Source of the DNA: Proteinivorax hydrogeniformans
Lineage (GTDB): Bacteria > Bacillota > Proteinivoracia > Proteinivoracales > Proteinivoracaceae
Direction: 5' to 3'
NCBI RefSeq assembly: GCF_040515995.1
Contig: NZ_CP159485.1
Location: 1,116,001 to 1,180,000, forward strand
Length of the DNA: 64,000 nt
The translations under genes were made by a program, and so were the position numbers. The notes beneath the pieces were generated by a model. It saw only the letters and a program-made list of their open reading frames with translations, did not search any database and was not told the origin of the DNA. Below are positions 1 through 64,000 of the stretch, one piece after another; the first letter of the stretch is position 1; the number at the start of each line of letters is the position of its first letter.

Positions 1-465
1 GACCTAATCGAGGTTATGCCTAGTTTACAACGTTTAAAACAAGGGCCTGTAGCAATTTTTGAGTGTTTTCAACCAATCCCTTGCAACCCTTGTGAAAACA
101 GCTGTCCTAAAAATGCAGTTGTAATCGGAGAGGATATAAACAACATCCCTTTTGTTGATCATGATAAGTGTAATGGATGCTCAAAATGTGTAAGTGTCTG
201 TCCAGGTTTAGCAGTTTTTTTAATTGATTTAAGTAAAGATAAAGGAAACGTTACATTACCCTATGAATTTTGCCCATTGCCTAAAAAGGGTGAAGAAGTT
301 TATGGATTAGACCGTAGTGGTAAAATTGTTGAGATATGTACAGTTACTAATATTCGCACAGCAAAATCTTTAAATAGCACTACCTTATTATCAATTGAAA
401 CCTCTAAAGATAAAGTTAACGAGATAAGGTTTATCAAGCTTAAGGAGGAGAACAATGAAAGATAA
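1..465 (+). CDS. 4Fe-4S dicluster protein of an amine/amino-acid dehydrogenase operon (5' end may be cut off)
   Basis: A small iron-sulfur protein, probably an electron-transfer subunit for the flavoprotein two genes downstream. Two cysteine clusters are visible: C23/C26/C30 with an extra C17 upstream, and a ferredoxin-type C52-x2-C55-x2-C58-x3-C62-P (numbered from the ATG at 16). The reading frame is open from base 1 and the ATG at 16 has no well-spaced ribosome site, so the gene probably begins before the window. It overlaps the next gene by 11 bases, which indicates one operon. Similar trios (4Fe-4S, BFD-like and DAO-like proteins) occur with proline, hydroxyproline, sarcosine or opine dehydrogenases; the substrate here cannot be told from sequence. 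Confidence 0.75.
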   Translation, partial: DLIEVMPSLQRLKQGPVAIFECFQPIPCNPCENSCPKNAVVIGEDINNIPFVDHDKCNGCSKCVSVCPGLAVFLIDLSKDKGNVTLPYEFCPLPKKGEEVYGLDRSGKIVEICTVTNIRTAKSLNSTTLLSIETSKDKVNEIRFIKLKEENNER

Positions 466-733
466 TGTGATTGTATGCAGGTGCGAGGATGTCACTGTTG
501 GTGAAATTAAAAAACTAGTAGCTGATGGAATAAATACTCCAGAGGAGATTAAACGAATTACTAGAATGTCTATGGGTTGTTGTCAGGGTAGGACTTGTGG
601 TGGGATATTACAACAAATTCTTAGCAACTTGTTGAATGAACCAGTAGATGAAATAAAACTTTGGGAAAAAAGGCCTCCTGCAAAGCCAGTGCTTATGAAG
701 GCGCTTATAGGAGGTGACACCGATGAAAGCTAA
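455..733 (+). CDS. BFD-like [2Fe-2S]-binding protein
   Basis: A 92-residue protein of the bacterioferritin-associated ferredoxin-like family, as found fused to or beside HcnA/OoxA-type oxidoreductase subunits. Cysteines occur as C8-x-C10 near the N terminus and a CCQGRTC cluster around residues 42-48, which together would bind one [2Fe-2S] centre. An AAGGAGGA ribosome site at 442-448 precedes the ATG. It overlaps the 4Fe-4S gene before it and the flavoprotein gene after it, so the three are probably co-translated. It likely carries electrons from the flavin subunit. Family assignment is secure; the partner enzyme's substrate is unknown. Confidence 0.85.
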   Translation: MKDNVIVCRCEDVTVGEIKKLVADGINTPEEIKRITRMSMGCCQGRTCGGILQQILSNLLNEPVDEIKLWEKRPPAKPVLMKALIGGDTDES

Positions 734-1871
734 AGCTAATATCGTTATAATAGGTGGGGGGATAGTAGGAACCTCGCTAGCGTATCATTTAGCTTGTCTT
801 GGAATTAAAGACATAGTGGTGTTAGAGAAAGATTATCTAGCTGCAGGTTCTACAGGACGTTGTGGTGCTGGTGTGAGACAACAATGGGGTCTTAAAATGA
901 ACTGTATTTTAGCTAAAGAAAGCATCGCAGAATTTGAAAAACTATCTGAAATGATCCCCACCGATTATGATTTAGAGTTTAAGCAAAAGGGGTATATGAT
1001 GTTAGCCTATGATCGAAATATGGCCAATCAGTATAAAAAGAATGTGCAACTACAGCGTACTTTGGGTATTGAAGTTGACTATCTTAGCCCACTAGAGGCT
1101 AAGGCAATTGTGCCTCATTTAAATACTGAAGGAATGGTTGGAGCTACCTTCTGTGGCAAAGATGGGCACCTAAACCCCTTTACAACTACGTTAACATATG
1201 CCATCGGAGCTAAGCGGTTAGGTGCTGAGATTTATAAGGGTACGGAAGTTTTAGACATGAAGCTAGAAAAAGGCAAAGTAAGTAAAGTTATAACAAACAA
1301 GGGTGAAATAGATACTGGACTTGTTATAAATGCAGCGGGACCATTCTCAAAAAATATTGCTAAAATGGCAGGGGTAGATATACCAGTTTACTCCGAACGA
1401 CATCAAATACTTGTAACTCAACCTATAAAACAGATACAAGACCCCATGGTTATTTCATTAAAGCACGGTTTTTACTGTCAACAAACTCCCCACGGCAGTT
1501 TTATTATGGGTTTTGGTGATCCTAATGAATTAAAAGGTACAGACACCACTTCTACATGGAACTTTTTAGAGGAGATGGCAGAAAAAGTGCTGCCAGTTTT
1601 GCCACCCCTTAAAAATTTAAAGGTTGTGAGACAATGGGCTGGCTCTTATAATATGACTCCAGATGCTCAGCCTATATTAGGAAACTCAGAGGATGTTGAA
1701 AACTTTTATATGGCAGTTGGCTTTAGTGGGCATGGATTTATGATTGCACCGGCAGTAGCTAAGGCCATTTCAGAAACCATAGTAGGAAAAAAACCGACTG
1801 TTGATATTTCAATGCTTAGATTAAAAAGATTTGAGGCCGGTAATTTAATAAAAGAACCGTCCGTTGTGTAG
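723..1871 (+). CDS. FAD-dependent oxidoreductase, DAO family (sarcosine/proline/opine dehydrogenase-like)
   Basis: A 382-residue flavoprotein of the D-amino-acid oxidase/glycine oxidase superfamily. The N terminus carries the dinucleotide-binding motif GGGIVGTSLAYHLA; a GRCGAGVRQQWG segment around residues 45-56 and a C-terminal GFSGHGFMIAP segment are typical of the family's FAD and substrate regions. The ATG at 723 is preferred over an in-frame GTG at 714 because GGAGG at 710-714 sits 8 bases before it and overlaps the GTG. With the two iron-sulfur proteins upstream it resembles hydroxyproline/proline or sarcosine dehydrogenase complexes. The exact amine substrate is inference only. Confidence 0.85.
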   Translation: MKAKANIVIIGGGIVGTSLAYHLACLGIKDIVVLEKDYLAAGSTGRCGAGVRQQWGLKMNCILAKESIAEFEKLSEMIPTDYDLEFKQKGYMMLAYDRNMANQYKKNVQLQRTLGIEVDYLSPLEAKAIVPHLNTEGMVGATFCGKDGHLNPFTTTLTYAIGAKRLGAEIYKGTEVLDMKLEKGKVSKVITNKGEIDTGLVINAAGPFSKNIAKMAGVDIPVYSERHQILVTQPIKQIQDPMVISLKHGFYCQQTPHGSFIMGFGDPNELKGTDTTSTWNFLEEMAEKVLPVLPPLKNLKVVRQWAGSYNMTPDAQPILGNSEDVENFYMAVGFSGHGFMIAPAVAKAISETIVGKKPTVDISMLRLKRFEAGNLIKEPSVV

Positions 1872-1920
1872 TTAAAAAGTAAAACAAAGCTAATTAACTA
1901 CGGAAATATTGAAACAAGGT

Positions 1921-2241
1921 ACATGCTAGGGTCGATTCAGGATTTGGAATTTGCCTCTGGGTTACGGAGTTTCTCTGCTGTTTCTCAACATGTTCGGCAC
2001 CTTTAGCTTATGAGACGACATATCCATGTCTCTGATGTTAATAAAAGCTATCTCAACGCCAAAGGCTTTCTCACAGGGAGAAAAGACGCATCCAAACAAT
2101 ACACCCTGCCGGCAAAATGCCAAACCCTTCATGTGGTAAAGGGCCCTGGGACCAAAACTCTATCCCTATCCAACTTCCTTAAACCGTAGAGGGGGATTCA
2201 TTCCCCGAGATTTAAGTAAAGATATATGGTCTTACTCAAAA
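1921..2241. repeat. 321-bp imperfect tandem repeat, copy 1
   Basis: This copy aligns with 2242-2562 at an offset of 321 bases and remains similar to about position 2212. Within it are two modules that recur elsewhere: a 59-bp module (1922-1980, ending CTCTGCTG) and a core starting at 2097 with CCTGCCGGCAAAATGCC. No protein reading is conserved between copies. Confidence 0.85.
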
Positions 2242-2562
2242 CCATGTTAGGGTCGATTCAGGATTTAGCATTTACCTCTGGGTTACGGAGTTTCTCTGCT
2301 GTTTCTCCACATGTTCGACACCTTTGGCTTATGAGACGACATATCCATGTCTCTGATATTAATGAAAGATAGCTCAACGCCAAAGGCTTACTCACAGGGA
2401 GAAAAGACGCATCCAAACAATACACCCTGCCGGCAAAATGCCAAACCCTTCATGTGGTAAAGCGCTCTGGGGACTCAAAAATCTATTCCTATCCAACTTC
2501 CTTAAACGTAGAGGGGAATTCATTCCCCGGGATAAGCAGACTAGTGTGGTCTTTTTTTGACG
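2242..2562. repeat. 321-bp imperfect tandem repeat, copy 2
   Basis: Second copy of the unit at 1921. Its 59-bp module is at 2243-2301 and its core starts at 2418. The 3' part of this copy is also the start of the first 468-bp unit, so the two repeat series are nested rather than independent. Confidence 0.85.
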
Positions 2563-2885
2563 TCATCCTGAAGCTTGCTGAAGGATCTAGCCCAAAGGGC
2601 GCAGGACCCACGCAAAGCTCAACCCCATGCTCAGGTCAGTTCAGGGTTTGTCATTTACCTCTGGGCTACGGAGTTCCTCTGCTGCAGACAGCTTAGAAGT
2701 ACCCATCTTCGTTGTTGCAATTGCTAGCCCAGATCAGTCACGTATTAGAAGATACGCTCCCCCCCCCTGGCCCATCAACTGCGCCTAGAATCTAGGCACT
2801 TCTAAGTATTCCGGCCATTTGGGTTTCCCTATATGGTTACCAAAAATGACTCCAACTTCTAACTTCCCACTTCTCACTACTATTA
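2418..2885. repeat. 468-bp tandem repeat, copy 1
   Basis: Nearly identical to 2886-3346. It contains the core, a GTCATCC...AGGAT hairpin-forming sequence with inner AGC/GCT pairing (2562-2590), the 59-bp module (2626-2684) and a pyrimidine-rich tract at 2849-2879. One difference between copies is a 7-base length change near a run of nine C at 2760-2768. Confidence 0.9.
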
Positions 2886-3346
2886 CAATACGCCCTGCCG
2901 GCAAAATGCCAAACCCTTCATGTGGTAAAGCGCTCTGGGGACTCAAAAATCTACTCCTATCCAACTTCCTTAAACGTAGAGGGGAATTCATTCCCCGGGA
3001 TAAGCAGACTAGTGTGGTCTTTTTTTGACGTCATCCTGAAGCTTGCTGAAGGATCTAGCCCAAAGGGCGCAGGACCCACGCAAAGCTCAACCCCATGTTC
3101 AGGTCAGCTCAGGGTTTGTCATTTGCCTCTGGGCTACGGGGTTCCTCTGCTGCAGACAGCTTAGAAGTACCCATCTTCGTCGTTGCAATTGCTAGCCCAG
3201 ATCAGTCACGTATTAGAAGATACGCTCCCGCCCTGGCAACTGCGCCTAAAATCTAGACACTTCTTGGTAGTCTGTCCATTTGGGTTTCCCTATATGGTTA
3301 CCAAAAATGACTCCAACTTCTAACTTCCCACTTCTCACTACTACTA
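2886..3346. repeat. 468-bp tandem repeat, copy 2
   Basis: Second copy of the unit at 2418, shorter by 7 bases because the C run and the following bases are reduced. Its 59-bp module is at 3094-3152. The high identity between copies suggests a recent duplication or homogenisation by recombination. Confidence 0.9.
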
Positions 3347-3400
3347 CAATACGCCCTGCCAGTAAATGATAAACCCTCCAGTAAGCTCAAGCGGTAAAAC
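3347..3400. repeat. Partial third copy of the repeat core
   Basis: The sequence starts like the other cores (CAATACGCCCTGCC) and then degenerates, keeping an AAACCCT and a GGTAAA word in the expected order. It looks like a decayed or truncated end of the array. Confidence 0.5.
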
Positions 3401-3414
3401 TACTACTGTATCTA

Positions 3415-3497
3415 AGACCAAGCAGAATAAGCAAATTTAAAGTGAGTTTCAGACCCAGCATGTAGCTAATTTATACGTTTTCGCGGCCAATTGTTTT
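3415..3497. repeat. 83-bp repeat, copy 1
   Basis: Shares with 3757-3839 (offset 342) the words AGACCAAGCAGAATAAGCAA, CCCAGCATGTAGCTAAT and ACGTTTTCGCGGCCAATTG. The internal ten or so bases between the first two words differ between copies. It is unrelated to the 321/468-bp units. Confidence 0.85.
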
Positions 3498-3756
3498 TAG
3501 TATTGGCAATTAGTTAACTTCATCTTAAGGCACGACGGATGGCCTAGCCCGCAAGGACGTTAAGAACAAACCCTAGTTGGCCACGGTAAACATAACGAAA
3601 TAAGCTACATGCTTGGTTCAACCCCATTCATATTATGTGACCATGTAGGAAAGCCCCTGTTTTAAATGCAGCAGGTATAAAATATAGACACTGTTCTTTT
3701 TTAAGTGTATGTTATTAGCAAAATCCCCTCCAGTTTAACGAAACCCATTTATTTGC

Positions 3757-3839
3757 AGACCAAGCAGAATAAGCAAGTTTAAAGCCTGTCCTTTGGCCCA
3801 GCATGTAGCTAATATATACGTTTTCGCGGCCAATTGTTT
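3757..3839. repeat. 83-bp repeat, copy 2
   Basis: Second copy of the unit at 3415. It ends about 100 bases before the valS promoter and holds no open frame. Whether it is transcribed is not visible. Confidence 0.85.
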
Positions 3840-3938
3840 CTGGGTTTTAAGCCTTTACATCTCTAGCAGCCCAAATGTGGCATTGGTTTTATCTCAAACT
3901 CCAATTTCCAACTCTCACTTCTCATTACTCAATTAATA

Positions 3939-3967
3939 TTGACTTTAGAATGTATTTTGCTTATAAT
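3939..3967 (+). promoter_or_regulatory. Promoter of the valS T-box transcript
   Basis: TTGACT at 3939-3944 and TATAAT at 3962-3967 with 17 bases between them, a near-consensus housekeeping promoter. Transcription would begin around 3974, just before the T-box leader. Confidence 0.8.
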
Positions 3968-3995
3968 TATTGTTAAACTATACATATAAAGGTTT

Positions 3996-4227
3996 TGATC
4001 AGGAGGAGTAGGTACTTACTGTTGTTCAGAGAGGGAGATTAAAAGCTGCGAGTTTCCCCAACAAGTGGTTCTGAAAGTCGCCTGAGAACTGTTTCCCCTA
4101 CGCACTGCTAAGGGAAGCCGGGCACTTTAGCCCGTTATCATATCCGAGAGCTGATAAACTATATCAGAACTTAGGTGGTACCACGGAGGCCAAACCCCTT
4201 TCGTCCTATGGATGACAGGGGTTTTTT
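3996..4227 (+). promoter_or_regulatory. T-box riboswitch leader of valS
   Basis: A tRNA-sensing leader. Stem I features are visible: an AGTA loop word at 4007-4010, CAGAGAG at 4027-4033 and GCTGCGAG at 4045-4052. The T-box consensus AGGTGGTACCACGG at 4173-4186 would pair with the uncharged tRNA acceptor end. A terminator follows: AACCCC (4193-4198) pairs with GGGGTT (4218-4223) before a T run. The triplet GTC at 4077-4079, placed in the CTGAAAGTCGCCTGAG context, is a plausible valine specifier, matching the gene downstream. Uncharged tRNA-Val should favour readthrough into valS. Confidence 0.92.
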
Positions 4228-4256
4228 ATATTTATTTAGTTTAAGGAGGAATATAA

Positions 4257-6884
4257 ATGGAAAAAACATTTACCCCACAGAATTTCGAACAAAAATGGTA
4301 TAACACTTGGATGGACAAAAATCTTTTTGCTCCTTCTGGCGATAAGAATGCCAAGCCTTATAGCATAGTAATTCCACCACCAAATGTAACTGGAGCCTTG
4401 CACTTAGGTCATGCTTTAGATGGCACCTTGCAAGATATACTGGTAAGGTGGAAAAGGATGCAAGGATTTGATACTCTTTGGATTCCTGGCACTGATCATG
4501 CTGGCATAGCTACTCAAATAAAAGTTGAGGAGCACCTAAAAAAAGAAAGTGGAAAAACCCGTCACGATTTAGGCAGGGAAGAATTTTTAAAGCTAGTATG
4601 GAAGTGGAAGGATGACTATCACAAGCGAATTACATCCCAATTTAAAAAGCTAGGCGTTTCCTGTGATTGGTCTAGAGAAAGATTTACGCTAGATGAAGGC
4701 TGCTCGGAGGCCGTCAAGGAAGTATTTGTAAAGCTTTACGAAAAAGGTCTTATCTATCGTGGTAATTACATCATAAATTGGTGTCCGCGTTGTAAAACTG
4801 CTTTATCTGATATTGAGGTTGAACATATAGATAAACAAGGAAAGCTATGGCATATAAAATATCCTATAGTTGATTCTAATGAGTATCTTGTGGTTGCAAC
4901 TACAAGACCTGAAACCATGCTAGGAGATACAGCGGTAGCTGTAAATCCAAAAGATGAAAGATATTCACATTTGATAGGTAAGAAAATAGTGCTGCCGATA
5001 ACTAATCGAGAAATACCTATTATTGCTGATGACTACGTAGATCTTGAGTTCGGCTCTGGAGCGGTTAAAATTACTCCAGCTCACGATCCTAACGATTTTG
5101 AGATGGGCAAAAGACATGATCTAGCAAATATTGTAGTTATAGATGAGGATGGAGTTATGACAGAAAAAGCCCTTCATTTTAAGGGGATGGATAGGTTTGA
5201 GTGTCGTAAAAATCTAGTAGCAGAACTTGATAATAAAGGCCTCTTAATCGAAATAGAAGACCATGATCACTCTGTAGGGCATTGCGAAAGGTGTGAAACC
5301 ATAGTTGAGCCTTATCTTTCTGACCAATGGTTTGTGAAAATGAAGCCGCTAGCTGAGCCAGCAATTGAAAAGGTTAAGGACGGAAAAACTCAGTTTGTCC
5401 CAGAAAGGTTTACTAAGATATATCTCAACTGGGTAGAAAATGTAAGAGACTGGTGTATATCAAGACAACTTTGGTGGGGCCATAGAATACCTGCTTGGTA
5501 TTGTGAATGTGGTGAGGTAATAGTAGCTAAAGAGGAGCCAACTCAATGCTCTAAATGTAACAAAACACAGCTTAAACAAGATGAAGATGTTTTAGACACA
5601 TGGTTTTCTTCAGCATTGTGGCCTTTTTCCACCATGGGATGGCCAGAGCAAACCGACGACTTAAATAGATACTTCCCAACATCCACACTTGTAACAGGGT
5701 ATGATATTATCTATTTTTGGGTAGCACGGATGATATTTACTTCGATAGAATTTATGGATGAAACACCTTTTGAAGATGTTTATATCCATGGTCTTATAAG
5801 GGATGCCGAAGGAAGAAAGATGAGTAAATCTTTAGGAAATGGCGTTGATCCTTTAGAGGTTATCGAAAAACACGGCACAGACACTTTACGCTTTGCTTTA
5901 ATAACAGGCATAGCCCCAGGAAATGACACAAGATTTAGCCAAGAAAAGCTAGATGGCAGCGGGAATTTTGCAAATAAAATCTGGAATGCCGCTAAGTTTG
6001 TGCTTATGAACCTAGAAGACTTTGACGGTAAAGAAGTTAAACACTCGGAACTTACTTTAGCTGACAAGTGGATACTAAGCAGGCTTAACTCAACAAAAGC
6101 AGATGTTACTAAAGAGCTTGAACGCTATGAACTAGGCAACGGTGCAAAAGCCATTTATGACTTTTTGTGGAATGAATTTTGTGACTGGTATATAGAGTTA
6201 AGCAAACCACGTTTGTATGGCGAAGATGATAGGCAAAAGCAAGCAGCTATGTGGGTGCTTAACCATGTTCTTGAAGAAACAATGAAGCTTCTTCACCCAT
6301 TTATGCCTTTTATATCGGAGGAAATATATAGTCACCTACCATATAGCGATGGATACTTAGTAACCTCCCCATGGCCACAAAAAGAAGAAAAGCTTGTGGA
6401 TAAGCAAGTAGAAACTTCCTTTGGTTCAATTATGGAAGTTATAAGAGCTATTAGAAATATAAAAAGTGAAATGAATGTGGCAAACAATAAGGATGCAGAG
6501 GCGATAATTTTAGCCAGTGATGAGGAAAACCTAGAAGCGATAAAGCAAGGAGAACTTTATATTAAACCATTAGCTGGCCTTAAGGATTTAGTTGTAAAAG
6601 CATCAGGGGAAAAGCCGCAAAAAGCGATGTCTAAGGTGGTAAACATAGGTGAAGTTTATATGCCGCTTTCAGGACTTATTGATATCGATGAAGAGATAAA
6701 AAGATTACACGGTGAGGTTAAAAACTTGCAGTCTGAAGTTACTAGAGTGGAGAAAAAGTTACAAAACCCAGGTTTTGTAAATAAAGCTCCTGGACATATC
6801 GTTGTAAAAGAAAAAGAAAAAATGGAAGACTATAAGCAGAAGCTACACAAAGTTCAACAAAGAATCCAGGAGCTCGAAAGTTAA
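4257..6884 (+). CDS. valS: Valyl-tRNA synthetase
   Basis: Class I synthetase charging tRNA-Val. The 875-residue length is normal. The HIGH signature appears as HLGH at residues 49-52 after a PPPNVTG segment, and KMSKS is at 521-525. The middle holds the CP1 editing domain (TTRPETMLGDTAV region), the anticodon-binding domain lies from about 600, and the C-terminal 60 residues are a charged coiled-coil arm typical of ValRS. AAGGAGGA at 4243-4250 precedes the ATG. Expression should be controlled by the T-box leader. The stop codon shares one base with the folC start, so the two are translationally coupled. Confidence 0.98.
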   Translation: MEKTFTPQNFEQKWYNTWMDKNLFAPSGDKNAKPYSIVIPPPNVTGALHLGHALDGTLQDILVRWKRMQGFDTLWIPGTDHAGIATQIKVEEHLKKESGKTRHDLGREEFLKLVWKWKDDYHKRITSQFKKLGVSCDWSRERFTLDEGCSEAVKEVFVKLYEKGLIYRGNYIINWCPRCKTALSDIEVEHIDKQGKLWHIKYPIVDSNEYLVVATTRPETMLGDTAVAVNPKDERYSHLIGKKIVLPITNREIPIIADDYVDLEFGSGAVKITPAHDPNDFEMGKRHDLANIVVIDEDGVMTEKALHFKGMDRFECRKNLVAELDNKGLLIEIEDHDHSVGHCERCETIVEPYLSDQWFVKMKPLAEPAIEKVKDGKTQFVPERFTKIYLNWVENVRDWCISRQLWWGHRIPAWYCECGEVIVAKEEPTQCSKCNKTQLKQDEDVLDTWFSSALWPFSTMGWPEQTDDLNRYFPTSTLVTGYDIIYFWVARMIFTSIEFMDETPFEDVYIHGLIRDAEGRKMSKSLGNGVDPLEVIEKHGTDTLRFALITGIAPGNDTRFSQEKLDGSGNFANKIWNAAKFVLMNLEDFDGKEVKHSELTLADKWILSRLNSTKADVTKELERYELGNGAKAIYDFLWNEFCDWYIELSKPRLYGEDDRQKQAAMWVLNHVLEETMKLLHPFMPFISEEIYSHLPYSDGYLVTSPWPQKEEKLVDKQVETSFGSIMEVIRAIRNIKSEMNVANNKDAEAIILASDEENLEAIKQGELYIKPLAGLKDLVVKASGEKPQKAMSKVVNIGEVYMPLSGLIDIDEEIKRLHGEVKNLQSEVTRVEKKLQNPGFVNKAPGHIVVKEKEKMEDYKQKLHKVQQRIQELES

Positions 6885-8152
6885 TGAGAACCTTAGATTT
6901 AATTAACTCTTTAAAGACATTTGGTATGAATAGCCAAGGTTGCCTAAGAATGAAAAAATTATGTAGTCTTTTAGGCAATCCAGAACAGAAAGTTAATGCT
7001 ATACATGTAGCAGGAACTAACGGAAAGGGTTCAGTAACAGCTATTTTAAGCAGTGTACTTAAAGAACAGGGTTACAAGGTGGGAGCTTATACATCTCCTG
7101 CCTTAACAACCTTTGGAGAAAGGATACAAATTAACGGAATTTTTGCAAATGATAATGAGCTAGATAAATACTATGACAAAATAACTCATGCTATAAATGC
7201 ACTTAAAGGGGATCCTTTAGGAGAGCCTACGGAGTTTGAAGTGGTTACCGCTCTTGCTTTTTTATATTTTGTAGATAATAAAGTGGATATAGTGGTATTA
7301 GAAGTTGGATTAGGTGGGCGTTTTGATGCAACTAATGTAATAGAAAAACCTCTAGCATCGGTCATAACTTCGATATCAAAAGATCATACTGCAATCTTAG
7401 GTAATACTTTGCAAGAAATTGCTGCTGAAAAAGCTGGGATTATAAAGAAAGATTCTCCTATAGTGCTTGGAAAGCTAAAGGAGGATGCCTATCTTACGAT
7501 TTTAGATATTGCAAAAAGTGTTGGTGCTCCTGTTTTTTTGGAAGGTGATGCCGATATTACCTTCCACAATTACGAAGGCAAAAATCAGGTTGTCTCCGTT
7601 AACAACACTTTATTGAAGTTATCGTTATTAGGCAATCATCAATTGGAAAATTTAAAAACTGCCTTAAAGGTTTTAGATGCTATAAAAAAACAAGGGTACG
7701 AGATAGAGGATAAAGTTATTTTTAAATCACTATCAAAAGTAAGGTTAACAGGTAGATTTGAAATCTTGAAACAAAAAGAAAAGGAAATAGTGTTTGACGT
7801 AGCCCACAACGAGGCCAGTTATTCAGCCTTTCTAGACAACCTTAACGTAATATATCCTACAAAGAAGATACTAATAATTTTAGGCATGTATGCCGACAAG
7901 GATACGGATAAGGTAGCTAAGCTATTATCTAAAACAGGGTATGAAATCATGACAACTACCCCTGATAATGAAAGAGCACTAGGAGCAAAAAGTTTGTCTG
8001 ATTTACTTAGAAAAGAAGGCGTTAAAGTTATAAAAACAATAGAAAACCCAAAACAAGCAGTTTTGGCGGCACTAGAATTAAACTACGACATAATATGTGT
8101 AACTGGTTCCTTTAGCACGGTCGGCCCCGCAAAGCTTGCGGTGCAAGGTTAA
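6884..8152 (+). CDS. folC: Folylpolyglutamate synthase / dihydrofolate synthase
   Basis: Adds glutamate residues to folates (and in many bacteria also makes dihydrofolate from dihydropteroate). The 422-residue protein has the Mur-ligase-type P loop GTNGKGS at residues 44-50, the Omega-loop-type TSPALTTFGERI segment, and the SISKDHTAILG segment of the family. The ATG overlaps the valS stop by one base (TAATG), and the gene ends at a strong terminator, so valS-folC is a two-gene operon, as in many Firmicutes. Nothing unusual is seen. Confidence 0.95.
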   Translation: MRTLDLINSLKTFGMNSQGCLRMKKLCSLLGNPEQKVNAIHVAGTNGKGSVTAILSSVLKEQGYKVGAYTSPALTTFGERIQINGIFANDNELDKYYDKITHAINALKGDPLGEPTEFEVVTALAFLYFVDNKVDIVVLEVGLGGRFDATNVIEKPLASVITSISKDHTAILGNTLQEIAAEKAGIIKKDSPIVLGKLKEDAYLTILDIAKSVGAPVFLEGDADITFHNYEGKNQVVSVNNTLLKLSLLGNHQLENLKTALKVLDAIKKQGYEIEDKVIFKSLSKVRLTGRFEILKQKEKEIVFDVAHNEASYSAFLDNLNVIYPTKKILIILGMYADKDTDKVAKLLSKTGYEIMTTTPDNERALGAKSLSDLLRKEGVKVIKTIENPKQAVLAALELNYDIICVTGSFSTVGPAKLAVQG

Positions 8153-8155
8153 ATA

Positions 8156-8183
8156 AAGCTTCAGCATTTTGCTGAAGCTTTTT
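8156..8183 (+). terminator. Terminator after folC
   Basis: Perfect 10-bp stem AAGCTTCAGC/GCTGAAGCTT with a 5-base loop, followed by a T run. Confidence 0.9.
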
Positions 8184-8228
8184 ATTATGGTTATAAACTA
8201 TTTTAAGTATATTAAATAACTAATCCTA

Positions 8229-8258
8229 TTGCATAACTTGGTCTTTTGGTGCTATAAT
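8229..8258 (+). promoter_or_regulatory. Candidate promoter of the TPR gene
   Basis: TTGCAT at 8229-8234 and TATAAT at 8253-8258 with 18 bases between, 39 bases before the start codon. Confidence 0.65.
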
Positions 8259-8296
8259 TAAGTTCTGTACAAAGAAAGATAGGTGGTGAGAAGCTT

Positions 8297-9937
8297 ATGG
8301 AAAATGGAAATATTATACCTTTTAGTAGAGGAGCAGACTTTTATTACGCTCGCGCAAATAACAGCTATTTAAAAAACAACATGGATGAAGCCATTTTTTA
8401 TTTAAAGAGAGCAACCCAAATAGAACCGGATAACTTAATAAACTTATTCAACTTAGCTTCTATGCTTTCTGAAGTGGAAAAGTTTGAAGATTCTAATAAA
8501 ATATTAAAAAAAATAATTAAAGAAGATAAAGAAAATAACATGCCAGAATGCTGGTATTATTTAGCATATAACTATGGCCAGACGGATAAGTACAAAAAAG
8601 TAAAATCATGTTTAGATAAGTATCTAAAGCTAGCACCGGAAGGTGAATATGCTTCTCAATCAGAAGAAATACTTTCAAATATTAGAAACTTTCAATATGA
8701 ATTTGAGGCAAAAGACCAAAAGGAATTGCAAAAAGTAGAAAGAGTTTGTGCCGAGGGTGTTGAGCTTGTAGAAAAAAACAAGTTTAATGAAGCTATAGAA
8801 GTTTTTGAAAAAGCAATTGCTTTAAATTCCAAATTTATAGCGCCAAGAAACAATATCGCACTTTGCTATTTTTACAAAGGGGATGTGGATAGGGCGATAC
8901 AAAGTACTGAAGATGTGCTAAATTTAGACCCTGAGAATATTTATGCTCTTTGTAATTTGGCTACATTTTATCATGAGGATGGAAATGAAATAGGGTTAAA
9001 GAACATTTTAAACAGACTTTCAATGTTGGATCCTATGCATACAGATGAAGAGCTAAAACTGGGTTTGACTTATGGATCATTAGGAAAGCACAACTGGGCA
9101 TATGCAATGTTCAGCGCTATAATAGAAGAAGAACCGAGAAACTTTCAGATTGTTTACTTTTCTGCTGTAGCTGCCTTTAATATGAAAAAGTATAAGTTAG
9201 CATCAAAGCATTTTAAACGCCTTCATGAACTAGAACCACAAAATCCTTACACAGAGCTTTATCAAAACTATATTGAGGATATATTTGCTGGGCAATCCTC
9301 TTTTGAACCAATATCTTATGAAATTAAGCTTCCCTATAAATCTGTCATGGATATAATTAAAAAGTTAAGCTCTTCCGTTGAAAATGTAGGAGAGTTGATG
9401 AATGATAAAAAGCTTATTGAGGGATTAAATTGGGCTTTAACCAAAGAAGCAAGCATGACAAAAGTGGTCGTGGATTTAATTTTGAGTATGGATAACTCAG
9501 CCCTTCATCGACTTTTAATTGACTTTGTTTATAATGTCCAAGTTAAATATGAGGATCGAAACTATGCTTTTTGTGAAATGGTTGATAACAGCATATCTTT
9601 TGCTGACAAAGCAAATTGGCCAAAAAAAATAAAAGCTCAGGTTTTCACATCAAAACAACAAGAGGTATTAGAGGTTACACTACACTATTTACAGAAAGAG
9701 TTTAGCTTAGCGCAAGTTTACGCAGCGCAAACTCTTTGGTCAGAATATGTTAAGGAAAATAGGCCAATAATTAAAAAGGTTGAACTATGGGCAGCTTCTT
9801 TGATAATCTTAGTAGTTGCTGAAACTAGTAAGAACGTTAAACAAAACAAAGAGGATGTTCTAGAATACTTTTCTGCTAACCCTAAAGGTGTCAGCACTAA
9901 GATAAAAGAATTGAAAAAAGGTTTAAAGGTATTTTAA
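8297..9937 (+). CDS. TPR-repeat protein
   Basis: A 546-residue cytoplasmic protein with no signal peptide. Tetratricopeptide repeats are visible in the N-terminal two thirds, with the usual A/Y/F and closing P pattern (for example ATQIEPDN near 40-47, AIALNSKF near 172 and VLNLDPEN near 205). The C-terminal third (about 340-546) is helical without a domain I recognise. TPRs act as protein-binding scaffolds; the partner is unknown. It is transcribed alone, with its own promoter and a terminator after it. A TPR gene beside folC is seen in other Clostridia, but that does not give a function. Confidence 0.85.
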   Translation: MENGNIIPFSRGADFYYARANNSYLKNNMDEAIFYLKRATQIEPDNLINLFNLASMLSEVEKFEDSNKILKKIIKEDKENNMPECWYYLAYNYGQTDKYKKVKSCLDKYLKLAPEGEYASQSEEILSNIRNFQYEFEAKDQKELQKVERVCAEGVELVEKNKFNEAIEVFEKAIALNSKFIAPRNNIALCYFYKGDVDRAIQSTEDVLNLDPENIYALCNLATFYHEDGNEIGLKNILNRLSMLDPMHTDEELKLGLTYGSLGKHNWAYAMFSAIIEEEPRNFQIVYFSAVAAFNMKKYKLASKHFKRLHELEPQNPYTELYQNYIEDIFAGQSSFEPISYEIKLPYKSVMDIIKKLSSSVENVGELMNDKKLIEGLNWALTKEASMTKVVVDLILSMDNSALHRLLIDFVYNVQVKYEDRNYAFCEMVDNSISFADKANWPKKIKAQVFTSKQQEVLEVTLHYLQKEFSLAQVYAAQTLWSEYVKENRPIIKKVELWAASLIILVVAETSKNVKQNKEDVLEYFSANPKGVSTKIKELKKGLKVF

Positions 9938-9943
9938 TATTTG

Positions 9944-9973
9944 CCCTACAACGCTTATGTTGTGGGGTTTTTT
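9944..9973 (+). terminator. Terminator after the TPR gene
   Basis: Nine-pair stem CCCTACAAC/GTTGTGGGG (one G-U pair), 6-base loop, six T. Confidence 0.88.
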
Positions 9974-10034
9974 AATAAGACGTATAATTTTTAACGACAG
10001 GGAAGATGTTAAACTACAACATTTTGCCAAAACA

Positions 10035-10043
10035 TGCTATAAT
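10035..10043 (+). promoter_or_regulatory. Extended -10 promoter element
   Basis: TGCTATAAT is an extended -10 (TGn-TATAAT) element. No convincing -35 is present at the right distance. It is the likely start for the PRC-barrel gene. Confidence 0.5.
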
Positions 10044-10096
10044 TCTATTAAATTATACTTTATGTTAGTTTTTATTTTATAATGAGGAGGAATAAA

Positions 10097-10567
10097 ATGA
10101 TATATACTAAGAAAGTTTTGGGATTAGAGGTTATTAATTTAAGTGATGGGAAAAAAATAGGCAAGATAAAAGAAGTGATTTTTGATAACAAAAGTAAAAA
10201 AGTAGTGGCCATAGAGATATACGAAAAAACAGGCCTTTGGAAAAAAACATCGGATATTTTACCTATCGAGGAACTAAAGGGAATGGGTAAAGATTCAGTA
10301 ACAGTGGACGAACCAAAAACAGTTGAGGAAATTAACAAAGGGTTAACTAACTTCAAATGGTCAAGTTTATCAGGGAGAAAGGTAATAGAGGAAGATGGTT
10401 CTATAATAGGTACCGTTTCTGATATATCTTTCAAATTTCCGGAAGGTGATATCGTCGAGGTAGAAGTTAACCAAGCAAAATCAAAAGTATTAGCCAGCAA
10501 AGAAACTGTTTCAATCGAAAGGGTTAGAGCTATAGGAGAGGACGCCATAATAGTTTATAATGAATAA
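10097..10567 (+). CDS. PRC-barrel domain protein
   Basis: A 156-residue protein with two PRC-barrel-like halves, each starting with a VLGLEVINL/SLSGRKVI-type strand followed by G-K-I/G-T-V and a later I-P-I-E or SIE-R strand (about 1-75 and 85-156). PRC-barrels occur in RimM and in photosynthetic reaction centre subunit H and bind protein or RNA partners. An upstream in-frame ATG at 10082 is rejected because the ribosome site AGGAGG (10085-10090) lies inside it; the ATG at 10097 has 6-base spacing. YlmC/YrrD-type proteins are related in form. The specific role is unknown. Confidence 0.8.
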   Translation: MIYTKKVLGLEVINLSDGKKIGKIKEVIFDNKSKKVVAIEIYEKTGLWKKTSDILPIEELKGMGKDSVTVDEPKTVEEINKGLTNFKWSSLSGRKVIEEDGSIIGTVSDISFKFPEGDIVEVEVNQAKSKVLASKETVSIERVRAIGEDAIIVYNE

Positions 10568-10581
10568 AAAGGAGCATCACA

Positions 10582-10881
10582 ATGTTGAAAGTTGAACTAA
10601 TCATAGATGGGACGCCAAAAAGCTGCTGCTCTAAAGGTGGAAGTTGTGAAAAAGGCAAATATGAAAAAATAATTGAGGATTTTAAGAAAGATAGTGCAAA
10701 GCAAATTCAGTATGAAATAATAGACTATAACGATTTAAAAGAAAATAGTTTCAATAACAGTAAGGATATTATAGCAGCGGTAGACCAGGGTCTGATTAAC
10801 CTACCCATTGTTATAATTAATGGATTGCCCAGATTATTTGGTAGGTTTGATCATCAAGATTTAAACGAAATTATAAAGTGA
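10582..10881 (+). CDS. Small thioredoxin-fold-like protein with CC...C motif
   Basis: A 99-residue protein not assigned to a named family with certainty. It starts with a beta strand (KVELIID) followed by a SCCSKGGSC cysteine cluster at about 14-22, and later has LPIVIINGLPRLFG, resembling the cis-proline strand and turn of thioredoxin-like folds (ArsD- or DUF1462-like). A redox or metal-thiolate role is plausible but inferred. It lies 14 bases after the PRC-barrel gene with AAGGAG before its ATG, and ends at a strong terminator, so the two genes form a unit. The downstream metal transporter is transcribed separately. Confidence 0.65.
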   Translation: MLKVELIIDGTPKSCCSKGGSCEKGKYEKIIEDFKKDSAKQIQYEIIDYNDLKENSFNNSKDIIAAVDQGLINLPIVIINGLPRLFGRFDHQDLNEIIK

Positions 10882-10885
10882 CTCG

Positions 10886-10920
10886 AAAATCTCCGTTGTA
10901 TTACATACGACGGAGATTTT
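10886..10920. terminator. Strong terminator, symmetrical
   Basis: Ten-base arms AAAATCTCCG/CGGAGATTTT. With A and T runs on both sides it could work in either direction; the gene order needs only the + direction. Confidence 0.85.
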
Positions 10921-11048
10921 CTGTGTTTAAGGTAACTGCTTATAAATTTAAATAATATTAGTGGTCTGATGAAATAATTACAGTTTTCCGGTTATACTAT
11001 ATAAAATATAAGAATAAAAATTAGTTAAATAACTTGGAGGTGAATATA

Positions 11049-11747
11049 ATGAGTCATTTACATGTAACCGATGGTGTTTTAGATTTATGGGTAATAATAA
11101 TCGCTAATGTGGTTGCTTTTGGTTTGCTGTGTTATACATGTTTCGCAATGGTCAAAGATAACGATAAGTTTTATAATAATTTGGCAAAATTAGGGGTAGT
11201 GTCAGCTCTAATGTTAATTACAATGTCAATTCCTTTAGGCCCCATTCCTGCTCATTTAAGCTTAGTACTAGTTGCCGCTTTACTTTTAGGTCCCAATTTA
11301 GGCTTTATATCAATTGTTATAGTTAACCTAATTCTAGCCTTAATTGGGCATGGTGGAATAACTGTCTTAGGTTTAAACAGCTTAATTATGGGTGTCGAAC
11401 TACTTATAGGATTCTATCTGTTTAGCTTTATGTTTAATAAAATTAGCTGGAGAAAAGCTATAGCAGTATCCGTTGCCGGGGCTTTAGTAGTGTCAGTTAC
11501 TCTTATGGTAACAACTTTAGTTTTTGCAGGCCAAGATGTTTCAGAAGCGTTCCAATCTTGTTCCACCTGCTGTAACCAGTTAGATACTGTATCTAATGAG
11601 CAAGGAAATGGTCATAGCCATGGCGGGATATATCTTTTTTTAGGAACAGTAGGCGCTGGTATACTACTTGAGATATTGGTGGTTTTGGCAATCGTCGGAT
11701 ATATTCGAAAGGTTAGGCCTGACTATTTGGTGAAAGGTGGAAGTTAA
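11049..11747 (+). CDS. cbiM: ECF-type cobalt/nickel transporter, substrate-binding membrane subunit (CbiM/NikM)
   Basis: Membrane subunit that captures Co2+ or Ni2+. Family traits are the His-rich N terminus (MSHLHVTDGVL, where early histidines coordinate metal), several hydrophobic segments, and a PIPAHLSLVLVAALLLGP segment. The TTG at 11034 is rejected because GGAGG (11036-11040) is the ribosome site for the ATG at 11049, which also gives the expected N terminus. A loop before the last membrane segment has CSTCC (171-175) and HSHGG (189-193), an unusual potential metal site. Followed directly by the Q and O subunits; no separate CbiN is seen. Metal choice cannot be read. Confidence 0.85.
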   Translation: MSHLHVTDGVLDLWVIIIANVVAFGLLCYTCFAMVKDNDKFYNNLAKLGVVSALMLITMSIPLGPIPAHLSLVLVAALLLGPNLGFISIVIVNLILALIGHGGITVLGLNSLIMGVELLIGFYLFSFMFNKISWRKAIAVSVAGALVVSVTLMVTTLVFAGQDVSEAFQSCSTCCNQLDTVSNEQGNGHSHGGIYLFLGTVGAGILLEILVVLAIVGYIRKVRPDYLVKGGS

Positions 11748-11750
11748 GAG

Positions 11751-12452
11751 TTGGATTTATTTAACTTAGATCACATAGCCTTACATACAAAAGCACCTTT
11801 TCACGATAGCAGCGTAATAATAAAGATGTGCTTTGTATTGATAACCGTAGGGCTTTTAATAGCGACAACAGCAGCGATGTACCCTATCTTTATTTTTGCT
11901 CTAATAGTTGTTGTTATGCTTACGAATAAAGTGCCTGTTCTAAAAATACTACCGTTACTATTTTATCCGATATTTTTTACCGGTCTTTTTACCTTGTTGG
12001 CCGGGTATCCGCTTAACTATAGTCTGTGGCTTATATCTAAGTCATGCACTATTGCGCTAAGTTTACTTTTATTAGTAAGCACAACACCTATTTATAAAAT
12101 ATTTTCAGTTATGCAAAAGGTCTTACCCACGTTTTTTGTAGATGCATTGTTTTTTACTTACCGGTCGTTATTTATCTTTCAACAACTTTTTACAAACCTA
12201 TTTACAGTCCTTAAATTAAAGGGAGGGTTTGATAATAGGAAGATACTAAAAAATACCAAAAACATGGGTTCCTTAGTTGCAATAACATTTATTAGGGCGT
12301 TAGATTCTGCACAGAATATGGCTGATGTGATGAAGATACGTGGTTATAGTTGTGGCAATTTAAAACAAACAGCTAAATTTAACACAAATGTTTGGGATTT
12401 ATACCCTGGTGGCTTAACATTACTTGTTATCATAAGCTTTTTATGGGTTTAA
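11751..12452 (+). CDS. cbiQ: ECF transporter transmembrane subunit (CbiQ/EcfT)
   Basis: A 233-residue integral membrane coupling protein that links the metal-binding subunit to the ATPase. Hydrophobic segments fill residues 22-130, and the cytoplasmic coupling helix ends in ADVMKIRGY at about 203-211, a form of the family's A-R-G motif. Start is a TTG at 11751, ten bases after AAAGGTGG; it lies 4 bases after the M subunit stop. The family usually has two such coupling motifs; only the C-terminal one is clear. Part of a three-gene operon with 11049 and 12467. Confidence 0.85.
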   Translation: MDLFNLDHIALHTKAPFHDSSVIIKMCFVLITVGLLIATTAAMYPIFIFALIVVVMLTNKVPVLKILPLLFYPIFFTGLFTLLAGYPLNYSLWLISKSCTIALSLLLLVSTTPIYKIFSVMQKVLPTFFVDALFFTYRSLFIFQQLFTNLFTVLKLKGGFDNRKILKNTKNMGSLVAITFIRALDSAQNMADVMKIRGYSCGNLKQTAKFNTNVWDLYPGGLTLLVIISFLWV

Positions 12453-12466
12453 TAGGAGGAACAAAG

Positions 12467-13321
12467 ATGGAACACCTAATTTACGCTAAAGATTTAAAAT
12501 TTACTTACCCAGATAAAACAGAAGTCAGTGTGGAGGGTGAGATTTCAGTAAAAAAAAATCAAAGAGTAACTATTTTGGGGGCAAATGGTTCAGGAAAAAC
12601 AACCTTGTTAAAAAGCTTGGTGGGTGTAATAAAACCTAAAGGTGGAGATATAAGGGTTTTAGATTTTTCCCCTAGCAAGGAGTTTTCAAAGATTAGGTAT
12701 AAGGTGGGCGTGGTTTTTCAAAATGCTGATGAACAAATTATAGCTCCTACAGTATATGATGATATAGCCTTGATGCCTCGTGGCGCAGGGATAGAAGAGT
12801 CTGAAATTGAAAAAAGAGTCAACTGGATTTTAACAGAGCTAAACTTGTTACACCTTGCTCAAAAGGTGCCTCACTACTTAAGTGGTGGAGAAAAGAAAAA
12901 GGTAGTGCTAGCAGGAGCCCTGGTTATGAACCCAAGCCTTCTAATTTTAGATGAACCCTTTACTGGTTTAGATCCTCAGTCAAAACAAAACCTTATTGAA
13001 ATTATAAATCACTTTAACGAAAAACATAATACTACGGTGCTAACAACGACCCATGATGTGGAAACTGTTTTTTCAATAAGTGATTACGTATATATATTTA
13101 GTGACAGTGGAGTAATAGCAGAAGGAAAACCGTTAGAGGTGTTTTCGCAACCTGAAAAGTTACAATCTGCTAATCTCTTGCAGCCTCAAATCCAACAGCT
13201 CTTTAGCCAGCTAATTAAATGGAACCTCCCGTTAGAACAGCCTAGCGATGTAGAGGATGGTGCAAACCAAATTTTTAGAATATATACCCGGTTACTTAAA
13301 GGAGACAAAATTTCATCTTAA
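12467..13321 (+). CDS. cbiO: ECF transporter ATP-binding subunit (CbiO)
   Basis: ABC ATPase powering the metal transporter. From the ATG at 12467 the 284-residue protein has Walker A GANGSGKTT (about 38-46), Q-loop VVFQNADEQ, signature LSGGEKKKV, Walker B LLILDEP and the H-loop TTHD. The ATG is chosen because AGGAGGA at 12454-12460 precedes it; an open frame to 12392 merely runs into the end of the Q gene. A terminator follows. No cobalamin or nickel riboswitch is recognisable before the operon. Confidence 0.92.
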   Translation: MEHLIYAKDLKFTYPDKTEVSVEGEISVKKNQRVTILGANGSGKTTLLKSLVGVIKPKGGDIRVLDFSPSKEFSKIRYKVGVVFQNADEQIIAPTVYDDIALMPRGAGIEESEIEKRVNWILTELNLLHLAQKVPHYLSGGEKKKVVLAGALVMNPSLLILDEPFTGLDPQSKQNLIEIINHFNEKHNTTVLTTTHDVETVFSISDYVYIFSDSGVIAEGKPLEVFSQPEKLQSANLLQPQIQQLFSQLIKWNLPLEQPSDVEDGANQIFRIYTRLLKGDKISS

Positions 13322-13333
13322 CGAAATTTCTTC

Positions 13334-13380
13334 AAAACCCCGAATTCTCTTGTTAGTAAGAGAAATCGGGGTTTTGTCTT
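13334..13380 (+). terminator. Terminator after the ECF transporter operon
   Basis: AAAACCCCG pairs with CGGGGTTTT, extended by a CTCTT/AAGAG inner stem. Confidence 0.88.
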
Positions 13381-13433
13381 ATTACTGACCCTTAAAAAAT
13401 AAAGTAAGCATTGAAATTTTTATAATGAGTATG

Positions 13434-13462
13434 TTGACAAAAACTAAAACATATAATACTAT
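13434..13462 (+). promoter_or_regulatory. Promoter of the arsR-like operon
   Basis: TTGACA at 13434-13439 and TACTAT at 13457-13462 with 17 bases between. A TATAAT at 13452-13457 is only 12 bases from the -35 and is less likely to be used with it. Confidence 0.65.
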
Positions 13463-13480
13463 ATGAACAAATGGTCATAT
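13461..13480. promoter_or_regulatory. ArsR/SmtB-type operator
   Basis: Inverted repeat ATATGA-N8-TCATAT, close to the 12-2-12 operators of SmtB/CadC-type regulators. It touches the -10 and lies 19 bases before the regulator gene, so autorepression is likely. This is inference from position and form. Confidence 0.7.
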
Positions 13481-13498
13481 AGCGAGGAAGGGATATAA

Positions 13499-13819
13499 AT
13501 GGAGAAAAATCAGTTTCAAAGCGATATGTTAAAAGCTTTAGGGCATCCAACCAGACTAAAGGTAGTGAAAATTTTATCAGACAAAGAGCAATGTGTTTGT
13601 GAATTGGCTCCCGCTCTTAACACTGAGCAGTCCAATCTTTCAAAGCATTTAAGTGTACTTAAAAAAGCTGGGGTTTTAGTGAGTCGAAAAGACGGATTAA
13701 AAGTAATTTATGCCATCAAACACTTCGAGATAGTAGCAATTGTTAAGATTTTAGAAGATATAACAAAAAATGAAGTGAGTAATTTACACAAATCATTATT
13801 AGGGGAGGAAATAAAATGA
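13499..13819 (+). CDS. ArsR-family transcriptional regulator
   Basis: A 106-residue winged-helix repressor. The recognition helix region TEQSNLSKHLSVLKKAG (about 43-59) is typical. An ECVCELA-like segment (QCVCELAPAL, C35 and C37 region) corresponds to the alpha-3 CVC(D/E)LC metal/arsenic site, here with two cysteines. It would repress its own operon at the palindrome 13461-13480 and release on binding a thiophilic ion or on thiol oxidation. It overlaps the permease gene (ATGA). The inducer is not determined by sequence. Confidence 0.88.
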   Translation: MEKNQFQSDMLKALGHPTRLKVVKILSDKEQCVCELAPALNTEQSNLSKHLSVLKKAGVLVSRKDGLKVIYAIKHFEIVAIVKILEDITKNEVSNLHKSLLGEEIK

Positions 13820-14931
13820 ATATGCTTTTAGAATGGTTTTTAAGTGGAATTAATGAAGTTTGGTACTACATGACAAATCATGTGCTAACTTGTCTACTGC
13901 CAGCTTTTTTCGTTGCTGGCGGGATTGCTATGTTTTTATCTAAAAATGCAGTGCTTAAGTACTTTGGAGCGCAAACAAAAAAATATATTTCATACACTAT
14001 AGGATCTGTTTCAGGTATTTTATTAGCTGTTTGCTCCTGCACTATAATACCTCTTTTTGCAGGAATCTATAAAAGAGGGGCTGGGTTGGGGCCGGCAATA
14101 ACCTTTCTATATTCAGGTCCTGCGATAAACTTACTTGCCATAACATTGACTTCAACAGTTCTAGGTTGGCAAATGGGGTTAGCTAGGATAATTGGGGCGA
14201 TAATATTTGCCATAATAATTGGGCTTATAATGTCCTTGATTTTTCCGGAAACACAAAAGCAGGATAACAATATGTTTGCGGGAGAAGATGAAGAAAAAAG
14301 CAAAGGTGCAGTTTTAGGCTTTTTTGCTTTGTTAATCGCCATTTTATTATTTGGGACATTGGATTATAGTTTTGTTTCTGAAACTGCGTTAGCTACTGTT
14401 TTTAGCGGCGGTGAGTTAGGTCTTACTAATACGCCCTTTGCTGAGCTTATTGTAAAATATTCTATCTTACTTGTACTTATAGCAGCTGTTTATGTGGTTG
14501 TGAAAAAACACTTTTCTAGCGACGAAAGAGCTGGTTGGATAAGTGAGACATTTTCCTTAATCAAGTTAATTTTTCCAATGTTATTACTAGGAGTTTTTGT
14601 AGCTGGAGTTGTAAAAGTTGCTATACCGGAAGAGGTTATAACAAGGCTGGTAGGAGGAAACTCTATTTCTGCTAACTTTTTAGCAGCTATATTCGGTATG
14701 CTAATGTACTTCTCAACTTTAACTGAGATACCTATTTTAGAAAGTTTTACTGGACTGGGTATGGGGCAGGGCCCGGCGCTATCGTTATTGCTTGCCGGTC
14801 CAGCTCTAAGTCTTCCCAACCTATTATCCATAAGGAATGTTTTAGGAACAAAAAAAACAGCAGTTTATGCTGGATTAGTGGTAGTAATGGCTACTATAGC
14901 AGGGATGTTATTCGGGACTATAGTGAGCTAA
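13816..14931 (+). CDS. DUF318/ArsP-type permease
   Basis: A 371-residue inner membrane permease with about eight hydrophobic segments. The CSCTIIPLFAGIYKRGAGLGPA segment (from about residue 75) is the hallmark of the UPF0718/PF03773 family, which includes the organoarsenical exporter ArsP and other predicted metal permeases; a second related segment with GPALSL lies near the C terminus, giving a two-fold repeat. It is translationally coupled to the ArsR gene and followed by a CxxC thioredoxin-like protein, a common trio. Export of a soft metal(loid) or organo-metal compound is likely but not proven. Confidence 0.85.
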   Translation: MNMLLEWFLSGINEVWYYMTNHVLTCLLPAFFVAGGIAMFLSKNAVLKYFGAQTKKYISYTIGSVSGILLAVCSCTIIPLFAGIYKRGAGLGPAITFLYSGPAINLLAITLTSTVLGWQMGLARIIGAIIFAIIIGLIMSLIFPETQKQDNNMFAGEDEEKSKGAVLGFFALLIAILLFGTLDYSFVSETALATVFSGGELGLTNTPFAELIVKYSILLVLIAAVYVVVKKHFSSDERAGWISETFSLIKLIFPMLLLGVFVAGVVKVAIPEEVITRLVGGNSISANFLAAIFGMLMYFSTLTEIPILESFTGLGMGQGPALSLLLAGPALSLPNLLSIRNVLGTKKTAVYAGLVVVMATIAGMLFGTIVS

Positions 14932-14956
14932 AAAATATAAAGGAGAGTGACTATCT

Positions 14957-15196
14957 ATGAAAATTAAAGTGTTAGGTTCTGGGTGCAAAAACTGTCAAGT
15001 GTTAGCGGAGAGGGCAGAGGAAGCATTAAATGAATTAGGCATTGAAGGAGAAATTATTAAAGTTACAGAGTTAGATGAGATAATTGATCTTGGTGTAATG
15101 ATGACACCAGGTCTTATAGTTAATGACAACATTAAATCTACCGGCAAAGTGCCAAAGACTAAGGAAATTGTCAAGTTTTTACAAGAAGAAAAGTAA
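14957..15196 (+). CDS. Small redox-active disulfide (thioredoxin-like) protein
   Basis: A 79-residue protein of the redox-active disulfide protein 2 type (TIGR00412-like). The active site is GCKNC at about residues 9-13 after a beta strand, and MMTPGLIVN contains the cis-proline. Length and pattern match the family. It ends the arsR-permease operon, with a terminator directly after. It may reduce or deliver the permease substrate; that is inferred from the recurring gene neighbourhood. Confidence 0.85.
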   Translation: MKIKVLGSGCKNCQVLAERAEEALNELGIEGEIIKVTELDEIIDLGVMMTPGLIVNDNIKSTGKVPKTKEIVKFLQEEK

Positions 15197-15204
15197 AGTA
15201 TCGA

Positions 15205-15233
15205 GACTGTGGGTTTATCCCACAGTCTTTTTT
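15205..15233 (+). terminator. Terminator after the arsR-permease operon
   Basis: Nine-bp stem GACTGTGGG/CCCACAGTC, 5-base loop, six T. Confidence 0.92.
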
Positions 15234-15289
15234 AATAAGTATAATTTTCTAAAACATTTAATACATTAATTAAAAGGAGGTGCTAACTT

Positions 15290-16036
15290 ATGAATATTCA
15301 AAGAATGTTTTCAGTTTTACTACTTGCTTTGATTGCTACGAGCCTGCTATATAATTTTTCAAAAGAAGGAGCTGAAATGGTAACTAATCAACAAAGGCAG
15401 CTTCCCATTTATAGAGTAGGAACAGATAAACCACAGGTTGCGATCTCCTTTGATGCTGCTTGGGGCGCTGATTATACAGAGGAGATATTAGATGTTTTAG
15501 ATGAGTATGAGATAAAAACCACCTTTTTTCTAGTAGGATTTTGGGTTGACGAATATCCTGAGATGGTAAAAGAAATACATAAAAGAGGACATGAAATTGG
15601 TAACCACTCCACAACTCATCCTGAAATGAGCAAACTAACATCAGAGCAAGTTAAAGAGGAACTACTTATAACAGAGGAAAAAATATTTGAGTTAACTGGT
15701 CAAAAAGCAACAGTGTTTCGACCTCCGTTCGGCGACTACAATGACAATTTAATTAACTCAGCAAAAGAAGTTGGCTATCATACCATACAATGGGATGTCG
15801 ATTCATTAGATTGGAAAGAAAGAGGAGTTATGGACATTGTAGAGAGAATAAAGGCAAAATCTAGCGAGGGATCTATTATTTTGTTTCATAACAACGGCAA
15901 GTACACAGCAGAAGCATTACCATTAGTTTTAGATTATTTAACAAAGGAAAAAAGTTTGGATGTTGTTCCGATTTCTGAGCTAATCTATAAACAAAATTAT
16001 CACATCGATCACCAGGGTGAACAAAATTTAAACTAG
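15290..16036 (+). CDS. Polysaccharide deacetylase, PdaB-like
   Basis: A NodB-fold carbohydrate esterase of 248 residues with an N-terminal membrane/signal segment (about 7-23). Motif 1 is SFDAAWG at 53-59: the catalytic-base Asp is kept (D55) but the usual second Asp is Ala (A56), as in PdaB-type sporulation proteins. H106-x3-H110 forms the metal site with D55 or nearby ligands, and RPPFGD is motif 3. PdaB proteins act on spore peptidoglycan late in sporulation. AAGGAGGTG precedes the ATG. The next gene follows after 14 bases. Confidence 0.85.
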   Translation: MNIQRMFSVLLLALIATSLLYNFSKEGAEMVTNQQRQLPIYRVGTDKPQVAISFDAAWGADYTEEILDVLDEYEIKTTFFLVGFWVDEYPEMVKEIHKRGHEIGNHSTTHPEMSKLTSEQVKEELLITEEKIFELTGQKATVFRPPFGDYNDNLINSAKEVGYHTIQWDVDSLDWKERGVMDIVERIKAKSSEGSIILFHNNGKYTAEALPLVLDYLTKEKSLDVVPISELIYKQNYHIDHQGEQNLN

Positions 16037-16050
16037 CGGGGGGATAAAAA

Positions 16051-16674
16051 ATGGGGAGTCAGATGAAAAAGTTAATTTTATTAACGGTAACTGCTGTAAT
16101 AAGTACATATGTAATGTCTAACTCCATGCTAGCACTTATTTCTCAATACGGCGACCCCGATACAAAGGCTGCAGGAGTTGTTTCCGAAATAACTGAAGAA
16201 GAAAATAAAGGGGAAGAAAACAAAATAGGGGAAAATGGACAAGTTAATCAGCAATCATTGGACAAAGTTTATATCATCCAAAATGGAGTTTTTAAGGAAA
16301 AACAAGGGGCGGAAAATCTAAAAACAGCTATAAATTATCATGGTTTCCCAGCTTTTATAGTTGAACAAGACGAAGAGTACAGGGTTTTTTCAAATGTGCA
16401 CTCAGAAGAAAAGATACTAAGGACTATCTTGGAACAGCAAAGAGAAAAAGGGCTGGACAACTACCTTGTAAATCAAAAACTAAATAAACACAATAAACAA
16501 GATGCAAATTATCTCTTTAAGATGATAAGTTCGGGGCATTCAACCATGGAAGCTCCTAGCGAGCCTATAAAAGAGATTATCTATAATTTTAATAAATGGA
16601 AGGAAACCGAGGACCTAAGTTATAAAAATCTTTATCATGGCAAGATCTACGAAATGTTTTTTTTAACAAAATAA
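16051..16674 (+). CDS. Secreted/membrane protein with SPOR-like domain
   Basis: A 207-residue protein. Residues 5-30 form an N-terminal signal anchor; residues 45-70 are a charged linker. The segment from about 72 (KVYIIQNGVFKEKQGAENL) to 120 (YRVFSNVHSEEKI) follows the pattern of a SPOR peptidoglycan-binding domain (V-Q-x-G-x-F, later Y-R-V). The C-terminal 80 residues are helical and unrecognised. GGGGGG precedes the ATG at 16051. With the deacetylase upstream, a role in cell wall or spore coat layers is plausible but inferred. Confidence 0.65.
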   Translation: MGSQMKKLILLTVTAVISTYVMSNSMLALISQYGDPDTKAAGVVSEITEEENKGEENKIGENGQVNQQSLDKVYIIQNGVFKEKQGAENLKTAINYHGFPAFIVEQDEEYRVFSNVHSEEKILRTILEQQREKGLDNYLVNQKLNKHNKQDANYLFKMISSGHSTMEAPSEPIKEIIYNFNKWKETEDLSYKNLYHGKIYEMFFLTK

Positions 16675-16677
16675 TGA

Positions 16678-16706
16678 TTGATATATGCAACCTTGAATGT
16701 TATAAT
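16678..16706 (+). promoter_or_regulatory. Promoter of the hydrogenase-type operon
   Basis: TTGATA at 16678-16683 and TATAAT at 16701-16706 with 17 bases between. It starts only 4 bases after the upstream stop codon. The -10 overlaps the Rex-like box listed next. Confidence 0.75.
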
Positions 16707-16714
16707 TTTAACAA
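16697..16714. promoter_or_regulatory. Candidate Rex-binding site
   Basis: The 18-mer ATGTTAT-AATT-TTAACAA has a perfect right half and a 5/7 left half of the clostridial Rex consensus TTGTTAA-N4-TTAACAA. It covers the -10. Rex binding here would repress the operon at low NADH/NAD+ ratio. Confidence 0.6.
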
Positions 16715-16756
16715 ACTAACAAACTGCAAAGGGTTGCATTTTTTTTAAGTTTTATA

Positions 16757-16770
16757 GTGAAATGTTTCAC
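16757..16770. promoter_or_regulatory. GTGAAA-TG-TTTCAC palindrome
   Basis: A perfect 6-bp inverted repeat with a 2-base centre, directly before the AGGAGGAG ribosome site (16771-16778) of the first DRTGG gene. It may be an operator or an mRNA hairpin. Another inverted pair, ATGCAACC (16685-16692) and GGTTGCAT (16732-16739, then a T run), flanks the Rex-like box. Confidence 0.4.
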
Positions 16771-16783
16771 AGGAGGAGAATTT

Positions 16784-17137
16784 ATGAATTTAAAAAAAGT
16801 TAGTCAGCTTGTAGGAGGAAAAGTAATTGCTGGTGAAGAATTCCTTAATAGAGAAATAAAAGCTGCTTACGGTGCAGATCTTTTAAGTGACGTCTTAGCT
16901 TTTACGGAAAGTGGCACCTTGCTTTTAACTGGACTAGTAAATAGCCAGGTAGTTAGGACTGCGGAAATGTTAGATTTGTGTGGAATTGTCGTTGTTAGAG
17001 GCAAAGAAGTAGAAGGTGATACATTAAAATTAGCTAAAGAGTGTAATATGACTATTATAGTAACTGATAAAACGATGTTCGAAAGCTGTGGAATTCTTTT
17101 TCATCACGGGGTTAAGCCTTGTGGTTTTACAAAATAG
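16784..17137 (+). CDS. DRTGG-domain protein (first of two)
   Basis: A 117-residue protein of the DRTGG type, a small domain also found in phosphotransacetylases and CBS proteins and thought to bind a ligand or nucleotide. It begins MNLKKVSQLVGGKVIAGEE and has GADLLSDVLAF, matching the family's N-terminal pattern, and alternating hydrophobic strands. An in-frame GTG at 16757 is rejected since the ribosome site 16771-16778 points to the ATG at 16784. It opens the operon of hydrogenase-type genes; a paralogue is at 18843. The function in such clusters is not known. Confidence 0.8.
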   Translation: MNLKKVSQLVGGKVIAGEEFLNREIKAAYGADLLSDVLAFTESGTLLLTGLVNSQVVRTAEMLDLCGIVVVRGKEVEGDTLKLAKECNMTIIVTDKTMFESCGILFHHGVKPCGFTK

Positions 17138-17152
17138 CGATGGAGAGTGGCC

Positions 17153-17572
17153 ATGGAGACATTAAAGGTTGTTTGGGAAGTTGAAAAGATGGATTTTAGT
17201 CGAGCTGGAGAGGGCTCAAGTAAGATAAAAAAAATGCTGCATCAATTTAGCATTCGCCCTGAAATTATGCGTAGGGTTGCCATAATCAGCTATGAGTCTG
17301 AAATGAACCTAGTTATCCACTCTTATGGTGGAACGATACAGGGAGAAGTGTTTCCTGACAAAGTAGTTGTTACGGCAAAAGATAATGGCCCGGGTATAAA
17401 AAACCTCAATCAAGCTATGAAGGCAGGTTTTTCAACTGCGCCATTTGAGGTTAGAGAAATGGGCTTTGGAGCTGGTATGGGCCTTCCTAACATAAAAAGA
17501 AGTGCAGACAACTTAGATATTAGCTCGACAGAAGAAGGCACAAATCTAGTAGCTACAGTCTATTTAAAATAG
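17153..17572 (+). CDS. Anti-sigma-factor-like ATP-binding protein (RsbW family)
   Basis: A 139-residue GHKL ATPase domain without histidine-phosphorelay parts, as in RsbW/SpoIIAB. The N box is around ESEMNLVIHSYGG, the G1 box is DNGPGI, and the G2 box is GFGAGMGLPNIKR. Such proteins are serine kinases or switch proteins binding sigma or anti-sigma partners. The ATG at 17153 is preferred over a GTG at 17147 by ribosome-site spacing. It lies between a DRTGG gene and the hydrogenase-like sensor, suggesting a signalling role for the operon; the target is unknown. Confidence 0.85.
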   Translation: METLKVVWEVEKMDFSRAGEGSSKIKKMLHQFSIRPEIMRRVAIISYESEMNLVIHSYGGTIQGEVFPDKVVVTAKDNGPGIKNLNQAMKAGFSTAPFEVREMGFGAGMGLPNIKRSADNLDISSTEEGTNLVATVYLK

Positions 17573-17594
17573 TTTTTAATAAGGAGGGAGAGGC

Positions 17595-18815
17595 ATGGCT
17601 GATTATCATTCCGTAAGACTTAGGGCAGGTTTATGTACTGGGTGTACTGCTTGCGTTACTTCCTGTCCTACTGAAGCGGTAAGAGTGTATGGACAAAAAG
17701 CCGAAATTTTAGCCTCAAGATGTACTGATTGTGGAGCTTGTCTTAAGGCGTGTCCAAACCATGCTAAAACCGGGAAAGTTGATAGCATTAAAGATTTGGA
17801 TCGATACAAATATAAAATTGCATTGCCTGACCCCGCTATATTTGGACAATTTGCTCCTGAGGTAGAGCCGCAGAGGGTGCTGGGGAGTTTTCTTTCGTTA
17901 GGATTTGACGAAGTTTTCGATGTTGCATTAGCGTGTGACTTAGTTTCTGAGAAAATAAAAGAAAAGTTAAAAGAAAGTAAGTCACCTCTAATATCAGCCT
18001 CATGTCCAGCGGTTATTCGCATGATTCAAGCCTTATATCCTGACCTTATAAAAAACTTAGTTCCTGTAGAGGCCCCTTTAGAAGTTGCTGGACAATTAGC
18101 AAGACAGCAAGCTGAAAAAAGAGGCCTTTTATCTAAAGATATAGGGATTTTCTATATATCGCCTTGTCCTGCTAAAGTAACTGCTGCTAAAAATCCAGTT
18201 GCTAGAAATAAATCCAGCGTAAGCGAGGTTCTTTCTATAGTGGATATATATGGCAATATCCTAAAGTTTGCTAATATGAAAAACCAAAAAACTTTAGAGC
18301 TAAAAGCCACAGGCAAAGGTTATGGTTGGGCCAGAGCCGGAGGAGAATCAATAGCAGTAGGAACAACTAATAATGTGGTTGTTGACGGAATAGAGCATGT
18401 AACTAAAGTACTTAGTGAAATAGAAATTGGAAAACTGACAAATGTTGATTATATAGAATGCTGGGCCTGTGTAGGAGGTTGTGTTGGTGGACCATTGGTG
18501 GTGGAAAACCCGTTTATCGCAACAGTTAAAATAAGAAAAAAAGCTGAAAAGCTTAATAAACAACAGAAGATAAACTTAAGTTGTGTAGATCAGTCGATTT
18601 TTGACTGGGACGATGGTATTAAACCAAGACAGGTTATGTCTTTAGATAACAACATGACAGTAGCTATAAGCAAAGGGAAAAAGCTACAAGAAGTACTAGA
18701 AAAGCTTCCTGGATATGATTGTGGAGCTTGTGGTGCTCCTACATGTAGCGCTCATGCTGAGGATTATATCCAAGGCACTATTAAAGACACAAGGTGTGTT
18801 TTTAAAAACGACTAG
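17595..18815 (+). CDS. [FeFe]-hydrogenase-like iron-sulfur protein, probable sensory/non-catalytic form
   Basis: A 406-residue protein. Residues 14-24 (C14-x2-C17-x2-C20-x3-C24) and the following RCTDCGACLKACP are two ferredoxin clusters. The hydrogenase H-cluster domain follows: L1 is SASCPAV with ligand C137 but Ser at the usual proton-relay cysteine (TSCCP in catalytic enzymes); L2 is SPCPAK with C191; L3 is ECWACVGGC with C292 and C296. The C terminus has a DCGACGAPTC four-cysteine Fe-S domain (PF04060-like). The loss of the relay cysteine is typical of putative sensory hydrogenases (HydS-like). It is set among signalling genes, which supports a sensor role; catalysis is not excluded. Confidence 0.85.
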   Translation: MADYHSVRLRAGLCTGCTACVTSCPTEAVRVYGQKAEILASRCTDCGACLKACPNHAKTGKVDSIKDLDRYKYKIALPDPAIFGQFAPEVEPQRVLGSFLSLGFDEVFDVALACDLVSEKIKEKLKESKSPLISASCPAVIRMIQALYPDLIKNLVPVEAPLEVAGQLARQQAEKRGLLSKDIGIFYISPCPAKVTAAKNPVARNKSSVSEVLSIVDIYGNILKFANMKNQKTLELKATGKGYGWARAGGESIAVGTTNNVVVDGIEHVTKVLSEIEIGKLTNVDYIECWACVGGCVGGPLVVENPFIATVKIRKKAEKLNKQQKINLSCVDQSIFDWDDGIKPRQVMSLDNNMTVAISKGKKLQEVLEKLPGYDCGACGAPTCSAHAEDYIQGTIKDTRCVFKND

Positions 18816-18842
18816 CTTTTATTAGAAAGGCAAGGTGATAAC

Positions 18843-19187
18843 ATGAAGTTAAAAGATGTGGCCAAAAAGCTTAATTTAAAAGAACTAAATTCAACAAACC
18901 TTGAAATAGAAGTAAAAGGTGGGCTATCAACTGACTTACTTAGTTTGGTTCTTGCTAATAGTAGCCCGGGCAGCATTTGGGTAACTCACCAAAACCATCC
19001 TAACATTATTGCTGTTTCTTTACTTGCGGAGTTATCAGCTATTATTGTTATCGGTAAAGTTGAAAAAGAAACTGTAGATATTGCAAAGGAAAAAGGTGTC
19101 AACCTGTTTTTTACTAACAAACCATTGTTTGACACAGTTGGGTGTTTATACTCCCTAGGCATAAAAGCTGAAGATGCCACTGTATAA
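18843..19187 (+). CDS. DRTGG-domain protein (second)
   Basis: A 114-residue paralogue of the protein at 16784, with the same start pattern (MKLKDVAKKLNLKEL), a GGLSTDLLSLVL segment, and a matching C-terminal VNLFFTNKPLFDTVGCLYSLGI. Two different copies flank the hydrogenase-like gene and might form a heterodimer; this is speculation. An AAGGTGAT ribosome site precedes the ATG. It overlaps the PHP gene by 14 bases. Confidence 0.8.
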   Translation: MKLKDVAKKLNLKELNSTNLEIEVKGGLSTDLLSLVLANSSPGSIWVTHQNHPNIIAVSLLAELSAIIVIGKVEKETVDIAKEKGVNLFFTNKPLFDTVGCLYSLGIKAEDATV

Positions 19188-19923
19188 GGGAGATATGCAT
19201 ATTCATAGTGTATTATCACCGTGCGCAGACCTATCGATGGGTCCCAAAAATATAATCAGCGCAGCAAAAGCAAAGGGTGTAAACATAATTGGCGTTACCG
19301 ATCATAACTCAGCAAAAAATTTAGCTGCTTTTGAAAAATTAGCTAAACTGGAAAGAAGTATCACTTTGCTATATGGTATTGAAGTGGAGACAAAGGAAGA
19401 GATTCATGTGCTTTGTTACTTTGAAACCTTAGATAAGGTTTCAGCATTTGATAATATTATTTATGACTCTATCAAAGACGTTAAGAATAACCCTGACATT
19501 TTTGGTGATCAGGTTATTATAGATAGCGACGAAAATATTATTGGGTATGAAGAAAAACTTTTGCTACAGCGTTGTGAGTTAACTATTCAACAACTAGCTG
19601 ATAAAGTAAATAAATTTGATGGCATGATTATTCCTGCTCATATAGATAGGCCTAGTAACGGTATTTTGACCAATCTTGGGTTTGTGCCTGAAAACATATA
19701 CTTTGATGCTTTTGAAATAAGTCCAAATACCAAAACCGAAGATGTACTAAAGACTCATCCATATTTGAAGAATAAAAACCTCATAAGAAGTTCTGATGCC
19801 CATTTGTTAACAGAGGTGGGGAAGGCGGTAATAAACTTTCAAATGCCTCATCCAACCTTTGAAAATATAAAGTTTGCCTTTTTAAATAGACTTGGCAGGA
19901 GGTGGTGGGTCTCAAGTGAATGA
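19174..19923 (+). CDS. PHP-domain metal-dependent phosphoesterase
   Basis: A 249-residue PHP-fold protein. Metal ligands appear in DMHIHSVLSPC (near residues 7-17), GVTDHN (about 41-46), the EVETKEEIHVLCYF strand, PAHIDRP (about 155-161) and SSDAHLL near 208-214. This is the TrpH-like group that hydrolyses nucleotide or sugar phosphates. The start overlaps the DRTGG gene, and the end overlaps the possible GTG start of the NuoE-like gene. The substrate is unknown. In a signalling operon it could remove a phosphorylated or nucleotide signal. Confidence 0.85.
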   Translation: MPLYKGDMHIHSVLSPCADLSMGPKNIISAAKAKGVNIIGVTDHNSAKNLAAFEKLAKLERSITLLYGIEVETKEEIHVLCYFETLDKVSAFDNIIYDSIKDVKNNPDIFGDQVIIDSDENIIGYEEKLLLQRCELTIQQLADKVNKFDGMIIPAHIDRPSNGILTNLGFVPENIYFDAFEISPNTKTEDVLKTHPYLKNKNLIRSSDAHLLTEVGKAVINFQMPHPTFENIKFAFLNRLGRRWWVSSE

Positions 19924-19966
19924 TAAAAACAAAAGCAATTTGCGAAACACGAAAGGAGCGAAAAAA

Positions 19967-20467
19967 ATGGAGAAATTAAACAAATGCTGTTGTGGAAATG
20001 ACAACCAACAGGATGAAAAGAAAGTTGAGCTTGAAAAACTATTTGCAGAGTACAAAGGGAAAAAAGGTGCATTAATCCCTGTACTGCAAAAAGCTCAAGA
20101 TATTTACGGATATTTGCCTAAAGAAGTTATTGCAGATATAGCAGATGGACTAAACTTACCTGTTAGCCAAGTTTATGGAGTTTGTACTTTTTATTCTCAA
20201 TTCCATCTAAACCCTAGAGGTGAAAATATTATTCGGGTTTGCATGGGTACTGCTTGTCATGTTAGAGGAGCAGATAAAGTTTTAGAAAGACTTCAAGCAG
20301 ACCTAGGTGTTGAACCTGGTGAAACCACAGAAGATCTAAAGTTCACTTTAGAGTCAGTTGCATGTATAGGTGCCTGTGGTTTGGCTCCAGTTATTATGAT
20401 TAATGATAATACTCACGGCAGGTTAGATGCCGATACAGTTTCAGAAGTCTTAGACAAATATAAATAA
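19967..20467 (+). CDS. nuoE: NuoE-like [2Fe-2S] subunit of a soluble NADH module (HydC type)
   Basis: A 166-residue thioredoxin-like [2Fe-2S] protein of the 24-kDa complex I family. Ligands are the first pair in CMGTACHVRG and the second pair in CIGACGLAP. It transfers electrons to or from the NuoF-like flavoprotein three genes on. The ATG at 19967 follows AAAGGAG at 19952-19958; an alternative GTG at 19916, preceded by AGGAGGTGG, would add 17 residues. In electron-bifurcating hydrogenases this is subunit HydC, but the matching HydA gene is not found here. Confidence 0.9.
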   Translation: MEKLNKCCCGNDNQQDEKKVELEKLFAEYKGKKGALIPVLQKAQDIYGYLPKEVIADIADGLNLPVSQVYGVCTFYSQFHLNPRGENIIRVCMGTACHVRGADKVLERLQADLGVEPGETTEDLKFTLESVACIGACGLAPVIMINDNTHGRLDADTVSEVLDKYK

Positions 20468-20469
20468 TT

Positions 20470-21018
20470 ATGAAGGATTTATCTCACGTTATTTTAGATT
20501 TAGTTCAAAACTCTATATCTGCAGATGCAGATCAGGTTTCCATTGAGGTTTTTAAATCTAAGAAACAAAACCTGTTATCTGTTTGTATAACTGACAATGG
20601 AAAAGGTATGAATGAGCAGGAAGTCAAAAAATCAACAGACCCTTATTATACTACGCGCACTACTAGGGACATAGGTTTGGGATTGCCTTTAATTAAGATG
20701 ATGGCTAAGCAAGCTGATGGAGACTTTAAAATAAATTCCAAGCCACAAAATGGCACTTGTGTATATTTTTCATTTGCTCTAGAGCATTGGGATTGCCCTC
20801 CGGTGGGCGATTTAGCGGCTACCTTTATCTCCTTTTTCGTTCTGCAACAGGATATTACAATATCTTTAAAGGTGGATAATGGTAGCGAAAGCTTTGAATT
20901 AAGCAATCAAGAAATATACGATGAACTTTCCGCTGACCAGATTACTAAGCAGTGGGTGTTAGATTGGGTAAAAGAGCTCATAGAGGACAATATTATGAAA
21001 ATTTTAAGGGAGGGATAG
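20470..21018 (+). CDS. GHKL ATP-binding protein (histidine-kinase-like ATPase domain)
   Basis: A 182-residue stand-alone HATPase. The N box is in LSHVILDLVQNSISADA, the G1 box is TDNGKGM, a DPYYTTRTTRDIGLGLPLIK stretch combines F and G2 boxes, and NGTCVYF is G3. It has no dimerisation/histidine domain. It belongs to a group regularly found between NuoE-like and NuoF-like genes in hydrogenase operons. The C-terminal 70 residues are an added domain I do not recognise. The role is probably regulatory, by kinase or protein-switch action; no partner is evident. Confidence 0.85.
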   Translation: MKDLSHVILDLVQNSISADADQVSIEVFKSKKQNLLSVCITDNGKGMNEQEVKKSTDPYYTTRTTRDIGLGLPLIKMMAKQADGDFKINSKPQNGTCVYFSFALEHWDCPPVGDLAATFISFFVLQQDITISLKVDNGSESFELSNQEIYDELSADQITKQWVLDWVKELIEDNIMKILREG

Positions 21019-21020
21019 TT

Positions 21021-21395
21021 TTGAGTAAGAAAATAAAATCTTTAGAGGATTTAAGAAAGCTAAGACAAGAAAAGGAAAAGTTAACCTCTCCTAGAGAAGG
21101 CGATAACATCCAGGTTATCATTGGAATGGGTACTTGTGGTATCGCTGCAGGGGCTAGGGATGTAATGCTGACCTTACTAGATGAGATTAACAGACATAAT
21201 TTGAAGGTAAACGTTACTCAAACTGGTTGTATAGGTATGTGTGAAAAGGAGCCACTTTTAGACGTAGTAGTTCCAGGTGAAGGTAGAATAACATATGGAA
21301 AAGTTACACAAGACGTAGTTAAACAAATAGTATCTCAACATTTAGCTAACGGACAAATTGTAAAGCAAAATGTTGTAGGAAAAATAGAAGAGTAA
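21021..21395 (+). CDS. Thioredoxin-like [2Fe-2S] ferredoxin
   Basis: A 124-residue protein with the NuoE-type [2Fe-2S] fold in minimal form. The ligand Cys are C46 in GMGTCGIAAGA and the pair in TGCIGMCEKEP. The open frame continues to 20952, but AGGGAGGG (21006-21013) sets the start at the TTG at 21021, three bases after the ATPase stop. It resembles the N-terminal domain of the NuoF-like protein downstream and probably exchanges electrons with it. Confidence 0.85.
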   Translation: MSKKIKSLEDLRKLRQEKEKLTSPREGDNIQVIIGMGTCGIAAGARDVMLTLLDEINRHNLKVNVTQTGCIGMCEKEPLLDVVVPGEGRITYGKVTQDVVKQIVSQHLANGQIVKQNVVGKIEE

Positions 21396-21407
21396 GGGGG
21401 TAAAAAG

Positions 21408-23201
21408 ATGGAGCTTTATAGAGGTCATATACTAATATGTTCTGGGACAGGTTGTATATCTTCTGGAGCAAATAGCATAAAAGCGGCTTTTGAAAAACAA
21501 CTAGCTGAAAAAGACTTAAGTGGTGAGTTTAAACTGATTGAGACAGGGTGTCATGGTTTTTGCGAGATGGGGCCGATAGCTATAGTTTACCCAGAAGGCA
21601 CTTTTTATTGCCGATTAGAAAACGAAGATGTGGAAACTATTGTGGAAGAGCATCTTATCAAGGGAAGGTTAGTTAAAGAAAAGCTTTATAACCCTCCTCA
21701 TAGCGAGGATAAAATTCCTTCTTATAAAGAAATTGATTTTTATAAAAAACAACACCGTATCGCTCTTAGAAACTGTGGTTATGTAAACCCTGAGGATATT
21801 GATGAGTATATCGTAAAAGGTGGCTACGAAGCCTTGGGTAAAGTGCTTTCAGAAATGTCGCCAAGTCAGGCTATTGAGGAAATGAAAAAATCCGGATTAA
21901 GAGGTAGGGGAGGCGGTGGATTCCCTACTGGACTGAAATGGGAGTTTGCTAGCAAAACCGAAAGTGATAAAAAATATATGATTTGTAACGCTGACGAAGG
22001 CGACCCTGGAGCTTTTATGGATAGAAGTATACTTGAGGGAGATCCGCATAGTATCATTGAGGGGATGGTTATTGGTGGCTATGCGACAGGTGCTGATGAA
22101 GGCTATGTTTATATCCGAGCAGAATATCCTCTAGCAATCAACAGATTAAAAACTGCACTAGCACAAGCAAAAGAGTATGGCATGTTGGGAGAGAATATTT
22201 TAGGAACAGGCTTTAATTTTGAACTTCATATAAAAGAAGGTGCTGGAGCATTTGTCTGTGGAGAGGAAACAGCGTTAATGCACTCAATTGAAGGAAAGCG
22301 AGGTATGCCTAGACCTAGACCACCATTCCCTGCAGTTAAAGGTTTATGGGGAAAACCTTCAAACATAAACAATGTAGAGACCTTTGCTAATGTTCCTGTT
22401 ATATTTGAAAAAGGTGCTGATTGGTTTGCCAGCTTAGGTACAGAGAAGAGTAAAGGAACTAAAGTTTTTGCTTTAACCGGAAAAATTAACAACACTGGCC
22501 TAGCAGAAGTGCCTATGGGTATCTCAGTTAGAGAGATTATCTATGACATCGGTGGGGGCATAACTAATGATAAAAAGTTTAAAGCTGTTCAAATTGGAGG
22601 ACCTTCAGGTGGATGCTTACCAGAAGACTTAATAGATCTACCTGTAGACTATGACTCATTAATAGAAGCAGGAGCGATGATGGGCTCAGGTGGGCTTGTG
22701 GTTATGGATGAAGAGACCTGCATGGTTGACTTAGCTAGATTTTTCCTAAACTTTACTCAAGACGAATCATGTGGTAAATGCACTCCATGTCGCGAGGGTA
22801 CAAAACGAATGTTAGAAATCCTTGAGAGAATCGTCGACGGCAAAGGGCAAGATGGTGATATCGAACTACTAGAAGAGCTCGGAGAAACTATTAAGACAAC
22901 ATCCCTTTGTGGACTTGGTCAAACAGCCCCTAACCCAGTGCTAAGTACATTAAAATACTTTAGAGATGAATACGAAGCTCATATTCATGATGGAAGGTGT
23001 CCTGCTGGTGCTTGCTCTGCGTTAGCAAAATATGTGATTGACCAAGAAAAGTGTAAAAAATGTACGCTATGTACAAAGGTTTGTCCAGTGAGTGCTATAG
23101 AAGGAAAACCAAAAGAAGTGCATAAAATCGACCCAAATGTGTGTACTGCCTGTGGTGTTTGTGTCGACACATGTAAGTTTGATGCTATAAAAAAGGGTTA
23201 G
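21408..23201 (+). CDS. nuoF: NuoF-like NADH-binding flavoprotein subunit (HydB type)
   Basis: A 597-residue flavin-iron-sulfur protein. Domains in order: an N-terminal [2Fe-2S] thioredoxin-like domain (about 8-90, CSGTGC and GCHGFCEMGP); the NADH/FMN domain with GLRGRGGGGFPTG and CNADEGDPGAF; an SLBB region (GGPSGGC); the N3-type 4Fe-4S site ESCGKCTPCREGT; and a C-terminal 2[4Fe-4S] ferredoxin (CKKCTLCTKVCP and CTACGVCVDTC). This is the full HydB/HndC layout. It should pass electrons between NAD(H) and ferredoxin or a catalytic partner. The hydA gene normally next is absent. Confidence 0.95.
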   Translation: MELYRGHILICSGTGCISSGANSIKAAFEKQLAEKDLSGEFKLIETGCHGFCEMGPIAIVYPEGTFYCRLENEDVETIVEEHLIKGRLVKEKLYNPPHSEDKIPSYKEIDFYKKQHRIALRNCGYVNPEDIDEYIVKGGYEALGKVLSEMSPSQAIEEMKKSGLRGRGGGGFPTGLKWEFASKTESDKKYMICNADEGDPGAFMDRSILEGDPHSIIEGMVIGGYATGADEGYVYIRAEYPLAINRLKTALAQAKEYGMLGENILGTGFNFELHIKEGAGAFVCGEETALMHSIEGKRGMPRPRPPFPAVKGLWGKPSNINNVETFANVPVIFEKGADWFASLGTEKSKGTKVFALTGKINNTGLAEVPMGISVREIIYDIGGGITNDKKFKAVQIGGPSGGCLPEDLIDLPVDYDSLIEAGAMMGSGGLVVMDEETCMVDLARFFLNFTQDESCGKCTPCREGTKRMLEILERIVDGKGQDGDIELLEELGETIKTTSLCGLGQTAPNPVLSTLKYFRDEYEAHIHDGRCPAGACSALAKYVIDQEKCKKCTLCTKVCPVSAIEGKPKEVHKIDPNVCTACGVCVDTCKFDAIKKG

Positions 23202-23213
23202 ATAAAGGAGTAA

Positions 23214-23273
23214 ATGTCAAAAAAGACAATACTTAAAGCTGATTTAGCGAGCTGTTTAGCAACTTTTCTTTAG
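23214..23273 (+). CDS. Possible 19-residue peptide
   Basis: ATG at 23214 follows AAAGGAG (23204-23210), 13 bases after the nuoF-type stop. The reading MSKKTILKADLASCLATFL ends with TAG. It could be a leader peptide, a trace of a lost downstream gene, or chance. The ribosome site lies in a repeat (GGAGTAAA, 23207-23214) that can pair with TTTACTCC at 23285-23292. No family is recognised. Confidence 0.25.
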   Translation: MSKKTILKADLASCLATFL

Positions 23274-23339
23274 ATTAAGGGCTTTTTACTCCAAAGAAAA
23301 ATATAATTTTTCCAATAGGTAACATTTTTTTCTCATACA

Positions 23340-23374
23340 AAGGAAACCCTAATTTTAAATGGGTTTCCTTTTTT
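23340..23374 (+). terminator. Terminator of the hydrogenase-type operon
   Basis: Perfect 10-bp stem AAGGAAACCC/GGGTTTCCTT, 11-base loop, T run. Confidence 0.9.
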
Positions 23375-23412
23375 AATCCATAATTTTTTTAATAATGTTT
23401 CTTTTATAGAGG

Positions 23413-23430
23413 TTGTGTTTTTATTTACAA
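23413..23430. promoter_or_regulatory. Candidate Rex-binding site of rex
   Basis: TTGTGTTTTTATTTACAA is 18 bases long with TTGT and ACAA at its ends, as in Rex operators (TTGTTAA-N4-TTAACAA); the inner bases match less well. It overlaps the putative -35 of rex, which suggests autoregulation. Confidence 0.55.
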
Positions 23431-23453
23431 ACTAAAAAAAGTTATGGTAATAT
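23424..23453 (+). promoter_or_regulatory. Candidate promoter of rex
   Basis: TTTACA at 23424-23429 and TAATAT at 23448-23453 with 18 bases between. Confidence 0.5.
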
Positions 23454-23508
23454 AAAAGTAGTTTTTATTTAATAATAGTTTAATTGTTTTTATTAAGGAG
23501 GTAGTAAA

Positions 23509-24129
23509 GTGGATAAGCACCAAAGAATTCCAGATGTAGTAATAAAGAGATTGCCAATTTACCTAAGGTATTTAGATCAACTTTCTTCTATGGATATCGA
23601 AACCGTTTCATCACAACAAATGGGTGATGATTTACACTTAAACCCGGCCCAAATAAGAAAAGATTTATCTATCTTCGGAGATTTTGGAGTTAAAGGTATG
23701 GGTTATCGAGTTTCCGACCTGTCTGAAAAGCTCAGGAGTATTTTGGGACTAGATAAAGAGATTTCTATTATTTTAGTAGGGGTAGGTAACCTAGGGGCTG
23801 CATTATGTCAGTACAATAGATATCAAAGTCCCACAACCAAAATTGTAGGTTTATTTGATGGACATCCCTCTAAAGTAGATAAAACTATCGGTAACATGAA
23901 AGTTAAGCCGATGGAAGACATGCAGGAATTTGTAAAAGAAAATGGAGTCAAAATGGGCATTATTACTGTTCCAGCTCAAGCTGCCCAAAAGGTAGCAGAT
24001 CAAATGATAGCCGCTGGTATAACAGTAATATTAAATTTTGCTCCTGCATTATTGAATGTTCCAGAAGAAGTTAAAGTACAAAACTCTGATGTTACAACAG
24101 AATTACAAGCATTGTCTTATTATCTATAA
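23509..24129 (+). CDS. rex: Redox-sensing transcriptional repressor Rex
   Basis: A 206-residue NADH/NAD+ sensor. The N-terminal winged helix (about 1-75) contains SSQQMGDDLHLNPAQIRKDLS, the family's recognition region; the C-terminal Rossmann domain starts at VGVGNLGAAL (about 87-96) and ends in the swapped helix. High NADH releases Rex from DNA. Start is GTG at 23509 after AAGGAGG (23495-23501). It sits between a NuoEF-type operon and aspA-rnf, and a Rex-like box precedes both itself and the upstream operon, which fits control of NADH-consuming pathways. Confidence 0.96.
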   Translation: MDKHQRIPDVVIKRLPIYLRYLDQLSSMDIETVSSQQMGDDLHLNPAQIRKDLSIFGDFGVKGMGYRVSDLSEKLRSILGLDKEISIILVGVGNLGAALCQYNRYQSPTTKIVGLFDGHPSKVDKTIGNMKVKPMEDMQEFVKENGVKMGIITVPAQAAQKVADQMIAAGITVILNFAPALLNVPEEVKVQNSDVTTELQALSYYL

Positions 24130-24140
24130 TATTAATATTG

Positions 24141-24162
24141 CCCTTTTATAAAAGGTTTTTTT
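24141..24162 (+). terminator. Terminator after rex
   Basis: CCTTTTATAAAAGG palindrome followed by seven T. The stem is short and AT-rich, so it is weaker than most here. Confidence 0.65.
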
Positions 24163-24218
24163 CACTTAATATAGAATATAGCACTTGGACAAACAATAAT
24201 TAGGGGAGGAATTAAATT

Positions 24219-25631
24219 ATGGCTTCCGTACGAAAAGAGAAAGACCTATTAGGGGAAAAAGAGATTAGCAACGAGTTGTACTATGGTATTCAAACTAAAA
24301 GGGCATTGGAGAACTTTCCGATTACAGGATATGCTCCACACCCTACGTTGATACATGCTTTAGCAGTTGTTAAAAAGTCATCAGCAGAAGCTAATATGGA
24401 AGTTGGAAGACTTAACAAGAAGATTGGGCAGGCAATATGTAAGGCATGTGAAGAAATAATACAAGGAGACTTACACCAGTATTTCGTTGTCGATGCTATT
24501 CAAGGTGGAGCAGGTACTTCTATGAATATGAATGCAAATGAAGTGATTGCAAACAGGGCTATTGAACTTTTAGGTGGCAAAAAAGGTGAATATATAAAAG
24601 TTTCACCGAACACCCATGTAAACATGGCGCAATCTACCAACGATGCGTTTCCTACCGCTATTAACATAGCAGCGTTAAAGTTAGCGCAAGGTGTATTAAC
24701 ATCTTTAAACGGTCTTATTGATGCACTAAAAGGCAAAGAAGCTGAATTTGACGAAGTGCTAAAAATGGGAAGAACTCATCTTCAAGATGCTGTTCCTATT
24801 AGATTAGGCCAGGAGTTTGGTGCTTACGCTAAGGTGCTTTCTAGAGATGTCAAGCGTATAGAAAAGTCTTTAGAAGACCTTAAGGAAATAAATATGGGGG
24901 CTACAGCGGTAGGAACCGGCTTAAATGCAGACCCTAAGTATATTGAGGTTGTGGTGGATAGGGTTAATGAAAACAGTGGGATTGAATTTACAACCGCTTC
25001 TAACCTTGTTGATTCTACGCAGAACACTGATGCGTTTGTAGCAGTTTCTGCAGCGCTTAAAATTTGTGCCGTAAACCTATCGAAGATGGCAAATGACTTA
25101 AGGCTATTGTCATCAGGGCCTAAATGTGGCCTAAATGAGATAAACTTGCCTCCTGTTCAACCAGGATCATCAATCATGCCAGGTAAAGTAAACCCTGTAA
25201 TGGCAGAGGTTGTAAACCAGGTTGCTTTCCAAATAATGGGCAATGATCATACTATCTGTTTGGCTTCGGAAGCAGGACAATTGGAGTTAAATGTTATGGA
25301 ACCAGTGCTTACATTTAATTTGCTTCAATCTTTGGATATACTAAGAAATGTAACCACAGTTTTTGCCGATAAATGCATTAAAGGCATAACCGTTAACGAA
25401 GAAAGGTGTCGCCAGCTTGTAGATGAAAGCATAGGTATTGTAACTGCGATTAATCCGCATGTAGGATATGAAACTGCATCTACTGTCGCCCAAGAGGCCA
25501 TTAAAACAGGCAGACCAATAAAAGAAATTGTTCTTGAAAGAGGAATTTTGACAGAAGAAGAACTTGAAAAAATCCTTAATCCTTATGATATGACAAGGCC
25601 TGGTATTTCTGGATCAGACCTGTTAAAATAA
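24219..25631 (+). CDS. aspA: Aspartate ammonia-lyase
   Basis: Converts L-aspartate to fumarate and ammonia. The 470-residue length fits aspartase. The superfamily signature SSIMPGKVNPV is near residues 320-330, with TNDAFPTA and GRTHLQDAVP as the other two conserved regions. An N-terminal LYYGIQTKRALENF segment favours aspartase over class II fumarase, which has a different sequence here. GGGGAGGA precedes the ATG. It is a single-gene unit between two terminators. It would feed fumarate into an amino-acid-fermenting metabolism. Confidence 0.9.
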   Translation: MASVRKEKDLLGEKEISNELYYGIQTKRALENFPITGYAPHPTLIHALAVVKKSSAEANMEVGRLNKKIGQAICKACEEIIQGDLHQYFVVDAIQGGAGTSMNMNANEVIANRAIELLGGKKGEYIKVSPNTHVNMAQSTNDAFPTAINIAALKLAQGVLTSLNGLIDALKGKEAEFDEVLKMGRTHLQDAVPIRLGQEFGAYAKVLSRDVKRIEKSLEDLKEINMGATAVGTGLNADPKYIEVVVDRVNENSGIEFTTASNLVDSTQNTDAFVAVSAALKICAVNLSKMANDLRLLSSGPKCGLNEINLPPVQPGSSIMPGKVNPVMAEVVNQVAFQIMGNDHTICLASEAGQLELNVMEPVLTFNLLQSLDILRNVTTVFADKCIKGITVNEERCRQLVDESIGIVTAINPHVGYETASTVAQEAIKTGRPIKEIVLERGILTEEELEKILNPYDMTRPGISGSDLLK

Positions 25632-25635
25632 CTAA

Positions 25636-25664
25636 TTGGCGGCTTAAATGCCGCCAAACCTTTT
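25636..25664 (+). terminator. Terminator after aspA
   Basis: Eight-bp GC-rich stem TTGGCGGC/GCCGCCAA, 6-base loop, short T run (four T after ACC). Confidence 0.8.
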
Positions 25665-25667
25665 AAG

Positions 25668-25687
25668 AAAGTTAATGTTATAACTTT
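25668..25687. promoter_or_regulatory. Inverted repeat before the rnf operon
   Basis: AAAGTTA-ATGTTA-TAACTTT, a perfect 7-bp inverted repeat 41 bases before rnfC. It does not match the Rex consensus. It may be an operator for an unknown regulator. Confidence 0.4.
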
Positions 25688-25728
25688 AACTTTATATATT
25701 TTATTATTTAATAAAAGGGGTGAAAATC

Positions 25729-27018
25729 TTGGAAAAGAAAAGTTTTAAAGGTGGAATTCATCCACTTTATAACAAAGAGCTTTCTAACAAAAAGCAGATT
25801 GTTGCCATGGATGCTCCTAGCCAGGTTGTTATACCGCTAAGGCAGCATATTGGTGCTCCTTGTGAATCACTAGTAGAAAAAGGAGACATGGTTAAAGCTG
25901 GGCAAAAAATAGGAGAAGCAAAAAGTTTTGTTTCTGCGCCTATTCATTCTAGCCTTTCTGGCGAGGTAATTAAAGTTACAGAAGAAAGTATAACCGTTAA
26001 AAGTGATGGTGATAACAGGTATGAAACCGTATCGTCAAAACTAGAGAATTTAACAGCGGAAGAAATTGTCTCCGTTGCAAAAGAAGCCGGTATTGTCGGT
26101 ATGGGGGGAGCTGCATTTCCTACTCACGTTAAGATGAAGGCGCCAGAAGGAAAGAAAATCGAAACTGTGATTTTAAACGGGGCTGAATGTGAGCCGTACC
26201 TTACCATTGACAACAGGATTATGGTTGAACAGCCAGAAAAGGTTGTTTCAGGGCTTAAGGCGCTAATTAAGGCTACTGGTGCTAGTAAAGGATTTGTGGG
26301 GATTGAGTTAAACAAACCTGACGCAATTGAAGCTATAGGTAAACTTATCGAAAATGAATCTAACATTGAACTTGTAACACTAGAGGTTAAATACCCACAA
26401 GGCGGGGAAAAACAACTGATCCATGCTGTGCTAGGCAAAGAAGTGCCTGTAGGGGGACTACCCGTAGATGTAGGGGCAGTTGTAAGTAATGTTTCTACAG
26501 CGGCGGCGCTGCATGATGCTATAACAGAGGGGAAACCATTATTTGAAAGAGGGATTACTGTTACTGGTAATGGTGTCGAAAATCCGCAAAACCTACTTGT
26601 AAAGGTTGGAACATCTTTTAAAGATGTTATTGATGCATGTGGGGGTCTTAAAGAAAATGCGGCCAAAGTTATAGCTGGAGGTCCGATGATGGGTAGAGCT
26701 ATTGACTCATTAGAAGATGAATTTATTACAAAAGGCACCTCGGGTATTTTAGTGCTAACTGAAGATGAAGTTAATATAGTAGAAGAGAGGACTTGCATAA
26801 GATGTGCAAGGTGTGTTGATGCTTGTCCAATGAAACTTATGCCAAATTACCTTTCGGCTTATTCAAGAAAAGAAATGCTGCAAGAGGCAGAGGAGCTTCA
26901 CCTATTTAACTGTATAGAGTGTGGATGCTGTTCTTTTATGTGTCCATCTAGAATACCGCTTGTACATTTAATAAGGCAAGGGAAGGCTGAGGTTAGCTCT
27001 AAAAAAGCAAAAAAGTAA
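25729..27018 (+). CDS. rnfC: Rnf complex subunit RnfC
   Basis: Peripheral subunit of the ion-translocating ferredoxin:NAD+ oxidoreductase; it carries the NADH/FMN site. It has the N-terminal RnfC barrel (GGIHPLYNKE), the GMGGAAFPTHVKM nucleotide motif (about 123-135), an SLBB region, and two 4Fe-4S motifs near the C terminus, CIRCARCVDACP and CIECGCCSFMCP. The TTG at 25729 is preferred to a GTG at 25720, which overlaps the AAAGGGG ribosome site. First gene of rnfCDGEAB. About 430 residues, without the long C-terminal extension of proteobacterial RnfC. Confidence 0.95.
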   Translation: MEKKSFKGGIHPLYNKELSNKKQIVAMDAPSQVVIPLRQHIGAPCESLVEKGDMVKAGQKIGEAKSFVSAPIHSSLSGEVIKVTEESITVKSDGDNRYETVSSKLENLTAEEIVSVAKEAGIVGMGGAAFPTHVKMKAPEGKKIETVILNGAECEPYLTIDNRIMVEQPEKVVSGLKALIKATGASKGFVGIELNKPDAIEAIGKLIENESNIELVTLEVKYPQGGEKQLIHAVLGKEVPVGGLPVDVGAVVSNVSTAAALHDAITEGKPLFERGITVTGNGVENPQNLLVKVGTSFKDVIDACGGLKENAAKVIAGGPMMGRAIDSLEDEFITKGTSGILVLTEDEVNIVEERTCIRCARCVDACPMKLMPNYLSAYSRKEMLQEAEELHLFNCIECGCCSFMCPSRIPLVHLIRQGKAEVSSKKAKK

Positions 27019-27039
27019 GGTTTAGAAGGAGGAAATAAC

Positions 27040-28038
27040 ATGAGCAAAAAGTTTGTAGTGGGACCTTCTCCACACATACGTAGTCCTAGAGATATTGACT
27101 ATATAATGTGGGATGTAGTAGTTGCTCTAGTTCCAGCTACCATTGCCTCTCTAATAATTTTTGGTTGGGCTAGCGCTATAGTATTGTCCCTAAGTTTAAT
27201 ATCAGCTTTGTTTTTTGAATGGTTAGTTGTTTCACGAAAACTGAGCATTAGTTCTTTTTTAGGAGATGGAAGTGCAGCAGTAACAGGTTTATTGTTAGGC
27301 TTAAGCTTACCACCTGCAGTAGGAATGATGTCAGTAGGGGAAGGGGCTTGGACTCAACCTTGGGCCATTCCGATTTTAGGTAGTGCTGTAGCTATTCTAA
27401 TAGGCAAGCATGCATTTGGTGGTTTAGGGAAAAACCCTTTCAACCCAGCATTAGTAGGTAGAGGTTTTTTAACATTTTCTTATCTTTCGATTATGACAAA
27501 TTGGGAAGCACCAGGTACAGTAGTTGATGCAGCGTCTGGAGCTACTCCTTTGCAAGGGGGAGCTGCTACCTTAAGCGAACTTTTTATAGGAACGGTTCCA
27601 GGTAGCTTAGGCGAAACTTCAGCATTGGCACTTATTATTGGAGGTATTTATCTATTATATAAAGGTCATATTGATTGGAGAATTCCAGGGGGCTTTTTAG
27701 GAGCTATGGTGGTATTTTCATTTATTCACACCGGTTTGGCAGGAGACTTTGAAGGTGTAGTAGGGTTTTTCTCTGCAGGCCTTGACGAGGCATTGTTCCA
27801 AGTGCTTTCTGGTTCTGCGCTAATGGGAGCAATCTATATGGCCACCTGTTATGTTACTAGCCCTACAACTAAAAAGGCTAGGTTGATATATGGAATTGGC
27901 TGTGGTTTGATTTTAATTTTAATTAGATACTATGCCCAAGCACCGGCTGGATTAACTTATGCTGTGCTATTTATGAACGCTTTAACACCTATTTTAGATA
28001 GATTTACTATTCCTCGTACGTTTGGGGAGGTGAAGTAG
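27040..28038 (+). CDS. rnfD: Rnf complex subunit RnfD
   Basis: A 332-residue membrane subunit with about nine or ten hydrophobic segments, homologous to NqrB. The SGATP motif at about 168-172 holds the threonine that receives covalent FMN from ApbE. GKNPFNPALVGRGFL is another conserved segment. AGAAGGAGG precedes the ATG. It abuts rnfG with no gap. Confidence 0.95.
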   Translation: MSKKFVVGPSPHIRSPRDIDYIMWDVVVALVPATIASLIIFGWASAIVLSLSLISALFFEWLVVSRKLSISSFLGDGSAAVTGLLLGLSLPPAVGMMSVGEGAWTQPWAIPILGSAVAILIGKHAFGGLGKNPFNPALVGRGFLTFSYLSIMTNWEAPGTVVDAASGATPLQGGAATLSELFIGTVPGSLGETSALALIIGGIYLLYKGHIDWRIPGGFLGAMVVFSFIHTGLAGDFEGVVGFFSAGLDEALFQVLSGSALMGAIYMATCYVTSPTTKKARLIYGIGCGLILILIRYYAQAPAGLTYAVLFMNALTPILDRFTIPRTFGEVK

Positions 28039-28872
28039 ATGAAAGACATGATAAAAATGATAGCTGTACTGGGTTTGATAGCCGCTCTTTCTGCAGGTCT
28101 TTTATCTGCTATTAATGATTTTACTGCACCGATTATCGAACAAAACATTGAAGATAGAAGACTTAAGCTACTAGGGGAAGTCTTAGACGCTGATGAGTTT
28201 GAGGAAGTAACTGAAAACGAAGTTACATTTAATGAAGGATATAAAGATGGTGACTTTGTCGGCTATGTTGTAGAGGTAGAAGCCTCTGGATATGGTACAG
28301 ATCCAATTAGCATGCTAGTTGGGATAAGCGATGAGTTTACTATCACAGGAATCGCTGTTTTAAGTCATGCTGAAACACCAGGTCTTGGCGACCAAGCTTT
28401 TGAAGACGAATATGTTGAAAAGCTGGAAGGTCGAGACTTAGAAGATGGCTTTGGAGATGTTGATGTTATTACCGGCGCAACTGCTTCATCAAGAGCAGTT
28501 ATAACAGGAGCAAGAAATGCTTTAGAAGATTTAGCAGGTGCTTTAGGGATTACCGACGAAATAGTTATCGATTTAGCTGAAGTACTAGACGGTGTTTATG
28601 AAGGAACTGGACAAGGATATGGTGGTGACATCGATGTATCCGTTGAAGTAAGTGGTGGACAGATTGTGTCATTAGAGATTCTAAACCACACCGAGACGGA
28701 TGGAATTTCTGACCCTGCTTTTGAACAAGTACCTGATAATATGGTGGATGAACAAGAAGTTGATGTGGATACTGTAAGTGGGGCCACAGCTACCAGTGAA
28801 GGTATTATTGAAGCGGTAAAAGATGCATTATCCGAATTTGGTGACTCAGCCCAAGACGTAGAGGCTAACTAG
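28039..28872 (+). CDS. rnfG: Rnf complex subunit RnfG with a second FMN-binding domain
   Basis: A 277-residue membrane-anchored flavoprotein subunit. Residues 7-27 are a membrane segment. The normal RnfG FMN domain covers about 60-165 and ends in TGATAS (T145-T148, covalent FMN threonine T148). After this comes a second complete FMN_bind domain (about 184-265, starting DGVYEGTGQGYGG) with its own SGATATS (247-253, T250). Usual RnfG proteins are near 190-220 residues with one site. The C-terminal domain resembles the stand-alone FMN-binding domain of other Clostridial proteins, so a fusion or duplication is likely. Confidence 0.93.
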   Translation: MKDMIKMIAVLGLIAALSAGLLSAINDFTAPIIEQNIEDRRLKLLGEVLDADEFEEVTENEVTFNEGYKDGDFVGYVVEVEASGYGTDPISMLVGISDEFTITGIAVLSHAETPGLGDQAFEDEYVEKLEGRDLEDGFGDVDVITGATASSRAVITGARNALEDLAGALGITDEIVIDLAEVLDGVYEGTGQGYGGDIDVSVEVSGGQIVSLEILNHTETDGISDPAFEQVPDNMVDEQEVDVDTVSGATATSEGIIEAVKDALSEFGDSAQDVEAN

Positions 28873-28884
28873 GAGGTGAACACT

Positions 28885-29469
28885 TTGTTAAATAATTTTT
28901 TAAAAGGAATTTTTAAGGAAAACCCTGTTTTTGTATTGCTTTTAGGTTTATGCCCAACGTTGGCTGTAACCACAAGCGCAGAAAATGGTTTCGGTATGGG
29001 TATGGCTACTTTGGTAGTTCTTTTAGGGTCGAACATCGTGGTATCTCTTCTTAAAAACTTTATACCAAGTAGAGTAAGAATTCCTTCCTTTATTGTAATC
29101 ATTGCAACCTTTGTTACTATGGTGGATATGTTTATGGAGGCGTACTTTGTTGACTTACACGACAACCTAGGCTTATTTATCCCGTTAATTGTGGTAAACT
29201 GTACAATTCTAGGTAGAGCGGAAGCCTTTGCATCTAAGGAAAAAGTAATGCCTTCTGTAGTTGACGCCTTAGGTATGGGGTTAGGCTTTACTTTAAGTTT
29301 GACTGTACTGGGTTTTTTCAGACAGTTTTTAGGAACCGGCGAACTTTTTGGTGTTCAGCTATTTGAAGGGGCACTGCTGTTTTTACAACCTGCCGGTGCT
29401 TTTCTTAGCTTAGGTTTACTGCTTGGTATAATAAATGCCGTTACAATGAGACGGACCTCTAAACAGTAG
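28885..29469 (+). CDS. rnfE: Rnf complex subunit RnfE
   Basis: A 194-residue integral membrane subunit, homologous to NqrD and paralogous to RnfA. It starts LLNNFLKGIFKENPVFVLLLGLCPTLAVT, whose LGLCPTLAV cysteine segment (with a partner in CTILGRAEAFA) forms the intramembrane iron-sulfur site. TTG at 28885 is chosen over GTG at 28876, which overlaps AGGAGG (28871-28876). About six hydrophobic segments. Confidence 0.94.
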   Translation: MLNNFLKGIFKENPVFVLLLGLCPTLAVTTSAENGFGMGMATLVVLLGSNIVVSLLKNFIPSRVRIPSFIVIIATFVTMVDMFMEAYFVDLHDNLGLFIPLIVVNCTILGRAEAFASKEKVMPSVVDALGMGLGFTLSLTVLGFFRQFLGTGELFGVQLFEGALLFLQPAGAFLSLGLLLGIINAVTMRRTSKQ

Positions 29470-29487
29470 AAGGGAGGACAAAGATAA

Positions 29488-30057
29488 ATGACTGAATTGT
29501 TAACTATACTTTTTGCCGCTATTTTCGTTAATAACTTTGTGCTAAACCAGTTTTTAGGAATTTGCCCGTTCTTTGGGGTTTCCAAAAAAATAGAAACCTC
29601 AGTGGGTATGGGAATGGCGGTTATGTTCGTAATGACAATAGCATCTATAATTACCTGGTATATAGACAGGCTAATTTTGGAAAATTTCGATTTACAGTAT
29701 CTACAAACTATAGCTTTTATTTTAGTAATCGCTTCTTTAGTGCAGTTTGTAGAAATGGTTATTCAAAAGGTAAGTCCTACCCTTTACCAAGCTCTGGGTA
29801 TCTTCTTACCGTTGATAACTACTAACTGTGCTGTTTTAGGTTTAGCGATTTTAAATATCGATCTTGGGTACACTTTGACTGAAACAATAATACATGCTGT
29901 AGGAGCCGCATTAGGCTTTACTTTAGCCCTAGTTATATTAGCGGGAATAAGAGAAAGATTAGAATTAACTGGTGCTAACAAATACTTTGCTGGAGTACCT
30001 TCAGCATTTTTAGCAGCAGCAATATTAGCAATGGCTTTTGCTGGCTTTGTAATTTAA
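29488..30057 (+). CDS. rnfA: Rnf complex subunit RnfA
   Basis: A 189-residue integral membrane subunit, homologous to NqrE. The LNQFLGICPFFGVSKK segment (about 17-32) and TTNCAVLGLA (near 112-121) supply the cysteines of the shared intramembrane Fe-S site with RnfE. Six hydrophobic segments, normal length. A GAAGGGAGG ribosome site lies before the ATG. Confidence 0.95.
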   Translation: MTELLTILFAAIFVNNFVLNQFLGICPFFGVSKKIETSVGMGMAVMFVMTIASIITWYIDRLILENFDLQYLQTIAFILVIASLVQFVEMVIQKVSPTLYQALGIFLPLITTNCAVLGLAILNIDLGYTLTETIIHAVGAALGFTLALVILAGIRERLELTGANKYFAGVPSAFLAAAILAMAFAGFVI

Positions 30058-30079
30058 TAGTTACTGGGGGTGTAAAAAT

Positions 30080-30871
30080 ATGTTAAGCGCAATCATCGCA
30101 TTAGGATCTATTGGCGTTGTTTTTGGAGCAGTTCTAGCTGGTGCTTCGAAAATTTTTGCAGTAGAAACAGATCCTAAGCTTGACGAATTAATAGAGGCTT
30201 TACCAGGTGCCAATTGTGGTGCTTGTGGATATCCAGGATGTAGTGGTTTTGCCGAAGGAGTGCTAAAAGGGGAGGCGCCTGTTGACGGTTGCCCTGTTGG
30301 CAAGAAAAAGGTAGCAAATGAATTGGCAGATATAATAGGCAAAACGGATATGGAGGCTGCGTCAGATACTCCTATGGTGGCAAAAGTAAAATGCCATGGT
30401 AGTAGCGACGTTGCTAAAGAAAAGTTCCGCTATGAAGGTGTTAAGGATTGCAAGGCGGCTATGCTAATTGATGGTGGGCCAAAAGCTTGTGACTATGGCT
30501 GTATGGGCTTAGGCACCTGTGAACGAGCCTGTCCGTTTGATGCAATAGTGATGGGGGAAAATAATTTACCAATTATTGACCAAGACCTTTGTACCGGATG
30601 TAAGAAATGTGTCCTAGCCTGTCCTAAGGACGTTATAGGCATGATTCCTCATGGCTCTGATGTTCATGTTATGTGTAACTCTAAAGATAAAGCTAAACAG
30701 GTAATGCAAGTATGTAAGGTAGGTTGTATTGGCTGTAGTAAATGTGCCAGAGCTTGTCCTAAAGACTGCATTAAAATGGAAGACGGTTTAGCTAAAATTG
30801 ACAACACCGTTTGTATTAGCTGTGGTGTGTGTGTAAAAGAGTGTCCGACTAATGCTATAGAACAGTTATAA
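30080..30871 (+). CDS. rnfB: Rnf complex subunit RnfB, multi-cluster ferredoxin subunit
   Basis: A 263-residue subunit that accepts electrons from reduced ferredoxin. It has an N-terminal membrane helix (about 2-22), the GANCGACGYPGC four-cysteine domain (about 45-56), then a run of ferredoxin clusters: CMGLGTCERACP, CTGCKKCVLACP, CIGCSKCARACP and CISCGVCVKECP. The number of clusters and the order fit clostridial RnfB. It ends the rnf operon with a terminator directly after. Confidence 0.95.
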   Translation: MLSAIIALGSIGVVFGAVLAGASKIFAVETDPKLDELIEALPGANCGACGYPGCSGFAEGVLKGEAPVDGCPVGKKKVANELADIIGKTDMEAASDTPMVAKVKCHGSSDVAKEKFRYEGVKDCKAAMLIDGGPKACDYGCMGLGTCERACPFDAIVMGENNLPIIDQDLCTGCKKCVLACPKDVIGMIPHGSDVHVMCNSKDKAKQVMQVCKVGCIGCSKCARACPKDCIKMEDGLAKIDNTVCISCGVCVKECPTNAIEQL

Positions 30872-30875
30872 AGGC

Positions 30876-30910
30876 AAGTAAGCGTCCTAGATTGGGGCGC
30901 TTACTTTTTT
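30876..30910 (+). terminator. Terminator of the rnf operon
   Basis: AGTAAGCGTCC pairs with GGGGCGCTTACT (one G-U), followed by six T. Confidence 0.9.
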
Positions 30911-31097
30911 CCTTTAAATGATGGCGTAAAGTGTGGTATAATTACTTTGCGAAGATTACCAAGAAAAGTTTATAGTGAAAGTACTAGCAATCTCTTTTAC
31001 TAACAAAAGGCTATAGTATTTAAACGGGACAACTAGATTTAAGCCAAGAAAATTAAAAATGATCAACTTATAATTTTATTGCAAAGGTGGATTTAAT

Positions 31098-32105
31098 ATG
31101 AAAAATTTAAGAAGTATAATAATCGCTACTCTTTTATTGTTTGTTTTAGTGGGTTGTTCTTCGCAAAATGAAGAATTAAAGGTGTATAACAACCATTTTT
31201 TTGCTATGGATACTTTAGTGCAGATTACAGTTCATAGTGAGGACTCTGATAAAGCTGATGAGGCATTTCAGTTGGCAAGGGAAGAAGTTGAACGTCTAGA
31301 GACAAAATTAAGTGCTCATATAGAAGGAAGTGACGTTGATACTATAACTAAAAATGCAGGAATTGAGCCGGTAGAAGTTTCAGAGGAAACATTTTATCTG
31401 TTAAAAAAAGGTGTAGAATACGGAGAAAAAACAGATGGGAAATTTGATATTACTATAGGTCCTTTGCTTGAAGCCTATAGCTGGAGCAATCAGGTTGTAC
31501 CCACTGAAAAAGAAGTGCAGCAGGCAACTCAATTAGTTGATTATAAAAAACTTATCTTAGATGAGGATAATCAAACAGCATTTCTCACAGAAGAAGGCAT
31601 GACTCTTGATTTAGGGGCTATTGCAAAGGGGTTCATTGTTGATAAGGCTGCTGAAATCATGATGGATCATGGAATTAAGTATGGAACCGTTGATGGAGGA
31701 GGGGACGTATACCTAATGGATAAACCTGATGGTACTCCTTGGAGAATAGGGATACAACACCCAAGGAAACAACAAGGAGAATTTATCGGGATAGTTGAAA
31801 CTTACTCTAACTCTGTGGTGACATCAGGAGATTATGAAAGGTACTTTATGGATGGGAAAACAAGAATTCATCATATTATCGACCCAATTGAGGGGTTGCC
31901 ACCGCAAAATGTTCAGTCAGTTACTATCTCAGCACCTAACGCAACCATAGCGGACACGCTATCTACTGCATTGTTTAACTATAGTCCTGAGGAAGCGGTA
32001 AGTTTTGTTGAAGATTTTGACGGTGTGGAGGTTCTTGTTGTTGATTCTGAAGGCCAAATATATAAAAGTACTGGGATGCAAGAAAAAGTAACAATAAACA
32101 AATAG
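31098..32105 (+). CDS. apbE: FAD:protein FMN transferase ApbE (lipoprotein)
   Basis: Attaches FMN to threonines of RnfD and RnfG. The 335-residue protein has a lipoprotein signal (LLLFVLVGCSS, lipobox Cys about residue 19), the MDTLVQITV motif, DLGAIAKGFIVDKA (about 172-185), the GGGDVYLMD nucleotide segment and HHIIDP near residue 258. Being a surface lipoprotein fits modification of extracytoplasmic RnfG and RnfD domains. A possible -10 TATAAT is at 30937-30942, far upstream. It follows the rnf operon and starts a group with NusG-II and Gx-transporter genes. Confidence 0.94.
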   Translation: MKNLRSIIIATLLLFVLVGCSSQNEELKVYNNHFFAMDTLVQITVHSEDSDKADEAFQLAREEVERLETKLSAHIEGSDVDTITKNAGIEPVEVSEETFYLLKKGVEYGEKTDGKFDITIGPLLEAYSWSNQVVPTEKEVQQATQLVDYKKLILDEDNQTAFLTEEGMTLDLGAIAKGFIVDKAAEIMMDHGIKYGTVDGGGDVYLMDKPDGTPWRIGIQHPRKQQGEFIGIVETYSNSVVTSGDYERYFMDGKTRIHHIIDPIEGLPPQNVQSVTISAPNATIADTLSTALFNYSPEEAVSFVEDFDGVEVLVVDSEGQIYKSTGMQEKVTINK

Positions 32106-32133
32106 ATATATACGTCCCTGTAGGAGTGATTTG

Positions 32134-32508
32134 ATGAAAAAAGGCGATCTAATACTAATTGGCATAGTGCTAGTTCTTTCCCTTTCTGGCTTAGCATTAT
32201 ACCAGCTTTACTTTGCTAGTCATGAGATAGAAGGAGCAAGAATTGTTATAAGCCAAAATGGTGATGAGTGGGCGAGTGTCCCACTTTTTGAGAAAGGGCG
32301 CTCAGAAAGTATAGTTTTTACAGGTCCGGTGGGGGAAACAGTAGTAATTTTAGGAGAAGACTTTGCCACCGTGGAGCATTCAGACTGTCCAGACCAAATC
32401 TGTGTAAGCTTTGGAAAGGCTAAAAGGCCTGGACAAACCATAACCTGTTTACCAAACAGAGTTTTTATTCGAATTGAAGGTGGACAGGGGCAAGATATTG
32501 ATATTTAA
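32134..32508 (+). CDS. NusG domain II-like membrane protein
   Basis: A 124-residue protein with an N-terminal membrane helix (about 6-26) and a small beta domain of the NusG_II (PF07009) type outside the membrane; the CPDQICVSFG and ITCLPNRVFIRI segments are its hallmarks. The ATG at 32134 (GGAG 8 bases before) is used in preference to the TTG at 32131. Such genes recur between apbE and the Gx-transporter gene in Firmicutes, but the function is unknown. Two cysteines (in CPDQIC) and a third (ITC) might form a disulfide. Confidence 0.82.
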   Translation: MKKGDLILIGIVLVLSLSGLALYQLYFASHEIEGARIVISQNGDEWASVPLFEKGRSESIVFTGPVGETVVILGEDFATVEHSDCPDQICVSFGKAKRPGQTITCLPNRVFIRIEGGQGQDIDI

Positions 32509-32531
32509 TACAAAATTTAAGGGTGAGGAAT

Positions 32532-33065
32532 ATGAGAAAGAGTTTTGTTAAAAAATTAGTTATGCTATCGCTGTTTATTGCTATGGCCACTATTCTTACG
32601 TTTATTGAGGGTAGGATAGCACCACTAGCCTCCCTGTTTATGGGGCAACCTGTAAAGCTTGGGTTGGCAAATATTTTCACACTAACTACACTAACCTTAT
32701 ACGGCGTTAAAAGTGGTTTTGTCGTTGGAGTTATGCGAGTTATATTAGCTTCCTTTTTATCAGGCAAGTTTTTAACCCCAGTTTTCTATCTAAGTTTTGG
32801 AGGGGCAGTTTTAAGTACGCTGTGCATGGCTTTAGCTATAACCTTTTTAAATAAACATCTAAGCAACGTAGGAATTAGTTTAATAGGCGCAGTAACCCAT
32901 AACATAGCACAAATTATTGTGGTTATTTACCTTTTAGAAACGCCACTAGCTGCCATCTCTCAGCCACTTCTTATAGCATTAGCTATTCCTACTGGGATTT
33001 TTGTCGGAGTTTCAACAAACTTTGTTACAAAGGCATTAAATGGCGCTAAAATAGCAGGAATCTAA
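32532..33065 (+). CDS. Gx transporter family protein (heptaprenyl diphosphate synthase component I-like)
   Basis: A 177-residue membrane protein with about five or six hydrophobic segments, of the PF07456 type. It resembles small ECF S-components: the MGQPVKLGLANIFTLTTL segment near residues 36-53 is conserved. The historical name comes from heptaprenyl diphosphate synthase, though transport is more likely. The ATG at 32532 is chosen rather than a GTG at 32523. Its usual partners, NusG-II and ApbE, are directly upstream. Substrate unknown. Confidence 0.82.
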   Translation: MRKSFVKKLVMLSLFIAMATILTFIEGRIAPLASLFMGQPVKLGLANIFTLTTLTLYGVKSGFVVGVMRVILASFLSGKFLTPVFYLSFGGAVLSTLCMALAITFLNKHLSNVGISLIGAVTHNIAQIIVVIYLLETPLAAISQPLLIALAIPTGIFVGVSTNFVTKALNGAKIAGI

Positions 33066-33140
33066 AGACAAATGTTGAATTATTTAATAATAGTATAGTA
33101 TTACTCTACTATTAACTTATCTGAAAAAGGCGGGAGACGT

Positions 33141-33392
33141 ATGCGAAACAATGCTTTAAATCCATTTTTGTTAATACTTTTTATTGTTATCGGTGCTATG
33201 TTAGGGAATGTGATCGCAATTATCTTAGGTAGCAGTATCCCACTCCTAAGTGAAGGAAGTTCGGTAGGCTTAGAAACTACCACCCTAGACTTAATGGTGT
33301 TTTCGTTAGATTTTGGCTTTAAAATCAGCCTGAATTTAGCAAGTATAATTGGTATTTTTCTATCTATTATTTTCTATAAAAAGTTTATTTAA
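33141..33392 (+). CDS. DUF4321 membrane protein
   Basis: An 83-residue protein with two hydrophobic segments (about 8-28 and 60-80) and the GLETTTLDLMVFSLDFGFKI segment characteristic of the DUF4321 family, found just upstream of maf in many Clostridia. The role is unknown. AAGGCGGGAG lies before the ATG. The maf start is 17 bases on. Confidence 0.8.
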   Translation: MRNNALNPFLLILFIVIGAMLGNVIAIILGSSIPLLSEGSSVGLETTTLDLMVFSLDFGFKISLNLASIIGIFLSIIFYKKFI

Positions 33393-33409
33393 AGGAGACT
33401 TGAAAATAG

Positions 33410-33979
33410 GTGCTAATTTTAGCTTCTAAATCACCAAGAAGGAGGGAGATATTAAATAAACTCCCTCTTAAATATCAGGTTATTTCATCTAACGTCAACG
33501 AGAAAAAGTTCTCAGAAAAAAATCCAGCTGAGCTAAGTAAAAGTTTAGCTATTGCAAAAGCGATAGAAGTTAGTAGTAAAACAAAAGATTACGTGCTTGC
33601 CGCCGATACTGTGGTTAGCTTTGATGGGAATATTTTAGGAAAACCCTCTAGCTTAGAACAGTGTAGGATGGTTTTGCAAATGTTATCTGCCAACAAGCAT
33701 TATGTAATCACTGGGGTAGCTCTTTGCTTTGAAGGCACAGTGATAGATGCCTTTTACGAGACAACCTCGGTCTATTTTAAACCGTTATCAAACCAAATAA
33801 TAGAGTGGTATATATCCACTGAGGAGCCGTTTGATAAAGCTGGCGGTTATGGTATACAAGGAAAAGGCGGAGTTTTTGTAGAAAGAATAGAAGGTTGCTT
33901 CTATAATGTAATGGGGCTGCCCCTTAGCAGGACATCAGAGTTGTTAACACATCATGGTATTATGAAGTGGGGCAATTAA
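33410..33979 (+). CDS. maf: Maf family nucleotide pyrophosphatase
   Basis: A 189-residue house-cleaning nucleoside-triphosphate pyrophosphatase (YhdE/Maf type), acting on dTTP, UTP or modified pyrimidine nucleotides. It begins LILASKSPRR, with LAADTVVSFDG and KAGGYGIQGKGG as the remaining signatures. GTG start at 33410 follows AAAGGAGA. It lies upstream of radC and mre genes, the standard arrangement in Bacillus and Clostridia. Confidence 0.94.
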   Translation: MLILASKSPRRREILNKLPLKYQVISSNVNEKKFSEKNPAELSKSLAIAKAIEVSSKTKDYVLAADTVVSFDGNILGKPSSLEQCRMVLQMLSANKHYVITGVALCFEGTVIDAFYETTSVYFKPLSNQIIEWYISTEEPFDKAGGYGIQGKGGVFVERIEGCFYNVMGLPLSRTSELLTHHGIMKWGN

Positions 33980-33998
33980 GATTAAGGAGTGGTGTCTG

Positions 33999-34682
33999 AT
34001 GTCTGGCTACACTATAAAAGATTTACCCTCGGAGGAAAAGCCAAGGGAAAGAATGTTAAAGTATGGAAGCGCAGCGCTTTCGGATACAGAACTTGTAGCA
34101 ATCATTCTTAGGACAGGAACAGCTGGCAACTCTGTGCTAGAGGTTGCCAGAAGCTTACTTACACAATACAATGGTTTAGAGAATCTAATTGAAGCTGACA
34201 TAGAACAACTATGTAAAGTTAAAGGTATAGGAGTTGCAAAAGCCGTTCAAGTTAAGGCGGCTTTGGAACTAGCAAAGCGAGGAAAAGGTAAAGTAGCTGA
34301 GCGAAATAAAAGACCAATAACTTGCCCTGACGATGTATATGAAGCAGTTCAGCAGTACGTTACCAAAAGGCAAGAACATTTTGTAGTGTTATTACTTACA
34401 ACTAAGAATACAATTATTTCCTCTGAGGAGATTTCAAAAGGTGGAATAAATATCGCCAGCGTATTTCCCAGGGAAGTTTTCAATAAAGCTATTGTAAAAA
34501 ATGCGGCTAGAATAATCCTCAGCCATAATCACCCCAGTGGCGATCCAACCCCCAGCCCGGAAGATATTGCTATAACAAAAAGGTTAGCTAAGGCTGGAGA
34601 AGAGCTGGGAATAAAGGTGCTTGACCATGTGATAGTTGGGCGAGACGGGTACGTGAGTCTGACAGATAGAGGTTTATTTTAA
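33999..34682 (+). CDS. radC: RadC family JAB-domain protein
   Basis: A 227-residue protein. Residues 1-100 hold a helix-hairpin-helix-like region; the C-terminal JAMM metal domain has HNHPSGDPTPSPED at about 174-187, with the catalytic E at about 116-150. Despite the name, a direct role in recombinational repair is doubtful. AAGGAGTGG precedes the ATG. Its position between maf and mreB is conserved. Confidence 0.93.
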   Translation: MSGYTIKDLPSEEKPRERMLKYGSAALSDTELVAIILRTGTAGNSVLEVARSLLTQYNGLENLIEADIEQLCKVKGIGVAKAVQVKAALELAKRGKGKVAERNKRPITCPDDVYEAVQQYVTKRQEHFVVLLLTTKNTIISSEEISKGGINIASVFPREVFNKAIVKNAARIILSHNHPSGDPTPSPEDIAITKRLAKAGEELGIKVLDHVIVGRDGYVSLTDRGLF

Positions 34683-34692
34683 TTAGGTGGTG

Positions 34693-34749
34693 ATGGGTAT
34701 AGGACAGGATAAAATTTCAATTAATGACAAAAAACACATTACAAATTAA
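34693..34749 (+). CDS. Possible 18-residue peptide
   Basis: ATG at 34693 with AGGTGG at 34685-34690 just before, reading MGIGQDKISINDKKHITN and a TAA. It lies between radC and mreB. It may be chance. Confidence 0.2.
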   Translation: MGIGQDKISINDKKHITN

Positions 34750-34805
34750 AGTGAAATCGTATTAGAATATAGATAAGCTTAATTTTGAAGGGAGAAATGA
34801 CCAAA

Positions 34806-35840
34806 GTGTTAAACTATTTTTCAAGTGATATAGGAATTGATCTAGGAACAGCAAACACATTTGTTTATGTTAAAGGAAAAGGGATTGTTTTAAGGGAGCC
34901 TTCAGTTGTAGCAATCCAAAAGGGTAAAGAAAAGGAGAAGGTTTTGGCTGTTGGTGAAGACGCTAAAAAGATGATTGGTCGTACACCAGGAAACATAGTT
35001 GCCATAAGGCCTATGAAAGATGGAGTTATCGCCGATTTTGACATAACTCAAGAAATGCTACAATACTTCATTGGGCAAGCTTACAAAAAAAATGTACTTA
35101 AAAGAAAACCAAGGGTAGTAGTATGTGTACCTTCAGGAGTTACTGAGGTTGAAAAGAGAGCAGTTCAAGAGGCAACAGAACAAGCAGGAGCTAGAGAGGC
35201 TCACTTAATTGAAGAACCTATGGCTGCCGCCATAGGAGCTGGGCTGCCTGTAGGAGAACCAACAGGTAGCATGATTGTAGATATCGGTGGAGGTACTACT
35301 GATGTTGCAATTATTTCGTTAGGTGGAATTGTCACCCATAAATCTATTCGAATTGGTGGCGATGAAATGGACGAGTCGATAGTACATTACATCAAAAGAA
35401 AATATAACTTAATGATCGGTGATAGAACTGCTGAAGACATAAAAATGTCTATTGGTTCTGCTTATCCAGAAGAAGGAGAGCAGACTATGGATATTAGAGG
35501 AAGGGACCTAGTAACAGGCCTTCCTAAAAATCAGCCTGTCACTGTAAATGAGATTAACGCTGCAATGAAAGAGCCAATAACAGCAATTTTAGAAGCGATA
35601 AAAATTACATTAGAAAAAACTCCTCCAGAGCTAGCAGCAGATATTATGGACAAAGGTATAGTGATGACAGGTGGGGGAGCTATGTTAAATGACCTTGATA
35701 GGCTTATTTCAGAGGAAACAGGTATGCCGGTAATGGTAGCGGAAAACCCTTTGGACTCTGTAGTCTTAGGTGCGGGAAATGTCTTAGATAATCTAGAACT
35801 TTTAAAAAGAGTTTCGCTAGATTCAAAACCAGCTAGGTAG
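34806..35840 (+). CDS. mreB: Rod shape-determining protein MreB
   Basis: Actin-like cytoskeletal ATPase that guides lateral wall synthesis. The 344-residue protein shows the phosphate 1 motif [15 protein letters not shown], phosphate 2 [16 protein letters not shown] and the adenosine motif [13 protein letters not shown]. The GTG at 34806 gives the family N terminus [14 protein letters not shown] and is 11 bases from AAGGGAG (34788-34794); an ATG at 34797 is only 2 bases from it and a TTG at 34785 precedes it. First gene of mreBCD. Confidence 0.95.
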
Positions 35841-35866
35841 TAGTTTGCTTTGGGGAGGAGGAACTA

Positions 35867-36721
35867 ATGGGTAATATTCAGCCAAGATACAAAAAGATAA
35901 TTAATATTGTGATAATATTTATCATTCTTAGTTTAATCATGAGTTGGTCAACCAACGATTCTGCCAAAGTTTCGTTTATTGAACAGTCGATTAATCAGCT
36001 GGTTCTTCCTTTTCAGAAAGCAATGACTTACACCAGTAATGCAATTGGCGATACATTTTATTTTTTCTCTGATTTAAGAAATGTTTATGGCGAGAACAAG
36101 GTTCTTAAGGAGGAACTAAATAGGTTAAGTCATCTCGAGGCAGAGCTAGATGAGGTAAGGCAGGAGAACAGTCGTCTTTATGATCTTTTAGATTTCCATC
36201 AATCCCATGATTATACCACCACACCGGCGAGGGTAATCTCGCGCAGTCAGCAGGCGTGGTATTCCAATATCACAATCGATAAAGGTAGTGCTCATGGCAT
36301 AGAAAAAGATATGCCTGTGGTCACTGATGCAGGACTTGTGGGCAGGGTTGTAGAGGTCTCTTATAGCACTTCTAAAGTAATGCTAGCGATAAGCCCTAAT
36401 AGTAGGGTTAGTGGACTGGTTCAAAGAAGTAGAGACAACACTTTAGTAACTCCTCACGAACAAACCACTGGCTATTTACAAGCTAGCAGAATGTTCTATG
36501 ATGGAGATGTAGAAGTTGGAGATAAAATTATCACTTCAGATCTAACTGGAGTATTTCCAAAAGGGATTGTGATTGGGGAGGTAGTTGATTTAGTAGATAC
36601 CCCTAACGCCGTTGAAAAAACTGCTGTTCTTAAGCCGGCGGTCGATTTTGAGCGGTTAGAGGAAGTGTTAATCGTTGTGGATTATGTACATGCAACAGAA
36701 GAGTTAGAGGGTGAAGAGTAA
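35867..36721 (+). CDS. mreC: Rod shape-determining protein MreC
   Basis: A 284-residue protein with an N-terminal membrane helix (about 11-29), a coiled coil (about 65-105, ENKVLKEELNRLSHLEAEL) and a C-terminal double beta-barrel domain (GLVGRVVEV, SDLTGVFPKGIVIGEVV). It links MreB to wall enzymes outside the membrane. GGGGAGGAGG precedes the ATG. It overlaps mreD by one base. Confidence 0.94.
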   Translation: MGNIQPRYKKIINIVIIFIILSLIMSWSTNDSAKVSFIEQSINQLVLPFQKAMTYTSNAIGDTFYFFSDLRNVYGENKVLKEELNRLSHLEAELDEVRQENSRLYDLLDFHQSHDYTTTPARVISRSQQAWYSNITIDKGSAHGIEKDMPVVTDAGLVGRVVEVSYSTSKVMLAISPNSRVSGLVQRSRDNTLVTPHEQTTGYLQASRMFYDGDVEVGDKIITSDLTGVFPKGIVIGEVVDLVDTPNAVEKTAVLKPAVDFERLEEVLIVVDYVHATEELEGEE

Positions 36722-37218
36722 TGGGAGGCTTAATATCAATATTAGTTATATTAGTACTAGTTACTTTACAGGGCAGCTTTCTGCCCTTGTTTTCTATAAA
36801 TGGCATAGTGGCAGACTTGTCGTTAATCTTTATAGTAATGTTATCGCTAAAAAAAGGTAACACATATACGCTACTTTTAGCTGCCTGGGCAGGTCTTTTA
36901 CAGGATGTTGTGTTTTTGGACTTTATCGGCGTTAACATTGCAGCTAAAGTGTTTACCAGCTATATAATAATAAACTTCAAAGATTACTATTATAAAGACA
37001 ATCTTTTAATGACTCTTTTAACTTTAGTTTATGCTACCTTTATACATCAGGGAATTACCCACTATTTTATGACTTTTGTAGATATGGTCGATTTTGGCTA
37101 TTACCAAGTGTTGTTAAATTACTTTGCCCCCTTACTTATACTAAATTTAATAACGCTTATTATATTTTATTTACCATTAAAGAAGTTTATATCTTGTAAA
37201 AACTTCTACCAAGTATAA
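36721..37218 (+). CDS. mreD: Rod shape-determining protein MreD
   Basis: A 165-residue integral membrane protein with five to six hydrophobic segments, the usual size for MreD. GLLQDVVFLDFIGVNIAAK (around residue 60) matches the family's conserved G-L-x-x-D segment. It is coupled to mreC through TAATG and followed by the PBP2 gene. Confidence 0.92.
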   Translation: MGGLISILVILVLVTLQGSFLPLFSINGIVADLSLIFIVMLSLKKGNTYTLLLAAWAGLLQDVVFLDFIGVNIAAKVFTSYIIINFKDYYYKDNLLMTLLTLVYATFIHQGITHYFMTFVDMVDFGYYQVLLNYFAPLLILNLITLIIFYLPLKKFISCKNFYQV

Positions 37219-37234
37219 AGAGAGGTAAATATCC

Positions 37235-39196
37235 ATGGCAGAGGTAAAATCAAATAGAGTTAATGGTATTATGATGGGGAGTTGTGTAATCGTAGCGGTG
37301 CTAATACTTCGGTTAGCTTTTTTACAGGTAATACAAGCAGATGAGTTAGCTGCAAGAGCAGATAGGAATAAGGAAAGGTTTGTTTATGAACCCGCCCCAA
37401 GGGGATTGATACTAACATCAGATGGTGAAGTAGTTGCTAACAGTAAACCAAGCTTTGACGTTCGTATCAACTTCATTGACCCACAAGAGCAACAGAGGGC
37501 GTTAGATTTTTTAAGCGATATCCTTAACTGGAGCGATGAAACCCTTAAAAGCAATCAAAAAAGGCTAGCTGAACACCGAAGGTATCACGAACCCGTGAAG
37601 CTACAAGGGGCTCGAAATATTCAAGACCAAGAACTTCTTTTTTCCATTGAGGAAAAAGTTTATAAATATCCAGCAATAGAGATAGTGGCAACTCCGGAAA
37701 GAAATTATCCTAAAAAAGACATGTTCCCCCAGTTATTGGGTGGAATAAAGGGTGATGGGCTGCCTCACGGCATTGCTTGGGACGAAGAAAAAAAAGAATA
37801 CACTAACGAAAAGAACAGCTTAGAAGCATACTGGAATGATGAGCTTTCGGGGATTGATGGCTACACGTTATGGGAGGTAGATAACGATAGTCGTCCCGTC
37901 GACATACTAGGACGGCAAAAAGCGACTCCGGGTAACAATCTTATTCTTACTGTAGACTCTCACCTACAAAGGGTTACTCAGGATGCTCTTGAGACAGTTA
38001 TCGAAAAAGAACAACAGTATCAGTTAAGAGATACCGATAATAACAGCGGAGTTATGAGAAATGGGGCTGCAGTGGTTCTTGATGTAAAAACTGGCGAAGT
38101 TTTAAGCATAGCCTCATACCCAACTTTTGATGCTAACAGGCTAAACAATGAATATGGCAATTTATTTGTGGAGTTTCAAGAGTTAGACGAGGAGTTAAAC
38201 AAGAAAGGAACAGGTGGGGCTCCTACCTCTAACTGGGAGGTTTTTAGACCGTTAAGGTGGAATCGTGGTATTGGATCTACTGCGAAAATGTTAACATCTA
38301 TTGCTGGGTTAGAAGAAGGAGTTATAACTCCTCATACAACATATATTGATAGAGGTGTTTATGAACCTAAAAACGAGCCAGGACGTAACCAAATTAGAAA
38401 CTTCAATAGAAGAGCTTTTGGCAGAGTAAACCTTTATGAAGCGATGACGGTATCCTCAAATGCATACTTCTTGTGGGTAACGGAACAGTTCCCAGGAGAT
38501 TACAAAGATCAAATGGAGGTCTTAGGGGAGTATGCAGAGCTTATGGGTCTAGGAGAAGGCTCTGGCTTAATAGGGGTTAGAGATGACCCTGGCACAGTCT
38601 TTGATAGCAGCAACCAAAGTGCTTTAAGTTTTACAATAGGGGCTCACAGTACAACTAGGTTTAACCTTATGGAAATGGCCAATTATATAGCTATGATAGC
38701 TAACGAAGGAGTTCAGTATCGCCCCAGGCTAATAGATAAAGTAACAGACTATGAAGGAAATGTGCTAAAGGAGTTTGAAAAAGAAGTGTTAAGGGAAGTG
38801 TCAGAGGATGAAATTTCTACTGAAACTTTTCAAGCTATAAAAGAAGCGATGTTAGGCGTTACTAAATATGGCTACCATGGCAATAGATCTGGCACAAGCG
38901 CTGCTTACTTTCATAATATGGACATCGATGTAGCTGGCAAGACGGGAACATCTCATGTAGGCACCGGTGTATACTCTCATGCCTGGTGGACAGGGTTTGC
39001 TCCATATGACGACCCAGAAATAGCAGTGATTGTTATGTTAGAGCATGGTAGAAGCTCATCAAATGCTTCAGAGGTTGCAAGTATAATCATTGATAATTAC
39101 TTTGATGATGAAACAGAAGAAACAGAAGAAACAGAAGAAACAGAAGAAACAGAAGAAACAGAAGAAACAGAAGAAACAGAAGAAGAAATAGAATAG
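37235..39196 (+). CDS. mrdA: Penicillin-binding protein 2, elongation transpeptidase
   Basis: Class B transpeptidase of the elongasome, 653 residues. A membrane helix lies at about 12-31, the PBP dimerisation domain follows, and the catalytic motifs are S348-T-A-K351 (SxxK), S407-S-N409 (SxN) and K569-T-G571 (KTG). The protein ends in eight tandem Thr-Glu-Glu triplets encoded by a 9-bp repeat (39113-39184), a highly acidic tail not normal for the family. It works with RodA and MreBCD. A terminator follows. Confidence 0.95.
   Translation: MAEVKSNRVNGIMMGSCVIVAVLILRLAFLQVIQADELAARADRNKERFVYEPAPRGLILTSDGEVVANSKPSFDVRINFIDPQEQQRALDFLSDILNWSDETLKSNQKRLAEHRRYHEPVKLQGARNIQDQELLFSIEEKVYKYPAIEIVATPERNYPKKDMFPQLLGGIKGDGLPHGIAWDEEKKEYTNEKNSLEAYWNDELSGIDGYTLWEVDNDSRPVDILGRQKATPGNNLILTVDSHLQRVTQDALETVIEKEQQYQLRDTDNNSGVMRNGAAVVLDVKTGEVLSIASYPTFDANRLNNEYGNLFVEFQELDEELNKKGTGGAPTSNWEVFRPLRWNRGIGSTAKMLTSIAGLEEGVITPHTTYIDRGVYEPKNEPGRNQIRNFNRRAFGRVNLYEAMTVSSNAYFLWVTEQFPGDYKDQMEVLGEYAELMGLGEGSGLIGVRDDPGTVFDSSNQSALSFTIGAHSTTRFNLMEMANYIAMIANEGVQYRPRLIDKVTDYEGNVLKEFEKEVLREVSEDEISTETFQAIKEAMLGVTKYGYHGNRSGTSAAYFHNMDIDVAGKTGTSHVGTGVYSHAWWTGFAPYDDPEIAVIVMLEHGRSSSNASEVASIIIDNYFDDETEETEETEETEETEETEETEETEEEIE
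39113..39184 (+). repeat. 9-bp microsatellite (ACAGAAGAA x8)
   Basis: Eight uninterrupted copies at the 3' end of the PBP2 gene. The unit is a multiple of three, so changes in copy number alter tail length without shifting the frame. Confidence 0.95.
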
Positions 39197-39203
39197 ATAT
39201 TTT

Positions 39204-39235
39204 AAAACGCTCCTTATTTAAAGGGGCGTTTTTTT
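39204..39235 (+). terminator. Terminator after the PBP2 gene
   Basis: AAAACGCTCC/GGGGCGTTTT stem with one G-U pair, 9-base loop, then T run. Confidence 0.88.
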
Positions 39236-39315
39236 AGAAACATTGGCTATAAAGAAGGATTTTGCAAAAAATTGACGAAATAAGATTATGAATAAAAAAA
39301 ATAGGGGCTATTAAG

Positions 39316-39930
39316 ATGAAAATTACAAGTTTTAACGTCAAGGGAAAAAACAATTCAGTAAAAATCACCTTAACAGGCAAAAATCCAAAATATTTTTGGG
39401 AGGAACTAGAAGGATACATCAAACAAAATGAGAAGTTCTTTAAAGGAGCCTCACTATTGATAGATGGTTTGCCGTTAGACTTTGATGAGACTCCTGCTAA
39501 GGGATTAGAAGAGCTTTATAATGTATCAATTAAATTAACCGGAAAAACCACGAAAACACTGCAAAATCACCTTGTAGCTACAAACAGTACCTATTATCAC
39601 CTAAAGACAATTAGATCTGGTCAGCGTTTTTTTTATGCCGGCGATGTAGTAGTGTTTGGCAATGTTAATAGCGGTGGTGAAATTTTAGCTTCTGGAAACA
39701 TTACTGTTACAAACTCTATAGGTGGACTTGTACATGCTGGTTATAATGGAGATAAAAAGTCGTTTGTAATTGCTGAAAAGCTACTGTCTCCACAAATTAG
39801 AATCGCAGACCATGTATTGCCAGTAGAGAAAGCATCTGAAAGCGCAATCAACGAGAAGGTTGTTGTATCAATTGCAGAGAAAGATATAGTTGTAAACGAA
39901 TTTAACGATGTTAACATGAAAGGAGATTGA
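39316..39930 (+). CDS. minC: Septum site-determining protein MinC
   Basis: FtsZ-ring inhibitor of 204 residues. The C-terminal beta-helix domain (about 98-200) contains RSGQRFFYAGDVVVFGNVNSG and GGEILASGNITV, the MinC_C hallmark; the N-terminal domain (1-90) is the FtsZ-interacting half. AGGGGC precedes the ATG. First gene of minCDE, 3 bases before minD. Confidence 0.93.
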   Translation: MKITSFNVKGKNNSVKITLTGKNPKYFWEELEGYIKQNEKFFKGASLLIDGLPLDFDETPAKGLEELYNVSIKLTGKTTKTLQNHLVATNSTYYHLKTIRSGQRFFYAGDVVVFGNVNSGGEILASGNITVTNSIGGLVHAGYNGDKKSFVIAEKLLSPQIRIADHVLPVEKASESAINEKVVVSIAEKDIVVNEFNDVNMKGD

Positions 39931-39933
39931 CAG

Positions 39934-40728
39934 ATGGGACAAACAATCGTAGTTACTTCAGGAAAAGGTGGGGTAGGTAAAACAACCACAACCGCAAACT
40001 TAGGAACAGCACTAGCTATGCTAAACAATAAGGTGGTTTTAATAGATGCTGACATCGGCTTAAGAAATCTAGATGTTGTTATGGGGCTTGAAAACAGAAT
40101 TGTCTATGATGTAGTTGATGTAGCGGAGGGAAGATGCCAGTTAAAACAGGCTCTTTTAAAAGATAAAAGGTTTGATGGTTTACATCTATTACCGGCGGCT
40201 CAAACTCGTGACAAGGATTCATTAGAGGCAGAGCAAATGGTTAAAATCTGTAAAGAGCTAGAACAGGATTTTGACTACATTTTAATCGATTGTCCTGCTG
40301 GTATAGAACAAGGTTTTAAAAATGCCATAGCACCTGCTAGTCGTGCTGTTATTGTAACGACTCCCGAAGTCTCAGCTGTGCGTGATGGAGATAGAGTAAT
40401 AGGGCTTTTAGAGGCTTCAGGTGTTGGGAAAGTTAACCTGTTAATTAACCGCTTAAAACCAGACATGGTTCAACGAGGCGATATGATGGATATCAGCGAT
40501 ATAGTAGACATTTTGTCTATCGACTTACTTGGCGTTATACCTGATGAAGAAAAAATCATTGTTTCTACCAACAAAGGTGAACCTGTGGTTATGGATCATA
40601 GTTGTAGGGCGTCCACTGGTTATAAAAATATAGCCCATCGAGTTATGGGCAAAAAAGTTCCTCTGATGCCGTTAGAAAATGAGAGCACCTTTAGAAAAAT
40701 ACTTAAAAAAATGGGCCTATCTAGTTAG
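39934..40728 (+). CDS. minD: Septum site-determining ATPase MinD
   Basis: A 264-residue ParA/MinD ATPase that recruits MinC to the membrane. The deviant Walker A is GKGGVGKT at residues 10-17; switch regions DADIGLRNLD and IDCPAGIE are clear. The C terminus (FRKILKKMGL) is an amphipathic membrane-targeting helix. It has a ribosome site AAGGAGA overlapping the minC end. Confidence 0.96.
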   Translation: MGQTIVVTSGKGGVGKTTTTANLGTALAMLNNKVVLIDADIGLRNLDVVMGLENRIVYDVVDVAEGRCQLKQALLKDKRFDGLHLLPAAQTRDKDSLEAEQMVKICKELEQDFDYILIDCPAGIEQGFKNAIAPASRAVIVTTPEVSAVRDGDRVIGLLEASGVGKVNLLINRLKPDMVQRGDMMDISDIVDILSIDLLGVIPDEEKIIVSTNKGEPVVMDHSCRASTGYKNIAHRVMGKKVPLMPLENESTFRKILKKMGLSS

Positions 40729-40738
40729 GGGGGAGATT

Positions 40739-40984
40739 ATGAACTTATTTAACAGAAAAAAAGAGAAAAGTTCAAAAGCTATTGCCAAGGATAGACTAAA
40801 ATTTGTGTTAATACATGATCGCTGCAAGATAACTCCGGATACTCTTGAAAAAATAAGAAAAGACATGCTAGCTGTATTAGATAAATACTTAGATATTGAT
40901 ACCGAGGGAACGGAAATTTTATTAAAAGATGACCGTAGCGAAACTACCTTAGAAGCAAACATTCCCATTTTAAAAAATCAATGA
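40739..40984 (+). CDS. minE: Cell division topological specificity factor MinE
   Basis: An 81-residue activator of MinD ATPase. N-terminal amphipathic helix (MNLFNRKK), then the MinD-binding stretch SSKAIAKDRLKFVLIHDRC and a C-terminal topological domain. The ATG at 40739 follows GGGGGGAG; the open frame to 40679 lies inside minD and is ignored. MinE presence implies an oscillating Min system, as in many Clostridia (Bacillus uses DivIVA instead). Confidence 0.94.
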   Translation: MNLFNRKKEKSSKAIAKDRLKFVLIHDRCKITPDTLEKIRKDMLAVLDKYLDIDTEGTEILLKDDRSETTLEANIPILKNQ

Positions 40985-41031
40985 TAATGTATAATATATA
41001 GTGATGATATTTTAAGTGGAGGAGGGCTACT

Positions 41032-42186
41032 TTGATAAAAAAACACGAACTACTTAATTTTGATGTTCCGCTATTTGTTGCTGTTCTTGTGCTTTCCGTT
41101 ATAGGGGTAATTATTGTAACTTCAGCCTCTCTTCCATATACGGTTGACTCGTTTAGCGAGCTAGTTCAGGCAATCTCTGAAATGCGCGTAAATTACTTTT
41201 CTAGGCAACTGACTTGGGTTGGTGTTGGCGTATTTTTAATGCTTTTTATGTGCACTTTTGACTACAGAGATCTAGGTAGACTTTCGGTGTTAATTTACAT
41301 AGTAAATTTAGGACTATTACTTATGGTTATTTTTGCAGGGCAGGAAGCTATGGGTGCACAGCGTTGGGTACAAATAGGATTTTTTCGACTTCAACCTTCA
41401 GAATTTGCCAAAATAGCAATAACTATAACCTTGGCAAAATATATTTCTAGAGAAGATGTCAAACTAAATAATCTCACAGATTTAATAGTTCCTGGCATAC
41501 ATGTAGGCATACCAATGCTGTTAATTTTTTTACAGCCAGATTTAGGAACATCTTTAGTATTTAGCGCTATAGTCTTTAGCATGGTATTTGCTGCAGGACT
41601 TAAATGGAGACATATTCTCATCTGTGTAGGAACTGGGGTTTTGGGAGCAGTCTTTGCTTTTTTCAAAGTTTTATCAGACTATCAAAGAAGTAGGTTAATA
41701 GTTTTCACCGATCCAGAGGCTCACTACCTTGGTGCAGGCTTTCAAGTTATCCAGTCAAAAATTGCAGTTGGAGCAGGTGGTATTTCCGATGGATCTCTCT
41801 GGGGGAAAGGGCTTTTTCAAGGGACCCAAAGCAAATTAAACTTTCTTCCAGAAGCTCAAACTGACTTCGTTTATTCCGTAATAGCCGAGGAGATGGGTAT
41901 GATCGGAGCTGTACTGGTACTGTTTTTGTTTTTGTTTATAATTTACAGGATCTTAGTAATAGCAGTTCAGGCTGATACCTTTGGGACTTATATATGTGTA
42001 GGCATAGCGGCGATCATGTCTTTTCAATTGTTAGTTAATGTTGGCATGACCCTATCTATGATGCCTGTTACTGGAATTCCTTTACCTTTTATAACCTATG
42101 GAGGAAGTACTTTCCTCTCTTCTGCTTTAGGGATAGGTTTAGTTCTAAATATCGGGATGAGAAAAGAGAAAGAAACATTATTTTAA
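41032..42186 (+). CDS. rodA: Peptidoglycan glycosyltransferase RodA (SEDS family)
   Basis: A 384-residue SEDS glycan polymerase with about ten membrane segments. GAQRWVQIGFFRLQPSEFAKIA (near residues 103-124) and a later GIPLPFITYGGSTFLSSALGIG are signatures. The catalytic Asp should lie in the outer loop region after residue 230 (LPEAQTDFVYSVIAEE). Start is TTG at 41032 after GGAGGAGG. With PBP2 nearby it forms the elongation synthase. Confidence 0.93.
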   Translation: MIKKHELLNFDVPLFVAVLVLSVIGVIIVTSASLPYTVDSFSELVQAISEMRVNYFSRQLTWVGVGVFLMLFMCTFDYRDLGRLSVLIYIVNLGLLLMVIFAGQEAMGAQRWVQIGFFRLQPSEFAKIAITITLAKYISREDVKLNNLTDLIVPGIHVGIPMLLIFLQPDLGTSLVFSAIVFSMVFAAGLKWRHILICVGTGVLGAVFAFFKVLSDYQRSRLIVFTDPEAHYLGAGFQVIQSKIAVGAGGISDGSLWGKGLFQGTQSKLNFLPEAQTDFVYSVIAEEMGMIGAVLVLFLFLFIIYRILVIAVQADTFGTYICVGIAAIMSFQLLVNVGMTLSMMPVTGIPLPFITYGGSTFLSSALGIGLVLNIGMRKEKETLF

Positions 42187-42187
42187 A

Positions 42188-42214
42188 GTCCGCTATCTTG
42201 GCGGATTTTTTTTT
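42188..42214 (+). terminator. Terminator after rodA
   Basis: TCCGC/GCGGA stem with 7-base loop, then nine T. Confidence 0.8.
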
Positions 42215-42293
42215 GCAAAAAAATAACTTTGGCAACAAAAAATCATAAATACAACTATAGTAAAATATAAATCTTAGTAAAGGAGGGGAGGAT

Positions 42294-42641
42294 ATGCAAA
42301 AGCGAATGCAGCACAAGCTGCCTGATTCAACCTTGAAAAAAAGGCTTGATGCAATGCACAAAAAAAAGATAAACTACTCTGTACCTGATTATGAAAAAGA
42401 AAGCCAAAGCGACATATTTTCTTTTTCAATTTTTTATGGTCATATACTTCAGTGGGCCATAGCCTTGGGGTTAGGTGTACTAATAACACTTTTGACATCA
42501 CTTTCAAGCGGACAACTATCTCAATACATAGATAAGAAAGTTTCAACCGCTCTTACCGAAGGTACTCAGTTAACTTGGGAGTTGGTAGAAGAATGGGTAA
42601 ATGAACTTAGGAAAAACCACATTTCTTCTGAGGATAATTAA
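42294..42641 (+). CDS. Small single-pass membrane protein in the spoIVFA position
   Basis: A 115-residue protein with a basic cytoplasmic N terminus (about 1-45), one membrane helix (about 48-70) and a short outside tail. It directly precedes the SpoIVFB protease gene (5 bases apart), where spoIVFA, a regulator with an M23 peptidase-like domain, normally lies. Here the M23 part is absent. It may be a shortened SpoIVFA-like regulator or an unrelated small protein; sequence alone does not decide. GGAGGGGAGG precedes the ATG. Confidence 0.65.
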   Translation: MQKRMQHKLPDSTLKKRLDAMHKKKINYSVPDYEKESQSDIFSFSIFYGHILQWAIALGLGVLITLLTSLSSGQLSQYIDKKVSTALTEGTQLTWELVEEWVNELRKNHISSEDN

Positions 42642-42646
42642 TTAAA

Positions 42647-43510
42647 ATGTTTTTAATAAAGCTTTTAAATGTAAAGGTTTACCTAAACCCGCTTTTTTTA
42701 GTAATCATCGTTCTTTTTTCTTTAACAGGTATGCTAGCTGAAGGTATCATATTGTTTTTAATCGTGCTGTTTCATGAGTTTGGGCATATTATAGCAGCTA
42801 AATCTCTTAAATATGATGTCGAAAAAGTTGAATTATTACCTGTAGGAGGGGTCGCTGTAATAAACCAACCCTTAGAATTTAACGGAAGAAATGAGTGGTT
42901 TATTGCACTAGCTGGCCCTTTTAATAATTTGATGATGATTGCGCTATGCTTTGCTTTTAAAGACTATTTAAGTCATTATCAGCTGATTTTAAATGCTAAT
43001 ATAACACTTTTTCTTTTTAATTTACTTCCAGCATTTCCTCTCGATGGAGGTCGAGTGTTAAGAGCTTATTTATCTAAAAAAATCCCTTTAAATCAAGCTA
43101 ATAAAATTGCAGTTCTAATGGGATTTTTTTGTGGAATACTAATAATGTTGATTTCAATTTACTCTTTTTGGATTAGAGCTGTCTACGCTTTGTATCTTTT
43201 GATTTTAAGTGCTTTTTTGGTGATTGCCTCGCAAAAGGAATACTCAAGATCGGCGTATAGCTATTTCAATTTAACTTTAGAAAAAAAAGAAGCGCCTAAG
43301 TCAAAAGAGGTGCTAACAGCTCAAGTGTTAATGGCTCATTGCGATTCAATAATTTATAATGTAATAAAAGAGCTTAGTACAAGGCATATTAGCCTAGTGG
43401 TAGTAGTAGATGATGATGGTGAGATTATAGACTTTGTAACCGAATACCTACTTCTCGACGCACTAAAAAAAGGAAAGGGAACCGCTAGTATAAAGACACT
43501 ACTATATTAG
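42647..43510 (+). CDS. spoIVFB: Site-2 protease, SpoIVFB-like (M50 family)
   Basis: A 287-residue intramembrane zinc metalloprotease. HEFGH at residues 43-47 and NLLPAFPLDGG at 125-135 form the active site. The C-terminal part (about 225-285) is a CBS-like region (ISLVVVVDDDGEIIDFVTE). SpoIVFB cleaves pro-sigma-K in the mother cell. The identity of this particular member is likely, from position and domain layout, but general M50 function is all that is certain. Confidence 0.88.
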   Translation: MFLIKLLNVKVYLNPLFLVIIVLFSLTGMLAEGIILFLIVLFHEFGHIIAAKSLKYDVEKVELLPVGGVAVINQPLEFNGRNEWFIALAGPFNNLMMIALCFAFKDYLSHYQLILNANITLFLFNLLPAFPLDGGRVLRAYLSKKIPLNQANKIAVLMGFFCGILIMLISIYSFWIRAVYALYLLILSAFLVIASQKEYSRSAYSYFNLTLEKKEAPKSKEVLTAQVLMAHCDSIIYNVIKELSTRHISLVVVVDDDGEIIDFVTEYLLLDALKKGKGTASIKTLLY

Positions 43511-43583
43511 AGTGTTTGGTTTGCAAAACGGATGCAATGTGTTATTATTTAAACATTGATAAAGTATGGGAGGAAACATCTGA

Positions 43584-45449
43584 ATGAATGGAATAGATAT
43601 AAACAAATATAAACAGTTATTGCATGAAGTAGAAAAACCTTCAAGATATACAGGAAGCGAGCTAAACTCAGTTAAAAAGAAATGGACAGAAATGGATCTA
43701 AATGTTTTACTAGCTTTTCCAGATATATATGAGGTTTCTATGTCCCATTTGGGTTTTAAGATTTTATATCACCTAATAAATAGTCAAGAAAATTACTGGG
43801 CACAACGGGTTAACACACCTTGGATAGATTATGAACAGAAGCTAAAGGATAGTAATATTCCGTTATCTTCTTTAGAAGAATTTAGGCCTATAGCAGAATT
43901 TGATGTTATAGGATTTACCTTGCAGTACGAGATGAGCTACACTAATATACTTAATATGTTAAGCTTAGGTAGCATACCGGTAAAATCTCAGGACAGGACA
44001 AAGGACCATCCTTTAGTAATAGCAGGAGGTCCTTGTGCATTTAATCCAGAACCTTTACATCAGTTTATAGATGCATTCATAATTGGTGAAGGTGAAGAAG
44101 TTACTTTAGAGGTTTTAGACCTTATAAGCAATTGGAAAAAAGAGGAGGTTTCCAAAGAAGATTTACTTCTAAGACTGAGTAAATTAGATGGAGTTTATGT
44201 ACCTTCCTTATATAAAGAAATAAAAAATAACAATGAGTTTGGTGGTTTAAAGCCAGTTAAAGAAGACATTCCTGATGTCATAACAAAGCGTATTGTAAGG
44301 GATATGGATAAGTCACCATTCCCCACTGAGCTGATAGTACCATTTATGGAAATTGTCCATGATAGGGTTATGTTAGAAATTTGCAGGGGGTGCACTAGGG
44401 GCTGTCGCTTCTGTCAAGCAGGCATGCTTTATAGGCCTGTTCGGGAAAAATCAACTGACGTACTAGTTAATCAAGCAGAAAAGCTAATACAAAATACCGG
44501 CTATGGGGAGATATCCTTAAGTTCTTTAAGCAGTGCTGACCACTCGGAAATTAATCACATGGTAAAAAAACTTATGGAAAGTCATAGCAAGCAAAATGTA
44601 GGCGTATCTTTACCTTCATTGAGAGTTGATTCCTTTTCTATCCAACTAGCGGAAATGGTTCAGCAAGTTCGCAAAACAGGCCTGACTTTTGCTCCAGAGG
44701 CAGGAACACAGAGGTTAAGGGATGTAATTAACAAAAATGTTTCAGAAAAAAACCTTATAGATGCAGTTTCTGAAGCTTTTAGCTCAGGGTGGCACAAAGT
44801 TAAGCTTTACTTTATGATTGGCTTGCCAACTGAGACATATGAAGACTTAGATGGGATAGCAGATCTAGCTTTTAAAGTTATAAAAGCGTATAAAGATGTA
44901 CACGGCAAAAAAGGCAAGCTCAAAGTAACTGTTAGCACTTCCTCATTTGTTCCCAAGGCACATACACCATTTCAATGGCTTCCGCAAATGTCGCAAGAGG
45001 AACTTGCTAATAGGCAAGATTACTTAAAGGAAAAATTAAGATCTAAACAAATAACATATAATTGGCATGACACTAGGACAAGCTTTATAGAAGCTGCTTT
45101 CGCTAGAGGGGATCGCAGGGTTTCTGATGTTTTATATAATGCCTGGAATAAGGGTTGTAAATTAGATGGTTGGGATAATCATTTTGATTATGAAAAATGG
45201 ATATCTAGTTTTGCTAAAGAAGATTTAGACCCTAAAAGGTATGCTTACGCGCTGTGGGATACTGACGCAGTGTTGCCATGGGACCATATTTCTTCCGGTG
45301 TTAATAAAAAGTATTTAAAAACAGAATATAAAAAAGCTTACGAACAAATGATTACAGAGGATTGCTCTTTTGATAAATGTAGCGGGTGTGGCATATGTAA
45401 AAACTTAGGATACGATTCCGCTAAGGTAAGGAGGGATTCTAATGGCTAA
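43584..45449 (+). CDS. TIGR03960 family radical SAM protein
   Basis: A 621-residue protein with an N-terminal B12-binding-like domain (about 1-180) and a radical SAM domain with CRGCTRGCRFCQAG (from about residue 266), where the last three cysteines bind the 4Fe-4S cluster. The C terminus has a CSFDKCSGCGIC cluster. It overlaps the next gene, its constant partner (TIGR03936), and precedes RNase G. These pairs occur in many Firmicutes and are thought to modify RNA or a protein; the substrate is unknown. Confidence 0.9.
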   Translation: MNGIDINKYKQLLHEVEKPSRYTGSELNSVKKKWTEMDLNVLLAFPDIYEVSMSHLGFKILYHLINSQENYWAQRVNTPWIDYEQKLKDSNIPLSSLEEFRPIAEFDVIGFTLQYEMSYTNILNMLSLGSIPVKSQDRTKDHPLVIAGGPCAFNPEPLHQFIDAFIIGEGEEVTLEVLDLISNWKKEEVSKEDLLLRLSKLDGVYVPSLYKEIKNNNEFGGLKPVKEDIPDVITKRIVRDMDKSPFPTELIVPFMEIVHDRVMLEICRGCTRGCRFCQAGMLYRPVREKSTDVLVNQAEKLIQNTGYGEISLSSLSSADHSEINHMVKKLMESHSKQNVGVSLPSLRVDSFSIQLAEMVQQVRKTGLTFAPEAGTQRLRDVINKNVSEKNLIDAVSEAFSSGWHKVKLYFMIGLPTETYEDLDGIADLAFKVIKAYKDVHGKKGKLKVTVSTSSFVPKAHTPFQWLPQMSQEELANRQDYLKEKLRSKQITYNWHDTRTSFIEAAFARGDRRVSDVLYNAWNKGCKLDGWDNHFDYEKWISSFAKEDLDPKRYAYALWDTDAVLPWDHISSGVNKKYLKTEYKKAYEQMITEDCSFDKCSGCGICKNLGYDSAKVRRDSNG

Positions 45450-46101
45450 ATACTGGCTGAAGTATAGCAAAGGAGAGGCAATTCGCTTTATATCTCATCT
45501 TGATATTTTACGGGCTTTTGAACGCTCTTTTAGGAGAGGTAATATTCCAGTTGAATATACTCAAGGTTTCAATAAGAGGCCTCGGCTAAGTTTTGCCACT
45601 CCTCTTTCTTTAGGTGTAACAAGTGACGGAGAATATGTAGAGATAGCCTTGGCGGAAGATTTATCAGAAAAGGAGCTCGCTGATAGCTTAAATGACGTTT
45701 TGCCAGAGGGGCTTAAAATTAACGGGGCAAAGAAATTAAGTAAAAAAATGCCGACATTAGGATCTTTAGTTCAAGCAGCGCGATTTGAAGTTTTCACTCA
45801 AAGTGAAATATCATCGCTAAATGTAACTACCTTTCTTGATAAAAAAGATGTTATAATAACAAGAACAAGTAAAAGAAAAACTAGGGACATAAACATCCGA
45901 CCTTTAGTTTTTGAAATTAAGCAGAAGAGTAAAGGGCTGTCCTTTTTAATAGCTCAAGGAAGTGAGCAAAATTTAAGACCGTCAGAACTTTTAACATCGC
46001 TTGATGTAACCAATTATCAGCTCCACAAAAATGAAACTTATTTTCTATATGGAGAAAATTTAGTTACACCCTTTCAGTGGCTAGAAAAAACTGAAATGTA
46101 A
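45442..46101 (+). CDS. TIGR03936 (DUF2344) protein
   Basis: A 219-residue protein starting MAKYWLKYSKGEAIRFISHLD, with RRGNIPVEYTQGFNKRPRLSFATPLSLGV as the family core. It is the recurring companion of the TIGR03960 radical SAM protein, sometimes fused to it, and overlaps it by 8 bases. Function unknown; probably an RNA-binding or substrate-presenting partner. Confidence 0.88.
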   Translation: MAKYWLKYSKGEAIRFISHLDILRAFERSFRRGNIPVEYTQGFNKRPRLSFATPLSLGVTSDGEYVEIALAEDLSEKELADSLNDVLPEGLKINGAKKLSKKMPTLGSLVQAARFEVFTQSEISSLNVTTFLDKKDVIITRTSKRKTRDINIRPLVFEIKQKSKGLSFLIAQGSEQNLRPSELLTSLDVTNYQLHKNETYFLYGENLVTPFQWLEKTEM

Positions 46102-46121
46102 AAAACTTGAGGGGGGATAGT

Positions 46122-47552
46122 TTGAAAAAAGAAATAGTTATTAGCTACCAAAACAAAAATGCTCGAGTTGCCCTTCGTGAGGATGAAAAGTTAATGGAGT
46201 TTTATATGGAAGAAGGGGAAAACTCACAAAAAGTTGGGAACATATATAAAGGTAAAGTAAAAGATATATTGCCGGGGATGCAGGCGGCTTTTGTAGATAT
46301 AGGGTTTTCGAAAAATGCCTTTTTGTATGTAGGAGACATCGTAATAAATGGTCAAGAAGCTAAAAACGAAAAAATAGAAGAATTATTGACCCCTGATCAA
46401 AATATTATGGTCCAGGTAATAAAGGAACAAATGGGGAGTAAAGGAGCTAGGGTCACCTGCAACTTAACAGTGCCCGGTCGCTACTTAGTTCTAATGCCTT
46501 TTAATAACTATGTAGGCATTTCACGTCGTATAGAAGATGCAGACGAAAGAGAAAGGCTACGCGAAATAGCTGCGGATATGAAGCATGAAGACTTTGGAGT
46601 AATTATTAGAACGGTGGCAAATGGTATCTCAAAGGATAAGTTAAAAAAAGATTTAGATTTTTTGGTTGGTCTTTGGAATAATATTGAGGATAATTATAAT
46701 AATTACAGCAGCCCTTCTATGGTATACAGCGACCTTGATCTAGTTGGGAGAGCATTACGGGACTTTTTTGATAATGAAGTGGACTGTCTTTATATTGACG
46801 ATCACGAGCAATATGAAAAAATATTAAATATCCTGAGAATAAAAAGTCCAAAACTAATTGATAAAGTTCGTTATTATGAAATAAAGAACCCTATTTTTTA
46901 CCAGTTTGGCATCGATAGGGAGCTACAAAAAGCATTTGAGCGTAAAATTTGGCTAAAAAGTGGTGGGTATCTAGTTATCGACCAGTTAGAAGCATTAACA
47001 GTAATAGATGTTAATACAGGAAAGTTTGTTGGAAGCAAGAATTTAGCTGATACAGTGCTAAAAACGAATATGGAAGCTGTGGCTGAAACATGTAGACAGA
47101 TCAGGCTGAGGGATTTAAGTGGTATAATAATTATAGACTTTATCGATATGCCAAAGGATGAACATAAAGAGCTTGTTCTTAACTTTTTACATGAAGAAAT
47201 GAAAAAAGATCATACAAAAGGACAAATCTTAGGGATTACTCAGTTAGGCTTGGTGGAAATAACTCGTAAAAAAATACGTAAAGGGATTTACAATTCCATG
47301 CAGCAAAAGTGCCCTACATGTAATGGAAGTGGTCGGTTTATGAATCGTTTTACTGAACATATGTTCTTAGAAGATAGAATTAAAAACTTTGTTTTTTTAA
47401 ATCCAAGTCGAGGTTATAAAATTAAAACAGATTGTTCTAAACTAAGGTTTTTAAGTGACAAAAAGGAGCAATTAGAAAAAGAGTTAGGTTGTCACATAAT
47501 TTTAGAAAAGGTTAACAAAGAAAATGATTTTGAAATAACTTCGTTTGACTAA
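46122..47552 (+). CDS. rng: Ribonuclease E/G family protein (RNase G)
   Basis: A 476-residue endoribonuclease. An S1 RNA-binding domain lies at about 30-115 (NIYKGKVKDILPGMQAAFVDIG), the DNase I-like catalytic Asp residues lie in TVIDVNTGKFVG and IIIIDFIDM, and CPTCNGSG near residue 397 is the Zn-link used for dimer formation. TTG start at 46122 after AGGGGGGA; an in-frame TTG at 46107 overlaps that site. It precedes rplU, the usual arrangement in Clostridia. Confidence 0.93.
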   Translation: MKKEIVISYQNKNARVALREDEKLMEFYMEEGENSQKVGNIYKGKVKDILPGMQAAFVDIGFSKNAFLYVGDIVINGQEAKNEKIEELLTPDQNIMVQVIKEQMGSKGARVTCNLTVPGRYLVLMPFNNYVGISRRIEDADERERLREIAADMKHEDFGVIIRTVANGISKDKLKKDLDFLVGLWNNIEDNYNNYSSPSMVYSDLDLVGRALRDFFDNEVDCLYIDDHEQYEKILNILRIKSPKLIDKVRYYEIKNPIFYQFGIDRELQKAFERKIWLKSGGYLVIDQLEALTVIDVNTGKFVGSKNLADTVLKTNMEAVAETCRQIRLRDLSGIIIIDFIDMPKDEHKELVLNFLHEEMKKDHTKGQILGITQLGLVEITRKKIRKGIYNSMQQKCPTCNGSGRFMNRFTEHMFLEDRIKNFVFLNPSRGYKIKTDCSKLRFLSDKKEQLEKELGCHIILEKVNKENDFEITSFD

Positions 47553-47573
47553 AGTCAACATTTGTGTTATCAT
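47545..47573 (+). promoter_or_regulatory. Promoter of the rplU transcript
   Basis: TTGACT at 47545-47550 and TATCAT at 47568-47573 with 17 bases between. It overlaps the 3' end of the RNase G gene. Confidence 0.6.
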
Positions 47574-47578
47574 TTACT

Positions 47579-47650
47579 AGTGTTGTAGCCGCACAGCTTG
47601 GGTTTTAAAACCGTACGGTACCTGAAGTTGGCGAGTTTGTTTTTAGGAGG
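47579..47650 (+). ncRNA. L21 leader RNA
   Basis: The sequence GTTGTAGCCGCACAGCTTGG, followed by a TTTTAAAACCGTACGG segment and ACCTGAAGTTGGCGAG, matches my memory of the L21 ribosomal protein leader found before rplU in Firmicutes. GTTTTAAAAC is a hairpin loop region. It presumably mediates feedback by L21. Confidence 0.75.
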
Positions 47651-47659
47651 TGTGTACTA

Positions 47660-47971
47660 ATGTACGCTGTTATTAAAACTGGTGGAAAGCAGTATAAAGT
47701 TTCAGAAGGTGACGTAATAAAAGTTGAGAAGCTTTTTGCTGATGTTGAAGAAACTGTTGAGATTAATGATGTTTTAGCAGTTGCCAATGGTGAAGAACTT
47801 AAAGTTGGAACTCCTTTAGTAGAAGGTGCAAAAGTTCAAGCTAAAGTCTTAGAACACGACAAGGCAAAAAAAGTTTACGTTTTTAAGTTTAAGCGTAGAA
47901 AGAAATACCGTCGTAAGCAAGGACATCGTCAGCCGTTTACTAGAATCTTAATTGAAAAAATTGATGCATAG
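47660..47971 (+). CDS. rplU: 50S ribosomal protein L21
   Basis: A 103-residue ribosomal protein. It starts [20 protein letters not shown] and has the [19 protein letters not shown] basic C-terminal segment. AGGAGGTG precedes the ATG. It leads the operon rplU-prp-rpmA, conserved across Firmicutes, whose products assemble or process the 50S subunit. Confidence 0.98.
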
Positions 47972-47973
47972 TC

Positions 47974-48309
47974 ATGATTAAGGTTAAGGTTAGTAAAGAT
48001 GAAAAAGGCTTTTTGGGTTATGTCGTAACTGGGCATGCGCAGTATGCCGACAGAGGCAGTGATATAGTTTGTGCAGGAGCTTCATCATTAACACAGACTA
48101 CTGCAATAACTTTAGAAGAAAAACTGAACTTAAACTTAGATATTGAAGTTGATGATGAGAAAGGGTACTTGCATGTTATTTATCCCAAAGACTTATCACC
48201 GTCTTTACGACAAAACGTAGACCTTATTACAGAACATATGTTAATAGGTTTAAAGGAAATTGAAAAACAATTTGGACAGTATATATCGGTTAAAGTAATA
48301 GAAAACTAA
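47974..48309 (+). CDS. prp: Ribosomal-processing cysteine protease Prp
   Basis: A 111-residue protease (YsxB) that removes the N-terminal extension of L27. GHA at residues 21-23 and the Cys in CAGASS (about 34) form the His-Cys dyad. It sits between rplU and rpmA as expected. Its target motif, [11 protein letters not shown], is present in the L27 encoded next. Confidence 0.92.
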   Translation: MIKVKVSKDEKGFLGYVVTGHAQYADRGSDIVCAGASSLTQTTAITLEEKLNLNLDIEVDDEKGYLHVIYPKDLSPSLRQNVDLITEHMLIGLKEIEKQFGQYISVKVIEN

Positions 48310-48324
48310 AGGAGGTGGCCTAAC

Positions 48325-48621
48325 ATGCTTAAATTTAACCTTCAATTGTTCGCGCAGAAAAAAGGTGTTGGTAGTTCTAAAAACGGTCGTGACAGCATTT
48401 CTAAAAGACTTGGTGTTAAAAGACAAGCAGGACAGTTTGTAACTGCAGGTTCTATCATTGTTCGTCAAAGGGGTACTAAAATTCACCCAGGACAAAATGT
48501 TGGCATTGGCGGTGACGATACTTTGTTTGCTAAAACAGATGGTGTCGTAAGCTTCCAATCAAAAGGGAAAAATAGAAAAGTAGCTTCTATTTCTCCAGTG
48601 ACTGAGGCTATAGGAAGTTAA
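48325..48621 (+). CDS. rpmA: 50S ribosomal protein L27 with Prp-cleavable N terminus
   Basis: A 98-residue ribosomal protein. The first nine residues, MLKFNLQLF, form the Firmicute-type extension cleaved by Prp after ...QLFA or ...QLF, exposing AQKKG / the functional N terminus near the peptidyl-transferase centre. The rest ([28 protein letters not shown]) is standard L27. GGAGGTGG precedes the ATG. A terminator follows. Confidence 0.97.
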
Positions 48622-48622
48622 T

Positions 48623-48653
48623 AAAACCCGGCTAACATGCCGGGTTTTATTTT
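48623..48653 (+). terminator. Terminator after rpmA
   Basis: AAAACCCGGC/GCCGGGTTTT perfect 10-bp stem, 6-base loop, T-rich tail. Confidence 0.92.
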
Positions 48654-48723
48654 AATTTTGCAGGGAAATTCACTCTTGCTAGCGAACCTTATAAATAGGT
48701 GCTGCTAAGCAAAGGGGGGGGAA

Positions 48724-49179
48724 ATGATTATATATTTACTATGTGCAATCTTGGCCACTACCGTCTTTTTATTAGCGATAAATATAATAAGTTCAAAGAT
48801 ATCGGCCATTTTCAGGCATGATATGGCTAACGATGTTCAATTAGCTAAAGGGTACATAACCCTAAATAAGAAAGAACTGTTAGATGAGAGTATTGAAAAT
48901 ATCCATGAAAAGCTGAAAACGTTCACAAATGTAAATAACTCAAGTTTAGTTTTTCGGCTTTTTTTCGTGCTTTTGTACTCAAACACACAAAAAAAGGCGC
49001 AATCTTTTGATATATTTGTTAATACTTCAATAAAAAGTCCTTTTTCCAACCCATCTATGTTTAAAAGCCTGGGAAAGGCAATAATATATATTAAGAAGAC
49101 AAGCTTTAAGGAAATTGAAATTGAAATTGATAAAGATTTAGTGGAGTTGTTCTGCGATGGGTGTCCTAAATCTTTTTAA
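48724..49179 (+). CDS. Spo0B-like membrane-anchored protein
   Basis: A 151-residue protein. Residues 1-22 are a membrane helix. The next region, FRHDMANDVQLAKGYITLNKKE, resembles the phosphotransfer helix of Spo0B/SpoOB (R-H-D-x-x-N), with H32 as the candidate phosphorylated histidine. B. subtilis spo0B likewise lies between rpmA and obg, which supports the assignment. Unlike Bacillus Spo0B it has a membrane anchor and lacks a clear C-terminal ATPase-like domain (short). Whether it transfers phosphate is not known. Confidence 0.65.
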   Translation: MIIYLLCAILATTVFLLAINIISSKISAIFRHDMANDVQLAKGYITLNKKELLDESIENIHEKLKTFTNVNNSSLVFRLFFVLLYSNTQKKAQSFDIFVNTSIKSPFSNPSMFKSLGKAIIYIKKTSFKEIEIEIDKDLVELFCDGCPKSF

Positions 49180-49184
49180 TATAA

Positions 49185-50468
<1,284 letters not shown>

Positions 50469-50486
50469 ATTAGGAGGAGTTTTAAC

Positions 50487-50777
50487 ATGTTAACAGGAAA
50501 ACAAAAAGGATTTTTACGAAGCAAAGCTAACACAATCGACCCGATCCTACAAATAGGAAAAAATGAAATAAGTGAAAATTTAATTGAACAGATAAACGAT
50601 GCTTTAGAAGCAAGAGAACTTATTAAAGTGAAGGTACTAAAAAACTGTCTAAGCGACAAGAAGGATATAGCAGAGCAAATTAGCAAAGCAACTGACAGCC
50701 ATATTGTTCAAATATTAGGCAGTATTATTACCCTTTACAAAGAGTCTAAGGAAAAAAAGCAAATAGAACTACCATAG
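50487..50777 (+). CDS. yhbY: YhbY family RNA-binding protein (CRM domain)
   Basis: A 96-residue CRM-domain protein, associated with pre-50S particles. LTGKQKGFLRSKANTIDPILQIGKNEIS at the N terminus is the family signature, with an ELIKVKVLKNC strand. It lies between obg and nadD, as in Bacillus. AGGAGGAG precedes its ATG. Confidence 0.94.
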   Translation: MLTGKQKGFLRSKANTIDPILQIGKNEISENLIEQINDALEARELIKVKVLKNCLSDKKDIAEQISKATDSHIVQILGSIITLYKESKEKKQIELP

Positions 50778-50788
50778 GAAGTGATAGA

Positions 50789-51370
50789 ATGTCAAGTATG
50801 ATACTATTCGGTGGGTCTTTCGATCCAATTCATATGGGACACCTAATAATTGCTGAATATGTCAAAGATTATATGGAAGTGGATAAAGTAGTATTTTTAC
50901 CCAACGGCGTCCCACCTCATAAAAAGGAAATAACATCCTCGAACCATCGTCTAAAAATGGTAGAACTTGCTATATCAGACAACCCATCTTTTGATGTATC
51001 AACCTATGAGCTCCAACAACAAGGAACCAACTATACTTATAAAACAATTAAATATTTTAGCTCCAAGGTAGATAATCTTTACTTTTTTGCAGGAGCTGAC
51101 TCATTAGTGGACTTTCCTAAATGGAAAAACCCAAAAGAAATCTTGTCGTACTGTAAAATGGTCATTGCAAAAAGAGAAGGGTATGAAGGGGAGAACACTT
51201 TAAAAAAGTTTGGAACTGATAATTTTATCATATTAAAAACTCCTATAATAGAGCTTTCATCTACACAGATCCGAAAAAGGCTAGCTCAAAACAAATCCTG
51301 TAAATACCTTATCCACCCTAAAGTGGAAGATTATATTTTGGACAAAGGAATTTATAATGGATATAACTAA
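50789..51370 (+). CDS. nadD: Nicotinate-nucleotide adenylyltransferase
   Basis: A 193-residue enzyme converting NaMN plus ATP to deamido-NAD+. Motif GGSFDPIHMGHL (about 8-19) carries the nucleotide-binding H/T-x-G-H, and LSSTQIRKRL near residue 160 is the ISSTxxR signature. It overlaps yqeK by 14 bases; nadD-yqeK-rsfS is a common operon core. Confidence 0.95.
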   Translation: MSSMILFGGSFDPIHMGHLIIAEYVKDYMEVDKVVFLPNGVPPHKKEITSSNHRLKMVELAISDNPSFDVSTYELQQQGTNYTYKTIKYFSSKVDNLYFFAGADSLVDFPKWKNPKEILSYCKMVIAKREGYEGENTLKKFGTDNFIILKTPIIELSSTQIRKRLAQNKSCKYLIHPKVEDYILDKGIYNGYN

Positions 51371-51938
51371 ACAAAAAAAGCAGATTGATAGGGTAAAGAA
51401 ATTTGCATGCTCTGAGTTGACCGCCTCAAGATATAAGCATTCTATTTTAGTAGCAGAAACTTCAAAAGATCTATCAAAACGATTTAAAGCTGATTTAAGC
51501 AAAAGCTACTTAGCTGGAATTGGGCATGACATAGCAAGAGAATACTCAAGTAAAAAAGTACTAAAACTTGCTGAACAGTTTGGCATAAATTGTGATGAAC
51601 TGCAAAAAAAACATCCTGTTAGCTTATTACATGGACCAGTTGGTAGTAAAATTTTGCAGCACAAAAAGCTTATAGATGATGAACAAATTTTAGGTGCAAT
51701 ATATTATCATACCACTGGCACCCCTCAGTTTGATGTGCTAGGAAAGATTTTATGTGTAGCTGACTACATTGAACCATCTAGAAGCTATGATGGTGTTAAA
51801 AAGCTTAGAAAGCTTGCTCAAATTGACTTAGATAAGTGTTTGTATCACTGCCTGCTGGGGTCATATAACCACTTAGTTAGTCAGGGGTTTAAACCACACC
51901 CACTGTTAATGAAAACTTTAAGCAAATTAAAATATTAG
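51357..51938 (+). CDS. yqeK: YqeK family HD-domain hydrolase
   Basis: A 193-residue HD-fold protein. Conserved parts are RYKHSILVAETSKDL, GIGHDIAREY (HD at about 61-62) and YYHTTG. YqeK proteins are symmetrical diadenosine-tetraphosphate hydrolases. It starts inside the nadD end. The next gene follows after 12 bases. Confidence 0.92.
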   Translation: MDITKQKKQIDRVKKFACSELTASRYKHSILVAETSKDLSKRFKADLSKSYLAGIGHDIAREYSSKKVLKLAEQFGINCDELQKKHPVSLLHGPVGSKILQHKKLIDDEQILGAIYYHTTGTPQFDVLGKILCVADYIEPSRSYDGVKKLRKLAQIDLDKCLYHCLLGSYNHLVSQGFKPHPLLMKTLSKLKY

Positions 51939-51950
51939 GGGGGATCATAA

Positions 51951-53234
51951 GTGAAGTTTTCACGAAGTAATCGATTTAAAAGGGGTAAAGGCGGAAAGTG
52001 GAAAAAAGTTTTTAGCTTGATAGCTTTAGTAGCTGTAGTTGCTTTTATAGCCTATACTTATCGAACTATCGGCTTGCTAAGTGCTCTGCAAGGGTCTGAA
52101 GGGTATTGGGACATTGAAGCAGATAAGCAGGAGGCATATTTAATAGCTTATTTAGACGATGCTAATGAAGAAAATCCATTACAATCTGCATTTTTAGTAG
52201 TTGTAGGAGATGAAGGTCCTGCATATAATATTAGCATACCACCACAAACTACTGTTGATTTTGATGACCAAAGAATAACCCTTAATAATGTGTATCGCGG
52301 CGGGACTTTAGACGATGTTGTAACTGCTGTTGATCAAACTTTCTATGATGGTTTTATCGATAATTACGTTTTTTTAAACAAAGATGGGGTAAAAGCTTTA
52401 ATAGACAACACAGGCGAGTTTGAAATAGAAATACGTCAGAATTTTGACCATGAAGAGTTTACTCGTTTAACTGGACGGAGCACATTAGACACAGATATGG
52501 TTTTAGCATATATGGAACCTATAGAGAATCATAGAAATGGCATGGAATATGCTCCAAGTACTAGGTTTATTCAAAGACAGATTGATGTAATCCTAGCTAT
52601 ATTTGATAATAATTTTAAGTGGAATAGAGCTCTAGGGCTAATTGGTAGTTTTTCAGAACTAGAAGATAGAATGCACACTAATATGGAGATAAGACAACTT
52701 GCTAAATTTAGAAACATGTTAGACGAATCGCTTACACGTCAGCGTCATACCTTTACGCTGCCGGGAGAGGCAGTAAGTATTGATGGCAACATATTATGGA
52801 CGCCAAACCAAAGCGAGATTGCCAATAACACTATACAAGCTATACAAGATGGTGAGGCTTATGTTCCTAGGTATTCTATAACCTATAGCGTAATAAACGG
52901 AACCAACGTTTCAGGCCTAGCGGGTAGTTATAGGGATACAATTCATAATCAATTTGGTTTTTCTTTTGAGGTTGATCGAAAAGACGGGCAAGAGCCTATA
53001 GGGGCTTATAACCCGAGTCAATATCAAGACTTTTACGAAGGTCCTAGCTTTAGAAATTACTCGGGGACAGACAGAACTCATATTTATGCCAATCCAGAGC
53101 ATAGAGTTTTTGCAGAGGAAGTTTTAGAATTCTTTAAAGAAAGTCATTCAATAAACCCGAGGCTACAAATCTCAGACGAGTTAGAAGACCATAATATTGT
53201 AGTTATATTAGGGAATGATTTAAAGGAGGACTAG
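51951..53234 (+). CDS. Divergent LCP (LytR-CpsA-Psr)-like protein with LytR C-terminal-like domain
   Basis: A 427-residue membrane-anchored protein. Residues 19-38 form the membrane segment. The middle (about 65-240) has the LCP layout: SIPPQTTVDF at the position of SIPRDT, LNNVYRGGTLDDVV, and YVFLNKDGVKALIDNTG. The Arg that would contact phosphate in SIPRDT is Pro, and the R-x-R after the L-x-Y segment (here VLAYMEP) is missing, so wall-polymer ligase activity is doubtful. The C-terminal part from about 305 (ITYSVINGTNVSGLAGSYR) matches LytR_C. It lies between yqeK and rsfS. GTG start after GGGGGGAT. Confidence 0.7.
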   Translation: MKFSRSNRFKRGKGGKWKKVFSLIALVAVVAFIAYTYRTIGLLSALQGSEGYWDIEADKQEAYLIAYLDDANEENPLQSAFLVVVGDEGPAYNISIPPQTTVDFDDQRITLNNVYRGGTLDDVVTAVDQTFYDGFIDNYVFLNKDGVKALIDNTGEFEIEIRQNFDHEEFTRLTGRSTLDTDMVLAYMEPIENHRNGMEYAPSTRFIQRQIDVILAIFDNNFKWNRALGLIGSFSELEDRMHTNMEIRQLAKFRNMLDESLTRQRHTFTLPGEAVSIDGNILWTPNQSEIANNTIQAIQDGEAYVPRYSITYSVINGTNVSGLAGSYRDTIHNQFGFSFEVDRKDGQEPIGAYNPSQYQDFYEGPSFRNYSGTDRTHIYANPEHRVFAEEVLEFFKESHSINPRLQISDELEDHNIVVILGNDLKED

Positions 53235-53236
53235 AT

Positions 53237-53575
53237 TTGAAGATTATTGAACAAGCAAAACTTATAGAGAAAGTTGCCGATGATAAAAAAGGCGAAAATA
53301 TTAAAGTCTTAGATTTAAAAGGGGTTACTGAGATAGCAGATTACTTTGTCATAGTAACTGCTAATAACGTTCCACATATTAAAAGTATTTGTGATGAAAT
53401 CGAAAGAGCACTTTACTCAAAAGGCTTAAAGTTTCTTCGTAAGGAAGGATATGATGAAGGAAACTGGATAATACTAGACTATGGTGATGTAGTAGTACAT
53501 TTAATGTTAGCGGAGCAGAGGGAGTACTATGGCCTAGAAAAATTCTGGCGTGAAGCTAAGGAAGCAGATTTTTAA
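53237..53575 (+). CDS. rsfS: Ribosome silencing factor RsfS
   Basis: A 112-residue protein that binds L14 and blocks subunit joining. DLKGVTEIADYFVIVTANNVPHIKSICDEIE and the WIILDYGDVVVHLM strand are typical. TTG start at 53237 after AAAGGAGGA. It shares one base with the methyltransferase start. Confidence 0.95.
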   Translation: MKIIEQAKLIEKVADDKKGENIKVLDLKGVTEIADYFVIVTANNVPHIKSICDEIERALYSKGLKFLRKEGYDEGNWIILDYGDVVVHLMLAEQREYYGLEKFWREAKEADF

Positions 53576-54306
53576 TGTCCACAGGTTATGGCACTTTAGC
53601 TAAGTATTATGATGAGTTTATGGTTGATTTTCCATATAATAAATGGGCTTTATTCATAGATCGTTTTATGAACAGTGGACATCCAATACTTGAGCTTGGC
53701 TGTGGAACAGGCAACTTGACTATTAATCTAAAGAAAATGGGCTACGAAATAACTGGGCTGGACATAGAACCGAATATGTTGGCTGTAGCGAAACAAAAAA
53801 CTGATGAAGAAAACCTAAATATACCGCTTATATATGGTGATATGATTAATGCCGACCTAAGCCCCTTTAGTCAGCTTCTTTGTCCTAATGATGGTATAAA
53901 CTCTATTTTAGACAAGCAAGAGCTAAAAAGGTTTTTTACAAGGGTTTATAATTCTATCGACAAAGATGGAGTGTTTATTTTCGATGTTTCCACGTTAGGC
54001 AAGCTGCAAGATATGACTGAGCATATTTTTTGTGAGGATTACCCAAGCATAACTTATATCTGGAATACCCGACAAATTAAGCAGAACAATTTTGAATTTA
54101 ATTTAACGTTCTTTGAACAAATTAAAGCAAATCAATATAGCCGGCAAGATCTAAGCATTACACAAAGAGGATATCAACTAGAAGACCTTAAAGGTTATCT
54201 TTACTTAGCTGGATTTACGAATATAGAGGTATATGATGATTACAGCGCAAAAGAAATAACTAACTGTGATGACAGTCACAGAATTACTTTTGTAGTTAAA
54301 AAGTAG
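53575..54306 (+). CDS. Class I SAM-dependent methyltransferase
   Basis: A 243-residue methyltransferase. Motif I is ILELGCGTGNLT (about 40-51), the acidic residue after strand 2 lies in GLDIEPNM, and a post-I GDMINADLSP follows. This type is the usual neighbour of rsfS in Firmicutes (YqeM-like). Substrate unknown. It overlaps rsfS by one base (TAATG). Confidence 0.88.
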   Translation: MSTGYGTLAKYYDEFMVDFPYNKWALFIDRFMNSGHPILELGCGTGNLTINLKKMGYEITGLDIEPNMLAVAKQKTDEENLNIPLIYGDMINADLSPFSQLLCPNDGINSILDKQELKRFFTRVYNSIDKDGVFIFDVSTLGKLQDMTEHIFCEDYPSITYIWNTRQIKQNNFEFNLTFFEQIKANQYSRQDLSITQRGYQLEDLKGYLYLAGFTNIEVYDDYSAKEITNCDDSHRITFVVKK

Positions 54307-54376
54307 CGATAACCACTTCATAATTTTTTTATGGTATGTTAAAATGATATAGAAAATAAAAAAGGGAGGAATAACC

Positions 54377-54571
54377 ATGATAAATAAGGATATGACCATT
54401 CGTGAAGTATTACAAAAAAACCCAAAGACTGCTGAAGTACTTATGAAGTACGGTATGCACTGTCTTGGTTGTCCATCTGCAACTGGTGAGTCAGTAGGAC
54501 AAGCTGCTGCAGTTCATGGAGTTGACGCAGATAAGTTAGTTGAAGATCTAAACAAACTATTTGAAGACTAA
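54377..54571 (+). CDS. DUF1858 protein
   Basis: A 64-residue protein with MTIREVLQKNPKTAEVLMKYGMHCLGC, the ScdA/RIC-type N-terminal region that carries a CxxC (C29, C32). In anaerobes small DUF1858 proteins occur with redox genes and are presumed cluster- or redox-related, but this is unproven. AGGGAGGA precedes the ATG, and a terminator follows. Confidence 0.88.
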   Translation: MINKDMTIREVLQKNPKTAEVLMKYGMHCLGCPSATGESVGQAAAVHGVDADKLVEDLNKLFED

Positions 54572-54600
54572 AAAATTCCCCTTAAAGGGGAATTTTTTTT
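54572..54600 (+). terminator. Terminator after the DUF1858 gene
   Basis: AATTCCCC/GGGGAATT stem around TTAAA, then eight T. Confidence 0.92.
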
Positions 54601-54661
54601 GTAATTTTAAAGGAAAACCAACCATTTTATAGAATATTCACTCAAAAGGTGGTGGTTTAAG

Positions 54662-55240
54662 ATGAGCTTTGATAAAGAAAAAATAATAGTAACTACAGTG
54701 ATTATTGCTCTCGTCGTGACCCTTGGCGCAGTTAATTGGTACAGAAACCATAGAGAAGAGCAACAGGTAAATATAGAAAGCAAAGAACAGTTACTTGAAA
54801 AGCAGGATGATGATGTGCCGGTAGAAAGAATCATTGTACATGTATCTGGCGAAGTAAAAAAACCAGGGGTATATCAATTAACAGAAGGAGATCGTGTGAT
54901 AGATGCCATTGACAAAGCGGGAGGCGCTACAAAAGAGGGAGATAAAAATGCCTTAAACTTAGCTGCTTTTATCTACGATGGGGATAAAATAACTATTCCT
55001 AAAGAGGGGGAAAGTCCTCAAATCGAAAGCGAAAGCAGCTCAACTGGCAGGATAAACATCAATAGAGCTACAGAACAAGAGCTACAAGAGTTAAATGGTA
55101 TTGGAGCTTCAAGGGCTGAAGCTATAACCCAATACCGGGAAGATAACGGGCCATTTTCTTCTCCTGAGGACATCAAAAACGTATCAGGAATAGGTCCAGC
55201 AATATTTAATCAAATTAAAGAAGATATTTCAGTTAGATAG
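54662..55240 (+). CDS. comEA: Competence protein ComEA, DNA receptor
   Basis: A 192-residue membrane-anchored DNA-binding protein: helix at about 8-26, an SLBB domain (about 57-115, VHVSGEVKKPGVYQL) and a C-terminal double helix-hairpin-helix (LQELNGIGASRAEAI, IKNVSGIGPAIFNQI). It binds incoming dsDNA. Its last 8 bases overlap the 3' end of the opposite-strand molybdopterin enzyme gene. comEC is about 3.7 kb on, separated by unrelated genes. Confidence 0.93.
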   Translation: MSFDKEKIIVTTVIIALVVTLGAVNWYRNHREEQQVNIESKEQLLEKQDDDVPVERIIVHVSGEVKKPGVYQLTEGDRVIDAIDKAGGATKEGDKNALNLAAFIYDGDKITIPKEGESPQIESESSSTGRININRATEQELQELNGIGASRAEAITQYREDNGPFSSPEDIKNVSGIGPAIFNQIKEDISVR

Positions 55241-57170
55241 GAGTAACTTTACATACAGTACCATACATATCTGTTCCTTCTCCTATATCCGTTAAACCAT
55301 CATAAGTAACAATGTTTTGGGTGTTACCATAACCCCATGGTCTGCCCTCATACGAAAACAACACATCTGAATGCACCCACTTAGCCATTCTAAGGATACC
55401 TTTAATACTACCTTTTTGCGTGCCTATCATAACAGTTTTATTATCTTTAAGCCCTAGTTTTTTGGCGGTGTTTGGGTTTATAAAACAGACAGGGTAATCC
55501 TCTAAACTTAATTTTTCCTGAAATTGACTATGCAAACTATTCTTGGGGTGGGGAGTCATAAAAAACAATTCGTACTTTTTAAGAGTATCAGTTTGGCTAA
55601 TTTCGCAATCTAGCAGGTTAAATCTACCGTTTTCAGTCTTGAAATTACCATTTTTAAAAGGAGTATCCCACTTCCCTAAAAGCACAGGTTTTTCTCTAAT
55701 ATCGTCTATTGTAATTTTATAGTTTTGCTTTAAAGGTGAAAATACATCTGTTAGCCACTCCTTAGCACTTTTTTGGGGGTACCCTTTTAAACCTATCCTT
55801 GCGGATAAATCCGCAAAAACCTCCCACTCTGGACGAGTTTGTTCAATTGGAGAAAAAACGGGTTCTAAATAGTTAATATATCTGTGCCACATAGAAGTAT
55901 AAATTATGTCTTCTTCCTCTAGGGAAGTAGTCGCGGGTAGCACTAAATCACACAAACTCATAGTATCAGTAAATGTCACATCACAGCCAACAACAAAGTC
56001 TACCTTTTCAAAAGCTTTTTTGACCGTTGCTGTGTTTGGTAAGGTCACTGCTGGATTAGCCCTTGAAACGTACATAAAGTTTATTGGAGCTTGCTCAGTA
56101 CTTAGGATATAATCTGGAAATTGAGCTTTAGGGAAAAAACGTTTCGTAGCATCGTTTTCTAACGTAAGAGCGTCTAAATCAATGGAGTCAGAAACATAAG
56201 TGTCGGCATAGTTAACTCCGCCGCCTTTTATGCCAATATTACCTGTAAGCATTGCCAATGAATTTATCGCCCTTATGGAGTTACCTGAATTAAAATATCT
56301 TTGCATACCATACCCTAAATAGAAAGAGCTAGTGTTTTCTGTAAAAAGCACTGCTAATTTTTCTATCAATTCTATACTCACGCCACATATTTTAGATAAT
56401 TCTTCAATGCTATACTTGCTTAATATTTCTTGATACTTACCTACGTTATTACATAATTTCGAAACATTGTCTAAAGCGTCAGGGTACTTATTTAAAACTT
56501 GTTTAGCTATGGATAAAGCAAAAAAGCCGTCAGAAGAAGGCTTAACACTTATGTGCAAATCACTAATGTCTGCAATTTTAGTCTTAGTTGGGTCTATACA
56601 AATTATAGTCGCACCAGCCTTTTGTGCCTGCTTTATAAAAGGCATAAGGTGAATGTTTGTCTCTGTCACGTTTCGACCCCAAATCACTACATTATCGCTA
56701 TTTATAATATCAGAAGGGTTATGACACCTAGCTGCTCCAAAATCTTTTTTTATAGCTGCCATTCCAGCAGCCCAACATAAACTGCCGCTAGGTTCTGTAA
56801 CTCCACCTAACAAATTAAAAAAACGATGTTCAAGATTCTTTAAAGTTCCTCCAGCTCCAGAATCATAATAATGAGCTATAGACTTAGGACCATATTGCTT
56901 TAAATTAGCTTTAATATGCTTTGACATTAAATTTAAAGCTTCATCCCATGATACACTCCTCCACTTGCCCTTTTCTTTTAATAGTGGAGATGTAATTCTA
57001 CTTTTATGATGAACTCTTTCTAACACATACTGAGCTTTTTTACATACAAAACCATTTGTAATAGGATGCTCTTTTTTTCCTCTTACCACCGCATTGTCAC
57101 CATCTTTGTATACTTCATAGCCACAGGCATCCCAACAGTCCAAAGGACATGCACTATTATAAATCTTAAT
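55233..57170 (-). CDS. Molybdopterin oxidoreductase (formate dehydrogenase/polysulfide reductase-like), apparent ATT start
   Basis: A cytoplasmic Mo/W-bis-MGD enzyme of about 645 residues, without a Tat signal. The first residues on the minus strand read (I)KIYNSACPLDCWDACGYEV, giving the 4Fe-4S motif C8-x3-C12-x3-C16, with a fourth Cys (VCKK) about 30 residues on. This requires starting at ATT (57170-57168), 8 bases after AGGAGG (57184-57179); an upstream TAA at 57176-57174 closes the frame. The first ordinary start, TTG at 57143, would cut off C8 and has no ribosome site. Later: molybdopterin-binding WGRNVTETN and a C-terminal molydopterin_dinucleotide domain (FFMTPHPKNS). Substrate unknown. 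Confidence 0.9.
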   Translation of the reverse strand: MKIYNSACPLDCWDACGYEVYKDGDNAVVRGKKEHPITNGFVCKKAQYVLERVHHKSRITSPLLKEKGKWRSVSWDEALNLMSKHIKANLKQYGPKSIAHYYDSGAGGTLKNLEHRFFNLLGGVTEPSGSLCWAAGMAAIKKDFGAARCHNPSDIINSDNVVIWGRNVTETNIHLMPFIKQAQKAGATIICIDPTKTKIADISDLHISVKPSSDGFFALSIAKQVLNKYPDALDNVSKLCNNVGKYQEILSKYSIEELSKICGVSIELIEKLAVLFTENTSSFYLGYGMQRYFNSGNSIRAINSLAMLTGNIGIKGGGVNYADTYVSDSIDLDALTLENDATKRFFPKAQFPDYILSTEQAPINFMYVSRANPAVTLPNTATVKKAFEKVDFVVGCDVTFTDTMSLCDLVLPATTSLEEEDIIYTSMWHRYINYLEPVFSPIEQTRPEWEVFADLSARIGLKGYPQKSAKEWLTDVFSPLKQNYKITIDDIREKPVLLGKWDTPFKNGNFKTENGRFNLLDCEISQTDTLKKYELFFMTPHPKNSLHSQFQEKLSLEDYPVCFINPNTAKKLGLKDNKTVMIGTQKGSIKGILRMAKWVHSDVLFSYEGRPWGYGNTQNIVTYDGLTDIGEGTDMYGTVCKVTPI

Positions 57171-57245
57171 TTTTTACACCTCCTGAATTCTCAATGCATT
57201 AATAAAGTAATTATAGCATAAACTTATAAAGACTGATAATTAATT

Positions 57246-57280
57246 AAAAAAGGTTCAAGTCAAAAGATGACTTGAACCTT
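57246..57280 (-). terminator. Terminator of the sleB-like gene
   Basis: AAGGTTCAAGTCA/TGACTTGAACCTT stem; on the minus strand the stem is followed by six T. Confidence 0.9.
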
Positions 57281-57293
57281 AAGGTAGTAAAAG

Positions 57294-58097
57294 CTAAACT
57301 GCAAATACGTGACTTCCAATTTCGTTAATAATCTCTCTACTTCTTATCCACTGGTTAGTAGCAGTTACTGGGTTGTAAAAGAAGATAGCTCCTCCTGATG
57401 GGTCATTTCCTTTTAAAGCTTCCTCTACAGCTCTGTAAGCTGAATCGTTAGGAGTTTGCCAGAACGAACCGTCGTGTACAGGTGAAAAAGCCCATGGCTC
57501 AAAAATTACACCTTCGATAGTATTTGGAAACTCCGAGCTTTCGACTCTGTTGAAAATAACTGCAGCAACTGCAACTTGACCTTCAAATGGCTCTCCTCTG
57601 GACTCACTGTGAACTGCTTTAGCTAGAAGTTCTCTTTCTTCTTCAGTGATATCCATTCTTACACCTTGTGTTGTTTCTGTAGTTTCATTTGCTTGCTTTT
57701 GAACTGATTGATCTTCAGAACCTGCAACAGGTATAGTCAATACTTGTCCTGGTAAAATTAATGCAGAATCTAAGTCGTTAGCTTCTTTTAAATCAGCTAC
57801 TTCAACACCGTTTTCTTTTGAAATTCTGTACAAAGTGTCACCTGTTTTAACCGTGTGAGTTGAGGTAGGTATAGTTAACTTATCTCCAGCATAAATTAAA
57901 TCTCCGCTGCCGCTAATATCGTTAGCTTGCTTTAAAGCATCAATAGAGGTGTCAAACTTTTGGGCTATTGTAAATAAAGAATCACCTCTTTGAATCGTAT
58001 AACTTTGGGCAAACGCAGAGCCTGAAGTTAAAATAACTGTACCTATAACTAAACTAGTGGTAACTTTTTTAGCAATTTGTTTTAAGTTAATAGACAT
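57294..58097 (-). CDS. LysM-containing cell-wall hydrolase (SleB/CwlJ type)
   Basis: A 267-residue secreted protein. Signal peptide at about 8-31 (ending SAFAQS), two LysM domains (YTIQRGDSLFTIAQKF and HTVKTGDTLYRISKEN), then a Hydrolase_2 domain (LLAKAVHSESRGEPFEGQVAVAAVIFNR; catalytic Glu in SESRGE). This is the lytic transglycosylase family that includes the germination enzymes SleB and CwlJ. The ATG at 58097 is used because AAGGAGG precedes it; an upstream in-frame start is ignored. The C-terminal position of the hydrolase and the LysMs suggest a spore-cortex or wall target. Confidence 0.9.
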   Translation of the reverse strand: MSINLKQIAKKVTTSLVIGTVILTSGSAFAQSYTIQRGDSLFTIAQKFDTSIDALKQANDISGSGDLIYAGDKLTIPTSTHTVKTGDTLYRISKENGVEVADLKEANDLDSALILPGQVLTIPVAGSEDQSVQKQANETTETTQGVRMDITEEERELLAKAVHSESRGEPFEGQVAVAAVIFNRVESSEFPNTIEGVIFEPWAFSPVHDGSFWQTPNDSAYRAVEEALKGNDPSGGAIFFYNPVTATNQWIRSREIINEIGSHVFAV

Positions 58098-58129
58098 TTT
58101 CTTACCTCCTTGTAGTATATACGCTAGCA

Positions 58130-58158
58130 ATTATACCTGATTGGTTTACATAACACAA
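58130..58158 (-). promoter_or_regulatory. Promoter of the sleB-like gene
   Basis: On the minus strand, TTGTGT (58158-58153) and TATAAT (58135-58130) with 17 bases between. It overlaps one arm of the 13-bp inverted repeat listed next. Confidence 0.65.
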
Positions 58159-58217
58159 ACTCTAAATTCGAGTGTAACAAAGCTTCATGCGGACATATAA
58201 GTGATTATGTAAACCAA
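58141..58217. repeat. 13-bp perfect inverted repeat in the divergent region
   Basis: TTGGTTTACATAA at 58141-58153 and its exact complement TTATGTAAACCAA at 58205-58217, 51 bases apart, between the divergent sleB-like and pyrR genes. Each arm is close to a CAC/GTG word. The first arm lies within the minus-strand promoter. Confidence 0.85.
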
Positions 58218-58260
58218 AAGGTCATATACTAGATTTTCAGCTCGGATGGTAATTATTTGA

Positions 58261-58289
58261 TTGACATTTTTACGGTGGTATAGTATATT
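58261..58289 (+). promoter_or_regulatory. Promoter of pyrR
   Basis: TTGACA at 58261-58266 and TATATT at 58284-58289 with 17 bases between. The transcript leader would be only about 25 bases, so no PyrR-responsive attenuator fits. Confidence 0.75.
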
Positions 58290-58308
58290 TAACCATATTG
58301 TAAAATAG

Positions 58309-58869
<561 letters not shown>

Positions 58870-58892
58870 ATTAACGAATATATTTGACTAAT

Positions 58893-58925
58893 AAAAAAGA
58901 AGTGCCCAAGGGCACTTCTTTTTTG
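58893..58925 (+). terminator. Terminator after pyrR
   Basis: AAAAAAGAAGTGCCC/GGGCACTTCTTTTTT-type stem with a 2-base centre, T run. Confidence 0.92.
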
Positions 58926-58988
58926 TAAATTTTAAAGGATTTTTTATTTAAAATGTTAAAGAGTTACAAAAGGGAGGGGGGAAGTTAA

Positions 58989-61184
58989 ATGCCTTGGTTT
59001 ATAGCTACAGCTATCGCAACAATAACAATTTTTTATAACTCTACGACAATTACAGTGCTATCTATTATTATGCTGACTATTTTACTTTTAGGTTATTATA
59101 ATAAAAAAGGTTTAAAGTGCTTTATGGCTTTATGTTTTGTAGTTCTTTTAATTGCTATAAGGTTTAACTATGTAGAACATCAAAAAGAAGAGTGGTTAAA
59201 GGTTAGAGAACAGCCTGACACTTTGACTATTCAAGCAGTCAAAACCATAGATGGATATACAGGCAAGATAATTGACAGTAAAAACCACAACATTAACAGA
59301 GGCAGCATCAACATTTACTTAGACGATGAAATTAAAAGTGGTTCTATAGTAAAACATACAGGTAAAGTAAACACTTCCAAACAGTATAATAACTTCTATG
59401 TTCCATATGAGTACAGCTACATAAATGACTATGTAGGTTATATAACACAACATACAGGGTCAATTGAGATAAAGGAAGCAACCCCTGCCCTTTATCATAA
59501 GATAAACGATGTAATGATTTCTAGAGCTAACAAGGTGCTTAACAAGCTTTCAGAAGAAAGTCGAGGTTTGGTGCAAGGAATATTTTTTGGCAGCAAAACA
59601 AACATCAGCAACACAGACCACACCTCCCTATTAGATGCAGGACTTGTTCATATTACGGCAGTCTCAGGATTTCATGTGGGAATTGTGTTTTATATGTTTT
59701 TTAGTTTGTCAGCCTTATTTTTTAAAGATAAAGATAAACGATATTTAGTTGGGCTTTTATTTACTATTTTGTTTGTGATTTTTGTGGGATTTAAGGCTTC
59801 CACTTTAAGAGCGTTAATTATGATAACTATTTTTACCTTAAGCAAAATACTTGGCTACCCTTACTCTCTAACACGCTCTATTGCCCTGACCTTTATAGTT
59901 TCGATAATAATCAACCCATTTTTAATATATGATATGGGGTTTCAATTTTCCTATTTAGGAGTGCTGGGCATTGCGCTTTTTCACTCTAAAATAACTTTTC
60001 TAGATTGGATACCCAACGAATTTTTAGTAAACATTTTAAAGGCAACAATTGCTGTACAAATTACCACCTTTCCTCTAAATATTTACTATAATGGAGGGTT
60101 TCCGCTATTATCACCATTGGCAAATCTACTGACAACTCCAGCTATGCCACTTATCTTTGGGGCACTTTTATTTAGCATGGCATTTCCAATATCGCCGGTA
60201 ATAACACTTATAGATCTGTTAGCAAAATGGATACTCTTTGTAGCTAATATATATGGAAGGTGGCAGCCAATAAGTGTGGAATTTATGCTATGTGTTATAT
60301 TTGTCGCCATATTACTCCACATTGGCCTTCGCTTTAAAGAATATAAAAAATACTGTATTACATTTGCTTTTGGTATATCTATGACTTTTTTAATTTATAC
60401 CTGCATCCCTACAATTCATCTGCATTTTATAGATGTAGGTCAAGGAGATTGTATTCTTATTACTGATAATAGAAATAATATACTAGTTGATACAGGAGGT
60501 AATATCAATTATGATGTAGGAAATAGGGCAGTGATACCAACCTTAAAAAGATTGGGGGTTACGCAGTTAGACTTTGTATTTATAACTCATGCTCATTATG
60601 ATCATGGAGGAGCTATAGCAGAGCTAGCTAAACAAATACCCATTAAAAACATTGTGGTTCCTGATAATAATTTTTTTAAAGGAGGTACTGCAGATTTGGT
60701 TTTTAGCACTGCCAAACAGCATCAAATTAACGTTATAAGTATAGAAAAAGGTACAAAAATAACCTTTAGTGAAGAGTTAAAGTTTAATACCTTACACCCC
60801 CGAACAAATTTTTTGCCAAGTGAATCACAGTTAAATAACATTTCCCTTGTCTTTGAAGGAAGCTTATTTGACACACAAATCCTTTTGACAGGAGATGTGG
60901 AAAGACAAGGAGAAGAGGTCATAGCCCCTTTATTAGGTGAAGCTGATATTTTAAAGGTTGCCCATCATGGAAGCTTAACTTCCACTTCCAAAGAAATCGT
61001 AAAATTTACCTCTCCTAAGTATGCTATAATAACAGTTGGTGAAAATTCTTTTGGTCATCCATCTAACGATGTTATCAAACGTCTAGAAAATAACGGAAGT
61101 GAGGTTTTAAGGACTGATAAGCACGGAAGGATATTTTTTACCATCAGGCCATGGGGTTATAAATTAGATACAGTACTGAGGTGA
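58989..61184 (+). CDS. comEC: ComEC/Rec2 DNA-uptake channel protein
   Basis: A 731-residue membrane protein. N-terminal DUF4131 region with membrane helices (about 5-60), the competence core (about 190-450, EESRGLVQGIFFGSKTNI and DAGLVHITAVSGFHVGI), and a C-terminal metallo-beta-lactamase domain (about 475-700) with HAHYDHGG, which may degrade the non-transported strand. AGGGAGGGGGG precedes the ATG. It is 4 bases from holA. Confidence 0.94.
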   Translation: MPWFIATAIATITIFYNSTTITVLSIIMLTILLLGYYNKKGLKCFMALCFVVLLIAIRFNYVEHQKEEWLKVREQPDTLTIQAVKTIDGYTGKIIDSKNHNINRGSINIYLDDEIKSGSIVKHTGKVNTSKQYNNFYVPYEYSYINDYVGYITQHTGSIEIKEATPALYHKINDVMISRANKVLNKLSEESRGLVQGIFFGSKTNISNTDHTSLLDAGLVHITAVSGFHVGIVFYMFFSLSALFFKDKDKRYLVGLLFTILFVIFVGFKASTLRALIMITIFTLSKILGYPYSLTRSIALTFIVSIIINPFLIYDMGFQFSYLGVLGIALFHSKITFLDWIPNEFLVNILKATIAVQITTFPLNIYYNGGFPLLSPLANLLTTPAMPLIFGALLFSMAFPISPVITLIDLLAKWILFVANIYGRWQPISVEFMLCVIFVAILLHIGLRFKEYKKYCITFAFGISMTFLIYTCIPTIHLHFIDVGQGDCILITDNRNNILVDTGGNINYDVGNRAVIPTLKRLGVTQLDFVFITHAHYDHGGAIAELAKQIPIKNIVVPDNNFFKGGTADLVFSTAKQHQINVISIEKGTKITFSEELKFNTLHPRTNFLPSESQLNNISLVFEGSLFDTQILLTGDVERQGEEVIAPLLGEADILKVAHHGSLTSTSKEIVKFTSPKYAIITVGENSFGHPSNDVIKRLENNGSEVLRTDKHGRIFFTIRPWGYKLDTVLR

Positions 61185-61188
61185 TATA

Positions 61189-62205
61189 GTGGATAAGGAG
61201 ATAAAAGTAAAAAAGAGTAATCTCTCAAACTTATACTTATTTTATGGTGAAGAGCGTTACTGGACAGAGAAAAACATTAAAAAAATTCACAAAGCAGTAT
61301 TCGCAGATAATGATGAGATGAAGGAATACAACTATGATTTAATAGGAGCGGACTTTACGCCAATGAAAGTGTTAGAGGCGCTGCAAGGGCTACCGTTTAT
61401 GAGTGAAAAAAGGTTGGTTGTTCTAAACAACACAGGAGTTTTTAAAAAAACACCTACTAAAAAAGAAAAGGAGCTAAGTGACGTAATAATAAATTACTTA
61501 GAAAATCCTAACCCCCAAACTATCTTTATCATAGCAGAAGTTGATTGTCATAACATAAGAAGTAATAAAATATTTAAAATGATTGACAAAGAAGGCGTGG
61601 CGTTGCAGTGTAGCAGCCTAAAACCTTATGAGGTTCGAAGCTGGATTGAAAAACAATTCCAAAATCACCATATTAAAGTAACCGGTGGAATTATAGATAC
61701 TTTAGTCAATAATTTAAACAATGACTTATATGCTTTAGAAAATGAGATTAAAAAAATAATTTCTTATATTGGTGATAAAGACAATGTAACCATAAATGAC
61801 GTAAATGCAGTTTGTACATTTGTAAATACTGATAATATTTTTGGGTTAATAGATAATATAGCTAACGGAAAAACCGATGAAGCAATAAAAACTTTACATA
61901 CAATGAATCAAAATGGTTCTCACTACCTGTTGATTTATAGTATGATTGTCAATCACTTTAGATTATTAACTAAAGTTTTAGACCTTCTAGAGCGTGGCTA
62001 TACGTCTAAAAACATAAACAGCAAGCTTAAACTACACCCTTATAGGCTGGAGAAAGCCATAAAGCAAGCTTCGAGATTTACTTTAAAAAAACTTCTCAAA
62101 AAGTTAGAGATTTTAGCCAGATATGAAGGCAAAATTAAACAAGGTAAGCTAGAAGGTATTAAGGGCTTAGAAATGGTAATTGTGGAAATGAAAGAAACTA
62201 ATTAA
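61189..62205 (+). CDS. holA: DNA polymerase III, delta subunit
   Basis: Clamp-loader wrench subunit, 338 residues. The N-terminal NLYLFYGEERYWTEKNIKKI segment, LQGLPFMSEKRLVVLNN and the helical collar domain C-terminus (about 215-335) fit HolA. GTG start at 61189 follows GAGGTGAT. comEC-holA-rpsT is the normal neighbourhood in Firmicutes, with rpsT here divergent/convergent on the other strand. Confidence 0.93.
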   Translation: MDKEIKVKKSNLSNLYLFYGEERYWTEKNIKKIHKAVFADNDEMKEYNYDLIGADFTPMKVLEALQGLPFMSEKRLVVLNNTGVFKKTPTKKEKELSDVIINYLENPNPQTIFIIAEVDCHNIRSNKIFKMIDKEGVALQCSSLKPYEVRSWIEKQFQNHHIKVTGGIIDTLVNNLNNDLYALENEIKKIISYIGDKDNVTINDVNAVCTFVNTDNIFGLIDNIANGKTDEAIKTLHTMNQNGSHYLLIYSMIVNHFRLLTKVLDLLERGYTSKNINSKLKLHPYRLEKAIKQASRFTLKKLLKKLEILARYEGKIKQGKLEGIKGLEMVIVEMKETN

Positions 62206-62206
62206 A

Positions 62207-62249
62207 AAAGAGACCGTCCTCTACAGATAATTGAGGATGGTCTCTTTTT
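62207..62249 (+). terminator. Terminator after holA
   Basis: AAGAGACCGTCCTC/GAGGATGGTCTCTT, 14-bp stem with one G-U pair, then T run. Confidence 0.92.
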
Positions 62250-62260
62250 GCATTACTTAT

Positions 62261-62293
62261 TAAAAAAGGACACCGGATTTATTTAGGTGTCCT
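62261..62293 (-). terminator. Terminator of rpsT
   Basis: On the minus strand, AGGACACC/GGTGTCCT stem followed by TTTTTTAA. Confidence 0.88.
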
Positions 62294-62300
62294 AAATTAA

Positions 62301-62564
62301 CTAAGCGATGTTATTGAACTTTTTCGCTAGGCGTGACTTTTTACGGGCAGCAGTGTTTTTGTGTAAAACACCTTTGCTAACTGCAGAGTCTATAGCTTTT
62401 ACTGCGTTAGTAAGCTCAGTTTGAGCTAACTCTTTATCGTTATTAAGTAATGCTGTTTCGTAGTTTTTAATTCTGTTTTTAACAAATGATCTTATAGCGT
62501 AATTTCTTTCAGTTTTTTTAGCGGTAATTCTTACTCTTTTCTTAGCAGACTTGATATTAGGCAT
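62301..62564 (-). CDS. rpsT: 30S ribosomal protein S20
   Basis: An 87-residue ribosomal protein. It starts MPNIKSAKKRVRITAKK, with GVLHKNTAARKKSRLAKK near the C terminus. AAAGGAGGTGACT precedes the ATG at 62564. It faces holA across paired terminators. A frame extension upstream (to 62606) has no ribosome site and is ignored. Confidence 0.98.
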   Translation of the reverse strand: MPNIKSAKKRVRITAKKTERNYAIRSFVKNRIKNYETALLNNDKELAQTELTNAVKAIDSAVSKGVLHKNTAARKKSRLAKKFNNIA

Positions 62565-62610
62565 TTGTGCAGTCACCTCCTTTAACCATAACGAGCAAAT
62601 TAACAAAACT

Positions 62611-62639
62611 ATTTTACCATGAACTTGCTATAAATGCAA
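62611..62639 (-). promoter_or_regulatory. Promoter of rpsT
   Basis: On the minus strand, TTGCAT (62639-62634) and TAAAAT (62616-62611) with 17 bases between. Confidence 0.7.
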
Positions 62640-62753
62640 CAAGATACTTAGTTTTAAGTTTTTATAATGCGTTATTTTTTTAATTTAAGACTGTATGAAT
62701 ACTAAATCAATTATAAGGAAAACCTAGAAAAAAAGCAAACTAGAGGTGATAAT

Positions 62754-63080
62754 ATGTTGAGATTAGTAATTAGGTTCATTATTTCTGCGATTGTATTAAT
62801 GGCCATGGGATTTTTTCTGCCGGGATTTGGGGCTTTAGGATTTGTTGGAGCTTTAATTTCAGCGGTAGTAATTTCTGTGCTAGGTTATATCATGGAAAAA
62901 TTATTTGGTGAAAACATTTCTCCACAAAATCGTGGTATTGTAGGATTTATTTCATCTGCGGTTGTTATATATCTAGCGCAATTTTTAGTGGCTGATTTAA
63001 ATGTCTCTATTTTCGGTGCTCTTATTGCGGCGTTTATTATAGGAATAGTGGATGCATTTGTTCCAACAGAACTTAGATAA
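62754..63080 (+). CDS. Phage holin superfamily IV-like (YvlD-type) membrane protein
   Basis: A 108-residue protein that is almost all membrane: helices at about 5-22, 28-48, 60-82 and 86-104, with LPGFGALGFVGALISAVVISVLGYIMEKLF. The family (PF04020-like, YvlD) has no agreed function, and the holin name is historical. It lies 15 bases before the gpr gene, so the two may be co-expressed in sporulation, but this is inferred from spacing. Confidence 0.8.
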   Translation: MLRLVIRFIISAIVLMAMGFFLPGFGALGFVGALISAVVISVLGYIMEKLFGENISPQNRGIVGFISSAVVIYLAQFLVADLNVSIFGALIAAFIIGIVDAFVPTELR

Positions 63081-63094
63081 AGGAGGAATTTGTT

Positions 63095-64000
63095 TTGACA
63101 ATTAATTTTAGGACAGACTTAGCAGTTGAAGCTCACGAATATGTAGCAACACAGAACCCCCAAGGAATCAACGGAGTGGATGTACAGGATCAAAACTTTC
63201 AAGACCATTTTGTTAAGAGAGTTGAAATAACTACTCCTGGGGCGTCTCAACAAATGGGCAAACAAATGGGGAGATATATAACTTTAGAAATGCCAGACTT
63301 TCGTAAGAAAAACACAGAGTTTGAAGAAAGGGTAAGTCAAACTTTTGCTCAACAATTAAACTCTATGTTACCACCAAGTCCTAACCAGAATGTTCTTATT
63401 GTGGGGTTAGGCAACTGGAACGTCACTCCAGATGCATTAGGGCCAAAAGTTATCGACAGACTACTTATTACCCGTCACCTGAAATCCATGATGCCCGAAA
63501 GATTTAGTAATAACGACTACCAAACAGTGTCGGCGCTTGCGCCAGGTGTTTTAGGTTTAACTGGGATTGAAACTAGTGAGGTTATTGAAGGAGTAGTTAG
63601 GCAAACTCAACCCGACTATATTATAGCCATAGATGCTCTAGCTGCAAGGGATGTATCAAGGCTCAACACTACAATCCAAATCTCTGATACAGGAATACAT
63701 CCTGGTTCAGGAGTTGGTAATAAAAGAAAGGGAATAACAAGGGAAGATTTAGGTGTCGATGTAATAGCAATTGGTGTTCCAACTGTTGTAGATGCTGTCA
63801 CTGTAACAAGTGATACCATCGAGATGGTTACAAATACAGTTGCTCAAAATAGCCAAGGCGGTCAAGGTGGTCAGTTTTACCAAGCATTAAACTCATTAGA
63901 TGGGCAACAAAAAGAGCAGTTGATAGCTGAAGTGTTAAATCAGAATCTAGGTTCTTTGATTGTTACTCCAAAAGAGATAGATAGACTAATTGAAGATATA
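63095..64000 (+). CDS. gpr: GPR endopeptidase, spore germination protease (3' end beyond window)
   Basis: The protease that degrades small acid-soluble spore proteins at germination. The first 302 codons are open to the window edge. The N terminus reads LTINFRTDLAVEAHEY; the TDLAVEA segment is the family's own processing region. NVLIVGLGNWNVTPDALGPK, PGVLGLTGIET and DALAARDVSRLNTTIQISDTGIHPGSG are diagnostic of GPR. Start is TTG at 63095 after AAAGGAGGA; no closer ATG exists. Made as a zymogen in the forespore. Confidence 0.96.
   Translation, partial: MTINFRTDLAVEAHEYVATQNPQGINGVDVQDQNFQDHFVKRVEITTPGASQQMGKQMGRYITLEMPDFRKKNTEFEERVSQTFAQQLNSMLPPSPNQNVLIVGLGNWNVTPDALGPKVIDRLLITRHLKSMMPERFSNNDYQTVSALAPGVLGLTGIETSEVIEGVVRQTQPDYIIAIDALAARDVSRLNTTIQISDTGIHPGSGVGNKRKGITREDLGVDVIAIGVPTVVDAVTVTSDTIEMVTNTVAQNSQGGQGGQFYQALNSLDGQQKEQLIAEVLNQNLGSLIVTPKEIDRLIEDI

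Follow-up and report, generated by a model that had tools for sequence, protein, structure and literature searches.

A candidate signalling module around a putative sensory [FeFe]-hydrogenase in Proteinivorax hydrogeniformans

Why would two stand-alone ATPases, two small DRTGG-type proteins and a phosphoesterase share an operon with electron-transfer enzymes? The question is raised by a locus of Proteinivorax hydrogeniformans (assembly GCF_040515995.1, contig NZ_CP159485.1, positions 1,116,001 to 1,180,000); the whole stretch of 64,000 nucleotides that was analysed is called the window. A first-pass annotation had placed the five genes, here DR1, ABW, DR2, PHP and HKE, on one strand within 16784-21018, and an ORF check of the coordinates confirmed this (plus strand).

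The operon and its upstream region

The features of the locus, with the evidence for each, are as follows.

16678..16706, plus strand: promoter-like site upstream of DR1, TTGATA-17-TATAAT with TG ahead of the -10 (consensus match only)
16697..16714, plus strand: Rex-operator-like palindrome covering the -10 (2 mismatches to TTGTTAA-N4-TTAACAA)
16755..16772, plus strand: second Rex-operator-like palindrome, TAGTGAAATGTTTCACAG, directly before the DR1 start (consensus match)
16784..17137, plus strand: DR1, stand-alone DRTGG/PucR-N-like protein, 117 aa (ORF, Pfam, predicted fold)
17147..17572, plus strand: ABW, RsbW/SpoIIAB-type GHKL ATPase, 141 aa (Pfam, NCBIfam, profile match to solved SpoIIAB)
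17595..18815, plus strand: HydS, probable group D (M2e)-type [FeFe]-hydrogenase, 406 aa (Pfam, conserved residues)
18843..19187, plus strand: DR2, putative second DRTGG-like protein, 114 aa (profile cross-matches, D-x-x-S motif in common with DR1)
19174..19923, plus strand: PHP phosphoesterase, 249 aa, presumed metal-ligand positions conserved (Pfam, alignment)
19967..20467, plus strand: NuoE/HydC-type [2Fe-2S] subunit (Pfam, NCBIfam; scanned from 19961, start put at an internal ATG)
20470..21018, plus strand: HKE, stand-alone GHKL ATPase with D-x3-N N-box and C-terminal domain, 182 aa (Pfam, alignment, predicted fold)
21018..21395, plus strand: HydD-type small thioredoxin-like ferredoxin subunit, GTG start (Pfam, NCBIfam)
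21408..23201, plus strand: NuoF/HydB-type NADH/FMN subunit with extra 4Fe-4S motifs, 597 aa (Pfam, NCBIfam)
23509..24129, plus strand: Rex, NADH/NAD-responsive repressor (Pfam, NCBIfam)

The HydC/NuoE and HydB/NuoF subunits of the trimeric bifurcating hydrogenase operon (HydABC) are both present by Pfam and NCBIfam, and in the window the interval from NuoF to Rex holds neither HydA nor FdhA. The annotation had redox proteins alternating with the five genes. This holds for the NuoE/HydC subunit at 19967-20467, but the ORF at 17595-18815 appears to be no plain redox protein but a group D-type [FeFe]-hydrogenase and likely sensor. The annotation had also reported no sigma factor or response regulator nearby, and a Pfam scan of the ten proteins of 16784-24126 likewise found neither, nor a STAS protein.

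The promoter-like site scores 11 of 12, the best in 14900-24300, a region with no excess of such sites (24 observed versus 28.1 in shuffles). The palindromes were scored against TTGTTAA-N4-TTAACAA, which we take to be the Rex operator consensus. Matches across the whole window are in no excess (22 versus 17.3 expected), and the enrichment is confined to the set of DR1 upstream regions: sites with at most 2 mismatches lie before DR1 in 10 of 108 distinct regions, compared to a mean of 0.86 (maximum 3) in random stretches. The 18 bases of TAGTGAAATGTTTCACAG recur identically at the gene start of a same-genus locus (L043).

The hydrogenase and the small proteins beside it

HydS consists of two N-terminal 4Fe-4S motifs, an H-domain and a C-terminal Cx2Cx4Cx16C motif. 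The cysteines C14/17/20/24, C43/46/49/53, C137, C191, C292 and C296, which cover the two 4Fe-4S motifs and the four H-cluster positions, are kept in all 48 aligned proteins, the window's included, and those of the C-terminal motif (C376, C379, C384 and C401) in 48/48 HydS. The proton-relay Cys299 (CpI numbering) is absent, its place being taken by Ser136 in the window and by A in 28, S in 18, T in 2 and H in 1 of the 49 aligned proteins; Met353 is likewise replaced, by Ser189 in the window (T in 29, S in 20, n=49). E251 (46/49) and E288 (49/49) may be set beside E252 and E289, alternative proton-path residues of TamHydS, by residue number alone, with a small offset. The Pfam scan found no PAS domain in the window HydS, which is also without the tail of about 45 residues typical of most orthologs (406 versus a median of 449 aa). 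The ortholog set was defined by a score gap (at least 184 bits versus at most 117 bits, second pieces of two broken genes aside), and three stretches with a broken HydS (L048, L091 and L092) were excluded from the conservation counts. By these features, the ORF is probably a "putative sensory" group D (M2e)-type hydrogenase. The same genome holds other H-domain proteins, two of them fused to a sigma-54 activator domain, one fused to an MCP domain and one adjoining SpoIIE.

Pfam finds HATPase-type domains in both ABW and HKE. For ABW, PF02518 scores 27.7 bits, above its cut-off of 26.4, and PF13581 scores 26.8, just below its cut-off of 27.4; the NCBIfam models for spIIAB (38.5 of 135 bits) and RsbW (16.4 of 145 bits) stay far below theirs. 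E50, N54, D79, G81 and G83 are kept in 47/47 aligned proteins, E50 and N54 forming E-x3-N, and solved SpoIIAB is the best structure match of the ABW profile, so the earlier label of RsbW-type ATPase is upheld by fold, motif and nearest solved match. No RsbT-labelled chain occurs among the PDB matches to E 10, and RsbT is therefore not preferred over RsbW. ABW may also bind ATP without kinase activity.

The other ATPase was labelled histidine-kinase-like, a reading that was dropped. Pfam finds no HisKA/DHp phospho-acceptor domain in HKE and its N-box is D-x3-N in 39/39 proteins, so the label can mean a shared GHKL fold only. The PHP protein matches the Pfam PHP family, and H9, H11, D43, H44, E70 and H78 are present in 44/44 proteins, H156 and H210 in 43/44 and D208 in 42/44; these residues are presumably metal ligands.

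The claim of two DRTGG proteins stands for DR1, which exceeds the Pfam DRTGG cut-off (PF07085, 28.3 bits versus 25.2) and scores 28.9 bits with PucR, under that family's cut-off of 33.5. Its predicted fold (pLDDT 96.5) is closest to solved DRTGG domains (2ioj, 3l2b/3l31) and then to the HPr kinase N-domain. DR2 has no PF07085 match at E<=0.1 and no convincing family in Pfam or NCBIfam; its kinship comes from cross-matches of the DR1 profile, to which profile searches add weak hits on the N-domain of HPr kinase (E 0.0011) and on the DRTGG domain of the CBS-pyrophosphatase (E 0.013), so it would count as DRTGG-like through profile cross-match only. A D[LIMVF]2S motif is found in 110/110 DR1 and 109/111 DR2 proteins.

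Inheritance, fusions and gene order

The survey covered 149 genomes of relatives and two sets of loci: 51 stretches (50 from 49 relatives, plus the window) and 80 named loci. The sets are not wholly independent, since L061/L105 and L068/L164 are the same contigs in both. Locus counts rest on positional sets and cleaner profiles, the first iterated profiles having mixed Fe-S proteins. HydS is present in 50 genomes, ABW in 57, PHP in 50, HKE in 56 and DR1 in 53, and all five occur together in 43 of 149. ABW is found in all 50 genomes with HydS versus 7 of the 99 without, and the genomes with HydS also share PHP (48), HKE (47), DR1 (46) and some DR protein (50/50). Fisher p-values for such counts ignore phylogeny, and a contrast within families is fairer. 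In 11 families of mixed HydS status, all 15 genomes with HydS have ABW, PHP, HKE and DR1; of the 16 without, one has ABW, one PHP, four HKE and two DR1. The annotation had proposed this co-occurrence analysis and named independent distribution as the result that would count against a module. No such distribution was seen: across the 149 genomes, and within families too, gain or loss of one gene mostly goes with that of the others. This supports a coherent module next to electron-transfer enzymes.

With fusions included, 43/51 stretches and 63/80 named loci have the whole core DR-ABW-HydS-DR-PHP, which is above chance; several incomplete cores are in loci cut by contig ends. DR1 is fused to ABW in L052, L057, L100 and L106, HydS to DR2 in L050, L051 and L108, and PHP to HKE in L079, L081, L082 and L161. 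In G100 and G126, two genomes with no HydS, a pair of CBS domains is attached to ABW, which looks like an exchange of the sensor. Other arrangements without HydS are DR1-ABW-DR2-HKE in L179 and L180 (less completely seen in L181 and L191) and DR1-ABW in L182. HydS occurs without nearby partners in L102 and L177, and with a DR protein alone beside it in L099 and L101. In the 41 stretches with NuoF, it is followed by HydA in 26, by an FdhA-like ORF in 10 and by neither in 4, the window among them; one is cut off.

Distance correlations were computed for 27 loci, after four were removed by hand and those without any of eight families were dropped, and in part they reflect shared descent. HydS follows ABW (0.85), PHP (0.80) and DR2 (0.75), compared to 0.57 for NuoE and 0.64 for NuoF, with 0.86 for the control pair NuoE-NuoF. 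DR1 co-varies with HydS (0.66) no more than with NuoF (0.71).

A possible signalling route and its rivals

The reading that we tentatively prefer, at slightly less than an even chance, is a signalling module around a sensory group D-type HydS, with an H2 or redox input to an RsbW-type kinase, DRTGG adaptors and a PHP phosphatase. HydS would change conformation in response to H2 or electron pressure, and its signal would reach ABW, as a kinase of the RsbW/SpoIIAB type, both directly and through the two DRTGG adaptors. The near-invariant serine of D-x-x-S is a candidate phospho-acceptor in the adaptors; alternatively, the DRTGG cue may be a bound adenine nucleotide, as a second input. The PHP protein would remove the mark, and HKE would pass on or gate the result at the NADH-linked NuoEF complex, the output being tied to an NADH-linked (NuoEF) hydrogenase or formate dehydrogenase. 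The effect would probably be post-translational control of electron flow, with Rex governing expression of the operon. Gene content and order, co-inheritance, fusions, conserved active-site residues and the signalling outputs tied to H-domain proteins of this genome are read from sequence, whereas we infer the sensing, kinase and phosphatase activities. Against this reading stand the low family scores of ABW, the loci with parts of the module but no HydS, those with HydS but few or no partners, the loci in which HKE is not seen or lies on the opposite strand, the DR1 correlation and the missing tail of the window HydS. The excerpts available from the literature on group D enzymes and hyd operons hold no test of the five partners.

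A more specific version is doubtful. Here DRTGG adaptors, not STAS proteins, would be the substrates of an RsbW-type serine kinase, with PHP as phosphatase and a hydrogenase turned receptor as driver, and the whole would throttle an NADH-linked hydrogenase or formate dehydrogenase post-translationally. Its receptor slot would take either HydS, for H2/redox, or a CBS pair, for adenine nucleotides, and a single kinase-adaptor-phosphatase core could then read energy charge as well as gas/redox state.

Within the set, HKE is the most loosely attached: it is not seen in 31/80 named loci, many with a complete core and some cut by contig ends. As a GHKL ATPase nearer to the MutL/GyrB types than to complete histidine kinases, it could use ATP, together with DR2, to chaperone or gate the NuoE-HydD-NuoF subcomplex, and that end of the system would then involve neither phosphorylation nor sensing; this is unlikely, although several observations fit. 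L188 and L189 retain DR2 and HKE by NuoE-HydD-NuoF and nothing else of the module, HKE and NuoE lie together on the other strand from the module in 7/80 named loci, and HKE is fused to HydD in L073. Alignments of the HKE model with MutL/GyrB/ParE/GRP94 also span about 170-200 columns, counting gaps, at a TM of about 0.5, compared to about 100 columns for histidine kinases. However, HydS, ABW and PHP are left unexplained, and HKE correlates better with the module (0.68-0.75) than with NuoE or NuoF (0.51, 0.59). It stands with the module and no adjacent NuoE in 12/51 stretches and 11/80 named loci, four times fused to PHP, and occurs in 56/149 genomes, while a HydS query matches 143/149 at E<=0.001, some perhaps via ferredoxin motifs only.

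Less probable still is a transcriptional partner switch, in which HydS releases ABW, acting as anti-sigma factor or SpoIIAB-like kinase on a sigma or STAS partner encoded elsewhere. Among named and solved families ABW is nearest to SpoIIAB and RsbW, the genome's HydS-like proteins carry sigma-54 activator domains or adjoin SpoIIE, and ABW-HydS adjoins a histidine kinase and a DNA-binding response regulator in L111 and L126. Yet no sigma or STAS protein is found among the scanned window proteins or the scanned subset of neighbour ORFs, and ABW's best-linked partners are HydS and the DRTGG proteins. That HydS senses no H2 and serves the NADH-linked complex as an accessory in catalysis or electron transfer, merely tuned by the ATPases and PHP, is quite improbable. 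HydS does share an operon with NuoEF, and TamHydS slowly catalyses H+/H2 interconversion (PMC8163306), but the relay cysteine is A, S, T or H in 49/49 aligned proteins, NuoF is not seen in 10/51 stretches (some cut by contig ends), and H-domain proteins related to HydS have purely signalling outputs fused to them. Hitch-hiking of uncoupled genes would explain co-inheritance in one operon, but is very improbable given loss together within families, four kinds of gene fusion and a core DR1-ABW-HydS-DR2-PHP that holds where NuoE-HydD-NuoF is divergent (L079, L081, L082, L135, L144, L146, L149, L152, L161, L162 and L165).

Comparison with known systems

The type protein of the group D (M2e) putative sensory [FeFe]-hydrogenases is TamHydS of Thermoanaerobacter mathranii (PMC8163306, PMC10407848, PMC13104023). 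The window HydS resembles it in domain plan, missing relay cysteine, Ser/Thr for Met353, C-terminal Cx2Cx4Cx16C, lack of PAS, and position upstream of an NADH-linked complex with a histidine-kinase-like ATPase flanking (PMC8163306), and differs in having no C-terminal tail and no HydA gene after. In the available excerpts, the TamHydS accounts are concerned with the hydrogenase itself; of its neighbours, PMC8163306 mentions an AraC regulator and a single flanking ATPase. What the present survey adds to these is the second ATPase, the DRTGG and PHP partners, the CBS swap and the gene fusions. The closing passage of the 2026 TamHydS paper describes finding the interaction partners of group D enzymes as critical (PMC13104023). 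Operon, fusions and co-loss supply and rank such candidates: ABW leads, being present in 50/50 genomes and having the strongest rate correlation with HydS; DR2, known from fusions with HydS, comes next and PHP after it, while HKE is less certain.

In Clostridium thermocellum, the group D Cthe_0335, termed sensory from proximity, likewise lies upstream of the trimeric hydrogenase Cthe_0338-0342 with its "histidine kinase" gene Cthe_0339 (PMC3561251, PMC3990059, as excerpted). The hyd operon of Acetobacterium woodii is hydC-E-D-B-A1 (PMC3315566, PMC10472528), and HKE matches its HydE in place and type, as HydD does its namesake (PMC3315566). The excerpted descriptions give five genes with no upstream HydS module and leave HydE as "assembly or signalling" (PMC3315566, PMC10472528). 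The gene order around the probable sensor hydrogenase is common to many anaerobic bacteria, and the small regulatory proteins are good candidate partners by which such a sensor would steer the flow of hydrogen and electrons in the cell. If the preferred reading is true, it would show how a wide range of fermenters and acetogens tune their H2 and formate metabolism to H2 pressure. Hydrogenase of this type has already been purified.

The CBS-DRTGG pyrophosphatase of C. perfringens (3l2b/3l31), under AMP/Ap4A control (by a title cited in PMC13039410), shares the DRTGG fold and the company of CBS and DRTGG. The DRTGG proteins of the present loci stand alone instead, and the CBS pair, where present, is on the ATPase.

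Group C HydS proteins, which are also linked to SpoIIE, have an H-domain sensor and an output in the same protein or next door, as do proteins of the present genome. PAS (PMC8924675) and MCP (PMC9431212) outputs are described in the excerpts available. Unlike these, group D has no fused output, and separate neighbours would serve. The partner-switching kinases SpoIIAB and RsbW share with ABW the HATPase_c_2-type fold and E-x3-N, but the ABW operon is without a STAS or sigma partner, and ABW has a REMGFGAGMGLPN lid and is linked to DRTGG and to HydS or CBS. If the preferred reading is right, a kinase-DRTGG pairing would be added to the known partner-switching systems.

The gene set around HydS

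The five signalling genes that the first-pass annotation claimed at 16784-21018 are present there, on the plus strand and tightly packed. They encode two DRTGG-type proteins (DR1, 16784-17137, and DR2, 18843-19187), an RsbW/SpoIIAB-type GHKL ATPase (ABW, 17147-17572), a PHP phosphoesterase (PHP, 19174-19923, overlapping DR2 by 14 bases), and a stand-alone GHKL ATPase (HKE, 20470-21018). The reading frame between ABW and DR2 (17595-18815) had been taken for a redox protein. A Pfam scan finds a pair of 4Fe-4S motifs in it, together with an iron-hydrogenase H-domain and, at the C-terminus, an FeS domain. Its eight ferredoxin-type and four H-cluster cysteines are kept in 48/48 aligned sequences, as is the C-terminal Cx2Cx4Cx16C; in the window, the relay cysteine position is Ser136 and the Met353 position is Ser189. 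TamHydS of Thermoanaerobacter mathranii and group D (M2e) are described by such features (PMC8163306); the protein is named HydS here. The module is followed by NuoE, HydD, NuoF, and then Rex.

The predicted structure of DR1 (pLDDT 96.5) is closest to the solved DRTGG folds 2ioj (TM 0.83) and 3l2b/3l31 (TM 0.71-0.74), followed by the HPr kinase N-domain (TM 0.63-0.69); the matches that come next include pseudomurein ligase and LpxD. An HPr kinase gene lies a few kb ahead of the window start (L096, 3657-4583), and its N-domain is one of four DRTGG matches in the genome; this gene is probably unrelated to the module. The motif D[LIMVF]2S, sought anywhere in the sequence, occurs in 110/110 DR1 and 109/111 DR2 proteins, a few loci being counted twice. 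ABW retains E-x3-N and the ATP boxes, and its closest solved relative is SpoIIAB (43 bits; RsbW, 23 bits). PHP retains the metal-ligand positions and has EndoQ among its solved relatives. The part of the predicted HKE structure (pLDDT 89.6) that fits histidine kinase catalytic domains is about 100 residues long; the alignments to MutL, GyrB, ParE, and GRP94 are longer but looser.

The region's best promoter-like site is upstream of DR1, and two Rex-like palindromes are found there as well. Among 108 distinct DR1 upstream regions, 10 hold a Rex-like site with at most two mismatches, compared to a mean of 0.86 (maximum 3) for random stretches of the same loci; the other 98 hold none. The upstream regions are more A+T-rich than their loci; shuffles, which take account of A+T, give an expectation of 0.70 over 109 regions.

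Co-occurrence and rearrangement of the members

The set of genes is real. HydS orthologs are set apart from other hydrogenases by score (50 genomes score at least 184 bits and the others at most 117, excluding the second pieces of two broken genes), and ABW, PHP, and HKE are likewise separable from their wider families. The totals among 149 genomes are 50 for HydS, 57 for ABW, 50 for PHP, 56 for HKE, and 53 for DR1, and all five are present together in 43 (DR2 was not counted separately). ABW is found in 50/50 genomes with HydS, compared to 7/99 without it. Within 11 families of mixed status, the 15 genomes with HydS all have ABW, PHP, DR1, and HKE, whereas the 16 without HydS have them in 1, 1, 2, and 4 cases, respectively.

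The complete core, DR-ABW-HydS-DR-PHP, is seen in 43 of 51 stretches (50 from 49 relatives, plus the window) and in 63 of 80 named loci, which are the best 80 of at least 416 confirmed stretches. In the 68 of these best 80 with at least 1.6 kb upstream, ABW is found in 64 and a DR in 63; in the 59 whose downstream flank is 3.5 kb or longer, DR2 is found in 49, PHP in 48, HKE in 31, and same-strand NuoE in 29. The titles among the matches listed are chiefly from Clostridia and other Bacillota, along with entries under the labels Spirochaetales, Spirochaetaceae, Armatimonadetes, Syntrophorhabdaceae, and Atribacteria. The module is also present in Thermoanaerobacterium butyriciformans (L121).

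The member least tightly tied to the set is HKE. It comes after the module and next to NuoE in 33/51 stretches and 31 of the best 80 loci, and after the module but not next to NuoE in 12/51 and 11 (four of them PHP-fused). In seven of the best 80, HKE and NuoE are on the strand opposite the module. HKE was not seen in 6/51 stretches and 31 of the best 80, some of which are cut by contig ends.

Natural fusions join DR1 to ABW (L052, L057, L100, L106), HydS to DR2 (L050, L051, L108), PHP to HKE (L079, L081, L082, L161), and, as found by reading the sequence, HKE to HydD (L073). The independent events are fewer than the loci because several loci share one genus or family. Over 27 loci, the highest distance correlation is that of HydS and ABW (0.85), close to the control pair NuoE-NuoF (0.86), followed by HydS-PHP (0.80), PHP-DR2 (0.77), and HydS-DR2 (0.75). 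HKE gives 0.68-0.75 with the module, 0.51 with NuoE, and 0.59 with NuoF; for DR1, the values do not discriminate (HydS 0.66, NuoF 0.71).

The module also occurs in parts. In L111 and L126, ABW and HydS are away from the other members and adjoin a histidine kinase and a response regulator, with a CheW protein also near in L111. One genome has DR1-DR2-PHP-HKE in one place and ABW-HydS in another (L187/L072). DR1-ABW-DR2-HKE lies near Rex and Rnf in L179 and L180 (L181 and L191 are similar, less completely seen), L182 retains DR1-ABW, and DR2-HKE adjoins NuoEF in L188 and L189. In L183 (9165-10927), ABW, HydS, and PHP are fragments amid intact DR1, DR2, and HKE, an apparent decay of the sensor-kinase-phosphatase part. 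None of the partners accompanies HydS in L102 and L177, and in L099 and L101 a DR is the sole one. Two genomes have DR1, ABW, DR2, PHP, and HKE but lack HydS (L184 in G126; L186 in G100, which is 85% complete, although the gene set itself holds no HydS either), and there ABW bears two CBS domains, as though one sensor had been exchanged for another. A second G126 locus (L185) has DR1 and ABW only, the latter resembling the CBS-fused form by sequence, and L088 has both a CBS-fused ABW and HydS. The CBS pair in these four loci is possibly an adenine-nucleotide input.

Catalytic partners and other H-domain proteins

NuoF is present in 41/51 stretches and is followed by HydA in 26, an FdhA-like frame in 10, and neither in 4, including the window; one is cut off. 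The FdhA-like frames are similar to the piece in L043, the one examined further, and have no H-domain. Since either enzyme can follow NuoF, the module accompanies the NADH-linked NuoEF unit regardless of the enzyme served. In the same-genus locus L043, the FdhA-type frame lies between NuoF and Rex, with one in-frame TGA within its first 894 codons. This gene is missing from the window (23201-23509), so that NuoE-HKE-HydD-NuoF has no catalytic subunit next to it. In L098 there is a separate set, NuoE-HydD-NuoF-hydrogenase, to which the module is not attached.

Four further H-domain proteins of the window's genome are tied to outputs: the three in L094 and L095 below are fused to them, and the fourth, with the FeS domain, adjoins a SpoIIE-type phosphatase.

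H-domain proteins fused to output domains
L094 7308-9563, minus strand: H-domain, C-terminal FeS domain, sigma-54 activator, and HTH_8 (751 aa)
L095 7951-10218, minus strand: the same arrangement (755 aa)
L094 5232-7124, minus strand: H-domain and MCP signalling domain, FeS domain not matched (630 aa)
L072 7134-9044, minus strand (a relative): H-domain and MCP chemotaxis signalling domain, just past ABW-HydS

The first two are apparently hydrogenase-based transcription factors; among the titles listed in the literature searched, none is plainly on H-domain/sigma-54 activator fusions. The window's HydS has no fused output domain, and its neighbours would be its output.

A putative signalling route

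Most likely, HydS would be responsive to H2 or redox and would set the kinase state of ABW (sensing and kinase steps that we infer), with the DRTGG proteins serving as adaptors or substrates. PHP would then remove the mark, a presumed phosphatase step, and HKE would hand the state on to the NuoEF complex. No description of the module was found in the titles and abstract openings listed for literature (mostly non-subscription) on DRTGG with hydrogenase or operon, nor in those on anti-sigma, PHP domain, or NuoE with hydrogenase, or on sensory group D or TamHydS. The words kinase, operon, DRTGG, and PHP are absent from the main text of the paper on TamHydS from 2026 (PMC13104023). In that paper, the secondary structure of TamHydS is reported to shift with H2, and its C-terminal cluster is reported not to be reduced by H2 (PMC13104023). 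A conformational relay is therefore likelier than a redox relay. Group D enzymes have been termed sensory because they lie close to kinases and to bifurcating hydrogenases (PMC3561251).
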